Source: Sanderia malayensis (Eukaryota > Cnidaria > Scyphozoa > Semaeostomeae > Pelagiidae). From it: a stretch of DNA of 64,000 bases. The first letter of the stretch is position 1, and every line of letters begins with the position of its first letter. The position numbers and the translations under genes are program-made. This document shows positions 1 through 64,000 of this stretch, one piece after another. The stretch spans positions 22,640 through 86,639 of the forward strand of contig RQOL01000644.1 in assembly GCA_013076295.1 (NCBI GenBank), written 5' to 3'. The notes below the pieces were generated by a model. That model had not been told where the DNA came from, did not search any database, and was given only the letters and a program-made list of their open reading frames with translations.

Positions 1-770
1 CGAAATATAAATATCATACAAATCACTAACCTTGACCAAGAAGATGAATATCCTAATGCGATGCTGGAATTCGAAAGCAAGATGAAGGTTGAAGTGAGGG
101 ACTGTAAAATAAAACAAACATATATTTAAAATCTTACAGCCTTCAATAAATCGAAAATGTATTTACGAAATATAAATATCATATAACCCTGACGAAGAAG
201 ATGAATATCCTAATGCGATGCTGGAATTCGAAAGCAAGATGAAGGTTGAAGTGAGGGACTGTAAAATAAAGCAAACATATATTTAAAATCTTACAGCCTT
301 CAATAAATCGAAAATGTATTTACGAAATATAAATATCATACAAATCACTAACCTTGACCAAGAAGATGAATATCCTAATGCGATGCTGGAATTCGAAAGC
401 AAGATGAAGGTTGAAGTGACGGACTGCAAAATAAAATATACATATATTTAAAATCGTACAGCCTTCAATAAATCGAAAATGTGTTTACGAAATATAAATA
501 TCATATAAATCACTAACCTTGACCAAGAAGATGAATATCCCGATGCGATGCTGGAATTTGAAGCCAAGATGCAGGTTGAAGTGACGGACTGGAAAGTAAA
601 ATATACATATATTTAAAAACGTACAGCCTTCAATAAATCGAAATTGCATTTAGGAAATATAAATATCATACAAATCACTAACCTTGACCAAGAAGATGAA
701 TATCCCGATGCGATGCTGGAATTTGAGGCCAAGATGAAGGTTGAAGTGACGGACTGTAAAAAATAACATA
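1..770 (-). repeat. Tandem array of five duplicated exon-like units
   Basis: Five units of about 165 bp (one is 157 bp) begin at 1, 166, 323, 488 and 653 and run off the left edge. On the minus strand each has a pyrimidine-rich tract ending in acag, a 71-nt body, then a donor of the form AAG|GTTAGT. The 71-nt bodies lie at 31-101, 188-258, 353-423, 518-588 and 683-753. In unit 2 the donor has drifted but GT remains. Each body is open in two reading frames. A diverged sixth donor-like copy starts near 840. Splice sites are present only on the minus strand, so that is the likely sense. Because 71 is not a multiple of 3, the units could not be spliced together in series. They are either alternative exons or duplicated dead exons. 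The parent gene lies outside the window or is unrecognised. Confidence 0.7.
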
Positions 771-1435
771 CATTGCTATAGCTTCCATCAACATTAAACA
801 AACATAGCTTTATCTTAACTAAATACATACTTAACTAACCTTGACAACGAACATGAAAATCAAAAACGGACTGAAGAATTTTAAAGGGTGAAGTCGTTTA
901 CAAAAGATGGATCATGAAAAGATTCTTTTCATAGATGCAAATTAGTTCAGTAAAGTAAGTTCCAATTGGTTAAAATCTTGCTCGCTTAGAAATCCAGGAT
1001 TGTCTTTTTTACAGACTCCTTGTCATGCAAACAAACCAAACATGTCCATCCATGGAAATTGCAATTAGAACGACTCCTCATAAGGTCAGTCAAGCCTTTC
1101 ATAAGAATTAAAACTAAATTGGAGATTGTTTTTGAGTGAACGTGCTGTGGCAAGCGTAGCTACATGTCCAGTTAAATAAAAAAGCAATTAATACAATCAA
1201 TGGCTTCAAGGATTGCAATTTGAAAATATGAATGCTTTTTCCATTGCTCAGAAGAATAAGAAAAATTATCAGCCGAACTATTTTTGTCGAGTTCTTTTCA
1301 ATTCTAGACACTCCCTCCTGATTCTAAGGCATTCCACAAAACTTGGTAAACAGGCACTGAAATTTGAAATCATGATCAAATTTCACTAAAATGTCGACAT
1401 GCAGGCATTTTTAGAGAATTGTTGTTGTATGAAAG
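771..1435. other. No gene seen
   Basis: This stretch is AT-rich. It contains the diverged sixth copy of the array's donor end near 839-880. I see no other coding or repeat signal, and the short open frames lack codon bias or recognisable motifs. Confidence 0.4.
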
Positions 1436-1503
1436 TAGTCAAAGTAATCGAATTAGATAGAATTCGAATTACACGAGTTCGAACTATGCAGATTTGACTG
1501 TGG
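1436..1503. repeat. pogo/Tigger-type terminal fragment
   Basis: The segment repeats the attcgaa words and ends in a degenerate ttgactg. It matches the right end of the better preserved element at 8849-9822. No partner end was found, so it is a solo relic. Confidence 0.45.
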
Positions 1504-2699
1504 TGATATTGTCGCTGCGACATGCTTTTAGCTTATCTTTCCTACTTCATCTACACTACACAATGAAAGATAACGACTTTTGTCATAACGAGTTTGAAGT
1601 CAACATCGTAGCTAATAAGATTGAAATTATTAGAAACGGAGGCATCCAGCAATTACATTGTTCATTCTTAGCAGAAAAGCAATTTAATTCCATTTATCCA
1701 TTTATTCGTCTAAAATAATTAGAAAATGCCGCCACTTTTCCAGTCTTCAAGTACTAAAGCTTTGAAATCCCAACCTTTTTACTATGATGAAAGAATTATA
1801 ATGGATAAATGTTGTTGCAGTTGTTATGCTTTTACCTCCTTTTGGCGTCAGCAATTGCGAAAGAGAGACCAACTTACTTTTGGCCCTTGGGTTGACAAGC
1901 AATCTAGCCCCAGAGGATATTGACCACGTCAAAGAGTTCATATGCTCAACTGCCTATTCTGGTATAATGCCTAATGACTTTGTTGAAACTAGGATTCGCA
2001 TATATAAGGAACTTAAACATAAGCCTTCATTGCTATTACCTCCACCGGACCAAGACTCCGTCCACCATACGAATGGCATTATTCCAGCAATTTTATGATC
2101 GATCAACTAGATTTTAAGAATTTCGGGTTGGAAAATTAAAAATTCAAAAGTACAGCCGCCAGTTTTGTTTGCGGGAGTCAATTTTCTCCTGTAAGAAATG
2201 TGCAGCGAAAGAAAAAGGAGCCTGTTTCAGAAGCGAACGAGGCATTTGGCATTGCAGATCTGCAAGCACAATGTAAAAAAGCAAGAGAGAAAAGACTACC
2301 ATGAGTAAGGCGAAAATCAAAGGGAAAGAGAAATGGTTTAAAAGCAAAACAAGATAAACAACAAGCATCGACCGACAAGCAAATCTGTTTGTGACCAATC
2401 ATAAAAAGGCGCTAACGAAAATGATTCTTAGTTAAGTGAAAGCAAGGAGAGCAAATGGGAGGTCTCCGTTTTTATATCAAGTGATAGCTCATGAGACGAA
2501 TGGCTGCCATAAAATATTAGTGAAGTTTTTTCGCTGAAAATTTTTCTATACACTTTAATTTATTTTATCTTGGTTTCAGCAATGTTGATATTACCCGCTA
2601 ATTTTGATGACTTATTAGCTTTTATTTTACAAGTTGATGTCTAATTGAAGAATAAATTGCTACAGAAAAGCATTTTTAATGAGTTCTTACTAGTGGAAT
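1504..2699. other. Anonymous region with one faint coding fragment
   Basis: An open frame at 1826-2098 (+) could encode about 90 residues, with the segment ETRIRIYKELKHK followed by LLPPPDQDS. That phrase looks like peptides found in repetitive-element proteins of invertebrates, but I cannot name the family. There are no splice sites or partner exons that I can support. Confidence 0.25.
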
Positions 2700-2890
2700 A
2701 CAATTTACAATCATGTCTGCATGATTCTAACTCGTGTAGTTCGAACTTTACCTATTTCGAACGGAATTCTCCGTTCCTAAGGATCACTATTATATAAGTA
2801 AACCTCTACAATTCGAATATGTTGTAATTCGAACATTTTCACGCTTCCCTAGGGTGTTCAACCTAAACAGAGTTGATTCTACAACACAAG
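2700..2890. repeat. Short pogo/Tigger-type MITE relic
   Basis: The left part repeats taactcgtgtagttcgaac and the right part ends in cagagttgatt. These match the two ends of the element at 8849-9822 with several substitutions, in inverted order. The ends have decayed, so the exact boundaries and the TA target duplication are uncertain. Confidence 0.45.
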
Positions 2891-4317
2891 TTTCACCCCA
2901 AATTGTTAAAAAATGGATTTCTCTAAAAATCGGGGGGTAATGTCAGGAATTCAGACACCCTACACATTATGTAAACTCAGTTTTTCAAACATTTCTTTGG
3001 CTGAAATCAACTTGAAATGCTTTCCATCAATGAGATGGTATATGTAGTTCAATATTTGTGCCAATGTTTCGGTAATATTCGAGAATTCAGGTAATTTAAT
3101 TTTTTTTACCCACTGAATCGTAACATCTTCGACTGCCCATATCTCCTCAACTGTTCATGTTAAAGATAAAGTTCCTTTATATTTTTTGCATAACTCTTTA
3201 TGCTCCTTCTAAATATGTATTCAGATTTACAATATAAGATAGTTGATTTTTTTCTGACCGTGACTAATTGTGCAATACTTTGATGAACGATGACGTGACC
3301 CCCGTCACTTTTTCGAAATGTCCCATCTCGGATTTCTGATCCTCTTTGCCTTGGCTTTCATATAAAACATTAAAATTTAAGGTTACCCTTTTTGTTAGTT
3401 TGTAGGGGATAATTCCCTGTCTAACTAGGTATAATGCACATGCTTGCTTGAATAAGAGATTGTCCATTTAAATTTACAACCTTTTGATGTAAAAGGTGAT
3501 GGTAATTGTTTCTTCAGAGCAGTTTCATTGTTTTGGAAACTGAAAGTTTTTTAACCTTGATGAAACAAGATCGAAAACTGAAGTCAAAATGTTTGCTTGA
3601 GTGGTGTCAAAACAAATGTTTTTTGAATTTGCTGCGTTCAATCCTGAAAATTAAATCCAGGGTATTCAGTTTTGCTCAAGGTAAACTTTTAGGCTCGCGA
3701 GTTTGACTTTAATTTGATATTACTTTCTTCAGTTTGTGGATAATACAGTGAAATAAAAGCCATCTGTCGCGAGTCCCCTCAAGGTTCCTTTGATGTGATT
3801 ACTGGTCTCTCTTTCTATTTATTTTGATGCATATTTGATAGTTCCTTACCATAATTTCGGGTGAAAGTCCAGTTCTCTCTGTGTCATACGAAGCATTAGC
3901 CTCAAGTCTGAACATTACTCCAGATATCGACGAACTAGAAGAAATTGGGGATTTCGATTGGGATTTCCGCCATTTGAGCGATACTTGTGCCACTTTTCGC
4001 ACTGATGACGTCATCAATTATTTTGCTGCTCTATTATCTAAGCAAAATCGCGCAAACTATATATCATTCGAATCGCAATAAGCAATCGATTGGTACCATT
4101 TTTATCGAGTTTCTATGTATGTAAGCGCAGCTGTGCATGTTTTTGCATACGAAAAATGGTCCTCTGTGACGTCATCAAAAAGTGCAACTTCCGGTTGAAA
4201 TTTCAAAGGGCCCATCTCGGATTTGGAATCAGCATGGTCGAGTTGCTATTATTATGAAATAAAATTTAAAGTTAGGTTGAAGTTCAGATTGTTGGAGAAA
4301 ATTCCCTGCCTAATAGT
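2891..4317. other. No supported gene
   Basis: This is an AT-rich stretch. An acidic open frame at 3881-4081 (+) reads like a protein (for example DELEEIGDFDWDFRHL) but has no start context, splice sites or family I recognise. Nothing else stands out. Confidence 0.25.
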
Positions 4318-5240
4318 TAGGCTAAGACATTTCATTTATGGTCATGTCTTGTTAAGCCTGCAAAAACATTTGAAAATAGTATGTACATGCTTTGGCATAA
4401 TGTAAAATCGTTACCGTAATGAGACTAAGTAAATTAGGTACGGTCATTTGTAATATATACTCCTCACAAACCGGGATATTGGCATTGCATATTTCTGATA
4501 TGTTGATTCCTTGGGCAAATGTCCCTCCCACCCTCATTCATCCAAGAGCAGGGCTGCCAGATTTGAAACTTCAAATATGCGATTTTTTTGAAAAGATTAC
4601 GTCAAATCAGGCTAACATATGCCAATTTAAAAATCCTCCACAGAGACATTGTATAGTTGCAGAGAAGATCATGTTACCCCTGTTTCTTGAGACAAGCATG
4701 TTGAAGCATATATCACCTCCGGATTAAACAAGTCTATCATTCTCTCTGTTATAACAAATTGTGTCCAGCATTTGTCCCCAAAATGCAATTTCGTGCAAAT
4801 GAAGAGTATGGCCTCCAACATCCTAAGACTCATTCTATTACGTTGGTTTGTCTCAACGTTTGTTCGTAAGAGAATATTTGCTCAACCACAACGTTGCTAG
4901 TTTGGGCAGTCAAACAGAGGAGAGCATATGACGGAAGGTCTAAAAATGTTGGCTCCTTCAAGATGATTCCGTATTTAAAAAAAAAATAGGTCCAAACTGC
5001 CACTGCTTCTGTCGGAATTCCGTTCTAGAAAACCTCTTCCTCTCCCCAGTTGGTAAATAATATCTTTCGATATTATTCCTCGATTTCCTGCAGCCATTAG
5101 ATGTTGCACCGGCAGCTACTGCAAGGTTTTACTGCATGGAGGAATTCGTTGAAAACATTCGTATCCAAAAAAATTCGCCAGTTTGAAGCCAGAAAGCAGA
5201 CAAACGCCGGAATCTTTCTCAACTTGGAAAAGTTATGTTG
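4318..5240 (+). repeat. Dispersed repeat, copy 1, interrupted
   Basis: Bases 4318-4560 are similar over most of their length to 19401-19670, sharing tccctcccaccctcattcat. The continuation of the repeat (aatctttctcaacttgg) is found only at about 5203-5240. Copy 1 is therefore split by about 640 bp relative to copy 2, or copy 2 has lost that segment. Confidence 0.55.
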
Positions 5241-7279
5241 ATGATTTATTTTTGCCCACGCGGAAGCGCGATAGCGCTTCCGTGAGGGTTTGTAGTCCGC
5301 CGCGCAGGAAAGTTTTTCAAAGTTGTACTTGGAGATGAGTCAGCAAAATTTTACACCACTGCTTATTGTGACGTAGAACAATAAGGTGCATTGTTGTATT
5401 GTTGAAGATTTTTCAAAGAATCGAGGATTGTTATATCAGCCAATGAAAAGTGAGAATTGAGAATATCAATCAAGTGAAAAATCCAATTTTCTGAAATTTT
5501 CCAGCAGAGAACATTTCGAATTTTAAATGCTGCAGAGAACTGTTTCTGTCTACATATATATTTGAAGCAACTTGTCAGTCATGTACAAGCTTCACATTTA
5601 GTAGAACAATTGAAATTTTTGTAAATTACATCAGCCGTTCACATGTTTTGTCATCTGGATTTGATTTGCATGATTGGCCTAGGTATCTTTGTTAATTCAA
5701 ACTGTCAGGTCTGCAATGCCCAAATTGTCAAATTGTCAAATTGTCTCAAGGGAAATTGCTATGACTACTTTCACACCTGCAAAAGTTCTTTTTGTAGAAT
5801 TTGCTTCTGATGCCATGAACATATTAAAATTCTTTGACCATATAGTTATTCATCATTTTCGATTTGAACTAAGAGGGGCTGCTAGGTGTTTTCATGGCCA
5901 TTTAACATGTGCCACAAAGAGTAGTCTTGGTATGAACTTTATTGATGATCTTTGTGACACAATAAAAATTTTGCAAACCACAACAGCCCTTTCATAGTCT
6001 CCTGCATGGCTGGTTTTTTGCAATTTATGTGCAGAATAGGTATCAGTCAGCTCAAGATTCTATGATAAAAACATTTCAAGACAATGCAGCTCACATTGAC
6101 AGAAATGAAAAACATGGCTCAAAACTCAAATGGCCACTTTTGTCTGACAAAAATGCTTGTTCCCTAAAGAGGAAAATGAATGAATTTTCTGAAGATTAAC
6201 AACTGTCACTACATTGTAATATTAAAATCCAAAAGTTATCATCTTAAAATGTAAACAAACAGCATGTTGGCAAAAAGGATAGGTCATCAGGTAAAAGGAA
6301 TAGGCTGCCTTACCACAGAAAATACTACCAGGAGAAAAAGATGACTACAAGAAAGCCTCGAGTTATTATTCAAACTGACAAGAGCAAGTCGCAAAGTTTA
6401 TTCAAAACCAACAAGCAAATTTTCAAAGACAATAAGTTAAAGAACACTACATCAACACATTGCAAATCCTCAAATGAATTTTCAACAGAGTGCTTCAATA
6501 GATGTGACACGGCCCTGCATGTCACATCAGGAACAATGGCTTTCCTTTGTCCCAAAGCTGGTAGTTCACAAAAAAATTTGCACCATTTTTGTCGGACAAT
6601 GGCAAACTTTCAAGAACAGCATTTGTGATTGGTTAATGAAACAATGCTACAGTATGAACACTAACCACAACCCTACCACAACCTTTGTATTTTATGTGAA
6701 TCAATTGTTCCCAAGAACCAATCAGGAATAGCTCATTTTGAAAGTTAAGCAATACTATCTTTGTTCCAAAACTGGTCGTTTTTTATGGCAAGTTCCCGCG
6801 GTTATGTTTGTTGAGTTTCGCGGAATATTTTCAACATGATGTATCACTGGGGATCTTTCTCCCAAAACTGGTAGTTTCGATCAACTATTGTTTCTGAAAG
6901 CAACTGGCAATTGTACCTATGGAAGTACAAATATTCCAAAACCGGTTGGCGGACAAAGGTAGAACCCAGTGGTAGAACCGCTTATGCCAAACACGGGGTG
7001 AAATATTTTACAGTACTTGCCGTTACCCTGCTTTTCTTCTCATTTCTGCGTTTGAAACGTGGGCATTGAATAGCAGCAGCTATTTCTAGTTTTAAACCGA
7101 TTGACGACCTGCGTAAAAAATACTGTGGCGAAGCTCTATTTTGAAATGACGACATTGATGATCAACTTGAAAACGACTATGTTGAAGTTCTGCAGAACAG
7201 TTCATTACTTGACCTGACAACCACAATATTCAATAATTGCGACCAAAAGCTGTATTAATTGTTTCCATAACTATTAACA
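5241..7279. other. Gene-poor stretch with a GC-rich hairpin
   Basis: A perfect 9-bp stem with a 4-base loop lies at 5261-5282 (cggaagcgc paired with gcgcttccg). Open frames at 5689-5997 and 6341-6628 (+) have no motif, start context or splice partners that I can defend. No known element ends were recognised. Confidence 0.3.
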
Positions 7280-7281
7280 TA

Positions 7282-7489
7282 CACTCTTTTTTATAAGAAC
7301 ACACTTTATAAGAAGACTCAAGGTGATTTTTCGATTTTCTCACTCCAACAAAACAAAACCAAGCAAATTCTAAACAAAATTGCACTGCACTGTGTGTAGT
7401 TTCCCTTATAGCATTCGAGCCTCAAATTATAAAAAAATTAAGAACATCGAGCCTCGGCAAAAATTATCTGCTTTTATAAAAAAAGAGTG
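7282..7489. mobile_element. MITE with TA target duplication
   Basis: The inverted ends are cactctttttt at the left and aaaaaaagagtg at the right, flanked by TA on both sides (7280-7281 and 7490-7491). The element is 208 bp and non-coding. A TA duplication and short ends suggest a Tc1/mariner-type parent. Related words occur near 57795 and in the MITE at 59601-59999. Confidence 0.65.
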
Positions 7490-7491
7490 TA

Positions 7492-8846
7492 ATTTGCTTG
7501 TTGAGGATGTTGCTTTTTTCTAAAATGTAGACTCAGCTTCAATTGATTGCTCTATTGTTCGTACAAAGCTGTGACCTTTACAGAGAGCGGGCTTTAAAAA
7601 GTTAGTGGCATCCAGTGCTTGACCTCTACCAACGTTTTACCGTTCTTACTTGGCCGGAACGTTGTTTTCGCTAATCATTCCATAATTTTGTTTCAACTTT
7701 TTGAAGGCTGAATTAATTTACTAGTTACAGTTGAACCTCGTGTAAATCAGTTCTAATAAGGGCTTTTAAAGTCAAATGCTGTAGTTCTTAGATAAAGTTT
7801 TGCAGAAAGTAATACGATGTGAAAAATATTGCCAATGTAGTTACCCCGGCCAGAATTTTCATTTTGCATTGTTTATCAATAGGCCATATGGCCCTTCTTG
7901 CGGTGAAAGGATGAACTACCTTTGACCATGTGGTAAATAACATAAATTTTTATTGTGTTTCGGCAAGCGGGATAATTATTTTCATATAATTTTCAATTTT
8001 TTTGTTTGACTTTTCAAGGTGGTTTTATTTTGTAACGAAAGAGCGTAAGTTTCTCACACAATTTTTTCATACCGGGTGTCCCAAAAGCGAAGTTGCTTGC
8101 AGTGCTATTTCTCAAAACTCAAGTGCCCCAAAAATAAAAATTAAGAAATAAAATAATAAATTTATTTAAAAAAATAAATTTATGTTGATGATCTATTTGG
8201 AATTCTTTACATTGATGATCAATTTGAAAATAACTATAATCGTTCGCCTAGTCATTCACTAAGTAACTGCTAAAAATCAACCCTCTTTGTTTCATGCATA
8301 AGCTTTTACATGTGACCTCAGGTTTTCCGGTTTCTTACGCTCGTAACAAAAGGCCATCCCATGGAAGGATTTGTCTGGAGCGTACAGGGACAATCATCCC
8401 TCTTGCCTACATAAATCTGATAGATCTCTTCATTTTACCTTTCTTCTTTCTAGCTTCTTCTGGCGTTACTGGTTAACCAACAGCCATGGAACTGGTAGGC
8501 TCCATGAAACTATAATCTCTTTTGCGGAAAAGTTGATGACTTTGGTTTTTTCTATCTTGTAATTTTAGATTTGCAAAGAAGAACCCTGATGACTATAAAT
8601 TTGCCTGGCATGTTTTTATATTGAAATATCTGGCTGATCCTGTGGCTCAAGCTATCGAGGAAGCGTTTTCCAGTTTTTCTCCTTGTCAGACTTCTTATTG
8701 CAACAAATTTGTAGTGCATATTTGTATTCGCCTATAAGGTATGGTATCTATTTGTTTAATCACATCCAACATTTCAGGCGATGCTCAGAGATGTTCAGTA
8801 TTGCTGAGCTTCTTGTGGTATAATTTTAAAGCTTTTCCATTTAAAA
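7492..8846. other. Gene-poor stretch with a solo transposon end
   Basis: At 8072-8090 is the sequence accgggtgtcccaaaa, which recurs at about 14575 before a different sequence. It looks like a mariner-type terminal repeat with no partner nearby. No gene is supported. Confidence 0.35.
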
Positions 8847-8848
8847 TA

Positions 8849-9822
8849 CAGTCAACTCTGTCTAATTCGAACTCGTGTAATTCGAACTTTTACTAATTCG
8901 AAGCAAATTCTGTTGTCCCTTGAAAAATTCCTAACAAACCCTTATAAAAAAACCTCTATAATTCGAACCTCTGTAATTCGAACTTTCTGTAATTCGACCA
9001 TTTATTTTTGTCCCTTCAAAGAAAAAACCTCTGTAATTCGAACTTTGTGTTAATCTCAGTTAATTACCTGATGACAGAACTTCTTTTTTTGCTCTTGTCT
9101 CTGGCAAGCCTATTGAACCTTGCGTCATTGGGCAAATTGACGCAAATTGACTTACTGGGACTTAGTACGGGATGCCAGACAGTGATTTTTACGACCCAGC
9201 TTAAGCGTGGCACTTTCTAGAAGTTAGATTCGATCAGTCGAACTTTATCAATGGAACTAATTAAAGTACCCAAACCTGTCAAGCTCATTCAAGATGCAGA
9301 GGAGGTATTAAGGCCAATATAAACGAAATTTCAATTCCCTTCGATGCTGAACTGCCGGTTATTGTTACACAAAATTGGAGCGTTCTATTTCATGAAAAAG
9401 GTTATCACGTGTGTGTACCAAAGTGTATGAAGACCTGTATAATTATTAAAGCTTTAGAAGCTAAAAGACAACCAGAGAACCCAGCGGATAAATATGCCGT
9501 GGGTGTGCTCAAAGATGACAAAGTTTGGGGCACTTAGACAAAGGCAGTAATGGAGGCTTTGCAAAACAATTTTCCATGTTGTGACGTAATCCATATATTT
9601 TTGTTTTCTATTATAATAATTAATAAACTGTTTTGCTTCTTTAAAATGCCTTTAGTTCATAACAATGGTCATAAAAATATAGTTTATGGCCATAAAACGG
9701 AGATATGGGGGTAACTAGGGGTAAAATATGGCACTTACGTGAAAACTCGTATAATTCGAACTTTCTATAATTCGAACAAATTTGGATTCCCCCATAGAGT
9801 TCGAATTAGACAGAGTTGACTG
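8849..9822. mobile_element. pogo/Tigger-type element, 974 bp
   Basis: The ends are inverted copies beginning CAGTCAACTCTGTC and continuing with taattcgaactc. They are flanked by the TA dinucleotide (8847-8848 and 9823-9824) expected for this superfamily. Many attcgaac words line both ends. There is no transposase. Around 9390-9540 (+) a decayed peptide resembling a HIRAN-type domain can be read (ending in a phrase like NPADKYAVGVLKDDKVWGHL before a stop). It may be captured host or transposon sequence; that family guess is uncertain. Confidence 0.75.
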
Positions 9823-9824
9823 TA

Positions 9825-11280
9825 AGAGTGTGTTGTTTGTATCATTTAATAATAAATTATAAGGTATATAAATTTATTGAAGGACGTTTCAAGATTTGGG
9901 TGAAGAAATACTATGAAGATCATTTTTCCGCCAGCGTTGCAGGTTTACTTTTTGTGTGAAAGGTGGCTAAAAGTATCTCAACTTTGCGGCCGCGCCTCTG
10001 GTAATTAAAGCAAGACTCACATGTTAATTTTGCAAAGCAAAGCGTTTTTGGAACGTTTCTATCAGCAAGAGTTTACATGGGGTTTCACTGTTACTAGCAA
10101 ATTAATTTAGGCTTCAAAGGGTCAACATGCAAGGCCCGGTACCAAAAAACTAAAGTCAGATGAACCTGTCAGGATTACAGAGCTGGAAGTCAAACTTTCA
10201 GGTAAACGTCACAAACATTTTACCGTTATATTCGGCAGTCTTGTCATCCGTGAAATAGGTCATGCTTCAGCATAAACAAGCCCAAGCCCAATTAATATAT
10301 TTTTGGCCCGATCTGCACTCAGTTGCAATATACACAGCCTTGAAGCAAGACAGCTTTTTGTCTGAATTCAAGTACAGGCTCAGCAGCAAGTGTTGGTGAC
10401 AGACAAAGATGAAGTTTCTTTTGTTTTTTCCGTAAGTTTCTTTTTGTCAGTAGGTTTAATAAATCGCGACACAAACAATTCATAATCACACCTCTATCTT
10501 AATTTAATCTTCAATTGTAGGGTTTTGTGAAACTCAAACATTTCACACTGTTCAGAAGCTTTTAGCTTTTACATGTTGTAGGGCGTATTTTAATGTCGAA
10601 CGTAATTTGGTGGAACATTGTCCGCTAACTCAAATTCTAAGAATTTCTTCACAAAATAATTCACGAAATTTATTGTCTTTTCATTTTTGTAAATTTTATT
10701 CAATTTGGTTAGAAGAAAACAAATGTGATCAACCAATCAAGATTTGAAACCTGTGCTTTTGTGCTCTGCTTTGCAACGTAATATGTTATATTTGGAAAGA
10801 AGTAAAAACTCTTCAATTAGACATTTCGTCAAGTATTTTCTAAAACATCATCCACACAATTCGCACCTGTCAAGGTCACATGATTAAAAGTAAATTTTCA
10901 GGTTTAAAACTACAAACAATTTACTGCTTTACTAAGACTTCTTGTCATCGATAACAAGATCTTGGTTTTACCATCAACAAATGCATTCAATTCACTTTTT
11001 TGACCATTGTATACTCAGTTTTCATCAGCTGTGTCATTCATAACTTTGGATTTTTCTTAACTTTGAATTCTCATCAGTTGTGCCATTCATAACTCTGCTT
11101 TCCTTGGTATTTATTATTTTTATATATTCATGCATCAATGATTAAACTACAAAATTGATTACGACGATCTCTACATCATTCGTTCGTTTGTTCGTCTCTC
11201 GGTACATGTTGAATGCGCAAGAGGCTCGCAATACCGCTGCAGTGGGTGAGATTTCATGCTCACCATTTCACGCGTCTATG
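9825..11280. other. No gene seen
   Basis: AT-rich sequence with a small imperfect direct repeat at about 11020-11098 (catcagctgtgtcattcataac and a variant). No coding signal is supported. Confidence 0.35.
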
Positions 11281-11726
11281 GTTTTCTCCATAGAGATAGG
11301 ATATAAGATAATCTAGAGTGTTAACGGCCGATACTCCTTCTGTGTAGCGGGTGAAGCCAAATTTTCCAGCAAGCCACCCTCCAACAAAATGGCGGACAAA
11401 ACTCCACAGCTGGAGCTCCTACATTTGGAATACAAATATACGGATACTGAAATATGCTCTTTAGCTATTTTCTTTACTATTTGCATTGCATGGCTATCCA
11501 GCGTTCCGTGTTCATTTGGCTCAAGACATTGCTTTTCAAGATGTGGAAAAATTTTATCAAGTTTCCATGCTAGTTCATGAACACACAGGAGAACCATTTT
11601 TTTGCACAGACCTTCTTCAGATGTGATACGTTTGGCAGAATTTAAAACATGCATGCTGAAAAACTTTTCCTTGAAACCTTGAAAAGAAAAACATTTCTTA
11701 ATATATAAGGCTGCTATGGCTTGCTA

Positions 11727-11761
11727 TTATTATTTTATTATTATTATTATTATTATTATTG
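11727..11761. repeat. (ATT)n microsatellite
   Basis: An uninterrupted run of about ten att/tta triplets lies inside the P element, just upstream (minus strand) of its last coding segment. Confidence 0.85.
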
Positions 11762-12164
11762 TTAATTAACCCTTAAATTTTTCCATTTCTAAGTCGTCAC
11801 GTAAACAGTCACATTTGCAATAGATGCACTGAATGTCTGTGCTGCTAGCTTTACACTCATCTTATGTTGATGCCATTGAAAATGGTTAGAGTTTAGCTTA
11901 TTTGCAAGACTAAATCCTTCTTTTTCTTGAATTGCATGGAGCTCTTCAAAATATCGCCATTGAACCCTGCCTTTTTGTATCTTATCACCCATCTTGATTT
12001 CTTTCCAATCAGCTCTAAAAATCAGGTATAATTGTTATCACTCAGTAGCAAGTTTATCAGGATTTTCAGTAGGATTAAATAGCATACTGATACTTACAGT
12101 GTGTTTCTAAGTAATTTCAACATGTGGCAAATGTCGAATATTGCATGTACTAAACAGTCACAGG

Positions 12165-12520
12165 CAGTGGTGATTTCTAAAAAAATTAACAAGGGGGGCT
12201 CCAAAAGCAAAATCTCCAGAGTGGGTGTGGCTTTTTGTGACCACACCCATGTTTTCAAACCAGACCAAACAATGGTTTATAAACCTTTAAAGGAATAGAA
12301 ACAGCTAAAGAAGACACCAACCATACGAGAATTAACATCTGGCATGCAACGGACATCAGAATCTTTACAAATGAGGCCTTTAAACTTTAACTTCTCGATA
12401 ACGAGAAATTTCGCAGAGCACAAACACAGAGATTGTTTGGGGAGGCTGCGCCCCCCAAAGTCAGGATATATTTTAACAAGGGGGGCTCCGCCCCCCTGCG
12501 CCCCCTAGAAATCACCACTG
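12165..12520. mobile_element. hAT-like MITE nested in the P element
   Basis: The 15-bp inverted ends read CAGTGGTGATTTCTA at the left and its complement at the right. They are flanked by gtcacagg (12157-12164) and gtcacatg (12521-12528), an 8-bp duplication with one mismatch. The CAG-start and 8-bp site fit the hAT superfamily. It is 356 bp, non-coding, rich in gggggctcc runs, and interrupts the P-element transposase. Confidence 0.82.
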
Positions 12521-14359
12521 GTCACATGATGGGTGTGGGAAGGCAGTGGCTAGCGGCTCGTACGAAGAACCAAATCGGCATCCCAAACACCTAGCAGCCT
12601 CTTGGTATGTCCCATCCCATATTATGCTAACGACAACAAATCCTGCATCTGCCATAAAATTTAAAACTGTTCTAGTCAACTGAGCCAGGACACCACTCAG
12701 GACTTTGTTGTAAAAGAAATAGCCTATGATGGACTTCCATGTGACTCCAGTATTTCCCACAGCCATGAAAACGCCAATTCTTCTTTATCTTCGATGGAAA
12801 CATTGCAACCATAATCGACGAAACCCATGTATTTTTGTTCTCTGGTGCTCCATATTGTTTGCTTTCTGATACTCATTCCATCAATGACAATGGAGACGTC
12901 TTTTCCTATTTCACCTTTTGCAAGCTTTTCCGTTAAACTTTGGAACACAATTGAAAGGAAACCAGGCTTACAATCGACTGACGAAAACCAATTTCTCAGT
13001 GACGATGGATGCGGCAGCAATAAAATTTTTCGAGCATAAGCATATGCTTTTTGCGAGTGACAAAATAAACTCATTGCAAACTGCTTCACACTATCAGAAT
13101 ATCTTTGGCATCTGGCTTGTCGATCCTTGTTTTTATGGATGTAAATATTATGTCATGCTGAATACCTATCATGGCAATAATAACAATAATTATCATGTTA
13201 ATATTGGCAAATAAGGAAACAAAACTAACAAACCTTATTTATCAGAAAATGTTCCACTCTTGCTGCCGTAAAACTTAAAAATCATACCTTTGAACTCTCT
13301 CGCAAGGACATTGCTGGCTTCATTTGTGAGTTTTCCTTGTTCTTTTAAATTTTCCAGCAGATCATTAAGCGAATTTATTTTTTCATTTTTTCTCCGCATT
13401 GCTGTTGCAATTTTTTATCTTTGCCACATCCGGCGCAATAATTTCGGCTCTTTTACTTTGGCAAACTTCCTCCCTTTTGCGGCGAGCATATGAATGTTCA
13501 CATTCAATCAGTTTGAACTTTTTGCACGGTACTACTTCATTTTCTAAATTTATGTTGCGTTCCTTCAGCGATCATTTTTTGGAATTTTGTGACACCGGAG
13601 ATACAAGTAATGGTATTGCATTTTTTAAGACAAGGTATTTTCCTGGATCCTTGGTCTAAAAAATGTTCTTCAGAGAAGTGCCTTGAGCAAATTCGCGAGT
13701 TACTTGAAAATTGTTTTCCCCTATGGCGATATTTTTCATCCATACTTCACGCCTTTGAACTGACTTTGGCAAACTAAAAAAAATGTATTTTTATGCTAAG
13801 TACGGATGAAATTAAGAAAAAGTATATCAATGTATATATACCCAAGGAAATTTTATTTTAAATGGTACAGACTTACCGGTGATATGAAATTTTATTCCCA
13901 GTTTTTTCTCGTGCTCTTTTCTTTTCTGCTTTGTGCATTTCACAGCAATGCAACAATTATGTGGCATTACTTCACCATAGCAAAGTCGAAGCTGGAATTT
14001 ACTAATAACTAAATTTTTCTTAATAAAATGAACTATAAACTTATAACGAACACGTTAGCCCATTGTTTTTTATCAATTAACTGCTGAAAAAATTCTTTGT
14101 TTACAACTTTCGGCAAAAAAAAATTTCAAAAGTTGTTCAAATTTAACGCTGTAGATTCCCGCGAAATGTCACAATGCTCGCACCAGGCCTCTTACGCATC
14201 CTTGGAGGTTGAAAACCTTGCGTCCCTGTGCTCAAACACAGGGTTTCGATGCATCAAGTGGTAAAAAATGGCCGCCATTGGAGGGTGAGATGGCGTCTGG
14301 AGGGTGAGCCCCTGAGTCGCACTCTAGATTATCTTATATCCTATCTCTATGGTTTTCTC

Positions 14360-15004
14360 TCTTCTCTTTCTGCGCAGTAAGTAAACTCTGCACGCAGGCC
14401 TTAGATTTGTATAATTGATTGGAAACGTATTCACAGATAACTGGGTTTTCCATTTATTTGTTATTTTTATTTATTTGCCTTATTTGCTTATTTGCTTTTC
14501 CTGATACACATTACATTTGGTGGCCTTCCAAATTAATTTTGTAGTTTCAAGCGAAAAACAACATTACATGATATACCGGGTGTCCCAAAAAGATCCTATT
14601 TTTGGCTGCCACTCATAACTCAAATTTCTCGTTAAGTGTTTCAAAATCTGATCAATGTTTCCATTCAAATCTGCATCTGAGTTTAAATTTCTGAGGCTAA
14701 TTGTGTTGCTCATTTTAATCTATGCCCTCTCAATAATTGTCCCAAAACGAAAATTGGTTAACTGTTAATTGGCGCGCGGAATCGTTTTCTGCGTACAAAG
14801 TTTAGTATAAACACAAATTTGCAGCCAATGAAAGATCTTTTATCATTAAATACACCTATCACTGCATTATCCACTTCATTTTTTCTACTTTCAACTTTAT
14901 TACTCATGTCATATCCATCACATTTTTAATTAGCACACATTACCACAACTCCTACAAAGTTCGTTAGCTTGATCTGAGTAACAGAATGCTTCTTTCTTCT
15001 GCAG
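14360..15004. other. Intergenic, with a solo transposon end
   Basis: At 14574-14591 the sequence ataccgggtgtcccaaaa repeats the end-like motif seen at 8072. The stretch ends in a pyrimidine-rich tract and ctgcag at 14999-15004, which acts as the acceptor for the exon that follows. Confidence 0.35.
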
Positions 15005-17374
15005 GAAACTTTCCAGCGCTCTTATCATTGCCTATCTTCTGTGCTTATGGTCAAGCATGAATACTGCACTGACTGGTGATGAAGCAGCAGGGTTGCTTAA
15101 GTTTTCAAGCGGACAGCTAGGGAGAATCAACGCCGGCCTTGGGATATTTTCTCGTTCCAAAATCGTGGCCTCTTTGTCAAGAGCTCTTCGAGGAGAAGAC
15201 ATAGGGAGTGTTCGAGAAGGCTTGCAACAAGCTATTGTCACTTTGGCTGTTCTCGATGTCGGTGGTGGAGTCCTGGCACCGTATGCCTCGAATCTTATTG
15301 AAGATGTTACAACAAAGCCAATTTTTCAAAAAACTGACTCCAGTATTGCCAAACAATCATTGAGCTTAGCTACACACCCCCAGACGATCAAGCCGCAGTT
15401 GAAGCATGCGCCAAAGAAAATCTCATGAAGCAATTGGACGTATACTCGCGTGCTCAGTTGTACAATGCAAACAGGTACTTCACCGAAAATAGATTTGAAA
15501 GAAGTGACATGTATGTTGTAAATCAAGGGCACCTTCCAACCTTTTTCGAATACAACCCCCTTTCGGTTCAGTTTGGCACGATCTCTGAATATCATCCGCG
15601 TGGCTTTAAAACTTGGAGTCACACATGTGAGCGACCAGCTTTTGGAAACCAAAGCATACATCCGGGGGGTGCAGCTCCAAATGCTTGCCAATATTTATTG
15701 GAAGGAAAAGAGGAATTTTCTCGATTGTCCACACGTTCGACATTGGGTTATGGGTTCTATGGATTCACCAAAAACGTTAGGCTAAATGAAAAAATTACAA
15801 CTATTGACAGTGACAGCGACCACACAGAAGAACCATATAAAGGCTCGATTGTTTTAGTTCCAACTGACAAAGTTCAATCATCCTTCCTAGAAGGTCATGG
15901 TATGAGCAGCGCAAGTGCCAGGAAACTTCGACCCTTGAATACTAACACAGCTGCAAAAGGAGGGGTAAATGCTGCCAAAGATGACGTCATTTCAATTGGG
16001 AGCATGCCCAATCTTGGTGAATACTACAAAGTAACTGTGAACACGGGAGCCGGCAACGATGCTTTGAACATAGATGGACAGATTGGGCCACTTACAAGGT
16101 CAAACCCTCCTTTGACAGCAAATTTAGGGAGCGGTCAAAATACTCTTAGCTTCGATGGTATTGCAAGTGATTCCCCAATAAAGGGAATCATGTTTAGTGC
16201 GCCACATGGCCTAATCAGGTACTTTCGCTCTCTCACACCAAGGAGCATGCAGACCATCGGCAGGGTGAAAAATGTCAAAATTCTTGGGGCGTCTCCATTT
16301 ACAGACCATATTAAGTTAGCTGCAAGTCCAACAGATGAAAAGGTATTTGGTTTTACCGTCATTAAATCTAAAGGATTAGCCACTTATGAAGTCGATCTGT
16401 CCAAAATCAATAATCGTGGTGTCAGACGTTTCAAGATTATTGACAGCAGCAGCACGTCAGATGGCAATTGCGATGATCACAATCCCGAGTTAAGGATAAC
16501 TAATTTGATCAAGGAAAGCGTTGTCAACGACATTCTGTTTCAAGGAGATAGGGTGAAGATTTATTCAAAAAAGTCGGGCAGGTATAGATTTCGAGGATTG
16601 GGAGAGCGAAGAAAACGGATGGCCCTAGAAGAGGAAAGAGTGGATAATCAAGATCTGACCGGAAGGCAACTTTGCAGTGGAGACGACTCGTCGCATCCAG
16701 AAGGAGGCCAAGGAGGAAAATATCTCATGGCAACTGTAACATTGTACAGTAAATGCCCAGTCAGAGTAACAACTAAAAATATCGAAGGGGATTGTGTGAT
16801 GCGGCCAAGAATGATGAATGAGCTAGACAAAAACTTCTTCCATGGTTCGAAGACACTGGTTGATTTCAGCAACAGAGAATATTTGGGAACAGACAATACT
16901 GATTTTGTTGAACTTAAATGTCCCACCAACAAAATCACTCATGCAGTACAAATTAATCTCAAGAGCACATCTTCGGACACTCGAGACATATTGATGATCA
17001 GTGATGAGTGATTTTTCAGTGATTGTGACATAAACAAGCAGAATTCACCCAAGTTGGTGAAATCTCAAAGCCAGCAGAGCAAATGGGTAATGCAAATATT
17101 TGACGTGCCAGAAAAATTTGACGAACAAGGAAGGACAGTGATCCTGAAAGGTGTCGACCACATTGTCAATGAAATTGGTCAAATAATTGCCGATTTGACG
17201 GGAGATGAAACAGAGATTAATCTTTATGACGCATACGTTAAAGGGACCCTTCAAGACGCTGGTAAAATACTACAAGAAGATAGAAGTGAGGAGATCAAAA
17301 AAAGCATGCTTGTTTGCATAAAAGAAGAATCTGAAATGACTCCAGAAGAAAAGGAACTGTGTGAGACAGAGTGA
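15005..17374 (+). pseudogene. Large orphan gene, one long exon with frame lesions
   Basis: After a good acceptor at 15004 a frame runs through a hydrophobic stretch (ALIIAYLLCLW) and an ATG at 15057 to a stop at 15428. The protein clearly continues in another frame: reading back from 15425 gives IELSYTPPDDQAAVEACAKE in the frame that then runs 528 codons to a TGA at 17009-17011. That points to a one-base indel near 15345-15362. Past the TGA the same frame stays open to 17374 (ending KELCETE), so the TGA may also be a lesion. I see a glycine/alanine helix-rich start, and a middle part with GAGNDALNIDG and LGSGQNTLSFDG, faintly like the short glycine-aspartate repeats of bacterial secreted proteins. 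I do not recognise the family and assign no function. It is almost intron-free among intron-rich neighbours, so a transferred or retrocopied origin is possible. Confidence 0.55.
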
Positions 17375-17757
17375 CACTGGTTTCATTCAATTTACTTTTC
17401 ATCCTTAAATAGGAGAATCATGTAGTTAGGTTAACTGCTTTACTGATAAGCTTTTTTGAAGTTATCAATGATATTCTTCAAAATATTCAACTTTTTGTGC
17501 TTCTTTTATTCCAAAAATCTGCGTATTTCCTAAGAAAAGGTTCCCATTTGTCATTTTTAATTGGAGAAGTCTCTTACTGAAACTTATTTTGGCATTAATT
17601 TTCTGAAGTTTTTAGAAAATGGAATATTTCAGATAAATAGCGAGGCTTAATGGTTAAGCAAAACCTTTGCAGCAAAAGACAAACTGCATGAACTCATTTT
17701 GTATTTCATTAGCAGACAATGTTGACAACCAATGAGCGACAATGTGAACACCCAAAG

Positions 17758-17979
17758 CAGGGGCGTAGGTAGAGGGGGGTCAGGTGGGGCAAAAACCCCC
17801 TGTAAAGCTAAACTGCTGTTTTGTCGAAAAATTGCTGGTCTTGTCGGAAAATTAATGTTCTGTTTACGTTCAATTCCAGCTAATTTCCTTATCTTATATT
17901 CGTAGTCTTGAAGAAACAAAAAGCAAAAATCTAAATTTCTGCTCCCCCCCCTATAAATTTTTTTTCTCTATGCCGTTGA
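17758..17979. mobile_element. hAT-like MITE
   Basis: The left end is CAGGGGCGTAGGTAGAGGGG and the right end is a degraded complement (ccccccctataaa to ctctatgccgttg). The interior (cgaaaaattgctggtcttgt) matches the copy at 39911-40148 in the opposite orientation, which defines a family. No clean target duplication is visible here. Confidence 0.6.
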
Positions 17980-18307
17980 CCCAAAGCTTACCTTAAGGAA
18001 AAGTGTAACCATCGCAGGAAAACAGCAAGAAAAACAAGTGCTAATCGGTGTTGGTGGTTCACTATTAAAGAAATATCGCAAAATTAATATCAAGTAATAA
18101 CAATACGATAAAAAAAGGATAAAATCAAATTCAATGAATACATAAACACACAGGAAAGCAAAACACAAATAGCAGCAAAAAAATAATTAGGAATAATAAG
18201 CAGGGAGAAATAAATTGTTGAGCCTAAATCACTCTGAAAGCGAATATAAAAATATGTTCATCTACAAATCTACAAATTTTTAGATTTACAGATCTTTATT
18301 AAAGTTA

Positions 18308-18837
18308 AATTGCCAATATCATTAACAGGAAGAACGAAGTACCAACAATAATTAAGAAGGAAAACATTGAACAAAGAAGAGGTGGGTTCAACAAGGATCA
18401 AGAGGAATCTCTATCAACGATCCCCATCAATTGCAGTAACATCTTGCAAACAAGGAGATGCCAATTGCAAATTGTTGAATCTCATCATTAGAAAGGAAGA
18501 TACGAAAAACAGGTTAAATAGAGTATCTTAGGATTCAAAGAAGAGAAAGATGGATTGGGTAAGTGTCAAAAAAGTCTGTTCAAATTATACCTCTCAAATA
18601 AACTAACAATTTGCAACACGAAAGGTTAATTGACATTGCTAATATCATCAACAGGAAGAAGAAAGTACCAACGATAATTAAGGAGGAACAACATTGAACA
18701 AAGAACAGGTGGATTCAACAATGATCAAGAGGAATCTCTATCAACGATCCCCATCAATTGCAGTAACATCTTGCAAACAAGGAGATGCCAATTGCAAATT
18801 ATTGAATCTCATCTTTAGAAAGGAAGATATGAAAAAC
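18308..18837. repeat. Direct repeat, two units of about 205 bp
   Basis: 18308-18510 and about 18628-18837 are more than 90 percent alike by eye, sharing gaatctctatcaacgatccc and the following sequence. They are separated by about 120 bp. Degenerate fragments of the same unit recur at about 18860-18905 and 19020-19050. No coding potential. Confidence 0.75.
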
Positions 18838-19400
18838 CTCCGAAAAAGATGAATTGGAATTTGTTGAATCTGGTCAATAGTAAAAAGATATGAAGAGCCT
18901 CCAGAAAAGGAATATAACATGGAAGGAACAAATAAATAGAGGCGGTATTTCTTTAAGAAATATGTCTTTTAGGAAATCATCCTAATTAATTGCAATAACA
19001 TGATGCAAAAATTGAAGTGTTAATTGGAATTGTTTATATCATCAACAGGAAGAACAGACCCGTGAAGGACATTCAAAAAAGAAATACAAGATCAAAATAT
19101 GGAGATAGATTTGCTAAGACCTCAAATGGCATCTTTCTTCCACCACTGTTGTCAATAAAGTCCTTATGATGCAAAGAAAAATATGTCGAGTAAAGAATTG
19201 TTTACTTTCATTAAGAGCAAGGAAAGGAAATGCAAAGGACATTGCAACAAGAATGAAAAAACCAGAAGAATAACTTGACATACTGACACATATAGTATTA
19301 AAAATTAAAAAATCAATAGAAAATGTATTAATAATCACCATTATACGATTTTGTTTCTTGATTGAGGCTGGCAAGTGTGGACATTGGTTGATTTAGATAG

Positions 19401-19716
19401 GCTAGGCTAGGCCATTTCATTTATACCTAGTCATGTAAAGCCTGTAAAAATATTTGAAAATGGAATGTACATGTCTCTTAGCATAAGGTAAAACCGTTAC
19501 TGTAATGAGACTAGGCAAATTATGTACGGTTATTAGTGATATAAATACTCACAAACCTGGATATTGGCATGTCTTTTTAAAGTTCAATGCACTGCATAAT
19601 TTTAATTTAATAATGTTGATTCCTGCACGTGGGCAATTGTCCCTCCCACCCTCATTCATACAACAGCATGGTTGGGAATCTTTCTCAACTTGGAAAAGTT
19701 ATTCTGATTTCCTTGT
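19401..19716 (+). repeat. Dispersed repeat, copy 2
   Basis: This is the uninterrupted counterpart of 4318-5240. It starts near taggctaggccatttcattt and ends at tttctcaacttggaaaagtt. The class is unknown; no terminal repeats or tail were seen. Confidence 0.55.
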
Positions 19717-19947
19717 CTTGCAGTAACCTTTATAAAACGCGGACCAAAACACAATGTCAGCATTAAGGGACACACACAAAACTTTAGCAAGGAATTAATG
19801 TCAATATTAAAATTACGAGCTGAGATATTTCCCTAACCTCAATTGCTTTTTTATCAGCGGTATTCATATTTTTTCAGTACAAAATGACAGATTGCTTTAT
19901 TATACACAAGAGAAAACTTGCCAATCAAAATACCGTCATTTAATTTC

Positions 19948-20049
19948 AAGGATGATAGATAGCGAATCCGTTTTAGGATTCCCTATCTTTTGCTATCTTG
20001 CTATCTATCTATCACCATCTATCTATCCGTGTTAGGATCTATCATCCTT
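19948..20049. repeat. Inverted repeat with a tetranucleotide core
   Basis: aaggatgatagat (19948-19960) is the exact complement of atctatcatcctt (20037-20049). A smaller inverted pair (gaatcc and ggattc) and a ctat-rich run lie between. It could be a very short MITE or a slipped microsatellite. Confidence 0.6.
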
Positions 20050-20376
20050 AAAATTTTGTCACTAATTTGAGTAGAGCATTTGCAAAAAATATAGATTCAT
20101 TTCAAATACATCCAGAACGATTTATCAACAATATATCAAATAATAACATGAACATAATAAACAATTAGTAAAAAACAATTGGTGTACGTGAACCGATAAC
20201 AGAACGAATAACGATAAGATAAGTGTTGTAACTCATGTATGAGCATGCGTCACAAACATTAAAACACTTTTCAATGGCTTTGTCATTACTTCAAAACACT
20301 CTTCCCTTCCTTTCGACTTATTTCAATAATTGAAAATAAAGTAACATTGTCAATAAATGAGAAGGACGTGTTTTCT

Positions 20377-22237
20377 TCAAGTCCAACGTAAGGCTTCTTC
20401 TTTCTCTTTTGGTGGTTTATATTCTTCTTTCACTTTTCCTTTGTTATACTCTTGAGAATATTTGAGAAGTTTTAGTGTTGCCTTTCGTGTGTATTTGTGA
20501 CAATAAAATCCAAACACTGCGTGTATGAGGATCAAAATAGATCCCAGAATTACAAAGCTGACCCATTCAAACACTTGTACTCTTTTGGGAGAACTTGCCA
20601 ATAGAAATGTAGATGCGGCATTTTGTAGTGCCATTAAAAACTGGAAAAACATGCATGAAGTCAGAAATTTGTCAAGCAATGTGGGGTAAGGAACATGGGG
20701 AACAAATGTATTGACGACGTATTTCAAAGCGACGGATGCTAGAAGCAGGGTCAATGAAATCTGAATTTTTTCGCCAAATTGGCTCGCAGTAACAGCATAC
20801 GAAGTAAACGTTAAGGTGTGATATAATAACCATATTTCCTTCGAACATATGTCTTAATGGTATACAGTGGATAATTATTCCTGGATGCGCCGGTTATTTC
20901 CACCTCTTTGCTTCGAGTATCCTCATTTTTCACAAGAACATATTCTTTAAGTTCCCAAATATTTTTGGCACTAAAGTTCCAGGTACGAATGTTGTCATTT
21001 TTCAGGAAGTCTTTATGGAATTGAATTTTTTCAGTTGTCCAATTTGATGTCATTATCAACGCTAGTTATTGATAATCAAAAGGAAAGCATTCGATGTTCA
21101 GCTCTTCTTTAAATGTCCCTCTGATGTGATAATAGAAGTTCACTTCTGGTGAAATTTCCCTACAAAGGATGAAATTAATTATAAATATATTTTTTTAAAG
21201 CATTGAGTGCATTTAGATCCAAAGTTATCACGGTAAAGTGTGCATTGCTTTATCTTTATCCATCAAAAACGTTTACTGTCATTTTTTCTAATTTTCAGGT
21301 AACTTCAAAGTTTGCTTCCAGAGCCTTACATGCAGCAACAACAGTATGAAAAATTCTTTGAAATGTTTTGCGCTATTTTATTTATTTGTTGACAATCTCT
21401 ATGCTGTCAGTTGATCACACGAATTTTTATATAAGGAAACCCTTAATCGCAACCCTAAAGCTAAAAAGGCCCCAAATAATTAAATCACTCATACTAGTGA
21501 AAACATTTTTAAGGAACTTTTCAAAACTGAATAGTTTTAAGCCTCGGATACACGAGCACTTCAAATTTTTCATAAACAGTTAGATGCAGAGCGTAAGGAG
21601 ATGTGAGCTCCAAACTGTCTATTGTTGTTTTGCTCAGTAAAATGAGTAACATGCCTCAACTCTTAACTGCTGAAAGTTTCTAAATCCACTTTTTTATTAC
21701 TAAGATCTAAACAAAAGTTAACGAAATTCTTGACATTAATCGTAGAGTAGAAAAGCGAATTTGTCACAACCTTGTTCCTTGTTTCTTAGAAACCAGTTTC
21801 TTATAAAAAGATGAGTGTAATATGAAAAATAAACACCATACCTGCCTTGGTTTATACAAAGTTTGATTCCTGTCAAATTTTTCAAATTGGACAAGGTTTA
21901 TAAAATAAATGCCGGGCTCCCAGTAGCTTTGCCAATCTATATCTTTATTTTTACCAACCATATTCTGCAACTCTGGATCTTCCCATCGCAATGACAGAAA
22001 AAGTTCACAAACAAATTGTTGATTGACAGTATCAATGTCACCCACCGCCAAAATGCTTACTCTTACATAGACATCGACTTTCCCTTTACAATTTGTTAGC
22101 CATGTCATTTCGGTTGCTGGATCATAGCGAGTGTTTTTCTCAATTTTTCGAAGCGTTTCAAGTCTTTTGTCCATATCTGCAAGCTTCGAGTTCACAACTG
22201 CCATATTATAATTCAAAATACGCATTTCGTGATCCAT
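20377..22237 (-). pseudogene. Pentameric ligand-gated ion channel, decayed
   Basis: The first recognisable exon (22237-21842; ATG tentative, no signal peptide) holds a short coiled stretch and the start of a ligand-binding domain (FLSLRWEDPEL, WEPGIYFIN). The second (from 21159) has the loop motif FPFDYQ, with only one of the two cysteines usual in Cys-loop receptors, followed directly by an in-frame TAA, then the rest of the beta domain (IMTSNWTTEK to RRKYGYYI). The third part (20800-20377) begins inside the first membrane segment (LTFTSYAV). It continues through M2 (QISLTLLLASVALKYVV), M3 and M4 to a lysine-rich tail. About 20 residues of M1 are missing and the frame changes there. The first exon join is also out of phase by one base. 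With three independent lesions this is a pseudogene of a membrane receptor. Confidence 0.8.
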
Positions 22238-22267
22238 ATTTTCTGATGGAACGTGTTTATTCACCAA

Positions 22268-23225
22268 CAGTTGTCATAATTCTCTTCTCAGATGCTTGCA
22301 TTAAAAATCTATAGTTGTTCACAACTTTTTTCCAAGTACTTTAGACAGATTGAAAAGTAATTTGGAATGAAAATAATTCAATAAAAATAGTCACGCTTTA
22401 CAAAAGAGCTTCAGTCAGGCATGATAAAAGAAGTCTTTTATGTTTTCATTGCTTTATGCAGCAGAAAGGACGCTAATCATGTTATCAGATGTTTATATTG
22501 ATTTGAGCTAGCGTAGCGTGGGATGAGCGAATTATTGTGAACAAGGCTGTAAACAAGCAGTAACGTAACGTGAAAAACAGGGCTTTAAACTTAGTCCTAT
22601 TATTCAAGTTAAAGAATTTTATCCATAAATACATATACATTATTATCAACATTTACATCCTTAAACTGGCACAACATGACGACTCCCATGGTGCACATGC
22701 CAATATACCTTGCCTATACTCAATATTCTTGTCTTTAGTGGTTGTACCCGTTGTTCTGCTATGCTACATTTGTTTACGTGAGTTTTCTTACTTTATGCGG
22801 GCACTGTGCAGTGCAGGAATACGTTCAGTAGAGGCTAGGGAGCAGCAAAGCATGATCAAAAACAGAGTTCAAAATATGTTTTGTTTACCAATCTCCATTT
22901 TTGACTCGCGACACGCATGCGCAAGTGAATAAATATTGGTGAGCGAGGAAAAATGTTTTGTTCTGTGTCTGTGTTCTGTGTTTCTGTTTACTTGCCCATA
23001 TAAGATATGTGCCTCAGATTCAAGCGTTCACTTTTGATTTGGAATGAGGCTACCAGGTATGATATCATTTTACAAGTTTCTCATTGGATAAAATGTAAAC
23101 TTGTTTTGTTGATTATTTTTTTAATTTATTATAAATAACCATAGCTATTTTATTGTATTGGCGAATTCTCACTTTATTAACCGACTTTTATTAGTTAAGG
23201 CCTATTCTACAGGCTATTTTTGTAT
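22268..23225. other. Intergenic, no gene seen
   Basis: AT-rich sequence between the channel pseudogene and the left end of the large transposon. An open frame at 22570-22932 is without motifs. The last 27 bases (from 23199) resemble the inner side of the transposon's right terminal region; see findings. Confidence 0.4.
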
Positions 23226-23303
23226 ATAGATGATATGCATATTGACGTCACAGAACTCATTCTTTTCGGACTGAGTGGTAAAATGAGTGGCAAAATGGCG
23301 GCC
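23226..23303 (+). repeat. Left terminal inverted repeat of the KDZ element
   Basis: Outer block 23226-23253, spacer 23254-23270, inner block 23271-23303. The outer block contains ttgacgtcac, a perfect cAMP-response-element palindrome (TGACGTCA), and atatgcat. The inner block contains the in-frame start ATGAGTGGCAAAATGGCGG of the SWIM-finger gene. Confidence 0.88.
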
Positions 23304-23932
23304 GCGAAAAAGGCGCCGAAGGAGAACGCCCCTTTTGGAGCTTGTCACTCGCCTTCTGTACATTACTCTGGTCTCACCTATGAGCTAAAATTAGTTTACG
23401 ACCAGAAGTTGCAATTTTTACAGATATCAGACCCATATTTATTGAATAAGTCTGATTTTGATACTCCTCTGGAGCAGTGGCCTAAATTTTCTTACGCAGC
23501 CGTTTACAATTATCTGGTTACTTCAAAAAGCAATTTTACCCATTCAAGTTTGAAAGCTTATAAAAGTATGAATGCATATCCGTATGTTGTCACTTGCCAA
23601 ACCTATGAGGAAATTTGTAAGCGAATCCAGCCCCCCTTGTATCTTTTTTTTGCCAAAGTACGATACTCGCAGTATTTTCACAAAAATTGCCTAATCAAGC
23701 TTGGGTCGTCGTTAATGATGATGGATCTGTATGTAGGGGACATTATACTTGTTTTGTCAGACAAGGGGAAGTCTGCTCTCATGTTGGGGCAATTTTTTTT
23801 CATATTAATAGTGTTTCTGAGTTCAGAGAAAAGTCTACATCTTCTTGTACTTCAGAACTTTGTTCTTTGTTGGGTAACAACTCAACCAACCCCACTAGAT
23901 ATATATATATATATATATACACAAACTCTGTT
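23283..23932 (+). pseudogene. SWIM zinc-finger protein, frameshifted
   Basis: The ATG at 23283 lies inside the left inverted repeat. The product begins basic (KMAAAKKAPKEN) and continues with phrases such as WPKFSYAAVYNYL and SLKAYKSMNAYPY, seen in invertebrate proteins that carry a SWIM finger and often a YqaJ-type nuclease. At about 23685, beside a run of five A, the frame must change by one base. It then reads NQAWVVVNDDGSV and the SWIM finger CRGHYTCFVRQGEVCSHVGA. Soon after it runs into a (TA)n microsatellite and is lost. No nuclease domain follows. It is probably an accessory gene of the transposon that has died. Confidence 0.65.
23899..23922. repeat. (TA)n microsatellite
   Basis: About eleven TA units lie directly downstream of the SWIM finger and mark the end of the recognisable coding sequence. 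Confidence 0.9.
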
Positions 23933-24562
23933 TGACAACACAAGGGGTTACACATTGGTCTATTGGGTAGCTTTGAAAAAAGCTGTTTAAAGGGTGACAA
24001 ATTCAGTGCTGCTGTTTCATTCCAGAGGAACAACAGACTCACAGAGGTTGCAAAGAGCTGAACATACAACCAAGATATCATCAAGAATGCTATCTTCTTC
24101 TGTAGTTTTGCTCATCAGCAACTTGATGGGGATGATGCTCTGCAACATTGTAAATTTATTTCAAAGCAGTCCAATTACTCTTTCCATATGGATTTGCACG
24201 TGGAATATTGCATTTATTAATCGTGAAAATTTAGAAAGCCATCCCAAGTGTATAATATTTGAAAATTTTGATTTCGGCCAAAATAAATTTGAGTCACATA
24301 GTATGGCAGCAAGGCATTGTTAAGTTTTTAACAGGAGTTTTGCATTTATGGAACTCAACAAAATTCAAAGCAAAAAACAAGAGCGAATAAAACATTCAAA
24401 ACATTCAAGTGCCTGAGATAGATAAAAATAATGATTTTTAATATATTGGCATTTCATGCTATCATTTGCAAGCATGGGTCTCTTGGAGCGAGAGGTCCAA
24501 AAGACACCCATGCTTTGGAAATTTGGTCCTCAGTTCAGTGTAGATTTGTGCATTAGATAATG

Positions 24563-24919
24563 TTAATCAATGATCACAGCACACTTTGAAAAATGCTCCC
24601 TGGATGCTGTAGGCAGAGTCTTGTGAAGAACTTCCCTTTCAGGCCAAAGAATACGGGCAGATAGACATTTTGACAAAACAACAATCCACTTGTAGAAAAT
24701 TTTGCAAACACTACTTTGTTGAATTCCAAAATGATAAGCCAAGTATTGCTCTGATAAATCAAGATGTAACCGGATTATTGCAAGAAGAAGTTCTTGAAAA
24801 TTAGAGAGCTTTCTGTTGTGATGGGAATGCATGTAAGGTTCGACGAAACCAAGAATTTTCATAAGGAGCTTATTATTGTCATGTTCCAGAGTACATTGCT
24901 CAAAAGATAACAATGCCAA
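24563..24919 (-). pseudogene. DDE_Tnp_4-type (Harbinger/IS5-like) transposase fragment
   Basis: The frame encodes about 118 residues. A helix-turn-helix region (LDLSEQYLAYHFGIQQSSVC) is followed by KIFYKWIVVLS, WPEREVLHKTLP and the first catalytic aspartate region (FSKCAVIID), where it stops. This is the layout of PIF/Harbinger-like transposases with an HTH_Tnp_4 domain. The remaining DDE core is absent. It is a truncated foreign insertion inside the KDZ element, between the dead SWIM gene and the transposase promoter. Confidence 0.7.
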
Positions 24920-25410
24920 ATCAGTCCTCAGTTGGAAAACCTCCTGACCTCAATTATACAATATGTTGTCTTCCTTTAAGTTCTGACTATGTTCTCACTT
25001 TTCTGACCTAAACATTAAGGAGACATATGTATCTATTTAGTTATAAACGTGTAAAACAGATAATTATAATCTCACATCCCAATCAGAGCAATCCGCAGGG
25101 AAAAAATGGTGAATAAATACAAATATGTTATGGCCTACCTGAGACAAAGTGAATTCCGCAAACCCAAGCATGGTCAATATTGCTATCTGGGTTTATTTTG
25201 GCAATAAAAATTCATCTTTCCCTCCGTTCAGGGTCTTTGCGAATTCGATGAAATTTGACCTCATTCTTAAACCCATTTTTCATGCAACCAAGAACAGAAC
25301 AAGACTCAACCATTTTGAAAAAATATCGATTTAAAATCAAAATTTGTTTTGCGCGCCCTTTTTTGTTCATCACCAGCCTCTCTTGTCAATGACAGAGATT
25401 TGGAGGCATA

Positions 25411-25443
25411 AAATGTTCCTGAATTTGGTACTTCTTCAACCAA
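25411..25443 (+). promoter_or_regulatory. Upstream inverted motif of the transposase gene
   Basis: These 33 bases are the exact complement of 37449-37481. This copy lies about 100 bp before the transposase ATG. The other lies about 195 bp before the ATG of the OTU gene on the opposite strand. Placing the same oriented motif ahead of both genes suggests a shared promoter element or a transposase-binding subterminal repeat. Confidence 0.5.
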
Positions 25444-25544
25444 CACACTTTATCACGTGTTCATTCATATCCCCAAATGAGGCCATTTGTATATGGCGGC
25501 GGCATTGCATGAATTGCCTGACCCACTTGTGATGTTGTGATGTG

Positions 25545-28500
25545 ATGGCAGAAGAAAATACAACGAACAGAGAAATAGTTGGAAGGCCCGAGCTTGGGTT
25601 AGGGAGAGAAAACATCCGCCAACATTTTCAATTGTGTTCGTCCTCTTTTAACAGACCAGATAATGTGTTTGGTCCAAATGAAGGCCTGCCTGCTTATACA
25701 ATTTTCCCAAGGAGGCCTAAATTGTCAGGGCGAAAGAGACCAAAAGGCCGCCCGAAAAAGAAAGTAATTAACCCTGACCCACTGAATAATATGGAATTGA
25801 CCGAGGATGATGATGTTGGTGATGGTGGTGGTGATGAGGACGATGGTATTGGCTTTTATGTGCCACAGCAAAACTCTGTACCAGGTAAGGTATATGGGCG
25901 GCGTTCACTGTTTAACGAATATAGGATATCTTACCCTGTGTGTTAAGTGAGATTATTTAAATTTTTTATTTTATTTTAGATAATAGATCTACGGCTATTG
26001 GAAGCGAAATGCAAATTGGTCAAGAAGGAGTGACAGTGACACCAAATCAAGGTGGACAGGTATTAGGATGTTTATGGTTTGCATATATGCTATTGCAATG
26101 TATGCTTGTTGTATTGTCAGCTTGTTCTCGCATGGAATGTGTGGAAATTGCAATATTGCAAAAAATGGCAGAGTAGCTTAGAATGATGAGTACTAAAACA
26201 AAGAGACCAGGTACCCCCAAGTTTGTGGCAAAGAGTTCTTAACTTAGAAATGGGGCTTCCCCAGACTAGAAAGTATGTACTGCATGTAGAAGATTTTGCA
26301 CATACAAACAAACTGCCAGGTGCAAAACTGCCAATCAAGTGCGCAAAATTGAAAATTGTACTTGTCAAACACTACCACCATCAAACACTACCACCTTAGT
26401 AGAGGTGCTGCTATGGCGGTAGTGTGTCAAGTTTGATGAGAAAAACTATCTTCCGCATGCAGAAATCAAACTTTCTGGTATAGGGGCTCCCTTTACTTGA
26501 ACCATCATGACAATACTCTACATATTTTTCATATTATAGGGCATGTCTGTTGTTGAGCAGTCATATCTTTTTCAAGTTTTGAAAGCAAAATCAGTGATGC
26601 AAATATGCGGAAATACTGATTACCTCATTCAAGATTTTGATACTGAAAGGCAGATGTTGAAGGTAATATTTTTCAGCCTTTGTTGTCATGCTATTGTTTA
26701 TTATCTTTTGGAAATTTAATAGAATGTAATTTTTTATATTTTTGAAATATTTTTAGCTTCAGAGGTACTGTATTGTGTCAAGGGTTCCCATTAAGTGTTA
26801 CAATAATCTGCAATGGGTGTATTACTGTTCTTGCCATGAAGGGCGTTCTGACTTTGTTAGAAATTTAAACAGAGAAATTAATCATGGTGCACAAGGTAAG
26901 TTAAAATATATCAATTGGTTTTATTGCACATTACTTTAATATGAGCCAGTTTAGTTAATACTAGACACCTGTTTCAGTGACAATGTCTACCAGCACTTGG
27001 TGTAACAGCAACACACATTTCTAGAATTAGAAATGAGATTGTGGGTTCAAATCCCACAGTGCTGTTTGTCATTGACATGGTCATCTACCATTTCATACCA
27101 ACTATGTCAAGATAAGGCAATAGAAAAGTCTTGCTCTGGTTTGAAACATTGGTTGTAACTTTTGTGAAACTTTTGTAAACCCCTTTTTCATACAGAGCTT
27201 AAGGAGATGCTTAAAGAAAAATTTGCTGACTGCATTCATATAAAGATATGCTTTGAAGTGTTCAGTGTTTGGGAAATATTCAATGGAGTAACAATGCCAG
27301 CAATAAATGAAGGTATGTAAAAATGTTTATGTACATCATGTACAAATACATTTTATGCCACTTTAAACATGTGATGTTTAAATACTTGGCTGTGCTTCAT
27401 AATAACACAATTTTCAAATAATTTTGATGTAATTATAAATTTTGTAACAACACTTCTCTATTACTTTTCAAATTTCAATTGTTTTATAGAGATATACACA
27501 GACCACTGGTATCATCAGGTAGTGGCAAAAATAACCATATTCCTAAAGTACAATAAATTATTGAGCGATATCTGAGCTTGCAAACCACTTTTCTTTTATC
27601 CACTTCATGTCTGGTACTTTATTGGCCCTTTTTACACTGCCCAAATTATGTGAATCCTAACATATATTCTGTAATTTGTTATCAAATTTCTTAATAAAAA
27701 GAAATTAATTATTGATTCATATTGTTCGCACTTCTGAGCTCTGTTCCCCAAAGTTGATTGTCTTGCTGCTTTCTACATTTTCTTTAATTTTGTTTTTGTC
27801 CTTCTCCCTTTTTTCTATCCTCTCAGTTTTTGGTATTCAAAATCAAGTCATCTCTGTCATCTTTTAAACTTGCCCATGGAAAAAAGTTCTCATTTTTATA
27901 TTGATATTTTCATGCGTGTTGTTTTCAAGTGTATGCACCTGGTCGGGTTTTCACATAAAATCCCTATAAAGTATAAAAATATGTTATGTGTAACAAAAAC
28001 CAACGCCATTTAGGGCCAGTGTAAAAGGGCCGATTGGGTAAGAAGTTACCTCTCTTTGGCCATACTTTATTCACTGTAACCATGAACGGTTTTTTTGACA
28101 GGGTTTGTCTACATTTGTTCAGCTACCATTGTCTGGAAAGTCGATGGTCATTGTAAAGCCACCACTTGATTCATTTGGAATTGTTGGTGCTGATAGAAGG
28201 GGTTTCAGATGTTTTACTTGCACGTCTACTCGATATTCTTGCAATCATATATCTTGCGTAAAGTCGACTCTTGCAAGAAATGGAACAGACACGGATATAC
28301 CTGATTGTTTGCTTGATATGGTTCAACAACATGAATATCTTCGAAATTCAGCACCAAAGATATACTCTCGCCCGGCAGTTTCAACAATGAAAATTCCATT
28401 CTCTGTTCAGCACTCTCAGAGAAGTTTGTTTACTGGGTTTTTAAATGGTATTGTTGACACTGTTGAAGATCGTTTTATAATAATAGATGACTTTGCATCA

Positions 28501-31442
28501 TCTATGTGCAGCATTTGCAAGGCGGATTTATCGACTGAAATTCAATGGATAAATAACAGGAAGTTTTACACTCAAAAGTATATATTTGATGTTTCGGGTG
28601 AGTGTTTTTGGCCCGTCGTTTCTAAAGTAACAGAAAAAGTGAATTGACGTTGGGGATAGGGCATTGGAACGATATATGTTATCCTTTTAATAATGTATTT
28701 TCATTTTTAGTACCGTTCAAAGTTTGCAGTAATGTAGCGTGTAGAGAAGTTGTAAAGTATGATGGGTGCAGCAAGGGAGTTTTAAACATGGGAGATTTTC
28801 TTGTTGGTCATGATGTTCTACGAAATTATATGCACAATTTCATAACTGGAAATAGGTATGTTGATTAACAATGTTAATGTTCGATTATGTACGCTTTTGA
28901 AGCTCTTGAGGCACGCATTTTGATATTGGGAAAGCTGGGCGAGTACGGGGGTCCGGGGGCGCGACTCCGGGGACTTTTTTTACGTTTTTATTGCTAGAAA
29001 ACGCACCAGTTATGCAATGGTTAATTGACAAACAAATGATGATATTTTGATATCTGTTTAAGAATATTATAAATGAAGGCTTTAGAAAATAAATATTTGC
29101 AAATTATTGGGGGAGCTGGTGCTTAATACTATTATAACTTTTAGCCAAAGTTTAGTCAGTTATCTTGAAGTCTGGAACAAGAATCTTATGGACTCTGGGT
29201 TCAATTGTGAGCACTTTCTTGGCTACACCCAGTGGAGAATGAGCTGGTATGCGTTCCTTGGTTTACTTGACCTAGATGTTGATACTGGTTTTTTGTGCAA
29301 CAACTGCGGCCAATACCCACAACGGATCTTTTGTGATGCAACATCTTTAGGGTTTCGACGCATTTACGTCAACCAGTTAGAAGTTCAGGAACAAGCAGAA
29401 GACTCCATCACATTGCGTGGAAGATAAGTAGCATAGTATTGCATACCATATTTCCTCTAACTAGCATCCACCATCCTTAATCGCCCCCTCCAATAAGCGC
29501 CCACCTTAAAATAAAAAAGTATGAAGTAAGCGCCCCCTCTATTAACCACCCAAGGCGGTTAATAGAATTCTTACATTTTCACTGTTTGGTTCAAATAATA
29601 ACGTAGAAACTCCAGGCTTGAAAGACACTTGAGCGTGAGCGTTTGGAAATGCAATGGAGTCAAAATCAGCAGTTGAAGTTGATCTTGACTGCTTGAAATT
29701 GAATAACATTAGAAACTATATAAGATTATTCTTTTGTTTTTGAGGTTGTTTGATTTGAAAATTTCAGGACTGTGAAATAAGCGCTCCTTTAATAAACAGC
29801 CATCCAATATTTGCAACATATTTAATTAGCGCCGGGGCGCTTATTATGCCCACTCAAATGCTCTTATGATTCAATTGTAAGCGTTAGGTAACGCCCCCTT
29901 CTAAGTTTTTCGTTACGCGGGAATGAATTTTGAATTCTAAGTTGAAATTGTAAATAACGCACTAAGCGTCTTAATGCAATATAGTAATTTTATTTATTAT
30001 TATTTTTGCACTGGGTTTAGAGATAGAGTATTCATCTCTAATGAAGATACAAGGACGGCACTGAAAAAGTTTGTGAAGTCACGCGGTGAAACAGACCAAG
30101 TGGAACGCCATAGGCTGAATGAGAAACTTCGTGAACACAACTCATGCTTACTTGATGTTATTACAAAGCTGGAGCAACAATATGGTGGAATAAAGAACAT
30201 TCCTGAAACTATCTGGGTTCTCTTCAAGTGTTTATCGTCAAACTCGCCAGTTTGCTCTTATTTCCCTGTTTCCACAATACTCAGTGAAATATTAAATGAG
30301 TTAAATAGAGGCGTAGTTGTGAGAAGCGAGCCGAAACACTTGATTGAAATACAGAATTGCGCTCCTATCATTTATGGAGTTTTAAAAAAACTACCATCGG
30401 AGCCTTTGAGTATGAGCTGGTTAGAGCTGTTTAGAAACATGAAAGAAAAGGCAGAGGCGTGCTTTTCTGTACCTCAACACAATCTGGGACCACCAGTTGA
30501 ACAAGCAAATGGCATGAATATGTCATTTTTTCCTGCATGGCCGGTTTTATGCGAGCGAGGAAAATATTTCAAGGACAAAAGCAAACAAAGAGGCAGAGAG
30601 AATTGCAATAAAGATTACACCGGTCATCCAAACCTATACCCCGGAATATTTACAATGTATTGCGAGCATGGTAATATTGTACTATAATTTTATTCCATGC
30701 AATATTCATAAAGGTCAGGGAGTTGTTAGAAAGATAACCAAAGTGTAATTTTTCCCGTAGAGATCTGCTATGGATTCCAAATTATGGATTCCCAGGAATC
30801 TGTAAATGTCCCATTTACGATTATTCGTACAAGACTCCCAATAGGTATGTACCTCACTTGATGTTTTATAATTCACAACTTAGAACTACTTCCTGAGCTT
30901 GATAATAATGGTTTGTATATTCTCTACACAGCTCCAAAGGTAATAGTCTATGATAATTGCTGCAATTTACATCAGTACTGTTTAAATCGCGATCCGTCGT
31001 ATTTCAAAGAAACACGCTTTTTGGTTGATCGCTTCCATTGGAAGAACCATGTCGGTAAGCATTACTGTTGTTATTATTATAAAAACCCGGGCATTCAAAT
31101 GGCTTAAGTGCCTATTGAGAACATTTTGCTCAAATTAAATTGCATTCTCAATTACATACATACCTCATGGAAGCGTCATATCCATTACAAGAAGAGAAGT
31201 ATAAATAAATTCACGAATTCTCACGAATGAAAAGTGTTTTGTAATACCTTTTAGGATGTGCACCAAGCTATGACATTTCAATGTATCACGAATATGAAAG
31301 CTTCAATACAGAAGTGAACGAGCAGCAAAATGCAACATTCAAGGCTCTTCGCAAACAATTATCGTACATGACTCCAGTAAATTTTAAGGCACATTGCATC
31401 CTGTTTATGTTGAATCGCAACAAGAAAAAGTTTTCTCGATAA
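25545..31442 (+). CDS. KDZ-superfamily transposase, 13 exons
   Basis: Inferred exons: 25545-25884, 25980-26059, 26540-26662, 26757-26895, 27196-27312, 27490-27518 (29 nt), 28102-28597, 28711-28855, 29145-29423, 30021-30670, 30761-30844, 30932-31054, 31255-31442. They sum to 2793 nt in unbroken frame (930 residues). The start is the first ATG of the open frame. The N-terminus is basic then acidic (GRKRPKGRPKKK, then a D/E run). A SWIM-like finger (CFTCTSTRYSCNH) lies near residue 315. A CxC5/CxC6-like cluster (VCSNVACREVVKYDGC, VLNMGDFLVGH) lies at 442-490. The RNase H-like core has a first acidic residue in FCDATSLGF (about 554), a second in VIVYDNCCNL (about 835), then RFHWKNHVG and an acidic NTEVNEQQN (about 888). 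These match the order of KDZ transposases and the related HMGXB3-type proteins. Every boundary is GT-AG except the exon 9 donor, which reads AAG|ATAAGT. It is convergent with the OTU gene. Confidence 0.85.
26991..27064 (+). repeat. tRNA-like repeat in a transposase intron
   Basis: This 74-nt cloverleaf-like sequence has a perfect 7-bp acceptor stem (cagcact with agtgctg), a GTGT/ACAC D stem, an atttct/agaaat anticodon-arm hairpin and a perfect T arm gtgggttcaaatcccac. The anticodon loop is one base short and there is no usual U33, so it is not a normal tRNA. It lies in intron 4 in the sense direction. Homology to the copy at 35360-35433 extends about 15 bases beyond each end. Confidence 0.7.
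29443..29870. mobile_element. gcgccccc-family MITE in transposase intron 9
   Basis: It starts taccatatttcctcta and is full of cgccccctc and aataagcgccc words, like the better preserved copy at 33053-33447. The right end is degraded. It lies just after the mutated exon 9 donor. Confidence 0.5.
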
Positions 31443-31986
31443 CATAACAATATATATTTAATTGACGCTATGCCTGGCTGAAAAACAATAAAACATGTTG
31501 TGTTATACAAATTCTGTTAATCGCTTTCAATTCTTGTGAACAATAATAATTATGGAAATAAAGGAAAAACAAAAGACTCAGCGAACCAAGCACAATTATT
31601 TTAAACGAATAATAATGACTTGCCATGATTTTTATTATACTTATGCAAATGCAAGCGATCAATAATTGCTGATTTGGGCTAGTGAAATTAAAAAATATTA
31701 CAAAACATGTTTCCTGAACATTTGCTTCACAATGCCAAAAATTCTTAATGGTCGCACTAGAAATCATGGGTAAGTCATTTAATACACTTTTTTTATCACA
31801 CAATATGTGTGCGTCTCATATCAAATACAATTTACTCACAACGAAGTGAGTTTCGAAATGCCATACAAACATTTGTGGGAGGGCTGGAGGACTGTAAGGA
31901 TACTATCTAAATATATGTTAATTAAATTTATGTTCGTTAGTTTATTTCGAATCTAAAGCTAAACATTTTCAAAAAAATTTTTCTCG
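31443..31986. other. Convergent intergenic region inside the transposon
   Basis: About 540 bp of AT-rich sequence separates the two stop codons. It must hold both polyadenylation sites; several aataaa-like words are present (for example aataaa at 31487). No further gene is seen. Confidence 0.4.
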
Positions 31987-34900
31987 TCAGCAATAAAGTG
32001 GGTCTTCGTTTAAGATCCTTCTCGCAAACATTAATGGGACACTATCTTCCTTATGAATGATAAATGCCACAATCTGCATATAAACAAATATTTGAAGTTA
32101 TTAACAACAATACTATGAATTTTAAAATATAACAAAGAAACGAAAAAAACGAAAAAAAACGAAAAAAAGAAATGTATATTTTTGCTCACCTCTGGTATCA
32201 ATACACACATGTGCAATGATAACCTCTGTGTTCCAGTTAGCTCTCGATATCTGCGTAGTTGTCTACTGCGCTCAACAATATATTGTTCCAGCTCTTCGTC
32301 CTGTAATAATTACAAAATTGCGTCAAAAATTCATGCAAATGCGTTTCTTCTGTGAAATTTAATCTTTTAGAAGCAATGATGTTGTCCTATATACAGAAAA
32401 AAGGTTGTTTCCATTACATCATAGCTACACCTTCCTATTATCGGTTTGTGACCCTATTTAGCATGAGCTACTTACGTCAATGCCGACCCTCTGTAGAAAA
32501 TTCAACTAGCTATGAAAAATCTAATTAGTAAAAGTAAGCCCTTATTAAAAACGTACCACATTAGTTGAATCGATTACCCATAGTTTTGAAAACTCTGCTA
32601 AGGGAGTAATTTGACCAGATTCAAACATAGGTACTCTCGGGGAGTAAGTATGGCCTTCGGCAATTTCTGAGAGGTAGTCCTGAATAAGAAAATGAAAGCA
32701 ATCAAATGCTGCGCTTTCATTATTATTGAAACAATCGTTGTGCAGTGCATGATATAAAACAAATTGTTGCCATAGTGTATTGAAACTAACCATAATGGCT
32801 TTGTCATGGATTTGCAAGCATCTTCGCAACGACAATACAGATTTAAGTGAAATCAGGCTGAAAAAAATTGAATGATACTCAAACATATTTGCCTGAAGAA
32901 ATATTATAGAAGTAACAATATTCACCCGCTTGAGCATTCCGATAAGTGGTATCAACACACGCCAGATAGTGTTGTTGAGAATGGAGTTGTGAAAATTATG
33001 TGGATATCAATGTACAGTGTCATAATGTCATCCAGGCAAGAAGATCAGAGGTTACCGTATTTCCTCGATTAAACGCCCGCCTCGATTAAAAGCCCCCCTC
33101 GAATAAGCGCCCTCTCATGGTGCTAACTTTTGAAATAAGCGCCCCCTCGATTAAACGCCCCCACACAACAATTTTTTTAAGTTGGTGTAGTGTATTGGGG
33201 AATCAAAAGCCAATTGTTTCAAATTCAGGGATTATCAGGGGACTTTTATTTCCTGCGTTGTTGCTCGATTAAGACAAGGCACAGCTAAACCATTTTATTG
33301 TTTTTTGGACACATTGACAGGGGCTATGATTTTGTACTTCCTAATAAACGCCCCCTTCGAATAATACCCCTCTCGATTAGGCGCCCCCCAAAAAGTGCCG
33401 AGATTAATAAACGCCCCAGAAATATGTTTAATCGAGGGAATACGGTATATTAATTCAAAGGGAAAAGAAAGATGCTCTAATTGTTGACATTACTGCATTG
33501 ACGTTGCTGTTTAAAGGAGAAGGAAACCTGTTAGCCTGTAACTTGCTGTGGCCGGGGGGGGCAAGGGGAGCCATGGCCCACCCTGTGAAAGCAAAATCGC
33601 TGGATTTTGGGGATATTTTGGAGGTTTCTTCCCCTTTAAGGAAACTTTTCAGCGTTTGACCCAATTTTCGGATAATTTTCGTGTTTGGCCCACCCTAAAG
33701 TTCAGGTCCCACGACGCCCCTGGCAATAGGCCACAGTGCAGAAATGCTTAAATGACGATAATGACAATGATTATTATTATTATTATGTTATTATTATTAT
33801 CAATTACTTATTATTAGTATCACATTATTATGTTATTTTTATGATAATGATAAAAACATAATAATAATCATTATCATTATTAATAACATTTTTATTATAT
33901 TCTGTTACGCTTTGGATGCCAAAGGGCCAAAATTGGGAACCTAAGTATCCTTAACATTTTCAGACTAAAATATCCAATACAATAAAGAGGTCTACAGTAA
34001 ATTCTTGGTATCGAATGGGTATTCAAAGTGTGCAATATAAACTGCATGTGAGAGTGGTTTATCCAAAATTTACTGCTTTATCGAAATTACCTTGCAAGAC
34101 AATCGGCTTTCTTATGACAATAACATTGCCAATCACGAATTCCGGGGACCGTATTTCGTGAACTCAAGCAGTAAACATGGTACTCTCTTAGACAAAGACT
34201 ACATGCAACTCTTTCTTCATTTGCTTTCTTTTCTAAAAATCGGCGATAGCATTGCTCTTGAAGAGCACAAAGATCTGAGTTTTGATTCAACTCGTCGTAA
34301 TCAACAGGCTTGATCAAAGGAATGACATGATCAACATTGCCACCAAGTGAAGAAGGTACCCAAAGAATATCTAATTGGTCGGTCGCTTCAACCAATGATA
34401 TGCTGCGAGTAAGCTCTGGATTTGAACTGAATGATCGGATGTTTAGGTTAAACGCCATTGCACACAAAACTACATGAAGAAATGCTGAAAGATCAAATGA
34501 ATTTTACTTGAAATCTGAATTATACTGCAACCTACATAAATAAAGTAGACGTTTAATTTTGAATGACGCAGATTTATTAACTTACATCCATATCGGTAAA
34601 GATCCAGACTGCATAGTATTTCATATTTCACATTGTGCGCCAACTTTTCATGGTCGTCCATGTCATTTTCTGACACATTATCTGTTGTGATCATTTGAGC
34701 GAGACTGGCATTGTTATCAAAGGCTTCTGTCAGCTTTAAATCAGATAAAATTTCAATAAGAATTATGAAAAGGTAATTCTTGAAAAGGTAACAAACAATT
34801 TTCCTGGTCTCTTTAGATTTTGTTATATCAAACTTTCACTGTAATATGGTTTTAGGTTAGACCATAAATATTGTCTCCATATACTCTCACTGAGTCTCTT

Positions 34901-37253
34901 TAAAATGTACATAAACAAACGAGTTTATTCATCTTTCCGTGGATTTTCAAATTCAAAACTTATTATTTTTAGAGTCTGGTCCTACCAGCATCGGCCCAAA
35001 TTACCTGACTGTCCAGTCCACTCCTAGAATTGTAGATTTCCATAAATACACATTTCTATACCTACCTTTTGCATTACTTTATCCTCTTGGCTAACCCCAT
35101 AAACAAGAGCCATCAGCTTCACAAATGCCCACTGTTTTTCATCACCAAATAAGAAGAGTGCAATAGAGCGATACAAACAAGTACCATCCCCTTTCACAAA
35201 AATTGGCTCTTTCCCAATCAGCAAAATTTCGTTGGGTACTAAATGACGATACCTTACAATAAGAATAAAAGTACAATAAAGTAATGCAAATATAATGTAT
35301 AAAAATATAGGTATTTATATATGTAACATGTGATGGTGGGTAAGCAAGTCAATGACAAACAGCACTGTGGGATTTGAACCCACAATCTCATTTCTAATTC
35401 TAGAAATGTGTGTTGCTGTTACACCAAGTGCTGGTAGGCATTGTCACTGATAACAAACCACATCAGAACCAATTTACCACACAAAAGAAAATTGAAAACA
35501 AGCTATTAACACCAATACTTGAAGACACAGGCTAAGATAAATAAACTAAGATAACTAACCAATGTTGGATTTGTTTGCTTCTGATGTTGTTATCTCTGGG
35601 AGGCACTTGTGAAGAAGGTAAACTAGCCAGCAAATTCTTCAGCTCAGAAAATGTAGGACAGCCAGCTAATTGAAGCATAAGCGACTTACAATCAGCAGGA
35701 TTCCATGTAAAATTCTGTAATAAAAAATAATTAGACCTCATGCAGTAAGAAATTCAATATTTGGTTTGATTAACTGAAAAAATGTATTTATGAACTTGCA
35801 AATAAGCAAGTAAGCCAACCTGAAAACAGGGCATATCAGTCAGCAATACAGGTTGTCTTGAAACAAAACCTTGCTGGCTATTACTTTGTTCACTATCTTG
35901 TACTGAGTCAACAGTTGTGTGAACTTCTGCACCCCTTACTTCTTCAACTTCTCCAACAACAACATCTTCAGTGAGTCCTTGCTCCTCTACTTCTGATTCT
36001 TGAGTGTGTTCTCGCATCTCATATTCCAACACACTTTGGTGGCCAGCAAAATACTCCTGTGCACTCTCTAGAATTTTGTCTAATATTTCAACACAAAAGC
36101 GTGGACAACTATTTGGGGAGGCAAAATGTATATCTGCTGGCCACCAAACTGGTCTATGATCACTCTGCCATTTATTGTGTTTCATGATATCTTAAAAACA
36201 AATACATAGGTTAAACCATCTATAAACATTAATTAGAAAATTCCATATGCTACAAAAAAGTTAGCATGCTACAAAAACAAATGTTATACCATTGCCCAAT
36301 ACAAGCTTGCAAATCAATGATCTTTTATCATCAATATGAAAGCTCTGAGCATCCTCCATTAATGATTTTATAACAATTTGATCAACTCCTAAAAACACAC
36401 ACATAAATATATCAGCCATAAATACATTATGCTGGGAACATATTCATCTAAACTTTAAATTCCTATACATACTTGTTGTTGATGGTACTGCATCATCTGA
36501 CGATATTTGAGTTGGCATATTCATGCACTTTAGTGCCACTTGCTTAAACTGCTGCATCACTACAGGATGCTCAGCAAATTCAGCAAAGCAAGGATCACCT
36601 AGATGCACATTTCAATTGTAAAGTTAAAGATGTAAAGATTATGTTATTCAGTTTGCTATTTAGCATTAATAACAAATCAGCTACAAAACTGCCAGAAAAC
36701 TTTGTCCTGAGTTTGGTCAAACTATACAAGTGATTGCTTTGCCTCAAAATAATTCAAAACAAATAATGAAATTACCCATGTATTTAATCTGCAGATTGCC
36801 ACTCTTGTCTTTGCATAATGCCAAAGCAACTGCTGGCATTTCTGTTTTTATCTTCCATTCTTTCATCTGCAATATAACAACAAAAATAAAAATAAAATAA
36901 AAATAGTTAGTATTCTCCCGATATTACAGCAAATCAACAAACGGTTGTAAATTTATGACCATTTTATCGAGGCGTGAAATCATCCGAGCATCAGTGCGTG
37001 TTCGTTCTCTTTTTTCTTTTAAATAACTCTTTTTAGCAGAGCCGCGAAACTTCTATAAAAAAAAAAGAAAACTGAAAACCGTGATTTAAAAAGCGTAATT
37101 CTCATTCGTTATTTTATTTATATTAACATAACGCTTTTTGTTGGGAAAATAGAAAGACATAATATATACCGTTGTTGCTGATTGTCCCAACTGTTGCTCT
37201 CCTCCGGTTGCTTCACCCGATGCTAGAGGCTGAAAATCGCTTTGGGATTCCAT
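31987..37253 (-). CDS. OTU-domain cysteine protease with PHD-like cluster, 14 exons
   Basis: Inferred exons on the minus strand: 37253-37170, 37052-36960, 36866-36776, 36598-36473, 36388-36290, 36190-35820, 35714-35560, 35252-35066, 34733-34586, 34469-34091, 32857-32791, 32679-32557, 32300-32190, 32049-31987. They total 2097 nt in one frame (698 residues). The OTU signature is VKGDGTCLYRSIALFLFGDE near residue 360 (catalytic Asp and Cys). A later DHVIPLI supplies the expected His at about 499. Residues 541-569 form a PHD-like half finger (CSLC, EYHVYC, WQCYC). OTU enzymes cleave ubiquitin or ubiquitin-like chains. As transposon cargo it may protect transposase or act on host chromatin. A shorter form could end at a TAA (34089-34087) if the exon 10 donor is skipped. 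The exon 2 donor ATG|GTCATA is weak. No matching host gene is evident. Confidence 0.8.
33053..33447. mobile_element. gcgccccc-family MITE, well preserved
   Basis: Inverted ends taccgtatttcctcgattaa and its complement enclose about 395 bp rich in aaacgcccc words. It sits in the long intron between exons 10 and 11 of the OTU gene. The family recurs at 29443, 46203 and 55829. Confidence 0.75.
33757..33900. repeat. AT-rich trinucleotide inverted repeat
   Basis: attattattatt runs followed by ataataataatc runs could fold into a long hairpin. This is a decayed microsatellite in the same OTU-gene intron. Confidence 0.7.
35360..35433 (-). repeat. tRNA-like repeat in an OTU-gene intron
   Basis: The complement is almost identical to 26991-27064, with the same acceptor, D and T stems. 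It lies in the intron between exons 7 and 8 and again points in the sense direction of its gene. Flanking bases (tcagtgacaatg and tttgtcattgac on the minus strand) are shared with the first copy. Confidence 0.7.
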
Positions 37254-37448
37254 TACATAAAACACAAACGTATGTATGAAATGTATAAAAACCTAAACGT
37301 AACAGAATATTCCAGATTGAAAGTTGAAATTGAAACTGTAAATACAGAAAGGATGAATTGTTTTGCAGCGCAGAGTGGCCTAAGAACGGTAGCCATTAAT
37401 GTCCAGCCTCCTCTTCACGCACAAAGGTTTTGTATTGGTATTGTTCTC

Positions 37449-37481
37449 TTGGTTGAAGAAGTACCAAATTCAGGAACATTT
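37449..37481 (-). promoter_or_regulatory. Upstream inverted motif of the OTU gene
   Basis: Exact complement of 25411-25443, oriented towards the OTU gene in the same way that the other copy faces the transposase. Core: ggttgaagaagtaccaaat. Confidence 0.5.
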
Positions 37482-37720
37482 CATTCCTGGAGATTTGTGT
37501 ACTTCGGCCTAACTTTTTTTTAAAAAGCCGCGAGCCTTGGCCGAAAGGCTGTTTTTGCTTTAAATTTTTTATAAGAAAGAAAGCCCATCAGATAGAAATC
37601 TGATTTCATTACAGAAAACTACTATTTTGACGTCAAGTGTCAAATTTTTTTTGCAAATCTGACTTGGCATCCTTGTCTATTATGTAATTTTTGAAGGGGC
37701 CTATTTAGAGGCTACTTTGT

Positions 37721-37797
37721 GGCCGCCATCTTACCACTCATTTTACCACTCAGCATGGCGGCGAATGGACTGTGACGTCAATATGCATATCATCTAT
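37721..37797 (-). repeat. Right terminal inverted repeat of the KDZ element
   Basis: Inner block 37721-37753, spacer 37754-37769, outer block 37770-37797. It is the complement of the left repeat and includes the same TGACGTCA palindrome. Read on the minus strand it also has an ATG-AGT-GGT start, but this frame stops after nine codons. Confidence 0.88.
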
Positions 37798-38559
37798 CAA
37801 GTTACAGACTAACTGAACAGATTGAATTGAAGTTTATTCAGTTTTGCTTAAACTCGGCTTTTAGGCTTGCTTAGGTTCAGTTTTATGCTGTTTCAAGCTT
37901 AACGCCCTAGTACAGATTATAGATAATTTCTCTTTCATTTATATTACCTATCTTTGTGGATACTCAAGAACAATAATTTTAACATTAGCACAACTTACAA
38001 TCTATGTACCCTGTAGCTAATGAACATGCGAAGTGGCCTATAGACGGCAAAGATGGGCCTAAGCACACCAAAACAATAGGCCACACCTAAACCACTAATG
38101 CCATCGATTCCTGCCACGACGATTAAAACAGACTACGAGTATTCCCAACAGCGCAGGGCGCAAGTTATATAGCTGCAGGAAATGCATGAGGATGCAAATT
38201 TGCACGCTTACCGGAGTTCTTAACAAGGGCCAATGCAACGTGGCATACCGTAAAACAACACTGAAAGGAGGAAGCTAAAAATAAACAAAGAAACACAAAA
38301 ACAAAGAGCAAGTGAACACAATTTAACTAACACTAATTTGCACTAACAGTAAGCTAAGCGTCCTTCATTCAAAACAATGTTGACTCTGGAGACTGTCTTG
38401 CACAATTTTGACAAAAATTTGTTGCACTATAGTTGATTTTGCTGCGAGAATAACGTTGCATTATGGGAAATTGGTCTTAAATTAAGCCTTCAAATAAAAA
38501 TTGACAGCCTTCTTGCATTTTGGGGACAATAACTTTGGGACACTGCAGTGCTCCAGGAA
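37798..38559. other. Intergenic, no gene seen
   Basis: Sequence between the right end of the transposon and the segmental duplication. No open frame, repeat end or RNA gene can be supported. Confidence 0.4.
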
Positions 38560-38794
38560 CTTTTTTCCACTATTGTATCTTCAAAAATCACACAAAGTAA
38601 TGACTTCTTAACCTCTTTCAGAATATGTTTGTCCATTATGGTGTCTGACTTCTTGGTTGTTCTTAATCGAAAGAATGGCAGCAGAGATTTGAAAACATAA
38701 CAAAATTGAATTTGCGATAATCATAATTTTAAAATTTGCACAATATGACAGTTCTTTGAATCCTGGAGGAATGGTAGCTACATTCACACCTTAA

Positions 38795-41700
38795 TCAATC
38801 ATCTTTATGAATTTTTTTGAAAGCAGCACATACGCCACCGGGAATGTCGCCGCCATCTTGTTTTTTCGACCCCAATCCTCTCTTCGTGTTATTTGGATCT
38901 TCATTGCCAAGTGCCTGGTTCTTTTGCTGTATCGCTTGCAGCAACTCATCGTGCAACGGTTTTCGGCAGTCGAACAGCTTTACCAATCTTCTGACGTCAC
39001 TGTCCGTCAAACTACCTTGAGATCCGATTTTCCTTCCAGTGCCTCCATATTCGGGTTTTGCTTCCATTGTAATTTTTTTCTTACCATCTGCCCCAGCAAT
39101 GGCAAAATACGTTGCTCCATAGTGCATTATGCTGTTGAAATCGTATTGTTCAGCAAATGTCTCCACAAGATCTCTCGTGTATGTTGCAAAGTTCTTCATC
39201 TTTCCTAAAGTTAATGATTTGATGTAAAAATTGAATTTACGTGGTTTTACAATAGCTAACTGTTTTCAAGTATCGTTACTGCTATAGCTCCATTTTTGAG
39301 CCTTTTGGCTTAATTTTAATCTTCCAGTAGTGTCTTATTGATACTAATAAAAATAACAAATGATTTTTCATCATACCAATGATAACATTTTGTGCGTTTA
39401 TTGTAATATATTCATCTCGGTCCGGCCTTTCTTGTTCATGAACGAAGCCAAACGCGTGCATTGTTTCATGCAAAACTGTTGACACCATTGAAAATCGGCC
39501 TAAATTTATTTCTTGGAAGTACTTTCGCTGTCCATTATGCAATTGTAGGTACACCGGGTTGTTTATGTTTTCATCCTGCTTGCCAACATAAGATTGGGAG
39601 CTGAAAATAAACAAATGATGCAGTTTATGGAGGTGAATGAGAAACAAGTGTCTTAACACACAATTGACAACTAAATTGCCATTTTGGTAACCCTGAAATG
39701 GAGTAAGTGTATTCTTGAAATATCCTTTTACCCAGCAGCTTTTTTGTATCGGATGTGAAATGTTTGGCTGTTTGCGTCCACTTCGTTGAATTCGATACAG
39801 GTGTACATTTCAAATACCTTATGGGCTTTCTTTATCACATCTTTCAGTCCATCTGTGAAACAAACGTGACCACATTGTATATAATGCTAACGTTAATCAA
39901 GAATCTGTGGCAATAGCGTAGATAGGTAATTTTATACAGGGGGCGATAAATTCAGATTTTCCGACAAAAATTTAATAGGCATTTTGTTCTTCAAGACCAT
40001 GAGTATAAGATAAGGAAATTAGCTAGAACTGAACGTAAGCAGAGGATATTTATTTTCCGACAAGATCAGCAATTTTCCGACAAAACGGCAGTTTAGCTCT
40101 ACCGGGGGGTTTTTCACCCCCTCTGACCCCCCTCTGTCTACCCCACTGATCTGTGGTTTTCAATCAACCATAAATTGCATAAAAAATAAAGTTTTAATTT
40201 CCAGTACTGAGCATGTAGGAACTTTCTAAAAATGTTTCAGTAGTGTGCTGTGAAAATCTTTCCAAAAAAACCGTGCTTGTTAAATATGCACACATCAGAT
40301 GATCAGAAGTCAAATGACATGGTGAAGTATTTCTTCTCTTTGGCTGATTGACTACGCTATAAATGGCGTCAAGGACGTAGCGACCACTTTGATGATTCAT
40401 TTGTATGAGGTTGCAACTCCCCCACCCCCAAGAGTAAACTTGGGGGAATGCCTTACCAAACTCGGATAATTCCTGAACGATAATTGAATCAGCTGGTAAT
40501 GAAGAATCAAGTGATATTGTGAAAAATTCTTTCCTACATAAAATTTCTGACAAAATTCCTGGCCCACTACGTTATAAATGACGCCAGGCATTTCAATAAC
40601 AAAACTGCTCAAAATGTATCATATCAGTAATGGATTGGCTTACCAGTAAGTGAGGCATCCAAGTGGAATGGAATTGTCTTTGTATTCCAACGGAAATTGT
40701 GGGAAGCTGGCAAATGTTTGATAACAGCGCGTTTTTGCTTTTCGTTTTCTTTGAACGTCTTTGCTTGTTCTTTCGTCATCAGGATATCGCCATGTTCAAG
40801 AGTACCTTTAAAAATGGAGGTCTACAGTGTCTACAGTGCGTCTAGAGTGGAGCACAATCAATACCACCATCAACAGGCCAGAAAAAGTATGCCGTATTTA
40901 CCGGAGGCAACATAAAGGCGTTTTTTTTACGAAACCATGTATGTATAGCCGTTTTCTCGTGGCAAAATGAACTGCCCGTAATAGCCAGGTGGTCGTATTA
41001 ATGAAGTGGCCGTAATGGCGAGGCGGCCATATTAATGAAGTGCAGGTGACCATAAAGCGAGATTCCACTGATTAATGATTGCGAGACTAAGCAACTGCTT
41101 TCTCAACACTTTTTTTTATGCCAATACTCTAATCTTTCCCGAATTCAGTTTTCCAGCCTTTAAAATTTATATTTGGTTCCATTGCTTGGTGGAAATGTTA
41201 GCTTTGGAACACCTGTGTGATCTTTACCCCGATTACAGGTTGGCACTGCGTAAAAGTAGACCACTCTTGTTATTATTGATCAGAAGGTTAAGCATGAAAT
41301 TGATTGTACGACAACACAGCACAATCTAAATGTAGCTCGCTCCATGAGTTCACTAAAACTTCGCTAATTGGAAATATTTTCTGTCAAAACGTTCAAGCTT
41401 CTCATTATACTTTATTTTATTTACCACTAATTATACATACATAGTCATACAGTTATTTGACTTGCGTATGGGCTTGTTCAAAGTGCCACACAGGGGCGGT
41501 CTTGCATCACAATTGCAGGGTGCTGACAAACCAAAGGGGCCCAGTTTAGGGTGGTCCAAGTCTTCGAAAAGGGCCCGTAGTTTTAGTTTACGTTAAAAAT
41601 CAGAAGGCCCGGGTGGCGATCGCCACTTTGCCACCCGGGCCAGACCGCCCATGACAGTACATATATATTATTTTGTATTTTAAGAAGGCCTGGCACGCAA

Positions 41701-42978
41701 GTTCAAAATTGGAATCTTTTAAATCTGCACGTAGTTATCAACTTATGACCCGTAAAAGTTGCCACCCTTTCTGACACATAGGTCGAGCTTACTATGATGT
41801 CATAGCAGGCTCCATCCAATCCTAAAGCGTCTCACAAAAGTGTGAGGCAGAGCGTATCGCAACTCAAAAATCCTATTTATATTTACACTACACCAACTAG
41901 CCCCGGGTCCGCCACAGGTTAAGTTTTAGTTTTTTGTAGTGTAAATGCAAAGCTAACCCACAAGTGGAAGTGAGTTAGTTTAGAACTAACCCGGGTCCTA
42001 CCCGGATTAAAAATGTTGCCTGATTGGGAAATTTGTGCAAACCTATGTTAGTTTCAATAAGTTTCTACCAACACCACGCACACTCGCGTTTAAAAAGCAA
42101 AAAATGGCACCACAGAGTTCCGATTTTCATGTATTTTTGCTATTGACTTTGTTTCGACCAAATCAGTGGTTACTTACACTGCGAACCTGGCTTAAACTAA
42201 CACAGGCTAACCAACTTACTGTCATCTGGTGTATCTTCCTTTTCAGTTTTTTCGTTTGGCTGTTCCTCTTCTAGCTGCTTTTCTGTCACTTTTGGAACTG
42301 TAGAAAGATAAAAGAACAAGTGAATCTCGCTGTATAAAGAAAACTAAAAATTTTAAAGAAATTTAAAAATTTAAACTAAAAATAAAACTAAACTAAACTA
42401 AAAATTTTAAAGAAAACTACAAAATTGAGTGACACAAAAGGGGTAAAAATGTAGCTTTTGGAGAAGTGGGTTTTATTCTTGATGAGAAGTAAAGTGTCGT
42501 ATCCCCACGACAAGTAAACTGTTGATGAGAAGAGAAGTGTCCGTAGTCATTACATCTATTGCATTGTTACATTTATATAAATAGGAAGATTATACCATAA
42601 AATGGGAAGCAATTACTTTGTTTTATTAATTTATTCGTAAATTATTTTCATCTTTTTCCCCCAACAAAGTGGCTGCAAAAAAGTTTCAACCAAGAAACGC
42701 GTTGATCTTAATGCCTGCGCCATTGCACGCTGTACCTTATCTTACTTTATTCTGTAGTCTTGTAAACACTGGTAATTAGTGTTGAGTTATATTCGTAGTT
42801 ATGTGTGATAAACAACAATAATAAACAATATACAATTATAAACAAAAGCGTAAATAAACATACTCATGTCAAGTCCGCATATTTCTGAGACGAGTTCCTT
42901 TCCGTCATCTTTGCCATCACTTTTTCCAGACAAAACTTCTGTTGCTAAAAGAAATATCAAAATAATCTTGAAAATCAT
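38795..42978 (-). CDS. Astacin-family secreted metalloprotease, copy 1
   Basis: Six exons: 42978-42864, 42297-42220, 40805-40644, 39852-39732, 39600-39377, 39204-38795. They total 1110 nt in frame (369 residues). The start Met begins a signal peptide (MIFKIILIFLLATEVLSG). The pro-region carries the aspartate-switch-like HGDILMT and ends near NFRWNTKTIPF, the usual start of the mature enzyme. The zinc site is HETMHAFGFVHEQ (residues about 205-217) and the Met-turn is SIMHYG. There are no EGF or CUB domains. Instead a charged 60-residue tail follows (LLQAIQQKNQALG, then a final cysteine near the end). Astacins are extracellular zinc endopeptidases for digestion, matrix or development. It is the tandem partner of the gene at 54099-56809. 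Confidence 0.92.
39911..40148. mobile_element. hAT-like MITE in an astacin-1 intron
   Basis: It is flanked by an exact 8-bp duplication, atctgtgg (39903-39910 and 40149-40156). The left end reads caatagcgtagatagg and the right end ctgtctaccccactg. Copy B of the duplication has a single ctgtgg at the matching place (about 55813), an empty site. The same family lies at 17758-17979. Confidence 0.82.
41491..41653. mobile_element. Short hAT-like MITE with an internal GC-rich palindrome
   Basis: The ends caggggcggtct and agaccgcccatg are near-perfect inverted copies. Inside, a 12-bp perfect stem (ggcccgggtggc at 41606-41617 with its complement at 41630-41641) forms a strong hairpin. No clear target duplication. 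It lies in an astacin-1 intron that is only about 145 bp in copy B. Confidence 0.55.
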
Positions 42979-44220
42979 TTTGTAAGATATATCGTCTGCT
43001 GCCACTGAATTTCCTCGATTTGTCAGGTCCACGAAATGTTCTTTTCTGTTAATTTGGTATGAAGAAGTGAATTCATATGCTCCTAGTTGCGTCAAACATT
43101 TTCACAACTTTATGATCTTTGGTGTGGTGTTAGTGGAAGAAACAATTGACAGTTTAAGCATGCATGGAAATTTTTTGTTTGTGCCTACGATCGATGAATA
43201 AGCACAAACACCTGTAAAGAAGCAGTGCGTTTTGCATACAAGCAAACAATTTTCTTTGGGCTCTTGACTCAAAATATCTTTACAGGTGGCAAAGTGGATT
43301 TCAAAGAATGAAGTATTTCCACTCGCTTGCTTACTCACAGAAAGTCGGTGTGAAGTAATTCAGGGCTGACCCACTAAGCTTGACGTTGCTTTAATATAAT
43401 CTAATTTTTATATTGTCGAATATAGTTGTCTATGTGTTGTTTTGTTGTTACGGTGGCATGATCTAGAGCCTACGTATGAATGAGCCTGTACTATAATTAC
43501 ATGAGAATTATTTTCTATTTTTGTGAATATTAATGGATTCTAGCCTTTACATCTAATAATTGTATATATATACTTGGAGTGCACTTTTTAAGATCACTGA
43601 GGCTCGATTTCCCAAATAAAAAAGAACAAGGTTAAAACATGTTCAGCGGGAAACTAAAACAAAAACAAGGTGATTTTCAAATTTTTTCATTTCAATGAAC
43701 CATGCGAATTCTGAACGAAATTGTACTGCACTGTATATGGTTTTCGTGAAAATAACAAGGACTAGAACAAAGCAATTTTAAACTCTTCTATTCTATTCTC
43801 TGAATCACTTTACTGGTTGTGGTGAAGGATATATAATAGCTGGATGTTGCATTGCCTGACCGTGTATTTCTTTTGCAAAGCATTCTGGGATTTCTGCCAA
43901 CATTTTCCACACCGTTTACCGGTATACTGGAAATGGTCTAAATAATATTGCTGAGATGGTAACAAACCACATGTTGGCGAGTAGCTAAATGAATACTCTA
44001 CATGCAAATATTAGTGATATAACAAATTAAAGTACTGTGCCAGCAGAAAATAAGACTTGTTTACATTATATTATGCAATCAAATCAAACAATTAAAATAT
44101 AAGAAAAAGCCAAAAATTGTTACTTTCAGAGTACAAAAAAATCCGACCAAAACAAAACAAACATCAACCAAAACAGGGTTGAAATATATAATTTCATAAT
44201 ATTGCTCAAAGAAATAAATG
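42979..44220. other. Spacer between astacin-1 and beta-mannosidase
   Basis: It holds the putative astacin-1 promoter and the 3' flank of beta-mannosidase. Up to about 43650 it aligns with 56810-57900 of copy B apart from the MITE inserted there. No separate gene is supported. Confidence 0.45.
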
Positions 44221-47200
44221 TTATTCGTGTGGCATTTTATTGTACACATCATACAATGACGTAATACTTAACGTTTTTACGAATTTACTTTTGTCAACTA
44301 ACGAATTTGCTGTGAAATTAAGCATTCTGGCTTCTTCATACATCACAAAACCATTGTCGGAAAAAAGGCCTGGCAACGAAGTTGATAACCAAACGAAAGC
44401 TGCCGGTTTCAAAGACTGAATTGTGAACTGTATCACATTTTGCCCAACTTGCGTCACATTATTTTCAACAACAATCTTTGGATCTTCTAGCGCGGTAATA
44501 TTATGAAATGGCGCCAAAAATATTGGCTTAACAAGTCTGACATCTGGTTTTTCAGGAATAAAAAGACGGAGTAACATGAAAGAACTTGTTATGTCTGCGC
44601 ATGCTTCACTTAATGGGACGCTAGCAATATGCATGGAAGTTTGGGGCTGAATATCTTGCACATATGACCTGATTCGCTTATTCTCGAAACTCGTCCAGCT
44701 ATGCAACGTCAAATTCAAAATTGCCCTTTTTATCACATGCAAGTGATCAGAAATAACAAAAATCTGCGCCGCCCCATCTTTGACGTAACCAGATGGGATA
44801 ATTGGCGCGAAGAATTTTTTCGCATAGTAATGAAGCATTTTCCAACGTCCGCCATATTCGATAGAAGCCCAAGATGGTGCCTGCCAAATATCGTTCAATT
44901 GCCAAAACATGGCACCCATTGTGTGACCTTGGAGATCAGCCGCGTGGTCAACTCTAACCTCTGACCCTTTGAACTTTGGCCCTATTTCGTCTTCAATACC
45001 TTCATGACCCAACATATCTGAGCTTGACATCCTGCGACCATGTTCATCAACTTCGTTATAACTGGCCATTAGGCAATCCTCGTTTGCATTTGTCTCACCA
45101 AGCTTGGATACGAGGTTGGTGTCATCTTTGTTTGGCGCTTCGAGACGTCCCATCAATCGCCTGTAATGCTCAGTCTCGTATGTCACACACAAAGCCTGCA
45201 CAATCTGTGACATGTAAACCATTTGCTTGAAATACATTTCTGGTTCAGAACCACTGACTGGAAGATGAAAGTTCTGTTGAATTAAATCCCCGATTTGCTT
45301 GTTTCCATCTGGGTGATGCTGTCTATAAAACATCAAACTACTGTTCCATTTCAAATCAGAAGCAACAGTGACATTGCTCCACGTGTGCACAGATGGATAT
45401 GATTGATAGCCATATTCCGAGGCCAGCCTCGGCTTGGGGAAGATGTCAACATCCCAGCAGTTTCTTTTATAATCATAGACATGGACATCACCGTAATAAG
45501 GACTGTGCGGGTTTTTCGCGATCCATCCCTCAGATTCGCTTTCAGCTGCGTTAGATGGTGACGAAACGATAAACGGTCGTGTGACGTCAATTCCAGCAAC
45601 CAGTGGTTTCACAGTGTCAACATACAGCTTGATGTAATCCGATTTGTATTGTTTGAAGTCGGTATCGGTTCCGTACCAGTTCTCCTTGAGTGCTACCTCG
45701 TTTCGTTATTCGCACTCCACACAAAAATAGATGCATGGTGCTGGAGCCTTTGAACTTGATTCGATACCTCAGCTCTAACTGAGGCAAGAAAGGATTCGTG
45801 GACGGGATACATGGCGCATGCGAACATGAAATCTTGCCAGATCAGCAAACCCAGTTGATCACATTGATTGTAAAAATGATCACTTTCGTAACCACCACCG
45901 CCCCAGACCCTTAAAACGTTCATGTTCGCATCAACAGCTGACTGTAAAAAGTAATCAATTGTCTTATCATTCACCATGTCTCTCAAGGCATTTGCTGGAA
46001 TCCAATTTGAACCTTTCAGGAATATAGGAATTGAGTTGATTTTGAAATAGAAGCTGAGTCCTTTTGACTGTGGAATGGGCTCTTGGATCAGCTCCACTGT
46101 GCGGAATCCAATATTGACTGCGAGCTCACTGTTTGACACTCCAAGAAGGGACACCTTCAAAATAAACAGCTTGTGGTCAAAAACAAAAACGTCCTTTCCA
46201 TATACCGCAATTCTTTGATTAAACACCCGGGGAGTTTATAACTTTTTTCATGCTTTAGGGAGTGTCTATTCCAGGGGTGTCAATAGAGGGGGGCATTTAT
46301 CAAAGAAAAGTTTAAAATAGGGAGCATTTAAAAAAGGGGGCATTTAATAGAAGCATTACGGTATGTGTACACAAGGATGGAAGCCAGGGGTCTGGAAGGC
46401 ACTGCCAGTTAATGAATGTTGATCACGTGCCCCCTCCTTTTTGCAAAAATATTAATGAATAAAGAATTGCTCCTTCTAAGACCAAATGTACAATGTGTCA
46501 TGCCATTCTTACTGTGGTGCCCCCGTAGTACACTCGTACATATTTGTATAGTTATTGTAAATATACTTCTGTTAGTATGTTCCCGTACAATCTGAAGTAA
46601 ATGTATAATATGAGAAAGCAAGAGCTGACGGGAAAATCAACCACTTTGAGCATTACACTGACAGTTGGTGGTGCTCAGTATTGATGTGAATGTAAATCAA
46701 ATTTATCAACCAGAACATATGAAATACATATGTGCCTGTATAGTGGATAAGATATGAAAAGTCAATCATGGCACATATTGGGTATGGCTCCCCCGGCCAC
46801 ATTCCTGAGACAAAAAATAATCTAAAAAATAATCTTGAAACCTGTTTTCTACCTTGAGATTATAAAGTTTCTGCTCTCCATAACCATTTGGCCACCATGG
46901 TTTAATAATTGCATTATCAAACATGATAGAATCCTTGATATCATTCAATCCCTGATGCAACATCACTTCCTTCTTCTTTGTGACCCCCAACTCCTGCAAC
47001 TCATATTGCAGAAAGCCACTTCTGTTAAAGTTAGCAGACTCAACACGAACTATGGTACTAAGGGTCCAAGTACCTGTTGTTCCTGATTTTGCAGTCTCAA
47101 CTCTGAGCCCTGTCAAGTACAGTGCATTGATGCCTTCAAAGAACACAGTGTCTGTTAACCCTTGTGTTGGAATGGAGGGCCCAAAATCCCAACCAAATGA

Positions 47201-47863
47201 GCATGGCTCTTTTCTGATGAAGTTACTGTGACATTCTCCATGTAAGGCTTCAGGGTAGCAATTTGGCAACACAGAATAATTATATTTGTCTCTGTACATC
47301 AAGCTCTGAAGCTTAGCATATTCTATTGGTGACTTGAGCCACACACTTATTGTATTCTGCCCCTTCTGCACAACTTTTGTAACATCAAAGCTGTACGAGA
47401 CAAACTTATTATCACACGAACCAATCAGTACATTGTTGAGATAAATGTCAGCAACAGTGTCAACTTGCTTGAAAACAATATTAAAGTGCTTGTAATTGGT
47501 CAAAAGTGCCTCGGAAACGTAATATTTCTTCACAAGAAGCCAAGTGCTTGTGGCAACCCAACGGTAAACATTGTCGTTGTATCGAAAATAAGGATCATTG
47601 ATTTGTCCACCTTTAAGAAGTGCTGAATGAATTGTAAAAGGAATGGTCGACTTGAATTCCAAACCTGGTTTATTTGGACTGGAACCATACCAATCCTCTG
47701 ATAAATCGAGAATGTTTGATAAAGTATTTTCTTTTTCCTTTTGGTTTAAATTTAAGATATTATCTTCGTTTTTCGTGATATTCGAGTGTGCCACGACGGC
47801 GTAAAACAAAATAGTGATGAGTATTTTCTTGGCAAAGCTTTGAAAATTGCTCTGGGTGTGCAT
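44221..47863 (-). CDS. MANBA: Beta-mannosidase (GH2), one-base frameshift
   Basis: Exon 1 is 47863-46853 and exon 2 is 46154-44221. They join in phase ([15 protein letters not shown]). The start is set at MHTQ because a signal peptide follows ([16 protein letters not shown]) and copy B keeps the same start. An upstream Met in frame (47968) adds 35 residues. GH2 features are the jelly-roll domain ([26 protein letters not shown]), then the barrel ([39 protein letters not shown]). The acid/base motif is WSANNE and the nucleophile is in [29 protein letters not shown] follows. At about 45703, right after WSANNE, the frame breaks. One missing A in an A-run restores [13 protein letters not shown]. 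About 65 extra residues precede GHTMGA compared with human MANBA. This lysosomal enzyme removes terminal beta-mannose from N-glycan fragments. Confidence 0.88.
46203..46363. mobile_element. gcgccccc-family MITE in the beta-mannosidase intron
   Basis: It starts taccgcaattctttgatt and ends gcattacggta, with gggggcattta words inside. It occupies part of the single intron (46852-46155). Confidence 0.6.
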
Positions 47864-48217
47864 TTTGAGGCTCGCGATATCAAAATCTAGGCCGAGCCGA
47901 ACGTGCATGCAATACTTTAAATGACGAGCTGGGTTTACAAAACAGACCAAAGCAAGAAAACAAAACATGAGAAATGGAAATTGAGTTGAGCGTTATTCTA
48001 CTTCCGACTCGTCACTTCAATTGAACTTGGGCTCGGACGGAATTTTTGTGCTTGCACGGTCACCGATAAAAACAACGAAAACCGACCAATACTCGTGCAG
48101 ATTTCCTCGAGTGATAAAGCCCAGCGATTTTTTCCAAGAACTTGAATAACATCTCGACGACTGCTCATGAGGAAGCAGGCGAAAAAATTTTTCATGAAGC
48201 AATAAAATTAACTCAAC

Positions 48218-48455
48218 TGTGGAGAATTACCCCCGGACAAACTTTACTTAAATACTTGTTGACATTTTTATATTTTGATCGAATGAGGAAGGGAGGCGGA
48301 TGTGAGAGTGAGAGAGTTTTTGTGATTGTGATAGTTTTGGTTTTTTTATGCTGTTTTTTATATTAATATAACGCTGTCATACAAGCTGTTTTTTATTCGA
48401 ACTTTGAAATCTAATATCTACAATTTGTGGACGTTTTCAAACTGAATTCACCACA
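48218..48455 (+). repeat. 5' LTR of the BEL element
   Basis: 238 bp, beginning tgtggagaattacccccgg and ending actgaattcaccaca. It should hold the promoter and polyadenylation signals. No base difference from the 3' LTR was found by eye. Confidence 0.92.
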
Positions 48456-48544
48456 AAGTGGCACCCCAGATGGGAGAGACTTGCAGGAATTGTGAATGGT
48501 TTTAAAAACGAAGTAAATCTTTCCAAATCGTTGTTTTTATCAAT

Positions 48545-51500
48545 ATGGCGACTACCAGAGGGAAATCAAAGGAACAAGAAGTAAACAGACCTATGGAACC
48601 AGGTCCCAGTGAAGGAAATAACCAAATAGGTGAAATGAAATCGGCTATTGATTCTAAGAAACTAAAGCTTCAATCCGTTTTGAAAAGACTTGGATATCAC
48701 AATAAATCGTCTGAACGCATTTTAACTGAAGGGACAAATGACCAAATAATTCGTCAAAAGAACCTTTTGAAATCAAAGCTTGATGAGGTTTACGAGCTAA
48801 TGCAGGAGATACAAGGACTTTTAATTGATGCAGATGAAACAGAGGAAGATGTAGATCACTGGACAGACACAATAACGGAATCTGTGAAACCATATGAAGC
48901 TTCAATGACAGCATTTGAAGAGGAAATAACAACACGCGATAAAGAAATTCAAGAACAGCAGAGAAATGACAAAATCGAGTTTGAAGCAATGTTGAAAGCA
49001 AAACTGAGAGTCGATGAAGAGCAGGCAGAACGGGAAAAACAAGCTCAAAAAGAGAAATTCATTTTGGATCTGGAACGGAAAAAGCTGGAGTTATCGGAAA
49101 AGAAACGCATGCAGACGAAGCTTCCGGATTTGCAAATTACCAAGTTCCAAGGTACACATTTGGACTGGGTTAGATTTTGGAACATTTTCCAAGCACAGAT
49201 CGACAGTGCGCCAATGAGTGAGACGGCAAAGTTCTCATACTTGAAAGAGTTAGTAACTCCGAAAGTACGAATCACAATCGATAAACTACCAGTGACAAGT
49301 GAAGGTTATGCGAAAGCTAAGAAGATATTAGAACAAAGATATGGAGACCCAGCGGAAGTAACAAATGCTCACATACAGCAAATAATTGCATTGCCAGTCA
49401 TCCATGGAAGACCAAGAGCTAAGATACACGAGTTTTATGATCAACTACAATGTAATGTTCAAGCCCTAGACACAATGGGACAACTGGGAACAGTGAGCGG
49501 AAATGTGCGCATGACTCTTGATAAGCTCGAGGGTATCAGAGCCGATATCACCAGAGCAGATAACAAGTGGAAAGAATGGAGCTTTCAAGACCTACTTGAG
49601 GCTTTGCATCAGTGGATAGATAGAAATCCTATACAGCCTGGGGAAAGAGATGTCAGAACACAACCAAGGGATCAGCGAAGAGACAGAACATTTGCAGCAA
49701 GTGAACAGATAAAGCCAAGAGCATGTGTTTACTGCAACAAGCAGGAGCACAAGTCAATCAATTGTGAGGCAGTTCCAACACTGGAGGAGAGAAGAAAGAT
49801 TCTCAGCAGTAAACGTCTTTGTTTCAACTGCACAGGGGAGAAGCACCGAGCACAAGAATGTAGAAGCAAGACAACATGTCAGGTTTGCCAAAGAAGACAC
49901 CATACCTCTATTTGTGACAAGAAGCAAAGTGAAACAGCCATGACCGCGACAAACGAGAAAGCTGTAGTTCATCCAGTGGTGGTAGTGAAGGTAGAAGGAA
50001 TTAAATGCCGAGCACTTCTAGACACTGGCGCAAGTAACACATACGTATCATCAACAATAGTTGAGCTAGCCAAAAAGAAGCCAATTAAGAGAGAACATAA
50101 ATCAGTTGAGATGATGCTAGGAACGGTTAACAAGACCATAAACATATACGAGATAGAGATTAGTGATATAAACAGAAATTTCGTCATCAAATCAGAAGTG
50201 AATGGAGTTGAACGCCCAAACTTACTTCAACTGCCTAACCCGAATTACGGGGAAGTGATAAAAGCGAATAAACATCTGACCGGAGTGAATATGGATGACA
50301 CAGACAGGAAAGAAACTCTACCAATTCACGTGATCTTAGGAGCAAATAACTATTCGCTCATTAAAACAACAACAGCCCCAAGAATTGGAGAGTTGGGACA
50401 GCCTGTCGCAGAGAAAACAAAATTTGGTTGGGCGATTATGTCCCCAGGTAAAAACACCAGTGATGCTACGCTTATGCTCGCGACAAATCCTCATGAAGAT
50501 TACATACGACTTTGCAGTCTAGACGTGCTTGGAGTGGAGGATAAACCGGAAGGGGATCAACTAAACGTGTACGAAGAATTTAAGGAACAACTGGTACAAC
50601 GAGAGGATGGTAGATATGAGACGTCACTTCCGTGGAAGCCCGGACATCCAAACCTACCTACAAACAAGAAATTGGCATTAGGTAGACTGAATTCATTGCT
50701 GAGACGCCTTGATAAGAATCCAGAATTATTTAAGGCTTATGACGAGATCATAAACAATCAGTTGAAAGAGGGCATAATTGAAGTTGCTGAAGAAAAGGTT
50801 CAGGGAAAAGAACACTATATCCCACATAAACCAGTGATTAGAGAGAAGGCGGAATCCACGAAAGTCCGCATAGTGTATGATGCTTCCGCAAAAGAGACAC
50901 AAGAGTCAGCAGCACTCAATGAATGTCTGAATGTGGGACCCCCACTGCAAAGGAAGATCTTTGACATACTCATCAGAGTCAGATTCAACCCTATACTCTT
51001 GGCAGGAGACATTAAACAAGCATTTCTGCAGATATTTATTAGAGAAGCCGAGAGAGATGCACTACGCTTCTTCTGGATCCAAGACATTGAAAGTAAACAG
51101 CCAATCATCTACCGAGTTACCAGGGTGCTGTTTGGATTGGGACCAAGTCCTTTTCTGCTAGGAGGGACACTAGAGCAGCATTTGGAGAAATTTGAGATAG
51201 AGTACCCTGAAACTGTGAGAAAAATTAACGAAGGTATATTCGTTGATGACATTAACCTAGTTGGAGAGAGTGTAGAGCAAGTCAGAGACCTCAAAGAAAC
51301 ATCGAAAGAGATTTTCCGTAAAGGTGGATTTGAGCTGCACAAGTGGCACTGTAACGAACCTGAGCTAGATGGAGAGTCAAGTAACGATGGTGAACCAACA
51401 TATGCCAAGGAAAGCCTGGGAACCAAGCCTTCAGAAACGAAACTACTTGGTGTAAAATGGGATAAAGGCAAGGACACCCTGTCTATAACCTTCCCTGAGA

Positions 51501-52978
51501 GTGAGGAGCAGCCAACAAAACGAGTAGTTTTGAGCACAATTGGGAGAATTTATGATCCAATAGGAATCGCAGCACCAGCATTACTTACTGGAAAACAGAT
51601 TTTTCGAGAAATATGCGAGAGAAAGATCCCATGGGATGCTGTATTACCAGATGATATCAAGAATAGATGGATAAAGTGGCTGAAGAACCTGCCAAGTGAA
51701 TTGACTATCCCAAGAGCAATAGCACTTCAACAGCAGCAAACTACAGCTATTGAGTTGCATGGCTTTGCCGACGCAAGCATGCTCGGTTGCTGTGCCGCAG
51801 TTTATGCTGTTGTGCGACAAGGAGATGAAGTGAATCAACAACTACTTGTAGCGAAATCGAGACTGGCAAAGAGAGATTTAACAATACCACGTTTGGAACT
51901 TGTCAGTTGTCATATGACATGCAACCTGCTGGAGAATACAGCAAAGGTACTGCAGAACTATCCAGTCATATCAGTTCCTGCCTGGTCGGATTCCACAGTC
52001 TGTCTGTACTGGATACAAGGAGCTGGGAAATATAAGCAGTTTGTTGCGAATAGAGTAGCAAAGATCAATCAGAGGCAATTGGCGTGGAGACACGTTCCAA
52101 CAAGTGTCAATCCGGCTGACATTGGAAGCAGAGGAGAGACAAAACTACAAGAGAAAGAGCTGTGGCTGAAAGGTCCGACATGGCTGAGTACTCCAGAGCA
52201 ATGGCCGCCGATGATCGCTTGTGAACCGTCAAGTGAATCAGAATCAGAGAAGCACTTAATGAAGCAAATTATGCAGACAGCAATTGTCAGGGAATCAGAT
52301 GAAATCGATCTTCTCATTGAAAAGAAATCCTTTTGGCAAAGCTTGCGCATACTCGCATGGATGAAGAGATTCATCGAGAACTGTAAGAGAGTGAAGGCAA
52401 AGCGACTCAAAAGTCCGTTAACAACCGACGAAATAGAGCAACAGAAGAGGTTCTTGACCAAAAGGGTACAATCTGATGTAGAGGCAAATCTTCAGTTCGA
52501 AAACGAAAGAGCAAAGCTTAATCTACAGAAGGATAGTGATGGAATTTACAGATGTATGGGACGCATCCAAGGTGTTTACCCTGTCTACTTGCCATTTGAG
52601 CACATTATTTCACAGAAACTAGTTGAGTGGGCTCATTACCAAACGTTGCATGGGGGAGTCTCAATGACAATGTCCAAAGTCAGAGACAGTTATTGGATAC
52701 CGAAACTCAGAAGCATTGTGAAGAAGGTTATTAAGCAATGCCACGGATGCAAAAGGTTTCACGCTACACCAATGCCAGATCCACCACCAGGAAAATCACA
52801 TCTTGAGAGACCGATACAATTCTTGTATCCACTAGAGCTGCACTGTGACCGAGCTGTTCAGAGTGACATCAAGATGAATCCTGAAGCGGGGGAGTTCAGA
52901 CCCAAACGGAAAGCGGCTTTAGAAGCAGCAGCGAATTTTCAGGGGACATTCGAATACAAAGAGGACAATGTACTTTGA
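48545..52978 (+). CDS. BEL gag-pol polyprotein, 1477 aa, integrase core deleted
   Basis: A single frame from the ATG at 48545. Domains in order: coiled-coil gag start (1-195); DUF1759-type gag region (TKFQGTHLDWVRFW); zinc knuckles at about 392-455 (CVYCNKQEHKSINC and relatives); aspartic protease LLDTGASNTYVSS (about 490). Next come reverse transcriptase with VRIVYDAS, LAGDIKQAFLQ and FVDDIN (about 770-900), RNase H-like part (FADASMLGC, WSDSTVCLYW; about 1073-1150), and integrase zinc finger HYQTLHGG ... CHGCKR (about 1363-1400). After that the frame jumps to a short C-terminal tail (FLYPLEL ... EFRPKRKAALEA) and stops. The D,D,E catalytic core of integrase is missing, apparently by an in-frame deletion. 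It can reverse transcribe in principle but would need integrase in trans. Confidence 0.92.
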   Translation: MATTRGKSKEQEVNRPMEPGPSEGNNQIGEMKSAIDSKKLKLQSVLKRLGYHNKSSERILTEGTNDQIIRQKNLLKSKLDEVYELMQEIQGLLIDADETEEDVDHWTDTITESVKPYEASMTAFEEEITTRDKEIQEQQRNDKIEFEAMLKAKLRVDEEQAEREKQAQKEKFILDLERKKLELSEKKRMQTKLPDLQITKFQGTHLDWVRFWNIFQAQIDSAPMSETAKFSYLKELVTPKVRITIDKLPVTSEGYAKAKKILEQRYGDPAEVTNAHIQQIIALPVIHGRPRAKIHEFYDQLQCNVQALDTMGQLGTVSGNVRMTLDKLEGIRADITRADNKWKEWSFQDLLEALHQWIDRNPIQPGERDVRTQPRDQRRDRTFAASEQIKPRACVYCNKQEHKSINCEAVPTLEERRKILSSKRLCFNCTGEKHRAQECRSKTTCQVCQRRHHTSICDKKQSETAMTATNEKAVVHPVVVVKVEGIKCRALLDTGASNTYVSSTIVELAKKKPIKREHKSVEMMLGTVNKTINIYEIEISDINRNFVIKSEVNGVERPNLLQLPNPNYGEVIKANKHLTGVNMDDTDRKETLPIHVILGANNYSLIKTTTAPRIGELGQPVAEKTKFGWAIMSPGKNTSDATLMLATNPHEDYIRLCSLDVLGVEDKPEGDQLNVYEEFKEQLVQREDGRYETSLPWKPGHPNLPTNKKLALGRLNSLLRRLDKNPELFKAYDEIINNQLKEGIIEVAEEKVQGKEHYIPHKPVIREKAESTKVRIVYDASAKETQESAALNECLNVGPPLQRKIFDILIRVRFNPILLAGDIKQAFLQIFIREAERDALRFFWIQDIESKQPIIYRVTRVLFGLGPSPFLLGGTLEQHLEKFEIEYPETVRKINEGIFVDDINLVGESVEQVRDLKETSKEIFRKGGFELHKWHCNEPELDGESSNDGEPTYAKESLGTKPSETKLLGVKWDKGKDTLSITFPESEEQPTKRVVLSTIGRIYDPIGIAAPALLTGKQIFREICERKIPWDAVLPDDIKNRWIKWLKNLPSELTIPRAIALQQQQTTAIELHGFADASMLGCCAAVYAVVRQGDEVNQQLLVAKSRLAKRDLTIPRLELVSCHMTCNLLENTAKVLQNYPVISVPAWSDSTVCLYWIQGAGKYKQFVANRVAKINQRQLAWRHVPTSVNPADIGSRGETKLQEKELWLKGPTWLSTPEQWPPMIACEPSSESESEKHLMKQIMQTAIVRESDEIDLLIEKKSFWQSLRILAWMKRFIENCKRVKAKRLKSPLTTDEIEQQKRFLTKRVQSDVEANLQFENERAKLNLQKDSDGIYRCMGRIQGVYPVYLPFEHIISQKLVEWAHYQTLHGGVSMTMSKVRDSYWIPKLRSIVKKVIKQCHGCKRFHATPMPDPPPGKSHLERPIQFLYPLELHCDRAVQSDIKMNPEAGEFRPKRKAALEAAANFQGTFEYKEDNVL

Positions 52979-53020
52979 CTGCATTATATTTGAAACCTGT
53001 GGCTTCAAATAGGGGGAGTG

Positions 53021-53258
53021 TGTGGAGAATTACCCCCGGACAAACTTTACTTAAATACTTGTTGACATTTTTATATTTTGATCGAATGAGGAAGGGAGGC
53101 GGATGTGAGAGTGAGAGAGTTTTTGTGATTGTGATAGTTTTGGTTTTTTTATGCTGTTTTTTATATTAATATAACGCTGTCATACAAGCTGTTTTTTATT
53201 CGAACTTTGAAATCTAATATCTACAATTTGTGGACGTTTTCAAACTGAATTCACCACA
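53021..53258 (+). repeat. 3' LTR of the BEL element
   Basis: Same length and sequence as the 5' LTR. It is preceded by the purine-rich primer tract at 53011-53020. Confidence 0.92.
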
Positions 53259-53839
53259 CAACTCAAAAACTTTTTTTCAGTAAATTATTAGTTACAGGTT
53301 GCGTATTAGTTAGTCGTCAAAATAATTGAGAAAAATACATGGTCATCATTAAATGTTAATAAAGACAACAAATGTTATATTAATGAATTCGCATTCAATA
53401 ACATGGTTGTAATTAATTAATTAATTATATTCCTTGATTACTACTCAATGCGCTCAACAGACCGACCGACACACCAAAGTAAAATAGCTTGGGTTTCGAT
53501 TAGACTTCAGCACAATAATAATATCCAAAGTTTATGATATTGGTATATCGTATTTGAAAACGTTGTTGTATGATGCGAAGAGTTGAGAAAATGGAGTTAT
53601 GAAATATAATTAATTAATTAATTATATTTCTTGACCATGGTCGTGGTCCTCTTATATACAGCTTGAAGATTAATACGTAAGATAAACAGAAATACTGTAA
53701 ATGTGATTTTATATCGGCCAAATGGACTTGGGCAACTTTACATATTGTCAAAAGGACCAAAAGTTTGAAATAATAAATAAATAGTATAAAAACAAAGGGA
53801 TAAGCTCCAGGAACGTTTGTCCACCATTCCATCTCCAAA
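53259..53839. other. Duplication junction
   Basis: 53265-53605 repeats the spacer found before PRUNE1 (60360-60719), up to gttatgaa. The next 230 bp up to the start of copy B are AT-rich (ttaattaattaatta) and unique. The breakpoint lies here. Confidence 0.55.
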
Positions 53840-54098
53840 ATGTGATAAGATAAAGTAATGACTTTGTAACCTCTTTCAGAAATTGTTGGTCCATTATGTT
53901 GTCTGACTTCCTAGTTGTTCTTCATAGAAAGAATGGCAGCATAAATTTGAAAAATAGCAAAATTCTAAGCGACCAATATTGCATTATGAATGACATTTCA
54001 AATACAATTGAATTTGGGATATTCATAATTTTAAAATTTGCACTATATGACAGTTCTTTGAAATTTCATCCCAAAGTGATGGTGTAGTCACATCTTAA

Positions 54099-56809
54099 TC
54101 AATCATCTTTATGAATTTTCTTGAAAGCAGCACATACGCCACCTGGAATGTCGGCGCCATCTTGTTTTTTCGACCCCAATCCTCTCTTCGTGTTATTTGG
54201 ATCTTCATTGCCAAGTGCCTGGCTCTTTTGCTGTATCGCTTGCAGCAACTCATCGTGCAGCGGTTTTCGGCAGTCGAAGAGCCTTATCAATCTTCTGACG
54301 TCACTGTCTGTCAAACTACCTTGAGATCCTATTTTTCTTTCAGTGCCGCCATATTTGGGGTTTGCTTGCATTGTTATTTTTTTGTTACCATCTGCCCCAA
54401 CAATGGCAAAAAACGTTGCTCCGTAGTGCATTATGCTGTTGAAATCGTATTCCTCGTCAAATGTTTCGACAAGGTCGCTCGTGTATGTTGCAAAGTTGTT
54501 CATCTTTCCTAAATTTTAATGATTTGATGTAAAAAATCAAACGAAAATAATAAAACAAAAATAATGAAATGGAACTTCACAATAGCCCACTGAATTTTTT
54601 CAATACTGCTGGAGTTTTGAGAACTTTTGAACCTTTTAGTTTCATTTTAATCTATTAGTGGAATGAGGTCTCATCAGGATTAATAACAATAACAAATAAT
54701 GATTTTGTTTGCATCATACCAATTATAACATTTTGTGCGTTTATTGTAATATATTCATCTCGGTCCGGCCTTTCTTGTTCATGAACGAAGCCAAACGCAT
54801 GCATTGTTTCATGCAAAACTGTTGATATCCTGGTATATCCTTGTAAATATATTTCTTGGAAGTATTTTCGCTGTCCATTATGTTTTTGTAGATAATCTGC
54901 ATTGTTTATGTTTTCATCTTGTTTACCAACATAAGATTTAGAGCTGAAAACAAACAAGTGCTTTTTGTACAATTAACACAGAGGTGTAAAAAACATGATT
55001 TTGACAAAGAACAACCACAACCCAAAAACTCCCTCAAACCTTTATCAACGTCCTTTATCTTTGTGATCTGTTCTAAACCGGTCCCTCAAACTTGCAAAGC
55101 AGGAGTAATTTTTTATATGAGATTATTTCATTATTGTTCACAATGATTTAACTTCAAATTCAACCCTCTTATTGACACCTTGAATAATTTGGCCAAATAG
55201 CAACATGTGTTGCTTTGATGCATAATTTTTACCAGCAGCAGTGGTTGCAGTATTGAGGAGCATATAGAGAAACCTTTTTCGTCAATAAACAATACCGAAA
55301 GACCATCAGAGGGCAAAGAAACAGCTCCGAGGAGCTCCCCTAAAGGATTTCCTAGGTCATTGCTACGCTACTATAATCTCGCAATAATAACAATAATACT
55401 ATAATAACAGGGACCTTCAGATCGAGTACGAAAACGAAAATATGAACGAATTTTGATGGCGTGTGTCGTTCTGCGCACGCTCAGTTGGAATCAGCCGAAC
55501 AATAGAATCGTCATGCAAACTTCATCCTCGTTGTCGTCATACAGTGAAAACAAACGAAACTTATAGGAATACAAAGTTCCTCGGTTCCTTGTGGTCCTGA
55601 ATTTCGTTTTCGTTTTCGTACTCGATCTAAAAGTCCCTATTTTTACCCGAGGGCTTTCTTGTATCGGATGTGAAATGTTTGACTGTTTGCGTCTACTTCG
55701 TTAAAGTCGATGCATGTATATTTTTTAAATACGTCATGAGCGTTCTTTATCGCCTTTTTTGATTGATCTGTAAGGCAAATGCATAACGCTACGCTTACAC
55801 TGACGCTAACTGTGGTTTCCAATCAGTTATGTCGCATAAGAACGTTTATTGGAGAGGGAGATTAAGAGGGTGGGCGCTAATTAGAGGAATTACGGTACCT
55901 GTAAGTGAGGCATCCAAGTGGAATGGGATTGTCTTCGTATTCCAACGGAAATTGTGGGAAGCTGGCGAATGTTTGATAACCGCGCGTTTCTGCTTTTCAT
56001 TCTCTTTAAACGTCTTTGCTTGTTCTTTTGTCATAAGGATGTCACCATGTTCGAGAATACCTTAAAAGTGGGGGTTCTGGTTACTCAATTGTGTCTACAG
56101 TGGAACAAAGTTAATACCGCCATGAACGGGCTACAAAAATTGGCCGTATTAACGGGAGGCTACATTTCATGGTATACAGCTAAGATTACATCTTATGAGC
56201 CTCACTATCATCTGGTGTATCTGCCTTGTCAGTTTTTTCGTTTGGCTCCTCCTCTTCCAACTGCTTTTCTGTCACTTCTGGAACTGCAGAAAATCGGAAA
56301 CAAACGTGTGAATGTCGCTGTATACTTTGAAGAAAAATGAATATTTGATTAAGATAACAAAGGGGAGAATATCCTATGTAACTGTTGGACCTATAAGATT
56401 TACTCTTCATGACAAGCAAATATTTTTCAAGTAAAATCTATTGGATTTTTACATTTAAGGAAGAGTATAATATAAATTGGGAAGCAATTATCACTTCTGT
56501 TAGTTTATTCGCAAATTATTTTTATCTTTTCCCCAACAAAGTTGCTGCAAGAAAGTTGCAATCAAGAGACACTTTGGACTTTCACTTTATCCTGCAGTAT
56601 TATGACACCTTACTTGTATTTGATATTGATTTGTTTTTGAAGTAAACTGTAATGAACTAAATACAATTATAAACATAAACGCAAATAAACATACTCATGT
56701 CAAGTCCGCATATTTCTGAGACGAGTTTCTCTCCGCCATCTTTGCCGTCACTGTTTCCTGACAAGACTTCTGATGCTAAAAGAAATATCAAAATAATCTT
56801 GAAAATCAT
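54099..56809 (-). CDS. Astacin-family secreted metalloprotease, copy 2
   Basis: Six exons: 56809-56695, 56283-56206, 56060-55899, 55767-55647, 54943-54720, 54508-54099. Each has exactly the length of its copy-1 counterpart; total 1110 nt (369 residues). Signal peptide (MIFKIILIFLLASEVLSG), aspartate-switch-like HGDILMT, mature start near NFRWNTKTIPF, zinc site HETMHAFGFVHEQ and Met-turn SIMHYG are all intact. Differences from copy 1 cluster after the first half of exon 5 (NADYLQKHNG, YLQGYTRIS) and in exon 4 (QSKKAIKNAHDVFKKY), so substrate preference may differ. The exon 3 donor is GTACCG, made from the edge of a MITE (see findings). Confidence 0.92.
55829..55898. mobile_element. gcgccccc-family MITE fragment at a splice site
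   Basis: gggcgctaattagaggaattacggta ends the fragment at 55898; this is the family's terminal sequence. The other end is truncated or diverged. It abuts the 3' boundary of astacin-2 exon 3. Confidence 0.6.
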
Positions 56810-57141
56810 TTTGTAAGATATATCAGTTTGTCTGCTCGCTTTCCTCAACTTGCCAGGTCCACCAAATGTTCTTTTCTGTTAATTTGGTGTGAAGAAGTGA
56901 ATTCATATGCTCCTTGTCGCGTCAAATATGTTCCCTGCTTAATGATCCTTGACATGATGTTAGTGGAAGAAACCATCACGCATGCATGGCAATTTCTTAT
57001 TCGTGCCTACAATTAAACGCAAACTGAATGGGTACAAACACCCGTAAATATGCAGTGTTTGTTGCTTGTTTGCAAACATTAATTGCATACAAGCAATTAA
57101 TTGTTTGGCTCTTGGCTCCAAATATTTTTACAGGTGACAAA

Positions 57142-57539
57142 CCCAGGGGGGGGGGCACTCAGTACATAAACATACGGAGGGGTCAGTGCGAGATTTTTGG
57201 GTAAGTCTTTTGCCAAAAATGATATTTTTGGGTGACAACTTTGTCCAAAATGATATTTTTGGGTGCTAAAAATAGTCGAGGCTATTCTGATATTTTTTGG
57301 TATATCAAAATTGTCAAAAAATATTTTTAGGTCCTGTAATTGTAGTTGTATGTTTCAAGTCGGCCAAATTTCTCTCTCGCTTTATCCTTGATTACAATTT
57401 TTGATATTTTTGGGTATAAGATATTAAAAAATTGAAAGTACTTTTGGGTTTTCAAGAAAATCAGTTCTGATATTTTTGTGTTCCTTGTAAAATCCTCGGA
57501 CTGCCTGTATGTCTATGTACCGAGTGCTCCCCCCCTGGT
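57142..57539. mobile_element. MITE with 8-bp target duplication, copy-B specific
   Basis: Ends cccagggggggggcactc and gagtgctccccccctggt are inverted. gtgacaaa lies on both sides (57134-57141 and 57540-57547). Copy A has one gtggcaaa at the matching place (about 43287), an empty site. The interior repeats gatatttttgggt many times. The 8-bp site fits hAT or a related superfamily. Confidence 0.82.
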
Positions 57540-57943
57540 GTGACAAAGATGGATTTCAAAGAATGAAGTATTTCGACACGCTTCCTTACCCACAGAAGGT
57601 CGCCATGAGGTAATTCAGGGTTGACCCACTGATCTATGTGTTGTTTTGTTGTTATGGTGGCATGATCTACAGCCTACGTATGAACGAGCCTGTACTATAA
57701 TTACATGAGAATTTTTCCTATTTTGTGAATATTAATGAACCTAAATAACCTAATTCGGAACCTAATTAGCCTTTACATCTAACCATTGTTTGGAGTACAC
57801 ACACTCTTTTCTTTTACAAGAGCAGACTTTATAAGAACATTGAGGCTCCAATAAGAACAAGGAATAAGAACAAGGCTAGAACATGCTTAGCCACGGCTGA
57901 GAAATTAAAAAGAGTTTGTTTTCTCGCTTGATGCTGATAGATA

Positions 57944-58410
57944 CAGTTGACATCCGCTTATTCGAACTCTGAAGGGAAATCGAAATTGGTTCGAGTATGC
58001 GAATGTTCGACTTAGTGGATGGCCGGATTTTTTTAGCTAAATTAGTAATATTCGAGTCAGGAAAGTAAAATAAACCCACAAATGGCATCACTCTATTTAA
58101 ATTCTAAGCAAATTACGTATAAAATCGGGTTAATTGGGCAAAAAATGACAGGTCCCATGCTTGAAAGGTTCATACGTGAAAGGTTTTCATGTGTATAAGG
58201 ACAGATGGACGTTTATAGATGTCCTACAGTAACAAGTAATTATTAACAACTAATAACATAATGAAAGGTCAATAAAATTTGTGAATTATTTTGTGAAAAA
58301 AGTCTCCAAGTTCGAGTTAGCAGACACTTTTGGGTCCAAGGGAGACAAAAATTTGTTCGAGCAAGCGAATGTTCGAGCTAGCGGGTATTCGAGTGAGCGG
58401 ATGTCAACTG
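57944..58410. mobile_element. pogo/Tigger-type MITE, 467 bp
   Basis: The inverted ends begin CAGTTGACATCCGCT and run into ttcgaa words. They are flanked by TA (57942-57943 and 58411-58412). Non-coding. Related to but distinct from the family at 8849. Confidence 0.8.
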
Positions 58411-58989
58411 TATTGATTGTAAATTTCAAAATCACACTTCGTACTTTTCCAAATATTGCCCCAGAGTCACAAGATTGATGACGTCATTTTTCACAAATTT
58501 GTCTGCCCTAATCGTTAATAGCATTGTATTTGTTCAACATAGCTCAAAATAAATTTCAGATGTGCTCTACGTTGCAAGATCTTTCGAATGAAATATAGTT
58601 TTTCATACTTTGTTGATGCTTATATTTTGGTCACGGGACCCGACCAATAACTAAAAATCGCAAAAATTGCGATTCACGCCTAAACAACGGTTTCCAATGG
58701 AGGAATTTTTATTTATACGAAAGTACCCCCGAATAGCTGTAGGTACACCTCCATCGGGCTATAGACATGCGGCTGGCGCAATGACAAATGTCAGATAATT
58801 TAAATTACCGAGTGTGCCAGAAAATAGTATACACGTTTGAAGAGACATGGTGATACAGATTTCGGTTTTTTGGACATCTAGACTTTACTAGATGCTATCT
58901 AATGTGCTTTTAAGATACTCAAAGCTTCAAGTTTGCTCTTTGGACAATGCTTGATGAACTATTTTCTTTTCCATTTTGATTTGATGCGA

Positions 58990-59097
58990 TGCTCTCTTCG
59001 TTTTGGTGATATTCGAGTGTGCCACGACGGCGTAAAACAAAATAGTGATGAGTATCTTCTTGGTAAAGCTTTGAAAATTGCTCTGGGTTTGCAGCAT
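58990..59097 (-). pseudogene. Beta-mannosidase 5' remnant
   Basis: From the ATG at 59097 the frame reads [20 protein letters not shown] and on through the signal peptide ([12 protein letters not shown]). It is nearly the same as the intact gene at 47863, then diverges into unrelated sequence. All catalytic parts are gone. It is the vestige of the second beta-mannosidase, left beside the PRUNE1 promoter region. Confidence 0.85.
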
Positions 59098-59175
59098 TTT
59101 GAAGCTCGCGATATCACAGTCTAGGCCGAACGTGCATACAATACTTTAAATGGGTGGACAAAGCAGAACAGAAAT

Positions 59176-59240
59176 AAACAAAACAAAACAAAACAAAACA
59201 AAACAAAAGCAAAACAAAAACAAAACAAACAAAAAACATA
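59176..59240. repeat. (AAAAC)n simple repeat
   Basis: About a dozen aaaac/aaac units lie upstream of the beta-mannosidase remnant. They are absent from copy A. Confidence 0.85.
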
Positions 59241-59600
59241 ACATTAGGAAATTGAATTTGAATTGAGCTTCAGGCCCCGTTCACACGATGCCGGTGTAGT
59301 ATGCTTTTGCGTACCCCAGGCATTTTGGTAACCCGATGAAACATAATCTGTTTCACGGCGTGGTATATAGAGTAACAAAACGGAACGCGTTTCAGCTCCC
59401 TCAAGGAAGGGATAACAGGATATCGGAGAGAGAAGTATAAAGAAAATATAATGGAAAATAAATCGCCAAACTGGCGGGACACTTTTGCATGACACGAAAT
59501 TTGTCAGGCATTTTGGTCCCCCGGGCTGTTTTGCCTGAGGTTACCGAAACGCCTATGACACCGGATTCATGTCGTTTCAGATCGCTTTTCATATCGGATA

Positions 59601-59999
59601 CACTCATTTTGCTTTATAGGCAACTGCTTTATAAGCAAGGCAGCACTCGGCAAGGAAAAAAGTTAAGCAAATTTAGTACTGGATTGAAGACTGCTAAGCA
59701 ATTTGAAGAATTGTATTTTCAGTACTTAGCAGGAAATGTGAACTGACACCATCTTATTAACAGGAATAACCTCAAACAAAATCTATCGTTAGTTTTTTTT
59801 ATTTATCTTTAATTTATCGTGCCTTGTGACATGTATATGGCCCTATATTTACCTTTTTCTAATCTATTTTCAAAAAACACGAACAAAAAGTTAAGCAATT
59901 CCTAAGCAATTTTAAGTACTCAAATTCTCAAATTCGCCTTCCAGCTAAGCAATTTTTAGTACTGAGCCCGAGTTGAAATTGCTTATAAAAAAATGAGTG
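59601..59999. mobile_element. TA-flanked MITE, copy-B specific
   Basis: Ends cactcattttgctttata and tataaaaaaatgagtg are inverted, with TA on both sides (59599-59600 and 60000-60001). The interior repeats aagcaatttagtact. Probably Tc1/mariner-derived and related to the element at 7282. Confidence 0.68.
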
Positions 60000-60199
60000 T
60001 AGCCTTTCTGTTCACACAACACCATGCCAATTTGAAACGTTTCGCATCGTTTTTCCGGAGTCAAATCACTCCGCTCTGAAGGTGAAACGTTTCGAAAAAT
60101 CCGATACGCTTTGTGCTCCAGAACCTCTATTTGCAACATTGACCCTCGTTTTCAAGTTAACGCGATCATTTTGGACCCTCGTTCTCGGAATTTTCGTGT

Positions 60200-60861
60200 T
60201 TACAAGGTGACCGACAAAAGCCACGAAAACCGACAAATACTCGTGTAGTTTTTGCGAGTGATCAACCCGAACGATTTTTTCCGAGCACTAACATTTCGAC
60301 GACTGCTCATGCGGAAGCAGGCGAAAAAATTCCATGAAGCAACAGAATCAACTCAACTCGAACAAATTTTTCCAGCATATTATTAGTTACAGGTTACGGT
60401 TACATATTATTTAGTCGTCACAATAATTGCGAAGAATACATGGTAATCATTAAATGTTAATGAAGACAACAAATGTCATTAATGAATTTGCATTCAATAA
60501 CATGCTTGTAATTAATTAATTATATTTCTTGATTACTACTCAATGCGCTCAACAGACCGACCGACACACCAAAAATAGCTTGGGCTTCGATTAGACTTCA
60601 TCACAATAATGATACCCAAAGTTTATGATATTGGTATATCGTATTTGAAAACGTTGTTTTAGTCATTAGTTAGCTCTATTTTGACCATGACGCGAAGATT
60701 TGAGAAAATGGAATTATGAAGAAAAGAGAAGTTGAAGTGAAGAAAGTCATAAGACGCATATCCATTGGCCACACAAGACTTGTTTATGGGCCTAAGCTGG
60801 TTGTAAAATTCCCGCGCCCTTGCCTTGTTGTAGGCAAAAAGTGTCCACTTTTGCACTCAGA
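60200..60861 (+). promoter_or_regulatory. Putative head-to-head promoter region of MANBA and PRUNE1
   Basis: The sequence between the beta-mannosidase start (minus strand) and the PRUNE1 start (plus strand) is conserved in both duplicated copies (48030-48217 plus 53263-53605 in copy A; about 60205-60719 here). That suggests an originally shared intergenic control region. No core promoter motif is distinct enough to name. Confidence 0.35.
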
Positions 60862-63800
60862 ATGGATGATGACACGGATATTTGCGCATTTTTACGAATA
60901 TCCAAGACAAATTGTCAGAAGGTAAGCATTTCAGTTCCTTCTCTTTGTTTCATTCCATATTTGTTTCAACTGATTGTTGTGAGGTGATGCCCAAGGGCAT
61001 GTTGAAGTGAATCAATATCTCAATTTTCAAGTTACATTATCTATCTAAGTTATCTGGGAATTTGTAAAATGTAAATGTCGACGTTTTATTCCACATTTAT
61101 TTATGCTCCCTGCTGATAATTTTCAGCACACTTCCACAGACATACAATTCAATTGATAGAATAAAAATAAAGTTTAAAGTAATAAATAAATTGTACTAAA
61201 GTAATTAGAGTAATGCTCACCATACTTGGCAATTCTTTGTCTTTTATGGGGAATTTTTCCAGGGGTTTAAACAAGAGACCAAACGGAAAAAAGAATATAA
61301 ATTGTCCTTGTATTCAAAGTCCTCATAAAAGCTGACAACATAATCTGCTGGGCTTTTGTTCTTCAAGCACTAAACTGTCCTTGTTAATAAGCAACATCTC
61401 CTGATTTTATTCCAGGGCAAGTTTCCCACTTAACCCACACAAATTTGTTTATCTGTCCCGAAACAGTCCCTAAAATAGTTGTTCTGGAAGTTAAATTGCA
61501 TGGAATTTTTTTTTCCTCATTTATTTTTTACGTTTTGATAATCATATATCATCTTTTTGTTTTAGTTTCTTCAAAGATCTGAAAGTTCACATCAAAGTGT
61601 TAACCTCCATTTCATTATTGGTAACGAGGCTGCAGATCTTGATTCAGTTGTATCAAGCATTGTTTATGCATATCATCTGTTCACTAAGGTATTTAGATCA
61701 AGTCCTATGCTAAGCCAAGCCAATTATATATGATAAACCGTAAAAGGATATGACACCATTTGCTAAAAAATGTGCTGGTTTAGCCCAGTGATGCTAGATT
61801 TGGTATCCTTGAACGGTAATCTTAATGGCTTGGGTTGGTATCCAGCTACAAATAACAAACTGTAATCAGCTGTCCTTCCTTCCAAGGTTGGTAAATGAGT
61901 GCCCAGGGTATCCGTTTTAGAATATCATTCCGGGGGCACAAGCAACAGGCCCACACCAGCTGTATAGCTGATAGAACCCTCAACCTGTGTCAACAAATAA
62001 ATATTCCTTGCTTTTGCTTTCTAAACTTGAAATCTTGTTGTCATTGCTGGAAAAATTCACACTTTTTTTTAGTTTAGGTTAATTTTGGCTAAAAGGTGGT
62101 ATAGCTAGGAATGTCAGGGCTCATATACTCTTTCAAAAGTTTTTATTTCACCTTTTAATATATTGCAATGGAACTTCTATTGACGGACATCTGCAATGGA
62201 ACTTTGTTTGTGTCTCAAACATTTTCAAAGTTGGTTATCTCCTTGCAAAAACAATCTGTATACAACAAATACCTCTCAACAACAACTAAATAATTATTCT
62301 CATGTTTGTCCATTATATGGAAGTTTCACAGTATTAAATCATTTGGATTCCTAATAATTCCCCAATTAGCAGTATTGCTAAATATTACTGACACTGTAAT
62401 AAAGTTATAATAATAATAATAATAATAATAAGTTATAATGAAAATTTTGGGGTTATTGACACTTGTATTATCTGCATTCTTACATAGGTGAAAGAAACAG
62501 ATGAGAAGATATTCCTTCCTATTATCAATATCCCACAGGATGATTTTTCGTTGAAAACTGAAGTTATCAAAGTCTTTCAGACACTGGACCTTCAGATATC
62601 CGAATGCCTTGTTTTCAGAGAAGAATTGCTTATTTTGGCAGACATAAACACAAATTATGAAGTCACTCTTGTCGACCACAACATAATTCCAACCTATTTG
62701 CATTTTCTCCAACCACATGTCACGGTTGTTATAGGTGAGCAAACTCGTTTTGTTGCTATTTTTATTTGTAATTCATTGCCTTTGCCTGTGCAGCCAACTG
62801 TTAATAAGTTCACAGTTGAGCTAATTGCATGAACAGTAATGCTACAATAGAAACTGTGGGTAAACAGAATTAATAATAATAATTGTCCCTAAATTGGGAA
62901 TGTTTTACACAACATTTGTATGAGTTATGCAAGTTAGGTGGGTTAGAAATACAGGAATAAAGAAGATAGGTGTAATAATAGAGATATAAATAGATTAATG
63001 ACCATAGAAAGTAAGATGCAACATGGCTTGTAATTAAATGTGAATTGGTAAAAGTTAACAGGAACAAAAAATAGAAGCATTGTGTTTTATTAAGGTTTCA
63101 GGGCAAGATTTGATTTTTATAATCTGTCGTGACTGGAAACCCAGTTTTGACAACTTTTAAAAGCTTGTAGTTCATCATCAGAGTAGATCTAGATTTTTTA
63201 GAATTTTAATATCTTTCATTTTTTTGCTTACTATTTACTTATTCCAGCAATGAAAAGAAATGTTTTTCACTATTTGAGAGAAATTATGATTAAAATATTT
63301 TGATTTCAGATCATCATGAAGATGGTGGAAGTTTTGACGACGCTCCGTACGTCAGTAAAACAATTGAACCTGTTGGCTCCTGTTGCACTTTGGTTGCTGA
63401 AATCATGTACAACCAATCAGAACATCTGTTCAGCCAATACCCAATCAGCGAGCTTCTGCTATCTGCAATATTATTGGATACTGTAAATTTAAGCCCGGAG
63501 TCAGGTCGCTCTTCCGAAAAAGATGTCGAATTTGCCGAAGAGCTCGAAGGTGTCATTCGAATTCCCGCCAAAACATTGTTTGACGTCGCTCAAAATGGTA
63601 TGCCGCCTTACGTTTTCTTCAGTCAAGGTTGTTTTTTTGTACCCAATTCCGTTATGTGGGGGCTCAGTGCATTTGATAGGGGACGGTGGGGTGTGTTCTA
63701 TGCCCCCAATTTATTTAAATATGCTTTTCTTCGTAACTTTGCGTGTCTAATTTGCTTGTGTTTTCCGGCCTGGGGACAACTTATCGCCTAGGGACAATTT

Positions 63801-64000
63801 GCTCTTTAGTCTACAAAACTTGCGACAATATTTCATATGAACTCCTTGTAATTTTATTGTAACCACGTACTCCATTTATTTCAGCTAAATTTGACATGTC
63901 TTCATTAAGTTGTAAAGACATGTTACGGAAAGACTACAAGATGGTGCCTATTCGCAGCGGTTGTGAAATTAGCGCAGGTGTATCAAGTGTGACGCTATCA
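60862..64000 (+). CDS. PRUNE1: PRUNE1-like DHH-family exopolyphosphatase, 3' end outside window
   Basis: Exons 60862-60921, 61566-61688, 62488-62734, 63310-63597 and 63885 to beyond 64000. All are in phase with GT-AG introns. The start MDDDTDICAFL at 60862 is chosen because it joins exon 2 in frame; an upstream open frame starting at 60716 does not. DHH-phosphoesterase motifs: GNEAADLDS (residues 39-47), LVDHN (122-126), DHHEDGG (144-150) and LLDTVNL (about 199-205). The start of the DHHA2 region is in the last exon (AKFDMSSLSCKDML). Prune proteins hydrolyse short-chain polyphosphates and also bind nucleoside diphosphate kinase. About 278 residues are visible of an expected 400-450. Confidence 0.9.
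62408..62431. repeat. (AAT)n microsatellite in a PRUNE1 intron
   Basis: Eight uninterrupted aat units lie about 60 bp upstream of exon 3. Confidence 0.9.

Follow-up and report, generated by a model that had tools for sequence, protein, structure and literature searches.

The 64,000-nucleotide stretch of Sanderia malayensis DNA analysed here (the window) contains two convergent multi-exon genes with open frames, a transposase gene and a gene for a predicted OTU protease, lying between inverted repeats, and raises the question of whether these repeats are the ends of one large transposon that carries both genes. A preliminary description took them for the bipartite ends of a 14.6-kb KDZ (Kyakuja-Dileera-Zisupton) element. 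The repeats do exist at the expected places, as a 28-bp perfect inverted pair (23226-23253/37770-37797), inside which lies a second inverted block of 38 bp with 89% identity (23271-23308/37716-37753), and they enclose both genes. However, in the window's own genome the left end has at least 42 matches and the right end at least 40, in each case at no fewer than 40 loci including the window, and among the 28 copies whose two ends could be paired from match tables, 22 measure 2.4-2.6 kb. When the window was compared with the loci fetched around right ends, its own right end being left out (L040-L058), all 19 sister copies were found without the insertion and without both genes: the equivalent of position 25401/25402 joins 37490-37495 at 18 loci, and 37561 at the remaining one (L041). 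The exact uninterrupted junction word, with a single GAGATTTG, occurs in ten of these 19 loci, including L043 and L050, and the junction word differs in the other nine. Since all the sister copies are uninterrupted, a 12,087-bp element lies within a 2.5-kb relic, flanked by GAGATTTG. Ends and target duplications distinct from the outer ones mark this inner element, which also occurs at other sites with other flanks. A single 14.6-kb transposon, whose outer ends would mobilise the transposase and OTU genes together, is thus ruled out by the uninterrupted sister sites, and we give it virtually no likelihood.

The outer element consists of a left part (23226..25402), beyond which copies run on uninserted, and a right part (37490..37797) carrying the inverted end 37770-37797, which joins 25402 in sister copies; neither part is assigned a strand. 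On its domain relics, it is an ISL2EU-like non-autonomous relic, and belongs to another transposon family than the inner element. On the minus strand, its left part retains HTH_Tnp_4 (Pfam, E 6.3e-13, 48.5 bits against a cut-off of 27) and a weak THAP-like piece, below threshold (14.3 bits against 23.9). The relic gave no DDE match in Pfam, the pieces that were scanned showed no recognisable YqaJ domain, and the copies that were translated (window, L012, L026 and L031) hold no long intact gene. In all 16 paired outer copies examined, AT stands at both borders, which agrees with the 2-bp AT target duplication reported for ISL2EU (PMC4482050); given that AT reads the same on either strand, such borders do not prove a duplication. 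With regard to the ISL2EU group of PHIS transposons, as presented in the excerpt of that source (PMC4482050), the relic is alike in its HTH_Tnp_4 transposase remnant, THAP-like fragment and AT-bounded ends, and unlike in its want of a long intact gene and of a recognised YqaJ domain. Nested insertions of this kind can make wrong ends pass for those of a large element.

The inner element, a DNA transposon of the KDZ lineage that comprises genes A and B (25403..37489, no strand assigned), was delimited by the sister sites and by copies at C781, C405 (two) and C675. It ends in terminal inverted repeats of 41 bp (left, 25403..25443, plus strand; right, 37449..37489, minus strand), identical at 38 of 41 positions, and is bordered by a perfect 8-bp target site duplication (left copy, 25395..25402; right copy, 37490..37497). 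The 27-bp core of the terminal repeat has 22 genomic matches with at most three mismatches, compared with none for a reversed-pattern control. Three copies have both inner ends intact no more than 16 kb apart, and all three are flanked by perfect 8-bp duplications of different sequences. At C404, a left and a right inner end lie 29 kb apart with unmatched flanks (GCAAGAAA and AGAAAATC), in a region that holds more than one transposase match and more than one OTU match. The C781 copy (15.5 kb) is about 97-99.7% identical to the window per aligned block, and the C405 5.9M copy is 99% identical over the part compared, the alignment ending 14 bp before the right end, while C675 and C405 63k have undergone internal deletions whose right breakpoint lies near 35571. 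Together, the near-identical and the internally deleted copies look like a family that was active recently and has left deletion derivatives. The 12.1-kb extent, the ends, the duplication, both genes and the two kinds of copies are all read directly from the DNA. The preliminary description had expected further copies with the same ends to carry the OTU gene as well; this failed for the outer ends and held for the inner ones, where copies contain either the OTU gene or what internal deletion has left of it, except C591, in which no gene B was found.

At C859:6078244-6100574, two inner-element copies are inverted with respect to each other, right ends outward, each sharing 99.7% identity with 1.5 kb of the window; their outer flanks show no duplication match, and the arrangement may be a palindrome, a composite or an assembly effect. 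Within the window's element, an inverted 123-bp pair (26974-27096/35328-35450, 93% complementary), with a tRNA-like core detected by ARAGORN in each member, is probably a pair of SINEs derived from tRNA, one in an intron of A and one in an intron of B. Within 33053-33447, an intron of B also holds an inverted pair of 22 bp as well as, at 33063-33112, 17-bp repeats (CCTCGATTAAACGCCCC).

Gene A (25545..31442, plus strand) codes for a 933-residue transposase in an open spliced frame of 13 exons (25545-25884, 25980-26059, 26540-26662, 26757-26895, 27196-27312, 27490-27518, 28102-28597, 28711-28855, 29145-29423, 30012-30670, 30761-30844, 30932-31054 and 31255-31442). Intron 9 (29424..30011, plus strand; ATAAGT...GCAC) is read as AT-AC, since A then aligns gaplessly at this junction with its jellyfish relative and the donor recurs, namely in C781, C405 5.9M, C591 and family 2 at C350 (L090; about 50% diverged). 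A mutated splice donor was considered and rejected on the same two grounds. Apart from its first base, the donor is like a major-spliceosome donor, with reference to the general division into U2 and U12 classes.

The affiliation of A is reached through its relatives. Up to E 1, A itself matches no Pfam model, integrase models included, its relative P0001 from the jellyfish Rhopilema has no direct Pfam match either, and the window is absent from the 111 Pfam KDZ matches of its genome. A and P0001 share 48% identity over residues 300-930 and 41% over 923 columns, and a profile built from A, P0001 and P0002 retrieved 47 relatives, of which 25 contain PF18758 (KDZ); a rescan of ten relatives gave five above the cut-off. 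Descent through these PF18758-bearing relatives supports A as a transposase of the KDZ lineage, at which level the assignment is made, the tree having been built without named reference sequences for Kyakuja, Dileera or Zisupton. The transposase class proposed in the preliminary description is thereby borne out, although A has no direct match of its own. On an RNase H-like core, A presents the DDE catalytic triad expected of KDZ members, with D554 (FCDATSLGF) in exon 9 (29145..29423), which also holds a CxxC cluster, D838 (IVYDNCC) in exon 12 (30932..31054) and E894 (TEVNEQQN) in exon 13 (31255..31442), all on the plus strand; among the relatives spanning each position, the residue is kept in 26 of 26, 43 of 47 and 44 of 46, respectively. 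Residues 403-515 align with the CxC4 stretches of P0010, P0012 and P0021, and two of the CxC4-like cysteines are kept in 19/19 and 20/21 relatives, while C412 and C447 are poorly kept (8 of at least 19, and 13 of 21). CxC5 and CxC6, the clusters first suggested, were absent by Pfam from the ten relatives scanned, in which CxC4 is found instead. Upstream, residues 313-325 form a C-x2-C...C-x-H cluster, each residue of which is kept in at least 16 of 17 relatives, with no Pfam match to SWIM.

Gene B (31987..37253, minus strand) codes for a 716-residue OTU-PHD protein, also in an open spliced frame. The present model has 15 exons (5' to 3', 37253-37170, 37052-36960, 36866-36776, 36598-36473, 36388-36290, 36190-35820, 35714-35560, 35252-35066, 34733-34586, 34484-34091, 32857-32791, 32679-32557, 32490-32476, 32300-32190 and 32073-31987), the thirteenth of which (15 nt) is doubtful owing to a gap there in P0003-P0006. 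Of the exon counts proposed earlier, 13 was right for A, with intron 9 corrected from GT-AG to AT-AC, and 14 for B was not retained. The proteins P0003-P0006 align blockwise from the start of B to near its end, without the stretch of exon 8, an exon that is backed by family 2. Their reading as OTU genes of other species was rejected, and they were counted as coming from the same or a very close species, because they give single-exon matches to family 2 in this genome with 100% identity over 52 residues (P0003) or 93% over 45 (the other three). Among the relatives of B searched, none comes from an identifiable other species.

Exon 8 of B (35066..35252, minus strand) bears the OTU catalytic-cysteine motif GDGTCLYRSIA, and exon 10 (34091..34484, minus strand) the histidine motif NVDHVIPLI together with a PHD-like zinc cluster. 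In the OTU-PHD part, the family 2 protein (C350) and B are identical at 42% of 288 aligned residues. The cysteine motif reads GDGTC in family 1 and GEGNC in family 2, the first D of DGxC being replaced by E, and the histidine motif reads NVDH and NFNH, respectively, with a His that, from its position, we take to be the OTU catalytic one. This His and most of the PHD-like cysteines are kept between the two families. As single sequences, the domains are found by Pfam only below the cut-off (OTU in B, E 0.062, 14.2 bits against 23.3; PHD, E 0.0051 in B and 0.00054 in family 2), and the window's contig has none of the 67 Pfam OTU matches of the genome. With respect to the Pfam search suggested in the preliminary description, OTU was thus recovered at sub-threshold level in B, and KDZ, with CxC4 in place of CxC5 and CxC6, through the relatives of A. 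The two-family profile (B and family 2) matches the viral OTU 6dx5 (E 7.7e-7) over 38 residues around the cysteine, OTUD5 (E 4.6e-4) over 74 residues around the cysteine, that is, over part of the OTU domain, and the PHD fingers of DPF3 and ubi-d4 (E about 0.003-0.004; DPF3, 0.0028). Foldseek returned no match with E below 1, its first row being a kinase. From these motifs and profile matches, B is predicted to be a ubiquitin-removing protease. Residues 44-189 gave a weak hit, under the cut-off (E 0.006), to the DNA-binding domain of Nrf1, and could constitute a DNA-binding N-terminus. Elsewhere in the genome, typical OTU domains occur in tandem in open frames of more than 2000 residues (for example at C686:2921698-2922471 and C675:5053795-5054655), which possibly belong to other mobile elements.

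The pairing of the two genes was followed in the window's own genome, where loci from genome searches, supplemented by wider searches and then clustered, amount to at least 88 for A and at least 42 for B. A single-copy host OTU gene, which would have spoken against a co-travelling partner, is not what is seen: the OTU gene is multicopy. Among the 42 B loci listed, an A lies no farther than 15 kb away in 30 and is lacking at this distance in 12, and the nearest A is convergent in 29 cases, divergent in one and on the same strand in none. In the divergent case (C404:115k), there is a further A, which is convergent, 4.1 kb away. The proposal that the OTU gene with its PHD-like cluster travels with the transposase gene is supported by these 29 convergent loci. 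When the main transposase loci are considered, 16 of 25 have a convergent B match within 15 kb, for a chance expectation of 0.17 loci (any B so near); the nine without B at this distance are C591 (95% identical), C771:68k (88%), C483:62k (43%), C303:2.09M (41%), two at C679 (38 and 34%), C571 and C726 (37%), and C569 (36%). Paired transposases share about 49-50% identity with A of the window at C350, C876 and C303, 43-44% at C483:142k, C415 and C453, and 41% at C850 and C788. Since the convergent pair is also found in families whose transposases are 41-50% identical to A, the partnership of A and the OTU-PHD gene looks old.

As a whole, we consider it probable that the locus represents a 12.1-kb two-gene transposon of the KDZ lineage inserted in an ISL2EU-like relic, and that its OTU-PHD protein would be a chromatin-directed deubiquitinase. 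The SWIM-like and CxC4-like zinc clusters of A would bind the 41-bp ends, and the DDE core (D554, D838 and E894) would cut the DNA and integrate the element with an 8-bp stagger. The inner element would supply B in trans, and the PHD-like finger may recruit this deubiquitinase to the nucleosomes of donor or target sites; the stripping of ubiquitin there would favour expression or transposition of the element; by analogy, B could play a part similar to that ascribed to TET/JBP enzymes in fungal KDZ elements. Concerning the substrate itself, chromatin ubiquitin is proposed tentatively, the transposase would be a rather doubtful candidate, and host factors of defence or repair, or the absence of any role, take what likelihood is left.

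The OTU-PHD protein might mainly shield the transposase from degradation by deubiquitination, its PHD-like cluster being structural only. Such a function would fit the fixed convergent layout across families, as expected of two co-adapted proteins, and OTU domains are fused to the transposase in Ginger1 elements (PMC2836005, excerpt); yet B is a separate gene, and its PHD-like cluster is kept at 42% identity over the OTU-PHD region, which points to chromatin. We therefore judge transposase protection unlikely as the main function of B.

The degree of constraint on the two genes bears on whether B was captured once and is carried as a passive passenger with no part in transposition. For A, 30 synonymous and 45 nonsynonymous differences separate the window from C591 (pN/pS 0.39, 861 codons), and for the first exons of B, 13 and 27 separate it from L079 (0.53), and 20 and 38 from L080 (0.48). 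One-sided binomial tests against neutrality gave 1e-4 for A in C591, and 0.047 and 0.008 for B in L079 and L080, respectively, the values for B being weak because they come from partial exons with no correction for transition bias; constraint on B thus appears modest. Further pN/pS values for A are 0.42 (L064), 0.27 (L065), 0.55 (L067), 0.67 (L068) and 0.39 (L069), and the comparisons too short or too similar to judge gave 0.26 (C781) and 0.61 (C405 5.9M) for A, and 0.00 (L072 and L073), 0.60 (L078) and 0.79 (L075 and C781) for B. Stops interrupt A in L064, L065, L067 and L068, and B in C781, L079 and L080. The stops in B and its pN/pS of about 0.5, a weak sign of constraint, would suit a passenger, as would the fact that 59 of the 88 A loci listed are the nearest partner of no B. 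However, the convergent pair persists in families with A only about 41-50% identical to that of the window, the OTU catalytic Cys and His and the majority of the PHD-like cysteines are conserved, and the window copy has open frames for both A and B, all of which make a mere passenger quite improbable. Finally, a domesticated host gene A with B as an unrelated neighbour, as multi-exon genes with conserved frames might suggest, is ruled out by the dispersed near-identical copies, three of them with target duplications of different sequence, and retains practically no likelihood.

Accessory genes are not foreign to the lineage. Fungal Zisupton and Dileera KDZ elements carry TET/JBP genes, and 8-bp target duplications are given for Zisupton and for Zisupton-1_PGr, which is a Dileera element (PMC12730594, excerpt). 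The element described here resembles KDZ elements, as characterised in that excerpt, in its homologous DDE transposase and CxC4-like cluster, and Zisupton and Dileera in particular in its 8-bp duplication, its inverted ends and the accessory enzyme gene beside the transposase (PMC12730594). It differs in that the accessory protein is an OTU-PHD protein rather than a dioxygenase, that the host is an animal (PMC12730594), and that A is too diverged for the Pfam KDZ model. The multi-exon Zisupton elements of Pristionchus likewise combine, in an animal, a KDZ transposase of many exons with inverted ends, but in the excerpted account no target duplications are detectable and no OTU partner is named (PMC9297572). 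In Ginger1, from Hydra and other animals, an OTU or Ulp1 protease is linked to a cut-and-paste DDE transposase, with PHD in one family given there, together with Ulp1; in contrast to the separate convergent gene and KDZ-type transposase found here, the Ginger1 transposase resembles Gypsy integrases and has the OTU as a C-terminal domain (PMC2836005, excerpt). For these OTU, Ulp1 and PHD fusions, a role of ubiquitin in transposition has been suggested (PMC2836005).

The view that the pairing was previously undescribed agrees with our literature searches, which covered neither Repbase nor subscription papers, so that a prior Repbase entry is possible: no publication coupling Zisupton or KDZ with OTU was found, and none with both Zisupton and OTU as whole words. 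KDZ combined with ovarian tumor retrieved unrelated work only, as judged by its listing, and broader searches gave no description of the pairing among the matches listed (title, counts and start of abstract). In fungi, KDZ transposons are known for their TET/JBP demethylation genes; the cargo of animal KDZ elements is little described in the literature searched. A conserved OTU-PHD partner suggests that the erasure of ubiquitin marks may be another way for a DNA transposon to handle its host. By extension, OTU-PHD might be a standing second component of an entire animal KDZ lineage, a chromatin deubiquitinase encoded by the transposon and erasing a repressive or damage ubiquitin mark for expression or insertion as the counterpart of fungal TET/JBP, a reading that we regard as improbable; if true, chromatin-mark erasers would have been recruited by KDZ transposons at least twice. 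A and B, with known ends, offer a defined two-protein system for asking whether transposition needs the deubiquitinase.

With regard to the surroundings of the nested elements, positions 1-773 of the window hold 4.7 tandem copies of a 165-bp unit (91% matches), and a putative minus-strand gene for an astacin-like HExxH metalloprotease, recognised by eye at about 38800-41000, adjoins them.
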